DNA from: an uncultured Collinsella sp.
GTDB taxonomy: Bacteria; Actinomycetota; Coriobacteriia; Coriobacteriales; Coriobacteriaceae
Direction of reading: 5' to 3'
DNA: 11,104 nucleotides
Assembly: GCA_900555815.1 (NCBI GenBank)
Contig: USMR01000013.1
Coordinates: 1 to 11,104, forward strand
The notes below the pieces were generated by a model, which was given only the letters and a program-made list of their open reading frames with translations, had not been told where the DNA came from and searched no databases. Positions within the stretch are counted from its first letter, which is position 1, and the number at the start of each line of letters is the position of its first letter. Shown here piece after piece: positions 1-11,104 of this stretch. The translations under genes were made by a program, and so were the position numbers.

Positions 1-1
1 G

Positions 2-922
2 TCGGCACCGTCGCCTGCACCTTCCTCGTCTCCGCTGGCTTCGGTCCCCGATCCGTCGCTGCCGTCTATGAAGCAGGCAAACGTTGCGTCTCGCACGTCG
101 CTGTTCGACCTTCCCGACCCCTCCGCACAGGTCAATGATCCCTTTGCTACTGCCCAGGGCCCCGAACCCACATCGGCACCCGTTGCGCCTCCTATGCCCG
201 TTGCGTCGGGCGCACAGCCGATCGAGACCATTTCGGCTCCCGCCCCGGCGGCACCCAAGTCTCGTAAGCGCGGCCTGGGTGGTCTGTTCGGCCGTAAAAA
301 GAAAAACGAGCAGGACAGCATGAGTGACTGGCTGGGCGTCGAAGACGATTACGATGCCAAGAAGTCCGGTCGCGGTATCGGTTCGTGGGATAACTTCGAG
401 GACGATAACGATGGCTGGAAGGGTGGCGCTACGTCTTCCGAAGATATGCTCTCGGCTGTCGCCTCTATGGGCGATGATGAGCTGCTCGGTCACGATATCT
501 GGTTTGTGGCAACCGGCGCCTCGGATTGTGATGGCGCCGGCATGAAGGCCTTCTTGGCTTCGCATCGCGATAAGCTCCGCGGCGTATTCTTCATCAATCT
601 TGAATCCGTCGGCGCCGGCAGGCTTTCGGTGGTGACGGTCGAGGGCGAACAGCAGCTGCTCAAGGGCGATCGCCGCATCATGAACCTGGTCAGCAAGGTG
701 TGCAAGTCGTTCCATGTCGATTGTGGCGCGCTCGAGATGCCCTATGCCAAGACCGATGCCTATGCCGCGCTTGAGGCGAGCCGCCGAGCCCTCACCATCG
801 CCGGCGTGGACGGCACGCGTCTGGCTTGCGCTCGTACCGAGGACGACCTGCCCCACAATGTCAACCCGACGAACATTGCCACGGTATCCGAGGTCGTGAC
901 CGAGGTTATCCGCCGTTCGTAG
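2..922 (+). CDS. M28-family peptidase-like protein, C-terminal part (5' truncated by window edge)
   Basis: The reading frame is open from base 2 to the stop at 920-922. The ATG at 68 lies inside a Ser/Pro-rich stretch that continues upstream, so the true start is outside the window. The visible protein has three parts: a Pro/Ala/Ser-rich segment (2-256), a basic patch (SRKRGLGGLFGRKKK, about 260-304) followed by an acidic Gly/Asp linker to about 485, and a folded domain from about 491 to 919. That domain resembles the second half of M28 zinc aminopeptidases: hydrophobic strand DIWFVATGASD, then FFINLESVGAG, then TDAYAALEASRRALTIAG, then RTEDDLPHNVN. In active M28 enzymes these places carry GAEE, NLD, SDH and HTxxD. 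Here the Glu-Glu pair reads Ser-Asp and the last His reads Arg, so the domain may be inactive, at least in this alignment by eye. The disordered segment seems to split the peptidase fold. It precedes the small gene at 944 by 21 bases, probably in one operon. Family call moderate, function unknown. Confidence 0.6.
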   Translation, partial: SAPSPAPSSSPLASVPDPSLPSMKQANVASRTSLFDLPDPSAQVNDPFATAQGPEPTSAPVAPPMPVASGAQPIETISAPAPAAPKSRKRGLGGLFGRKKKNEQDSMSDWLGVEDDYDAKKSGRGIGSWDNFEDDNDGWKGGATSSEDMLSAVASMGDDELLGHDIWFVATGASDCDGAGMKAFLASHRDKLRGVFFINLESVGAGRLSVVTVEGEQQLLKGDRRIMNLVSKVCKSFHVDCGALEMPYAKTDAYAALEASRRALTIAGVDGTRLACARTEDDLPHNVNPTNIATVSEVVTEVIRRS

Positions 923-943
923 ACGGAGCTCTAAGGAGTCAAC

Positions 944-1162
944 GTGTTTTCGTATATTAAGCGCCATTGGCCTGTCTACGTGATTTTGACCTTGATTGCC
1001 ATTGCGTTAGGATTTGGGGCTGCCTACATCGTGGGTGCAAAGGGCTCGACCCCCGCCTCCGCAATCAGCGAAGAGGTGGAGCAAGAACAGAGTACGGGTG
1101 CCGATGGGATTCCTGAGTCCGAGCAAGCAATCGTTGATGGTGGATCTTCGTCTGCAGAGTAG
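944..1162 (+). CDS. Small single-pass membrane protein, hypothetical
   Basis: This 72-residue protein starts at GTG 944, chosen because AAGGAGT at 933-939 sits 4 bases upstream and no better start is in frame. It has a short basic N-terminus (FSYIKRHW), one hydrophobic segment at about residues 10-30 (VYVILTLIAIALGFGAAYIV), then a soluble acidic Glu/Ser/Gly-rich tail to residue 72. That layout fits an N-terminal membrane anchor with an exposed disordered tail, or an uncleaved signal peptide. I do not recognise a family. It follows the peptidase-like gene by 21 bases and is followed by a strong terminator, so it is likely the last gene of that operon and may accompany the upstream exported protein. 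The short length and good ribosome binding site support a real gene; its role cannot be told from sequence. Confidence 0.7.
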   Translation: MFSYIKRHWPVYVILTLIAIALGFGAAYIVGAKGSTPASAISEEVEQEQSTGADGIPESEQAIVDGGSSSAE

Positions 1163-1183
1163 ATACGGCGATTTACATGATTG

Positions 1184-1221
1184 AAAGCGGGCGAGCCAGG
1201 GGACTGTCTCGCCCGCTTTTT
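1184..1221 (+). terminator. Rho-independent terminator
   Basis: Two perfect 12-base arms, AAAGCGGGCGAG (1184-1195) and CTCGCCCGCTTT (1208-1219), enclose a 12-base loop and run into a T tract (1217-1221). It lies 22 bases after the 72-residue membrane protein gene. The convergent surface protein gene ends only 8 bases beyond it, and on that strand the hairpin is followed by TTT, so it may stop transcription from both sides. Confidence 0.9.
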
Positions 1222-1228
1222 CATCGCG

Positions 1229-4200
1229 CTAGCGCTTCTTTGGGATCGACCTAAGGCGAGCGAACCATAGGGCTGCGACACCCGAGGTCAGGAGCGCGGT
1301 GATGCAAGCGGCGATGGGAGATGATCCTGTTGCCGGTAGGTCCTGCGGTAGGGTACAGCGTTGAATGACGCTGTCCTCGTCATGTGACTCAAGTTTATCG
1401 CCGCCACCGTTGCGGCAAAGATCGACGCGCGCGCTGTTGGTGAGTGCGGTTTGGGGCGTATAAGCCGACGTTGCCTGCATGTGTACGACTGCGCCCCGAG
1501 CGTCTGTGCCAAGGATTGCTTTGGCATCGTCAAGGTCGTCGTGCTCATCTTTGAGATCATCGCGGGTCCAAGAATCCACATCGCTTCGAGTCGTAAAGTC
1601 GGCGGCTACCGCACCGTATTCAATTCGAATGCCCGTTACGACGGTATTGGACGCAAGGTCGAGTTCTTTCGCCTCGAGTGTGGTGGATTCCGTGGTCGAG
1701 ACATCCGCCTTCCAGAGGTGCCAGCCGTCGTAATCGACGAGGCGGCAATCCTCACCCAGACTCTCCCTTACTTCGTCGGACTCAAGCCAAGGATTTTCGT
1801 GCCCATCGTCAAGTGTCGCGTTCGCCGGCTCATCGACGTCTGTCGAGTCCAACGGCGTCGTGCGATACCACACGTTGCACAGACCATTGAGGTCGCCGAT
1901 GGCGACGGGGGTTTCGATTGAGACGAATCTCGCCGTATCGTCCTCGGCACACTCAAGATCATCGGTAATTGTGAACTCATCAACCCAGGTAGTTGAATCG
2001 TTTCGAGCGTCGATGGTATAGGAGAAAAGCCCATCCGTATTGGTTTGCATCGCGGCACGGTTTTTACCATCGCCGTTAGCCAACAGGCCCTTTTCGATAG
2101 GTTGGACAAGTTCCTGACGCTTGTCGACCTGCCCCTTGATCTCGATGGGCGCATCCTGCATCGCGACGGATTGGACTTCTCCCGTATCCTTTATTTCAAA
2201 CGTTATCTCCTCGGCAAGGTCATAGGTCCGCGGAGACATCATTTCGCGCAACGAGTAGGTGCCGGGTGCAAGATGTTCGACGCGGTGTGGCTTGTCGGAT
2301 GAGGTCCAGGAGTCTATTTCGGTTTTATCGGGACCATATAAGGCGAGCTGTGCGCCTTCCACTTCCTGCTCACCGCTTGCATCGACCTTGGAGATATCAA
2401 CCTTGGTGTAATCGTCGGATACGTTAAGCCGTGCTTCTACAACGGGTGTTTTCTGGTCGGCATAAGTAAGGTCGACAATATGGGTTGTCTGATCGAGCAA
2501 GAAGCCTGCCGGCGCTTGAGTCTCGACAACCTCGTAGCGTGCGGTGCCAGATCCCAGTGGGAGGTTGCCCGCGCGTGCTTCTCCAGTTTCATCCGTCGTG
2601 ACGGTCGCGACAGTCTCACCGTCGAGCGCGGCAATGCTACCGTCGGGGCGCACGATATCACCCGAGGCACGGATCTCAAAGATGGCGCCCGCGAGCCTGC
2701 TGCCGTCTACGGCATCGGTTTTAACGATCCTGATGTTTCCGGTCGCGGCGTGGTCATAATACGAGGCGATTGCAACGGGCGTTAGGTTCATGTCGGCGGG
2801 TATGTTTACCTCGATCTCTTCGCCGACAAGATAGGGCTCTTTGGCCGAGGTTTCGCGTACATAATAGGTGCCCGGCACGAGCGATTCGGGCAGTGTGACG
2901 GTCCCGGTCGCGTCAGTCGTAAAGGTGTCCATTACGTTATGTGCTGGATACCAGCAAGTTTGTGAGACAGGTTCGTGATTGCTGTCGAGGAGTTGGAAGG
3001 TGAATCCGGCTAGTGGAACAGAAGCGCCTGTTTGGGCATCGCGTTTTACAATCTGGAGATGCGTCGACAGAGCGTGGTTGTCCACGATATATTGAAGCTC
3101 GGCGCCGTCGGAAATCTGATTTGCCCCGACGGTCCATTCCCCTGCACGTTTAAAACCCTCGGGGACGGTTTCCGGAACCTCACGAACCGTGTAGCCGGCA
3201 CGGTCGTATGGGACGGCTCCGTGGACACCGGCGGGTCGCTTGCCTGTGCCGAACCATGCTTCGGGCTGATCTTCGGTGGAGGCAAAGCCATAGATGTTTG
3301 TGGTCAGTGTGCCAACAACCTGCTGAGAGCTGTTGCTGACAACCTCAAAGACAACACCACCCGCCGGCTGCTCCAGGCCGGATTGGTCGCTATTGCCGTA
3401 ATCCTTGAATTTGGAAATCTCAAGGTTAAACGCAATGGGGATATCGGAAACGCGAGATTCGATCTCGACCACGCCTGAATCGCCGAGCTGGTCGGCTCCA
3501 ACGGTATAGGTCCAGCTGTCGTTGGATGGCAGGTAGCCCTCGGGGGCTTTTGATTCGTAGATGGTAAAGGTTCCTAAGGGGACATCGGCGAGGGTGGCCC
3601 GACCGCTTTCGTCGGTCGTGAGGATTTGTGCCCATCCAGGGGTTGATTGCGACACACACGTGAACTCTGCTCCTGCGAGCGAAGCTCCCACCTGGTGGCC
3701 GGCATTCGTCGCGGCATCGAGTTTTACGATACGCAGGTTGATGGTGCCGGGCTGTTCATCAATGGCGACCCGCCCGCCGTCATTCCCCGTGGTAAAGGCA
3801 ATACGATCGTGGCGGGGGACATAGCCGGCCGGCGCCTTCGTTTCAACTAGGTAGTATGCCGTGTTGGGCAGAAGTGTTGCTTGCGCTCGACCGTTGCTGT
3901 CCATCTGGACGGTGCCGACATGCGCGCCGCTGGCGCTCTCAAAAATATCGAATGTTGCCCCGTCAAACTGATAAGTATTGTTTCCGCTGGTAATGGCGGC
4001 GTTTGCAGACTGTTTTTTGAAGGAAACAGAGACTGCCGGCAGTACATAGAGCATGTCTTGACGTTTGCTGCCGCCCGATACGGCTCCTAGATAGCGCCGC
4101 GCGCGGTGCGGAGCGGCTTTGATGCTTCCTGATTTTGCGTTGTCGTGGAGCCACCGCGCAGCCGCCACGACTTCATTGTCGCCGGTAAAGTGCCCGCGCT

Positions 4201-4660
4201 TGGTTTTGCCCTGAGCGGTCGTGTAGGAATAGGTACCGTCGACATGGGTAGTGCCGTTGAGCATCCATACGGCAAGCTGGGTTGCGGCGCGGGCGCGATC
4301 GGGTGAAAGATGGTAACCGCCAAACGACGTGGCGGTAGGATATCCGTGACAAACGATTGCCGCGAACTCGTCGTCGAGCCACACCCAGCCTTGATCAAAG
4401 TTGAGCCATGGGCCACCCGGTTTGGTGGGGCCGGGGCGCACCTGGTTCATGCAGTAGGCAATCGAGGTGTCTTGAGCTTCATACTTGCCGATGAAGAAGG
4501 GCCCACAATCATCGCTAATAGTGCGGAAGCCGAGCTGATCGTAGCCATCGACGGCAAATGCGGCTCCCGGTGTCAGGCAGCCGAAAAGCAGGAAGAGGAG
4601 CAGGAGCAGCGGACCTGTTGCGATTGCGCTGTGGACAGAGTGCGTGGGTGCGTTGGACAT
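1229..4660 (-). CDS. Thioester-domain (TQXA) surface adhesin with SpaA/Cna-B repeats and LPATG anchor
   Basis: 1143-residue exported wall protein. The ATG at 4660 has AAGGAG at 4666-4671 and starts a signal peptide (hydrophobic core about 17-28, likely cut near AAFA-VD, 36/37). Residues 38-210 look like a class I thioester domain: Cys70 (IAYCMN) and Gln128 in the TQLA motif are the expected pair for an internal thioester that can bind host amines covalently. Six prealbumin-like SpaA/Cna-B repeats follow at about 211-300, 308-400, 410-530, 534-630, 642-745 and 753-835. Several begin with IVKxD or ISKxD and end with ETxAPxGY-like strands, the usual Lys and Glu of intramolecular isopeptide bonds. 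Residues 838-1104 form an acidic region recalling fimbrial isopeptide D2 domains (FSYTIDARNDST, LTNSARVDL). The sorting signal is LPATG (1108-1112), a hydrophobic segment and RLRSIPKKR. No sortase or second pilin is adjacent, so it is more likely a solitary adhesin or a pilus tip than a shaft. Confidence 0.9.
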   Translation of the reverse strand: MSNAPTHSVHSAIATGPLLLLLFLLFGCLTPGAAFAVDGYDQLGFRTISDDCGPFFIGKYEAQDTSIAYCMNQVRPGPTKPGGPWLNFDQGWVWLDDEFAAIVCHGYPTATSFGGYHLSPDRARAATQLAVWMLNGTTHVDGTYSYTTAQGKTKRGHFTGDNEVVAAARWLHDNAKSGSIKAAPHRARRYLGAVSGGSKRQDMLYVLPAVSVSFKKQSANAAITSGNNTYQFDGATFDIFESASGAHVGTVQMDSNGRAQATLLPNTAYYLVETKAPAGYVPRHDRIAFTTGNDGGRVAIDEQPGTINLRIVKLDAATNAGHQVGASLAGAEFTCVSQSTPGWAQILTTDESGRATLADVPLGTFTIYESKAPEGYLPSNDSWTYTVGADQLGDSGVVEIESRVSDIPIAFNLEISKFKDYGNSDQSGLEQPAGGVVFEVVSNSSQQVVGTLTTNIYGFASTEDQPEAWFGTGKRPAGVHGAVPYDRAGYTVREVPETVPEGFKRAGEWTVGANQISDGAELQYIVDNHALSTHLQIVKRDAQTGASVPLAGFTFQLLDSNHEPVSQTCWYPAHNVMDTFTTDATGTVTLPESLVPGTYYVRETSAKEPYLVGEEIEVNIPADMNLTPVAIASYYDHAATGNIRIVKTDAVDGSRLAGAIFEIRASGDIVRPDGSIAALDGETVATVTTDETGEARAGNLPLGSGTARYEVVETQAPAGFLLDQTTHIVDLTYADQKTPVVEARLNVSDDYTKVDISKVDASGEQEVEGAQLALYGPDKTEIDSWTSSDKPHRVEHLAPGTYSLREMMSPRTYDLAEEITFEIKDTGEVQSVAMQDAPIEIKGQVDKRQELVQPIEKGLLANGDGKNRAAMQTNTDGLFSYTIDARNDSTTWVDEFTITDDLECAEDDTARFVSIETPVAIGDLNGLCNVWYRTTPLDSTDVDEPANATLDDGHENPWLESDEVRESLGEDCRLVDYDGWHLWKADVSTTESTTLEAKELDLASNTVVTGIRIEYGAVAADFTTRSDVDSWTRDDLKDEHDDLDDAKAILGTDARGAVVHMQATSAYTPQTALTNSARVDLCRNGGGDKLESHDEDSVIQRCTLPQDLPATGSSPIAACITALLTSGVAALWFARLRSIPKKR

Positions 4661-4914
4661 GGCTGCTCCTTATCCCTCGTGCGCCGCACGGGGAGGCTGC
4701 GACGCGTAGGATGAGGCTACCCCCGAGGTTCATGCGGGTAAGTACCGGAGCCTGACCAAAAGCTTGCCCGATTTCTGACAAATCGAGCTCAAATACAACA
4801 ATCAGATAAAAGTGCAGGTAGAAGATGGTAAGAAAAGAAAGACAAAGGTCCTCATCTCCACAATTGGCGCGGTTTTCAAACGATTCTCCACAGCTAAAAC
4901 AAGCATCGACACCC
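4661..4914 (-). promoter_or_regulatory. 5' leader and promoter region of the thioester adhesin gene
   Basis: No gene is supported here. Read on the minus strand, the stretch up to about 4790 would be the leader of the adhesin. It holds a small hairpin (CGATTT 4769-4774 with AAATCG 4780-4785) and a larger possible structure near 4711-4753 (AGGCT/AGCCT outer arms and ACCC/GGGT inner arms), and ends with AAGGAG at 4666-4671. The region 4790-4860 is AT-rich and is where a minus-strand promoter should lie. TTACCA then TATCTG about 17 bases apart is the best match I see, and it is weak. I do not recognise a known riboswitch family. Confidence 0.4.
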
Positions 4915-4944
4915 TTGTATCGAACAAGACAACCGCGTTATACT
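4915..4944 (+). promoter_or_regulatory. Putative sigma-70-type promoter of tRNA-Gly
   Basis: A TTGTAT box (4915-4920) and a TATACT box (4939-4944) are 18 bases apart. Transcription would start near 4951, about 7 bases before the mature tRNA, a usual short leader for a single tRNA gene. Confidence 0.65.
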
Positions 4945-4957
4945 ATCCCCCACATAT

Positions 4958-5032
4958 GCGGGCATCGCCAAGTGGTAAGGCATCAGCTTCCCAAGCTGAC
5001 ACTCGCGGGTTCGAGTCCCGTTGCCCGCTCCA
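4958..5032 (+). tRNA. tRNA-Gly (anticodon CCC)
   Basis: The 75 bases fold into a full cloverleaf. The acceptor arms GCGGGCA (4958-4964) and TGCCCGC pair perfectly. The D arm is GCC/GGC with GTGG in the loop. The anticodon stem TCAGC/GCTGA encloses TTCCCAA, giving anticodon CCC at 4990-4992, which reads GGG. The variable loop has 5 bases. The T arm GCGGG/CCCGT holds the loop TTCGAGT. The discriminator base is T and the CCA end (5030-5032) is encoded. A promoter lies just upstream and a terminator 11 bases downstream, so it is a single-gene unit. Pieces of its T arm and 3' end recur in the next 320 bases. Confidence 0.95.
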
Positions 5033-5043
5033 GTAAAAAGCAC

Positions 5044-5075
5044 AAGCACGGCAGCGTTACGTTGCCGTGCTTTTT
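5044..5075 (+). terminator. Rho-independent terminator of tRNA-Gly
   Basis: Arms AAGCACGGCA (5044-5053) and TGCCGTGCTT (5063-5072) form a perfect stem that can extend inward (G-T, C-G, G-C) to a TTA loop; the T tract is 5071-5075. A competing pairing exists: AGTAAAAAGCAC (5032-5043) is the exact reverse complement of 5067-5078, so two mutually exclusive hairpins share the right arm. On the minus strand the outer pairing also ends in a T run, so the structure could work in both directions. Confidence 0.9.
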
Positions 5076-5087
5076 ACTACCAAGCGC

Positions 5088-5103
5088 CGGGACTCGAACC
5101 CGC
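5088..5103 (-). repeat. Inverted copy of the tRNA-Gly T arm
   Basis: CGGGACTCGAACCCGC is the exact reverse complement of tRNA-Gly positions 5005-5020 (16 bases covering the T stem and loop). Flanking bases diverge, so only the T arm is shared. Because many tRNAs have near-identical T arms, it may descend from another tRNA; no further cloverleaf can be built around it. Confidence 0.75.
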
Positions 5104-5121
5104 CAGGGTGCGAGCGTTAAG

Positions 5122-5138
5122 CAAACGCGAAGCGTTTG
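5122..5138. repeat. Palindrome with GAA loop (CAAACGC/GCGTTTG)
   Basis: CAAACGC (5122-5128), GAA, GCGTTTG (5132-5138) make a perfect 7-bp stem. Its centre is GCGAAGC, the same as in the two larger palindromes downstream, which suggests one family of elements. Confidence 0.7.
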
Positions 5139-5152
5139 TAGCGAGCAGGCGA

Positions 5153-5170
5153 AGGCGCCGACAGGCGCCT
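5153..5170. repeat. GC-rich palindrome (AGGCGCC/GGCGCCT)
   Basis: A perfect 7-bp inverted repeat with the 4-base loop GACA, immediately before the first 52-bp repeat. No T tract follows, so it is not a normal terminator. Confidence 0.6.
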
Positions 5171-5172
5171 GA

Positions 5173-5224
5173 AGCCGGTGCGTATTTGCGAAGCAAATAC
5201 GCGGATGTCCCGTTGCCCGCTCCA
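5173..5224 (+). repeat. tRNA-tailed palindromic repeat, copy A
   Basis: 52-bp unit matching copy B at 5304-5355 in 49 of 52 positions. The left part holds a perfect palindrome (5180-5202) with arms GCGTATTTGC and GCAAATACGC around a GAA loop. The right part, GTCCCGTTGCCCGCTCCA (5207-5224), is identical to the last 18 bases of tRNA-Gly (5015-5032), including CCA. The unit is therefore a hairpin fused to a tRNA 3' end. No gene is carried. Confidence 0.85.
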
Positions 5225-5303
5225 TCGAGTACGGGGGACCTCGGGAACGTCGGGTCCAACCCGCTGTGCCCGTGCGTGTGCGCGGACCGGGTCTGCCGAC
5301 CGC

Positions 5304-5355
5304 AGCCGGTGCGTATTTGCGAAGCAAATACGCGGACGTCCCCATGCCCGCTCCA
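5304..5355 (+). repeat. tRNA-tailed palindromic repeat, copy B
   Basis: Second copy of the 52-bp unit, 131 bases after copy A. The palindrome (5311-5333) is identical. Three changes fall in the right part: T to C at 5337, and GT to CA at 5343-5344 within the tRNA-like tail, which still ends in TGCCCGCTCCA. The tail has thus drifted slightly from the tRNA while the hairpin has not. Confidence 0.85.
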
Positions 5356-5407
5356 ATTCCAAAATGTTAGGTTAATGCCTACTGCCCATACTTGCACCCG
5401 CGCACGG

Positions 5408-5413
5408 TACAAT
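5408..5413 (+). promoter_or_regulatory. purB: Putative -10 box of the purB promoter
   Basis: TACAAT matches the sigma-70 -10 consensus in 5 of 6 bases and would give a leader of about 38 bases before the purB ATG. No good -35 box is found at 16-18 bases upstream, so the call is tentative. No purine riboswitch is visible in the short leader. Confidence 0.4.
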
Positions 5414-5457
5414 GGTTGGGTTACGACCAACGTGCCAATAACCAAAAAGGAGCCGCT

Positions 5458-6801
5458 ATGATCGATCGCTATACCCGCCCGGAGATGGGACACATCTTCT
5501 CCCTCGAGAACAAGTACGCCATTTGGCAGGAGATCGAGGTCCTGGCCTGCGAGGCCCAGGCGGAGCTCGGCAAGATCGGTATTTCCAAAGAAGAGGCCCA
5601 GTGGATTCGCGACCACGCCAACTTTGAGAAGGAGAAGGTTGACGAGATCGAGGAGGTCACGCGCCACGATGTCATCGCCTTCCTGACCAACATGAAGGAG
5701 TACATCGACGCCGACGTCCCCGAGGGCGAGCCCAAGCCCAGCCGCTGGGTTCACTACGGTATGACCAGCTCTGACCTGGGTGATACGGCTCTGTGCTACC
5801 AGCTCACTCAGGCTTGCGACCTTATCATCGAGGACGTCAAGAAGCTCGGCGAGATCTGCAAGCGCCGTGCCTTCGAGGAGCGCAACACGCTCTGCGCCGG
5901 CCGTACTCACGGTATTCACGCCGAGCCGATGACCTTCGGCATGAAGTTTGGCTCTTGGGCTTGGGAGCTCAAGCGCGATTTGGACCGTCTTGAGGATGCC
6001 CGCAAGAACGTCGCCTTCGGTGCCATCTCGGGCGCTATCGGCACGTACAGCTCCATCGAGCCGTTCGTGGAGGAGTATGTCTGCGAGCACCTTGGTCTGG
6101 TTCACGATCCGCTGTCTACGCAGGTCATCAGCCGTGACCACCACGCCTACCTTGCCGGCGTGCTCGCTACCACGGCAGCTACCTGCGAGCGCATTGCGAC
6201 CGAGGTTCGCAACCTGCAGAAGACCGATACGCTCGAGGCCGAGGAGCCGTTCCGCAAGGGTCAAAAGGGCAGCTCCGCCATGCCGCACAAGCGCAACCCC
6301 ATCACTATGGAGAAGGTCTGCGGCCTTTCGCGCATCGTCAAGTCCAACGCCCAGGTCGCCTTCGACAACGTTGCCCTGTGGCACGAGCGCGACATTTCGC
6401 ACTCCTCTGCCGAGCGCGTCGCCCAGGCCGATAGCTTCATCGCCCTTGACCACATGTTCCAGTGCCTCATCCGCGTCATCGACGGCCTGCAGCTGTACCC
6501 TGCCCGCATGATGGCCAATCTCAACAAGACCCGCGGCCTCATCTTCTCCTCCAAGGTGCTGCTGGCTCTCGTCGATACAGGCATCACCCGCGAGGATGCC
6601 TATGCCATCGTGCAGGAAAACGCCATGGCCACGTGGCACGAGGTGCAGGATTGCGTCTACGGTCCTACCTTTAAGGAGCGCCTCGAGGCCGATCCGCGCT
6701 GCACCGTCAGCCAGGAGAAGCTCGACGAGATCTTTGACCCGTGGGACTTCCTCACCCGCATCGACACGGTCTTCGATCGCCTGGAGCAGCTCGAGTTCTA
6801 A
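5458..6801 (+). CDS. purB: Adenylosuccinate lyase
   Basis: 447-residue cytoplasmic enzyme of the fumarase/aspartase superfamily. It cleaves SAICAR to AICAR plus fumarate in purine synthesis, and adenylosuccinate to AMP plus fumarate. The family signature GSSAMPHKRNP is at residues 271-281; it forms the mobile loop with the catalytic serine (Ser272 or Ser273). TSSDLGDT (103-110) and GRTHGIHAEP (148-157) supply further active-site residues, with His151 as the likely catalytic His. The length fits the bacterial PurB type of about 430-450 residues. ATG 5458 is chosen because AAGGAG (5447-5452) lies 5 bases before it and the protein begins MIDRYTRPEM as in homologues; an in-frame TTG at 5392 would add 22 residues unlike the family. 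Codon use is strongly biased to GCC, CTC, GAG and CGC, typical of a well-expressed housekeeping gene. It has its own upstream region and a hairpin after it, and no other pur gene is adjacent. Confidence 0.97.
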   Translation: MIDRYTRPEMGHIFSLENKYAIWQEIEVLACEAQAELGKIGISKEEAQWIRDHANFEKEKVDEIEEVTRHDVIAFLTNMKEYIDADVPEGEPKPSRWVHYGMTSSDLGDTALCYQLTQACDLIIEDVKKLGEICKRRAFEERNTLCAGRTHGIHAEPMTFGMKFGSWAWELKRDLDRLEDARKNVAFGAISGAIGTYSSIEPFVEEYVCEHLGLVHDPLSTQVISRDHHAYLAGVLATTAATCERIATEVRNLQKTDTLEAEEPFRKGQKGSSAMPHKRNPITMEKVCGLSRIVKSNAQVAFDNVALWHERDISHSSAERVAQADSFIALDHMFQCLIRVIDGLQLYPARMMANLNKTRGLIFSSKVLLALVDTGITREDAYAIVQENAMATWHEVQDCVYGPTFKERLEADPRCTVSQEKLDEIFDPWDFLTRIDTVFDRLEQLEF

Positions 6802-6869
6802 TTGACCGATCGGGGAGGTAGTCAAATCGATCAATTCTCCGCGGCCCTCGTTCGAGTGCGACTTTCCAA

Positions 6870-6911
6870 CACAAGCCCCGCTCGCAGCTCGCTCTGCCAG
6901 CGGGGCTTGTG
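6870..6911 (+). terminator. Strong hairpin after purB, probable terminator without a T tract
   Basis: Arms CACAAGCCCCGCT (6870-6882) and AGCGGGGCTTGTG (6899-6911) are perfectly complementary over 13 bases with a 16-base loop. It lies 68 bases after the purB stop. The bases after it (CATGAGCG) lack a T run, so if it ends transcription it is not a textbook intrinsic terminator. Confidence 0.6.
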
Positions 6912-7002
6912 CATGAGCGCACCTAGAAAGCTGGACGTCAGCGATATATGCGCGTCAACTGTGCTGCTTGCCGATAATTTGAGACATCTGACAAACATTA
7001 CC

Positions 7003-7032
7003 TTGCCGGTAACTGTCGGGGGGGGGTATCCT
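7003..7032 (+). promoter_or_regulatory. Putative promoter of the BIG2 surface protein, with poly-G spacer
   Basis: TTGCCG (7003-7008) and TATCCT (7027-7032) are 18 bases apart, and the last nine bases of the spacer are all G (7018-7026). Start of transcription would be near 7040, giving a leader of about 55 bases. Both boxes match consensus in 4 of 6 bases. The G run makes the spacer length prone to change by replication slippage. Confidence 0.55.
7018..7026. repeat. Poly-G tract (G9)
   Basis: Nine consecutive G bases directly before the putative -10 box of the downstream surface-protein gene. I saw no other G or C run of this length in the window. Confidence 0.9.
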
Positions 7033-7048
7033 TAAGCCAATTTTAAGG
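7030..7048. promoter_or_regulatory. Inverted repeat CCTTAA/TTAAGG at the putative transcription start
   Basis: Perfect 6-base arms (7030-7035 and 7043-7048) spaced by 7 bases overlap the end of the -10 box and the expected start site. The position suits a repressor operator, but the arms are short and AT-rich and may be chance. Confidence 0.3.
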
Positions 7049-7094
7049 TGTGGGAGAATGCTGCGTTTTTTCACGAGAGATTGGACTTAGGGGA

Positions 7095-10000
7095 ATGAGA
7101 AAAGGGTTTTGGAGGATAGCCACAGGCATCTGTGTTGCTTTAACGGCGGCAACGTTTGGGCTGACGGTGGCCGCTCCGCATGCGGATGCTGTCATGCTGG
7201 AGTCGCAGGACGGTTCCATGGGTGCATCGTTTCTCCCATACGATTCGTCTACAGGCGATGTGTGGTCAGAATTTGATGTCGCTGTTGGACAGACGGTGAA
7301 AGGAAGGCTTTCCTTTTTTAATAAAAATCACGAATGGGCGCACATTGACCCTAGCGATATCGATATCATATCGTCTGACGAGGATATCGCTAAGGTAAGT
7401 TATGAGTCACATAGTTGGGTATTGACAATTAGCCCCACCAAAGTTGGCACAACGACTATAACCCTGAAGAGCAAGACCGACGAGAGTTTAAACGGTTCTC
7501 TTAAGATTAAAAGTGTGGCTAAAGTCAATCCAATTAAGGTCAGTTTCGTTTCTTACGACCAATCTGGTGCGACAACAAACACCGCAACGCTGGGTTACAC
7601 GGATGATTGTCCGCAAAAATGCGGGAACACGCATTATGCATTACTAGAGGGGAGAGTTGACGTTCGTCCCGTGGACGAGAGCCGTGCGGCCACATATTTT
7701 GTTATTAAGGAAGACCCCTCAAAGGATTCCAAAGTCCAGGCAAGGGTGAATTCGAATTATTCATCATATGGAACTTCCGAGCTAAGCGCTTCTTTGCAAC
7801 TCGAGGCGTTGTCGAAAGATGCTAAAGAGGCCAAGGTTCTTGTCGACTATTGCAACGGTGAAGTTGAGACGAAGAAGCTATGTGATGTTGTAACCGAGAA
7901 TCAGGAGCCCGGATTCAATGAGCGTGGGAACAAAAAGCAAAAGATGCTGGTTGGGGACAGCGATTATCTGACTGCCATTCTCAACGTTTCTCCAAATGAA
8001 GTACTGAAGGCATGCCAGCGCGGACATTGGGGTGCGGACTTTGGCGCTGTAACCTATTCTCTGGAAAGCAACGATGTCGTTGAGCTTATCGGTGGTGAAA
8101 ACTCGTTTAAGGCAATAAAGCCTGGCACCGTTAAGGCTCATGCTCGTGATGGCCTTGGCAATGACCATCCCTTTGAGATAGAGGTTGTCGACCCTGCGGA
8201 AGTGAGCCTTTCGAAGGCTAAGTTTGTGTCGAGCGATTATACATTTCCCTGTGAGGTCAGTTCAGATAGTATATCCAAAGATTGGCTTTGGCTGGAATGT
8301 GACAGGGGGTTTGAATATCCAAAGGGCGTGCTGAGTAAAAGCGCTGAGGAATTGATGGACTCCTATGCCGGCGCAAAGTATGCTTTCACTTCAGATAATC
8401 CGGATGTCCTCGAGGTAAAAGGACCGATGTTTAGTGGTGGCAGTTACTTGGGGTATTTAGTGCCTCATAGTTACGGCGATGCAACGGTTTCAATGTACTT
8501 GGGTGGTCGTCTCTGCGACACGATGACCGTTCATGTTGTCAAGCCTGGCGAGGAGCCTGCAAAGACTGCGGTTTCCATTGCGGACAGCTACTCAACCTCC
8601 ATGGATAAAGGCACGACTCAGCAGCTGAAGGCAAAGGTCTCCCCTGATGACAAGGCCAGCCAAGTTGTTTGGTCCTCTTCCAACGAGAGCGTCCTTACCG
8701 TCGACGCTAACGGTCTTGTTACCGCTGTCGGTGACGGTGATGCCACGATCACGGCAACGGTTGATGGGGTCTCTGCAACCACGGATGCGATTACGGTAAC
8801 CACTCCGGTTGTAAAGGTGTCGGGCGTCAAGCTCAGCGCTTCAAACCTTAAGCTTGCTGTGGGCGGTGAGCCCTCGACGTTGACCGCAGCGGTTGAGCCC
8901 GATAATGCAACGAACAAGAACTTGTCCTGGTCGTCGAGCGATCCTACGGTCGCCACGGTTGCAGACGGCGTCGTGACCCCGGTCAAGGCAGGTGTTGCTA
9001 CGATTACCGTCACCACTGAGGACGGAGAGCATAGCGCCACGTGCAAGGTGACGGTTATTCAGCCTGCTACGGGCATCACGCTCGATAAGCAGAAGGTCGT
9101 GCTTGTGGGCGCTGCAACCGAGCAGCTTAAGGCGGCGGTCGTTCCCGCGGAGGCTAACCAGACGATTGTCTGGAAGTCCAGCAACGAAAGTGTCGCTACA
9201 GTCGATCAAACCGGAAAGGTGGCGGCTGTCTCCAAGGGCGCCGCAATCATCACCGTTTCGACTGAAGGCGGCACCTATTCTCAGGATTGCGCGGTGACCG
9301 TCTCTAATCCCGCAACGAACCTTACGGTCGACCAGAGCGTCCTCGGCCTCAAGAAGGGCGAAGAGGGCACCGTGAAGGTTTCTCTTGCTGGAACCCTTGC
9401 GGGTGAGGTCGACGAGACCAATCTTGCTCTGGATGACACGGGCGCTTCGAAGGCGTTTAAGGTTGTCGACAACGGTGATGGCTCCTACACCGTTACCGCC
9501 CTCAAGACCGGTTCTGGTTCTTTTGTCATCACTGCAGGGTCGCTCTCCCAGACCGTTTCGGTGACCGTGACCAATCCCGCCCAAAAGGTTGAGCTCAACA
9601 AGACGAGCCTGTCCTTTACCGTCGGTGATGCCTCCACAAAGCTCTCCGCAACGGTGAGTCCTGCCGATGCAGACGATACGACGGTGAGCTGGACCTCCAG
9701 CGACTCGTCGATCGCCACGGTCAAAGACGGCGTCGTGACGCCGCTTAAGGCCGGTACCGCCACGATTACCGCCACCTGTGGCGACAAAACCGCGACCTGC
9801 GCCGTTATCGTAGCGGCAAAGACCATTGCAGGCGTTGCGGGTAGCAACGGAACGGACGTTAGCGTAAGCGCCGAGAACAATGTCGCTGCCGGCATTGCCC
9901 AGAACAACAGCATCTCTCTTGTGGTCGAGGAACCGACGGATCTTACCGATGCCGCCAATGCTACGATTTCCGGCCTTGAGCAGGGGACTACCAAGGTTGC

Positions 10001-10445
10001 CGATAAGCTCGATATCAAGCTTCTCAAGGACGGCGAGGTTATCGAGGACTACGAAGGCATGTCCTTCATCGTCCGTGTCAAGATGACTGCCGCCATGAAG
10101 GCGCTCACCAATCTCAAGGTGCTCTACGTTGCCGAGGATGGTTCCACTCAGGCTATGGATACGTGGACCGAGGGCGACTACCTCTGCTTCCGCACGAGCC
10201 ACTTCTCGACGTACGTGGTGACGGGCGAGGAGGCCAAGGGGGAGCCGGCTCAGCCTGCGCAGCCCGTGACGCCGTCCCAACCCGGTCAGCAGACGACGAC
10301 CAAGGTAACCAAAACGTCCGCTAAGACTACTAAGGGTGCGCTCGCCAACACGGGCGACCAAACCCTTGCCGTCGCCTTTATTATGACCGTTGTCGGCGCT
10401 TCGCTGATTGCCTTTGCGCTTATGCGCAAACGTCTCGAGTGTTAG
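7095..10445 (+). CDS. BIG2 (Ig-like) repeat cell-surface protein with LANTG sorting signal
   Basis: 1116-residue exported protein. ATG 7095 is preferred over GTG 7050 because it gives a proper signal peptide (MRKGFWR, hydrophobic core 8-26, likely cut after PHADA, residue 32). AGGGGA directly before it is a poorly spaced ribosome site, so the start is not certain. Residues 50-480 contain diverged BIG2-like units (about 55-145, 290-365, 368-482) around unrecognised sequence. Clear BIG2 domains, with the pattern SWSSSDPTVATVADGVVTPV and AGxATITV, lie at about 490-569, 572-655, 656-737 and 827-907; 738-826 is a degenerate one. Residues 908-1046 form a C-terminal beta-rich domain. A Pro/Thr/Lys linker (1047-1081) leads to LANTG (1083-1087), a hydrophobic segment and RKRLEC, a sortase signal with Ala in place of Pro. 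DNA for about the first 480 residues is clearly poorer in GC than the rest. Likely role: adhesion or cell-surface display; the ligand is unknown. Confidence 0.9.
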   Translation: MRKGFWRIATGICVALTAATFGLTVAAPHADAVMLESQDGSMGASFLPYDSSTGDVWSEFDVAVGQTVKGRLSFFNKNHEWAHIDPSDIDIISSDEDIAKVSYESHSWVLTISPTKVGTTTITLKSKTDESLNGSLKIKSVAKVNPIKVSFVSYDQSGATTNTATLGYTDDCPQKCGNTHYALLEGRVDVRPVDESRAATYFVIKEDPSKDSKVQARVNSNYSSYGTSELSASLQLEALSKDAKEAKVLVDYCNGEVETKKLCDVVTENQEPGFNERGNKKQKMLVGDSDYLTAILNVSPNEVLKACQRGHWGADFGAVTYSLESNDVVELIGGENSFKAIKPGTVKAHARDGLGNDHPFEIEVVDPAEVSLSKAKFVSSDYTFPCEVSSDSISKDWLWLECDRGFEYPKGVLSKSAEELMDSYAGAKYAFTSDNPDVLEVKGPMFSGGSYLGYLVPHSYGDATVSMYLGGRLCDTMTVHVVKPGEEPAKTAVSIADSYSTSMDKGTTQQLKAKVSPDDKASQVVWSSSNESVLTVDANGLVTAVGDGDATITATVDGVSATTDAITVTTPVVKVSGVKLSASNLKLAVGGEPSTLTAAVEPDNATNKNLSWSSSDPTVATVADGVVTPVKAGVATITVTTEDGEHSATCKVTVIQPATGITLDKQKVVLVGAATEQLKAAVVPAEANQTIVWKSSNESVATVDQTGKVAAVSKGAAIITVSTEGGTYSQDCAVTVSNPATNLTVDQSVLGLKKGEEGTVKVSLAGTLAGEVDETNLALDDTGASKAFKVVDNGDGSYTVTALKTGSGSFVITAGSLSQTVSVTVTNPAQKVELNKTSLSFTVGDASTKLSATVSPADADDTTVSWTSSDSSIATVKDGVVTPLKAGTATITATCGDKTATCAVIVAAKTIAGVAGSNGTDVSVSAENNVAAGIAQNNSISLVVEEPTDLTDAANATISGLEQGTTKVADKLDIKLLKDGEVIEDYEGMSFIVRVKMTAAMKALTNLKVLYVAEDGSTQAMDTWTEGDYLCFRTSHFSTYVVTGEEAKGEPAQPAQPVTPSQPGQQTTTKVTKTSAKTTKGALANTGDQTLAVAFIMTVVGASLIAFALMRKRLEC

Positions 10446-10479
10446 GGCGCCCTCTCGTTTAAGCGCGACCTTTCAGTCC

Positions 10480-10517
10480 AAGCCCCGTTGGTAACTCGTT
10501 TTACCAACGGGGCTTTT
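10480..10517 (+). terminator. Rho-independent terminator after the BIG2 surface protein
   Basis: Perfect 15-base arms AAGCCCCGTTGGTAA (10480-10494) and TTACCAACGGGGCTT (10501-10515), 6-base loop, T run 10514-10517. It lies 34 bases after the stop codon. Confidence 0.92.
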
Positions 10518-10788
10518 ACGTTAAAGACTTCAGCCCGTGTGTCGCGTGCAGTGCGGCGCGTCGGAAACCGCCAGATACGCGGTCGGCGCCAACGGCCTGA
10601 ACGAGGCAGCGGTCGGGGTGCATTCGGGAGCAGCTGTGCTTCGAGTTTGGTTATCCTTATTCGAGCGCTCGCGGATGCATTTCAACCTTTGGCGCCTTGC
10701 CCATCTTGGGTGAGGCGCTTTTTTCGCTGCTGCGGCAGCTCCCGGTAATAAAATGAACCTCTACTGCCATTTCGATGAAAAGAGGCGC
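10518..10788 (+). promoter_or_regulatory. Gene-free leader region of the solute-binding protein gene
   Basis: 271 bases between a terminator and the next start codon. No convincing gene, tRNA or known riboswitch is visible; a basic Arg-rich frame across 10488-10748 starts inside the terminator and is rejected. The segment contains a second strong terminator (10692-10724), followed by a small GCTGC/GCAGC hairpin (10726-10739). No promoter with two good boxes was found; TATCCT at 10652-10657 is the best single -10-like site. Because the upstream terminator closes the surface-protein transcript, anything stopped at 10724 would have to start within this stretch or be read-through. Confidence 0.5.
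10692..10724 (+). terminator. Rho-independent terminator (attenuator candidate) upstream of the binding-protein gene
   Basis: GCGCCTTGCCCA (10692-10703) pairs with TGGGTGAGGCGC (10707-10718) over 12 positions, including two G-T pairs, around a TCT loop. Six T bases (10719-10724) follow. It ends 64 bases before the start codon of the next gene, in the same direction, so it is placed as a leader terminator would be; it could also be a backup terminator or the end of a small RNA. Confidence 0.85.
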
Positions 10789-11104
10789 GTGCCTAGACGT
10801 ATTAAACGAGTCGTCATCGTCTCGTTCGCGCTCATAGTTCTTGTTGCTGCCTGTACGGCTGTCCTGACGTATACCGATCGAAATAGTTCTTCCTCGCCGA
10901 GTACGGCTGACGAGGATCTCCCTGTGCTCAAAATTGGCGTTACGGATAACGACCCCTATGTATATGTCGATACCACAGGCGATTACGCCGGTATCGATAT
11001 CGATATCGCCCACGAGGCGTGTGAGCGTGCGGGGCTCAAGCCGCAGTTTGTCGATATTGACTGGAACGATCGCGACCGGCTGCTCAAAAATGGTGATATC
11101 GATT
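10789..11104 (+). CDS. Extracellular solute-binding protein, family 3 (amino-acid type), N-terminal part
   Basis: The 3' end is cut by the window; 105 codons are visible. GTG 10789 is chosen because AAAAGAGG (10778-10785) precedes it and it begins a compact signal peptide (MPRRIKR, then a hydrophobic core). The core ends in a lipobox-like VAAC with Cys22, so the product is probably a lipoprotein; an in-frame ATG at 10753 has no ribosome site. A Ser-rich linker follows, then the start of an SBP_bac_3 domain: PVLKIGVTDNDPYVYVDTTG, DYAGIDIDIAHEACERAGLK, then FVDIDWNDRDRLLKNGDID. This matches the first lobe of periplasmic-type amino-acid binding proteins, which feed ABC importers. Since the rest is missing, a fused sensor (for example a kinase or GGDEF protein using the same domain) cannot be excluded. 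A terminator lies between it and the upstream gene, so it begins a new unit. Confidence 0.8.
   Translation, partial: MPRRIKRVVIVSFALIVLVAACTAVLTYTDRNSSSSPSTADEDLPVLKIGVTDNDPYVYVDTTGDYAGIDIDIAHEACERAGLKPQFVDIDWNDRDRLLKNGDID

Follow-up and report, generated by a model that had tools for sequence, protein, structure and literature searches.

Promoter-spacer slippage is best known from Neisseria, and poly-G contingency loci within coding regions represent the general class. The excerpted parts of one source (PMC7864442) describe three promoters of this sort: the porA promoter of Neisseria meningitidis carries a poly-G tract between the -10 and -35 elements, with a 17-nt optimum; in Neisseria opc a poly-C tract covers the -35 element; and in Treponema pallidum tprL a poly-G tract spans part of the -10 element and leaves the spacing unchanged. 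For Coriobacteriia, the initial annotation knew of no described promoter-slippage switch. This agrees with the open-licence PMC literature, where none of the matches listed appears to describe poly-G tracts or slippage switching under Collinsella or Coriobacteri; the excerpted parts of a paper on prophages (PMC8778435) apparently describe no such tracts either. The kind of mechanism is already known, and it is a genus-wide repertoire that a specialist would find new.

The G9 tract and its proposed promoter setting in the window

The window, an 11,104-nt stretch of DNA from an uncultured Collinsella sp., carries on its plus strand a gene for a 1116-aa protein with BIG2 repeats (7095..10445; Big_2, E 2.7e-45) and a LANTG sorting signal (10341-10355). 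From the ATG at 7095 the protein opens with a segment that is signal-peptide-like as judged by eye, followed by the Big_2 repeats, and these features mark the product as a wall-anchored, adhesin-like surface protein. Upstream on the same strand lies purB, encoding adenylosuccinate lyase (5458..6801; Lyase_1, ADSL_C; start placed at an ATG inside the ORF as listed). It is followed by a hairpin (6870..6911, plus strand; -33.2 kcal/mol, z -4.7) that forms a terminator-like stem without a T run and is also predicted in a related genome, G035. Because this stable hairpin stands 3' of purB, the surface gene probably has its own promoter within 6914-7094. Elsewhere in the window, a second large surface protein is encoded on the minus strand (1229-4660), with a thioester domain, SpaA repeats and, by eye, an LPATG near its C-terminus. 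A 59-nt direct repeat occupies 5166-5355, downstream of a tRNA gene (4958-5029); its copies are 90% identical, lie 131 nt apart and each contain the palindrome-like GCGTATTTGCGAAGCAAATACGC. The Rfam search of the window returned one tRNA, and at gathering scores five loci, including L081 of G035 and three SipW-operon leader copies (see below), gave no match.

The promoter layout proposed in the initial annotation upstream of the BIG2/LANTG gene was reproduced from the sequence. On the plus strand, a -35 box TTGCCG (7003..7008) is followed by an 18-nt spacer (7009..7026) composed of nine non-G bases (GTAACTGTC) and a G9 homopolymer (7018..7026), the proposed slippage site, and then by a -10 box TATCCT (7027..7032) and the 5' untranslated leader (7033..7094). 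The block immediately 5' of the -35 box (6966..7002, plus strand) includes the hexamer GATAAT (6973-6978) and is possibly a regulator site or a second promoter. The tract is the only run of at least eight G's in the window, both strands counted. By a shuffle test the run itself is only mildly unusual: dinucleotide shuffles contained a mean of 0.34 G8 matches, and 14 of 200 shuffles reached the two overlapping matches observed. TTGCCG-18-TATCCT is the top-ranked sigma70-type pair in 6914-7094, scored with an approximate matrix. Its score of 8.9 is ordinary and not exceptional, lying close to the median of the best scores of 300 mononucleotide shuffles (median 8.2, 95% point 11.8). TTGCCG and TATCCT each match the consensus at 4 of 6 positions, and a stricter consensus scan of 6700-7300 listed no promoter. 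The case for the promoter is made by its conservation in G035, not by its score.

Several other arrangements at the locus were rejected. A frameshift contingency locus was discarded, as the G9 tract ends 68 nt 5' of the ATG and stands outside the main frame, which extends open only 48 nt in that direction and closes short of the tract. A 77-aa ORF overlapping the tract (6802-7035) was not accepted as a gene. An opc-type tract over the -35 element was ruled out by position (-35 box at 7003-7008 versus tract at 7018-7026), and an invertible promoter was dismissed with zero inverted pairs of at least 11 nt found within 6900-7110.

Conservation of the locus in a related genome

Our genus sample comprised 43 genomes, with the window's own assembly outside the set, and the locus was present in one of them (G035, contig L081), where the gene order purB - surface gene - solute-binding gene is the same as in the window. 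Identity between the two sequences changes sharply along the locus: 69% over 6806-6913, 38% over 6914-6965 and 86% (32 of 37 positions) over the 6966-7002 block. Within the promoter, 4 of 6 positions of the -35 box (TTGTCA in G035), 5 of 9 non-G spacer positions and 9 of 9 tract positions are identical, as is the entire -10 box. The segment 7027-7094, which contains the leader, is 96% identical (65 of 68 columns), the first 15 codons 80% and 7140-7290 only 39%, and the proteins share 33% identity over residues 1-378. The promoter, leader and signal-peptide start thus appear conserved, and the protein behind them diverged. TTGTCA-18-TATCCT also ranks first in G035, aligned with the window pair. 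Since G9, the 18-nt spacer and TATCCT are kept while 6914-6965 is only 38% identical, the locus looks like more than a chance arrangement. The two alleles known at the locus, those of the window and G035, both have G9 and an 18-nt spacer; this length is near the 17-nt optimum, so that changes of +1 or -1 would matter. As a pair, two G9 alleles neither support nor exclude switching. The G035 main frame stays open 111 nt 5' of the ATG, across the tract, with a TTG at -78; judging by frame alone, a coding role for the tract in that genome is conceivable.

A protein search with residues 1-480, in which the 7987 best candidates were scored, gave 29 relatives at 28-99% identity, one of them a cluster of 3342 member sequences. 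Nine surface-protein relatives were compared; it seems that the C-terminal repeats are common to them and that the N-terminal part differs. Comparison of these nine sequences suggests mosaic exchange of the surface protein behind a conserved promoter. A protein-based search for the locus in genome contigs and viral contigs found no relatives, and a plasmid search for it found nothing. A DNA pattern scan of genome contigs returned 14 loci, of which only L081 was relevant and the other 13 were discarded by title; in viral contigs that pattern matched two loci, neither with a G run.

Mismatch repair and poly-G tracts across the genus

A search for MutS_I (PF01624) found it in none of 29 relatives (18 belong to the genus); of 14 control genomes, 11 have it. 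According to the excerpted parts of the respective sources, all analysed Coriobacteriia are without both NucS and MutS-MutL (PMC5290159), and indels are not corrected by NucS (PMC8228993). The lineage appears to be without mismatch repair, and where such repair is absent slippage at surface genes would persist. The complete sets of six genomes (G002-G007, ~14.3 Mb) hold 60 tracts of at least nine G's, about one per 240 kb, and G9 runs are present in all 43 genus genomes. Four genomes have G9 matches far above the others (G008, 90; G031, 566; G032, 989; G033, 270); the surplus in the last three may be an assembly artefact, and most of the G008 matches listed come from a small number of very long G runs.

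Several of the coding tracts in G002-G007 recur in the N-terminal part of genes that are of secreted or surface type as judged by eye. The gene starting MKANSDKSKQSK was matched in 20 genomes and read in 19 (L186-L204, L206), with G033 omitted because its match ends at contig base 3. Ten of the 19 have the tract: seven carry G9 and a long open frame, two carry G8 and a frame broken at 68 aa, and one carries G10 and a frame broken at 64 aa. Seven are tractless, their frame staying open to the end of the locus, and two have a shortened sequence with a stop at 62 aa. The tract in this gene sits directly 3' of an internal ATG. Read together, the alleles suggest that this surface-type gene is likely an on/off contingency locus. 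For the gene starting MANYSPQHFEP, an in-frame G9 is present in G002, G003 and G004; the G007 copy has G10, with no frame of at least 100 aa across the tract. Genes of a third family, named pilin-like by eye (the Pfam match in L178 is DUF6273), start with ATGCATG before the G tract, which provides two starts in different frames (L005, L043, L090, L106, L122, L149, L150, L159, L178). Among 12 distinct tracts in the family, the first start is in frame for four G9 tracts and the second for five G10 tracts, and for three no in-frame start was found; with two starts before G9 or G10, two of the three tract frames would keep the protein in frame. Overall, the coding tracts in the genus look like contingency loci.

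Promoter-like tracts were sought as at least eight G's followed by TANNNT. This pattern occurs at 23 sites in the 43 genomes versus 19 for the reversed pattern, so G8 ahead of a -10-like hexamer is not enriched across the genus. A hexamer matching TTGACA at 5 or more of 6 positions, at spacers of 15-21, was found at 8 of the 23 sites, all of which were inspected and scored, and at 7 of the 16 left after deduplication, which dropped L102 (an ortholog of L099) and six SipW-operon copies; 54 control windows on the 16 sites gave 0.54 on average and 3 at most. The clearest of the seven are L089 and L101 (dltA-like) and L099. The other four are L098, which is the relative of the window locus itself, L093, which lies within a signal-peptide coding region, the ambiguous L103, and L085, with ATGACA at spacer 20. 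A second pattern, TTGCC or TTGAC, 1-30 bases, G7 and TANNNT, gave nine matches at eight sites versus one match for the reversed patterns, and six of the eight sites have spacers of 15-21 out of ~30 lengths allowed; this spacing test and the -35 hexamer test draw on overlapping sites.

Three groups of these sites could be compared between genomes. Nearly identical promoters in G036 and G042 precede secreted proteins that are 96% identical (signal peptide by eye; no Pfam match), and their spacers differ only in carrying G9 (TTGACT-18-TACGCT) versus G8 (TTGACT-17-TACGCT). More distant relatives of these proteins in G037 and G040 match only from residues 30 and 27, respectively; no G run of at least six lies within 300 bases upstream of these matches, whose promoters may sit further up. 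Before a dltA-like gene, G017 has TTGCCA-N10-G9-TAGCCT and G038 and G016 have G11 between TTGCCA and TAG; the three loci with the tract are L133, L134 and L135. This tract was present in three of the nine loci read (16 matches in all) and absent from those of G027, G023, G039, G029, G043 and G025; the upstream DNA of the G027 locus resembles that of G016. The name dltA-like reflects best NCBIfam matches to DltA models that score below curated cut-offs, with a query cut by the locus end. Finally, a conserved non-coding stretch in six genomes, the SipW-operon leader copies (L083, L086, L092, L095, L096, L104), has G9 four times, G10 once and G11 once, with TAC and a conserved leader coming next; a clear -35 of the TTG type was not seen in these copies. 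A signal peptidase I gene lies ~300 nt beyond the leader in five of the six copies, only partly within the locus in L104, and none is seen within the stretch covered for L086. The L092 signal peptidase scores above the cut-off of TIGR02228 and below that of the SipW model. Three copies (L083, L092 and L096) extend to the following gene, which is of secreted type; the one in L092 matches TIGR04088, a SipW-dependent-type signal peptide, above cut-off. Tract-length differences between assemblies can be assembly errors.

We give even odds to the broader proposal that Collinsella, whose members lack MutS, carries, across the genus, an undescribed set of poly-G contingency loci affecting envelope genes, some acting by frameshift and others through a promoter spacer. 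In this proposal the promoter-spacer loci would tune four targets: a BIG2 adhesin; a secreted protein; a dltA-like gene, for D-alanylation of teichoic acid; and an operon with a SipW-type signal peptidase. Such a repertoire would be a more interesting result than the single locus. A case of promoter-spacer slippage in a gut actinobacterium without mismatch repair would make surface variation in this commensal directly testable from existing metagenome reads, and would suggest that mismatch-repair loss in Coriobacteriia is accompanied by many slippage-prone surface genes. This has a bearing on how strains differ in adhesion and in recognition by the immune system.

Readings of the tract and comparison with described switches

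We consider it probable, with some reserve, that the G9 tract of the window is a porA-like promoter-spacer slippage switch of the surface gene. The tract would be a slippage-prone spacer element in the gene's own promoter, where replication slippage would add or remove G's and the changes would stay uncorrected, mismatch repair being apparently absent. The -35/-10 distance would then be 17 nt at G8, 18 at G9 and 19 at G10, this spacing would alter the transcription level of the surface gene, and a clonal population would come to have mixed surface expression. We infer that TTGCCG-18-TATCCT is the promoter used, that the tract changes length and that expression follows. The initial annotation had offered the same reading, and much of it stands: the best-ranked promoter match has the tract in its spacer, the layout is kept in the diverged G035, the product is a wall-anchored surface protein, relatives lack MutS and other tracts in the genus vary. 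Variation at the locus itself stays a prediction; when tract length was compared across related genomes, as the annotation had proposed, G035 had G9 as in the window, and the varying tracts were those of other loci. We counted against switching the G9 of both known alleles, the ordinary promoter score with its 4/6 boxes, the lack of a genus-wide excess of G8-TANNNT and the presence of the dltA-like tract in only three of nine loci read, and the frame open through the tract in G035 lowered our confidence slightly.

The tract could instead be a fixed part of a real promoter spacer, contributing twist or melting properties or a regulator contact, with no switching. Constancy of this kind would fit the shared G9 and the strong identity of 7027-7094 and of the block 5' of the -35 box, as under constraint; however, similar tracts in the genus vary in length and, in relatives without MutS, strong selection would be needed to hold the number of G's, so we regard a fixed tract as unlikely. 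Use of another promoter, for example at GATAAT, would place the tract in the 5' leader, where any action would be through RNA structure, or, in G035, within an extended frame. GATAAT is a 5/6 match within the conserved block, TTTAAT-18-GATAAT is the second-best pair in G035 (score 10.3), and the G035 main frame runs open through the tract from the TTG 78 nt 5' of the ATG. In the window, however, GATAAT is absent from the eight best pairs and the main frame closes short of the tract; the region that would hold the -35 of GATAAT is the poorly conserved one, and the pair that spans the tract is the top scorer in the window and in G035 alike. We therefore find another promoter improbable. A functionless chance run near a -10-like hexamer would be in keeping with the G9 runs of all 43 genomes and with G8-TANNNT counts barely above the reversed control, but the run and spacer length were retained in the diverged G035 and tracts recur before other envelope genes, which makes chance a very improbable explanation.

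The preferred reading, a promoter-spacer switch, can be set beside the described systems as the excerpted source presents them. Like the coding poly-G loci of its Collinsella relatives, the window locus belongs to the same genus, has the same tract length and concerns a surface-type protein; the coding loci would switch by frameshift, whereas the window tract stands 5' of the start codon and out of frame. As described in PMC7864442, tprL would share with the window a poly-G tract near the -10 element in the promoter of a surface gene, but the window tract stops just before the proposed -10 box. The same source's opc promoter likewise has a homopolymer in the promoter of a surface protein gene, whereas the window tract consists of G's on the coding strand, directly adjoins the -10 box and leaves the -35 box intact. 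With porA as described there, the window would share a poly-G tract between the -35 and -10 elements of a gene for a surface protein, with a spacer near the 17-nt optimum. It differs from porA in phylum and envelope, in encoding a sortase-type anchored BIG2 protein and not a porin, and in having relatives without MutS. By this analogy, among porA, opc and tprL as the source describes them, the window locus would resemble porA most.
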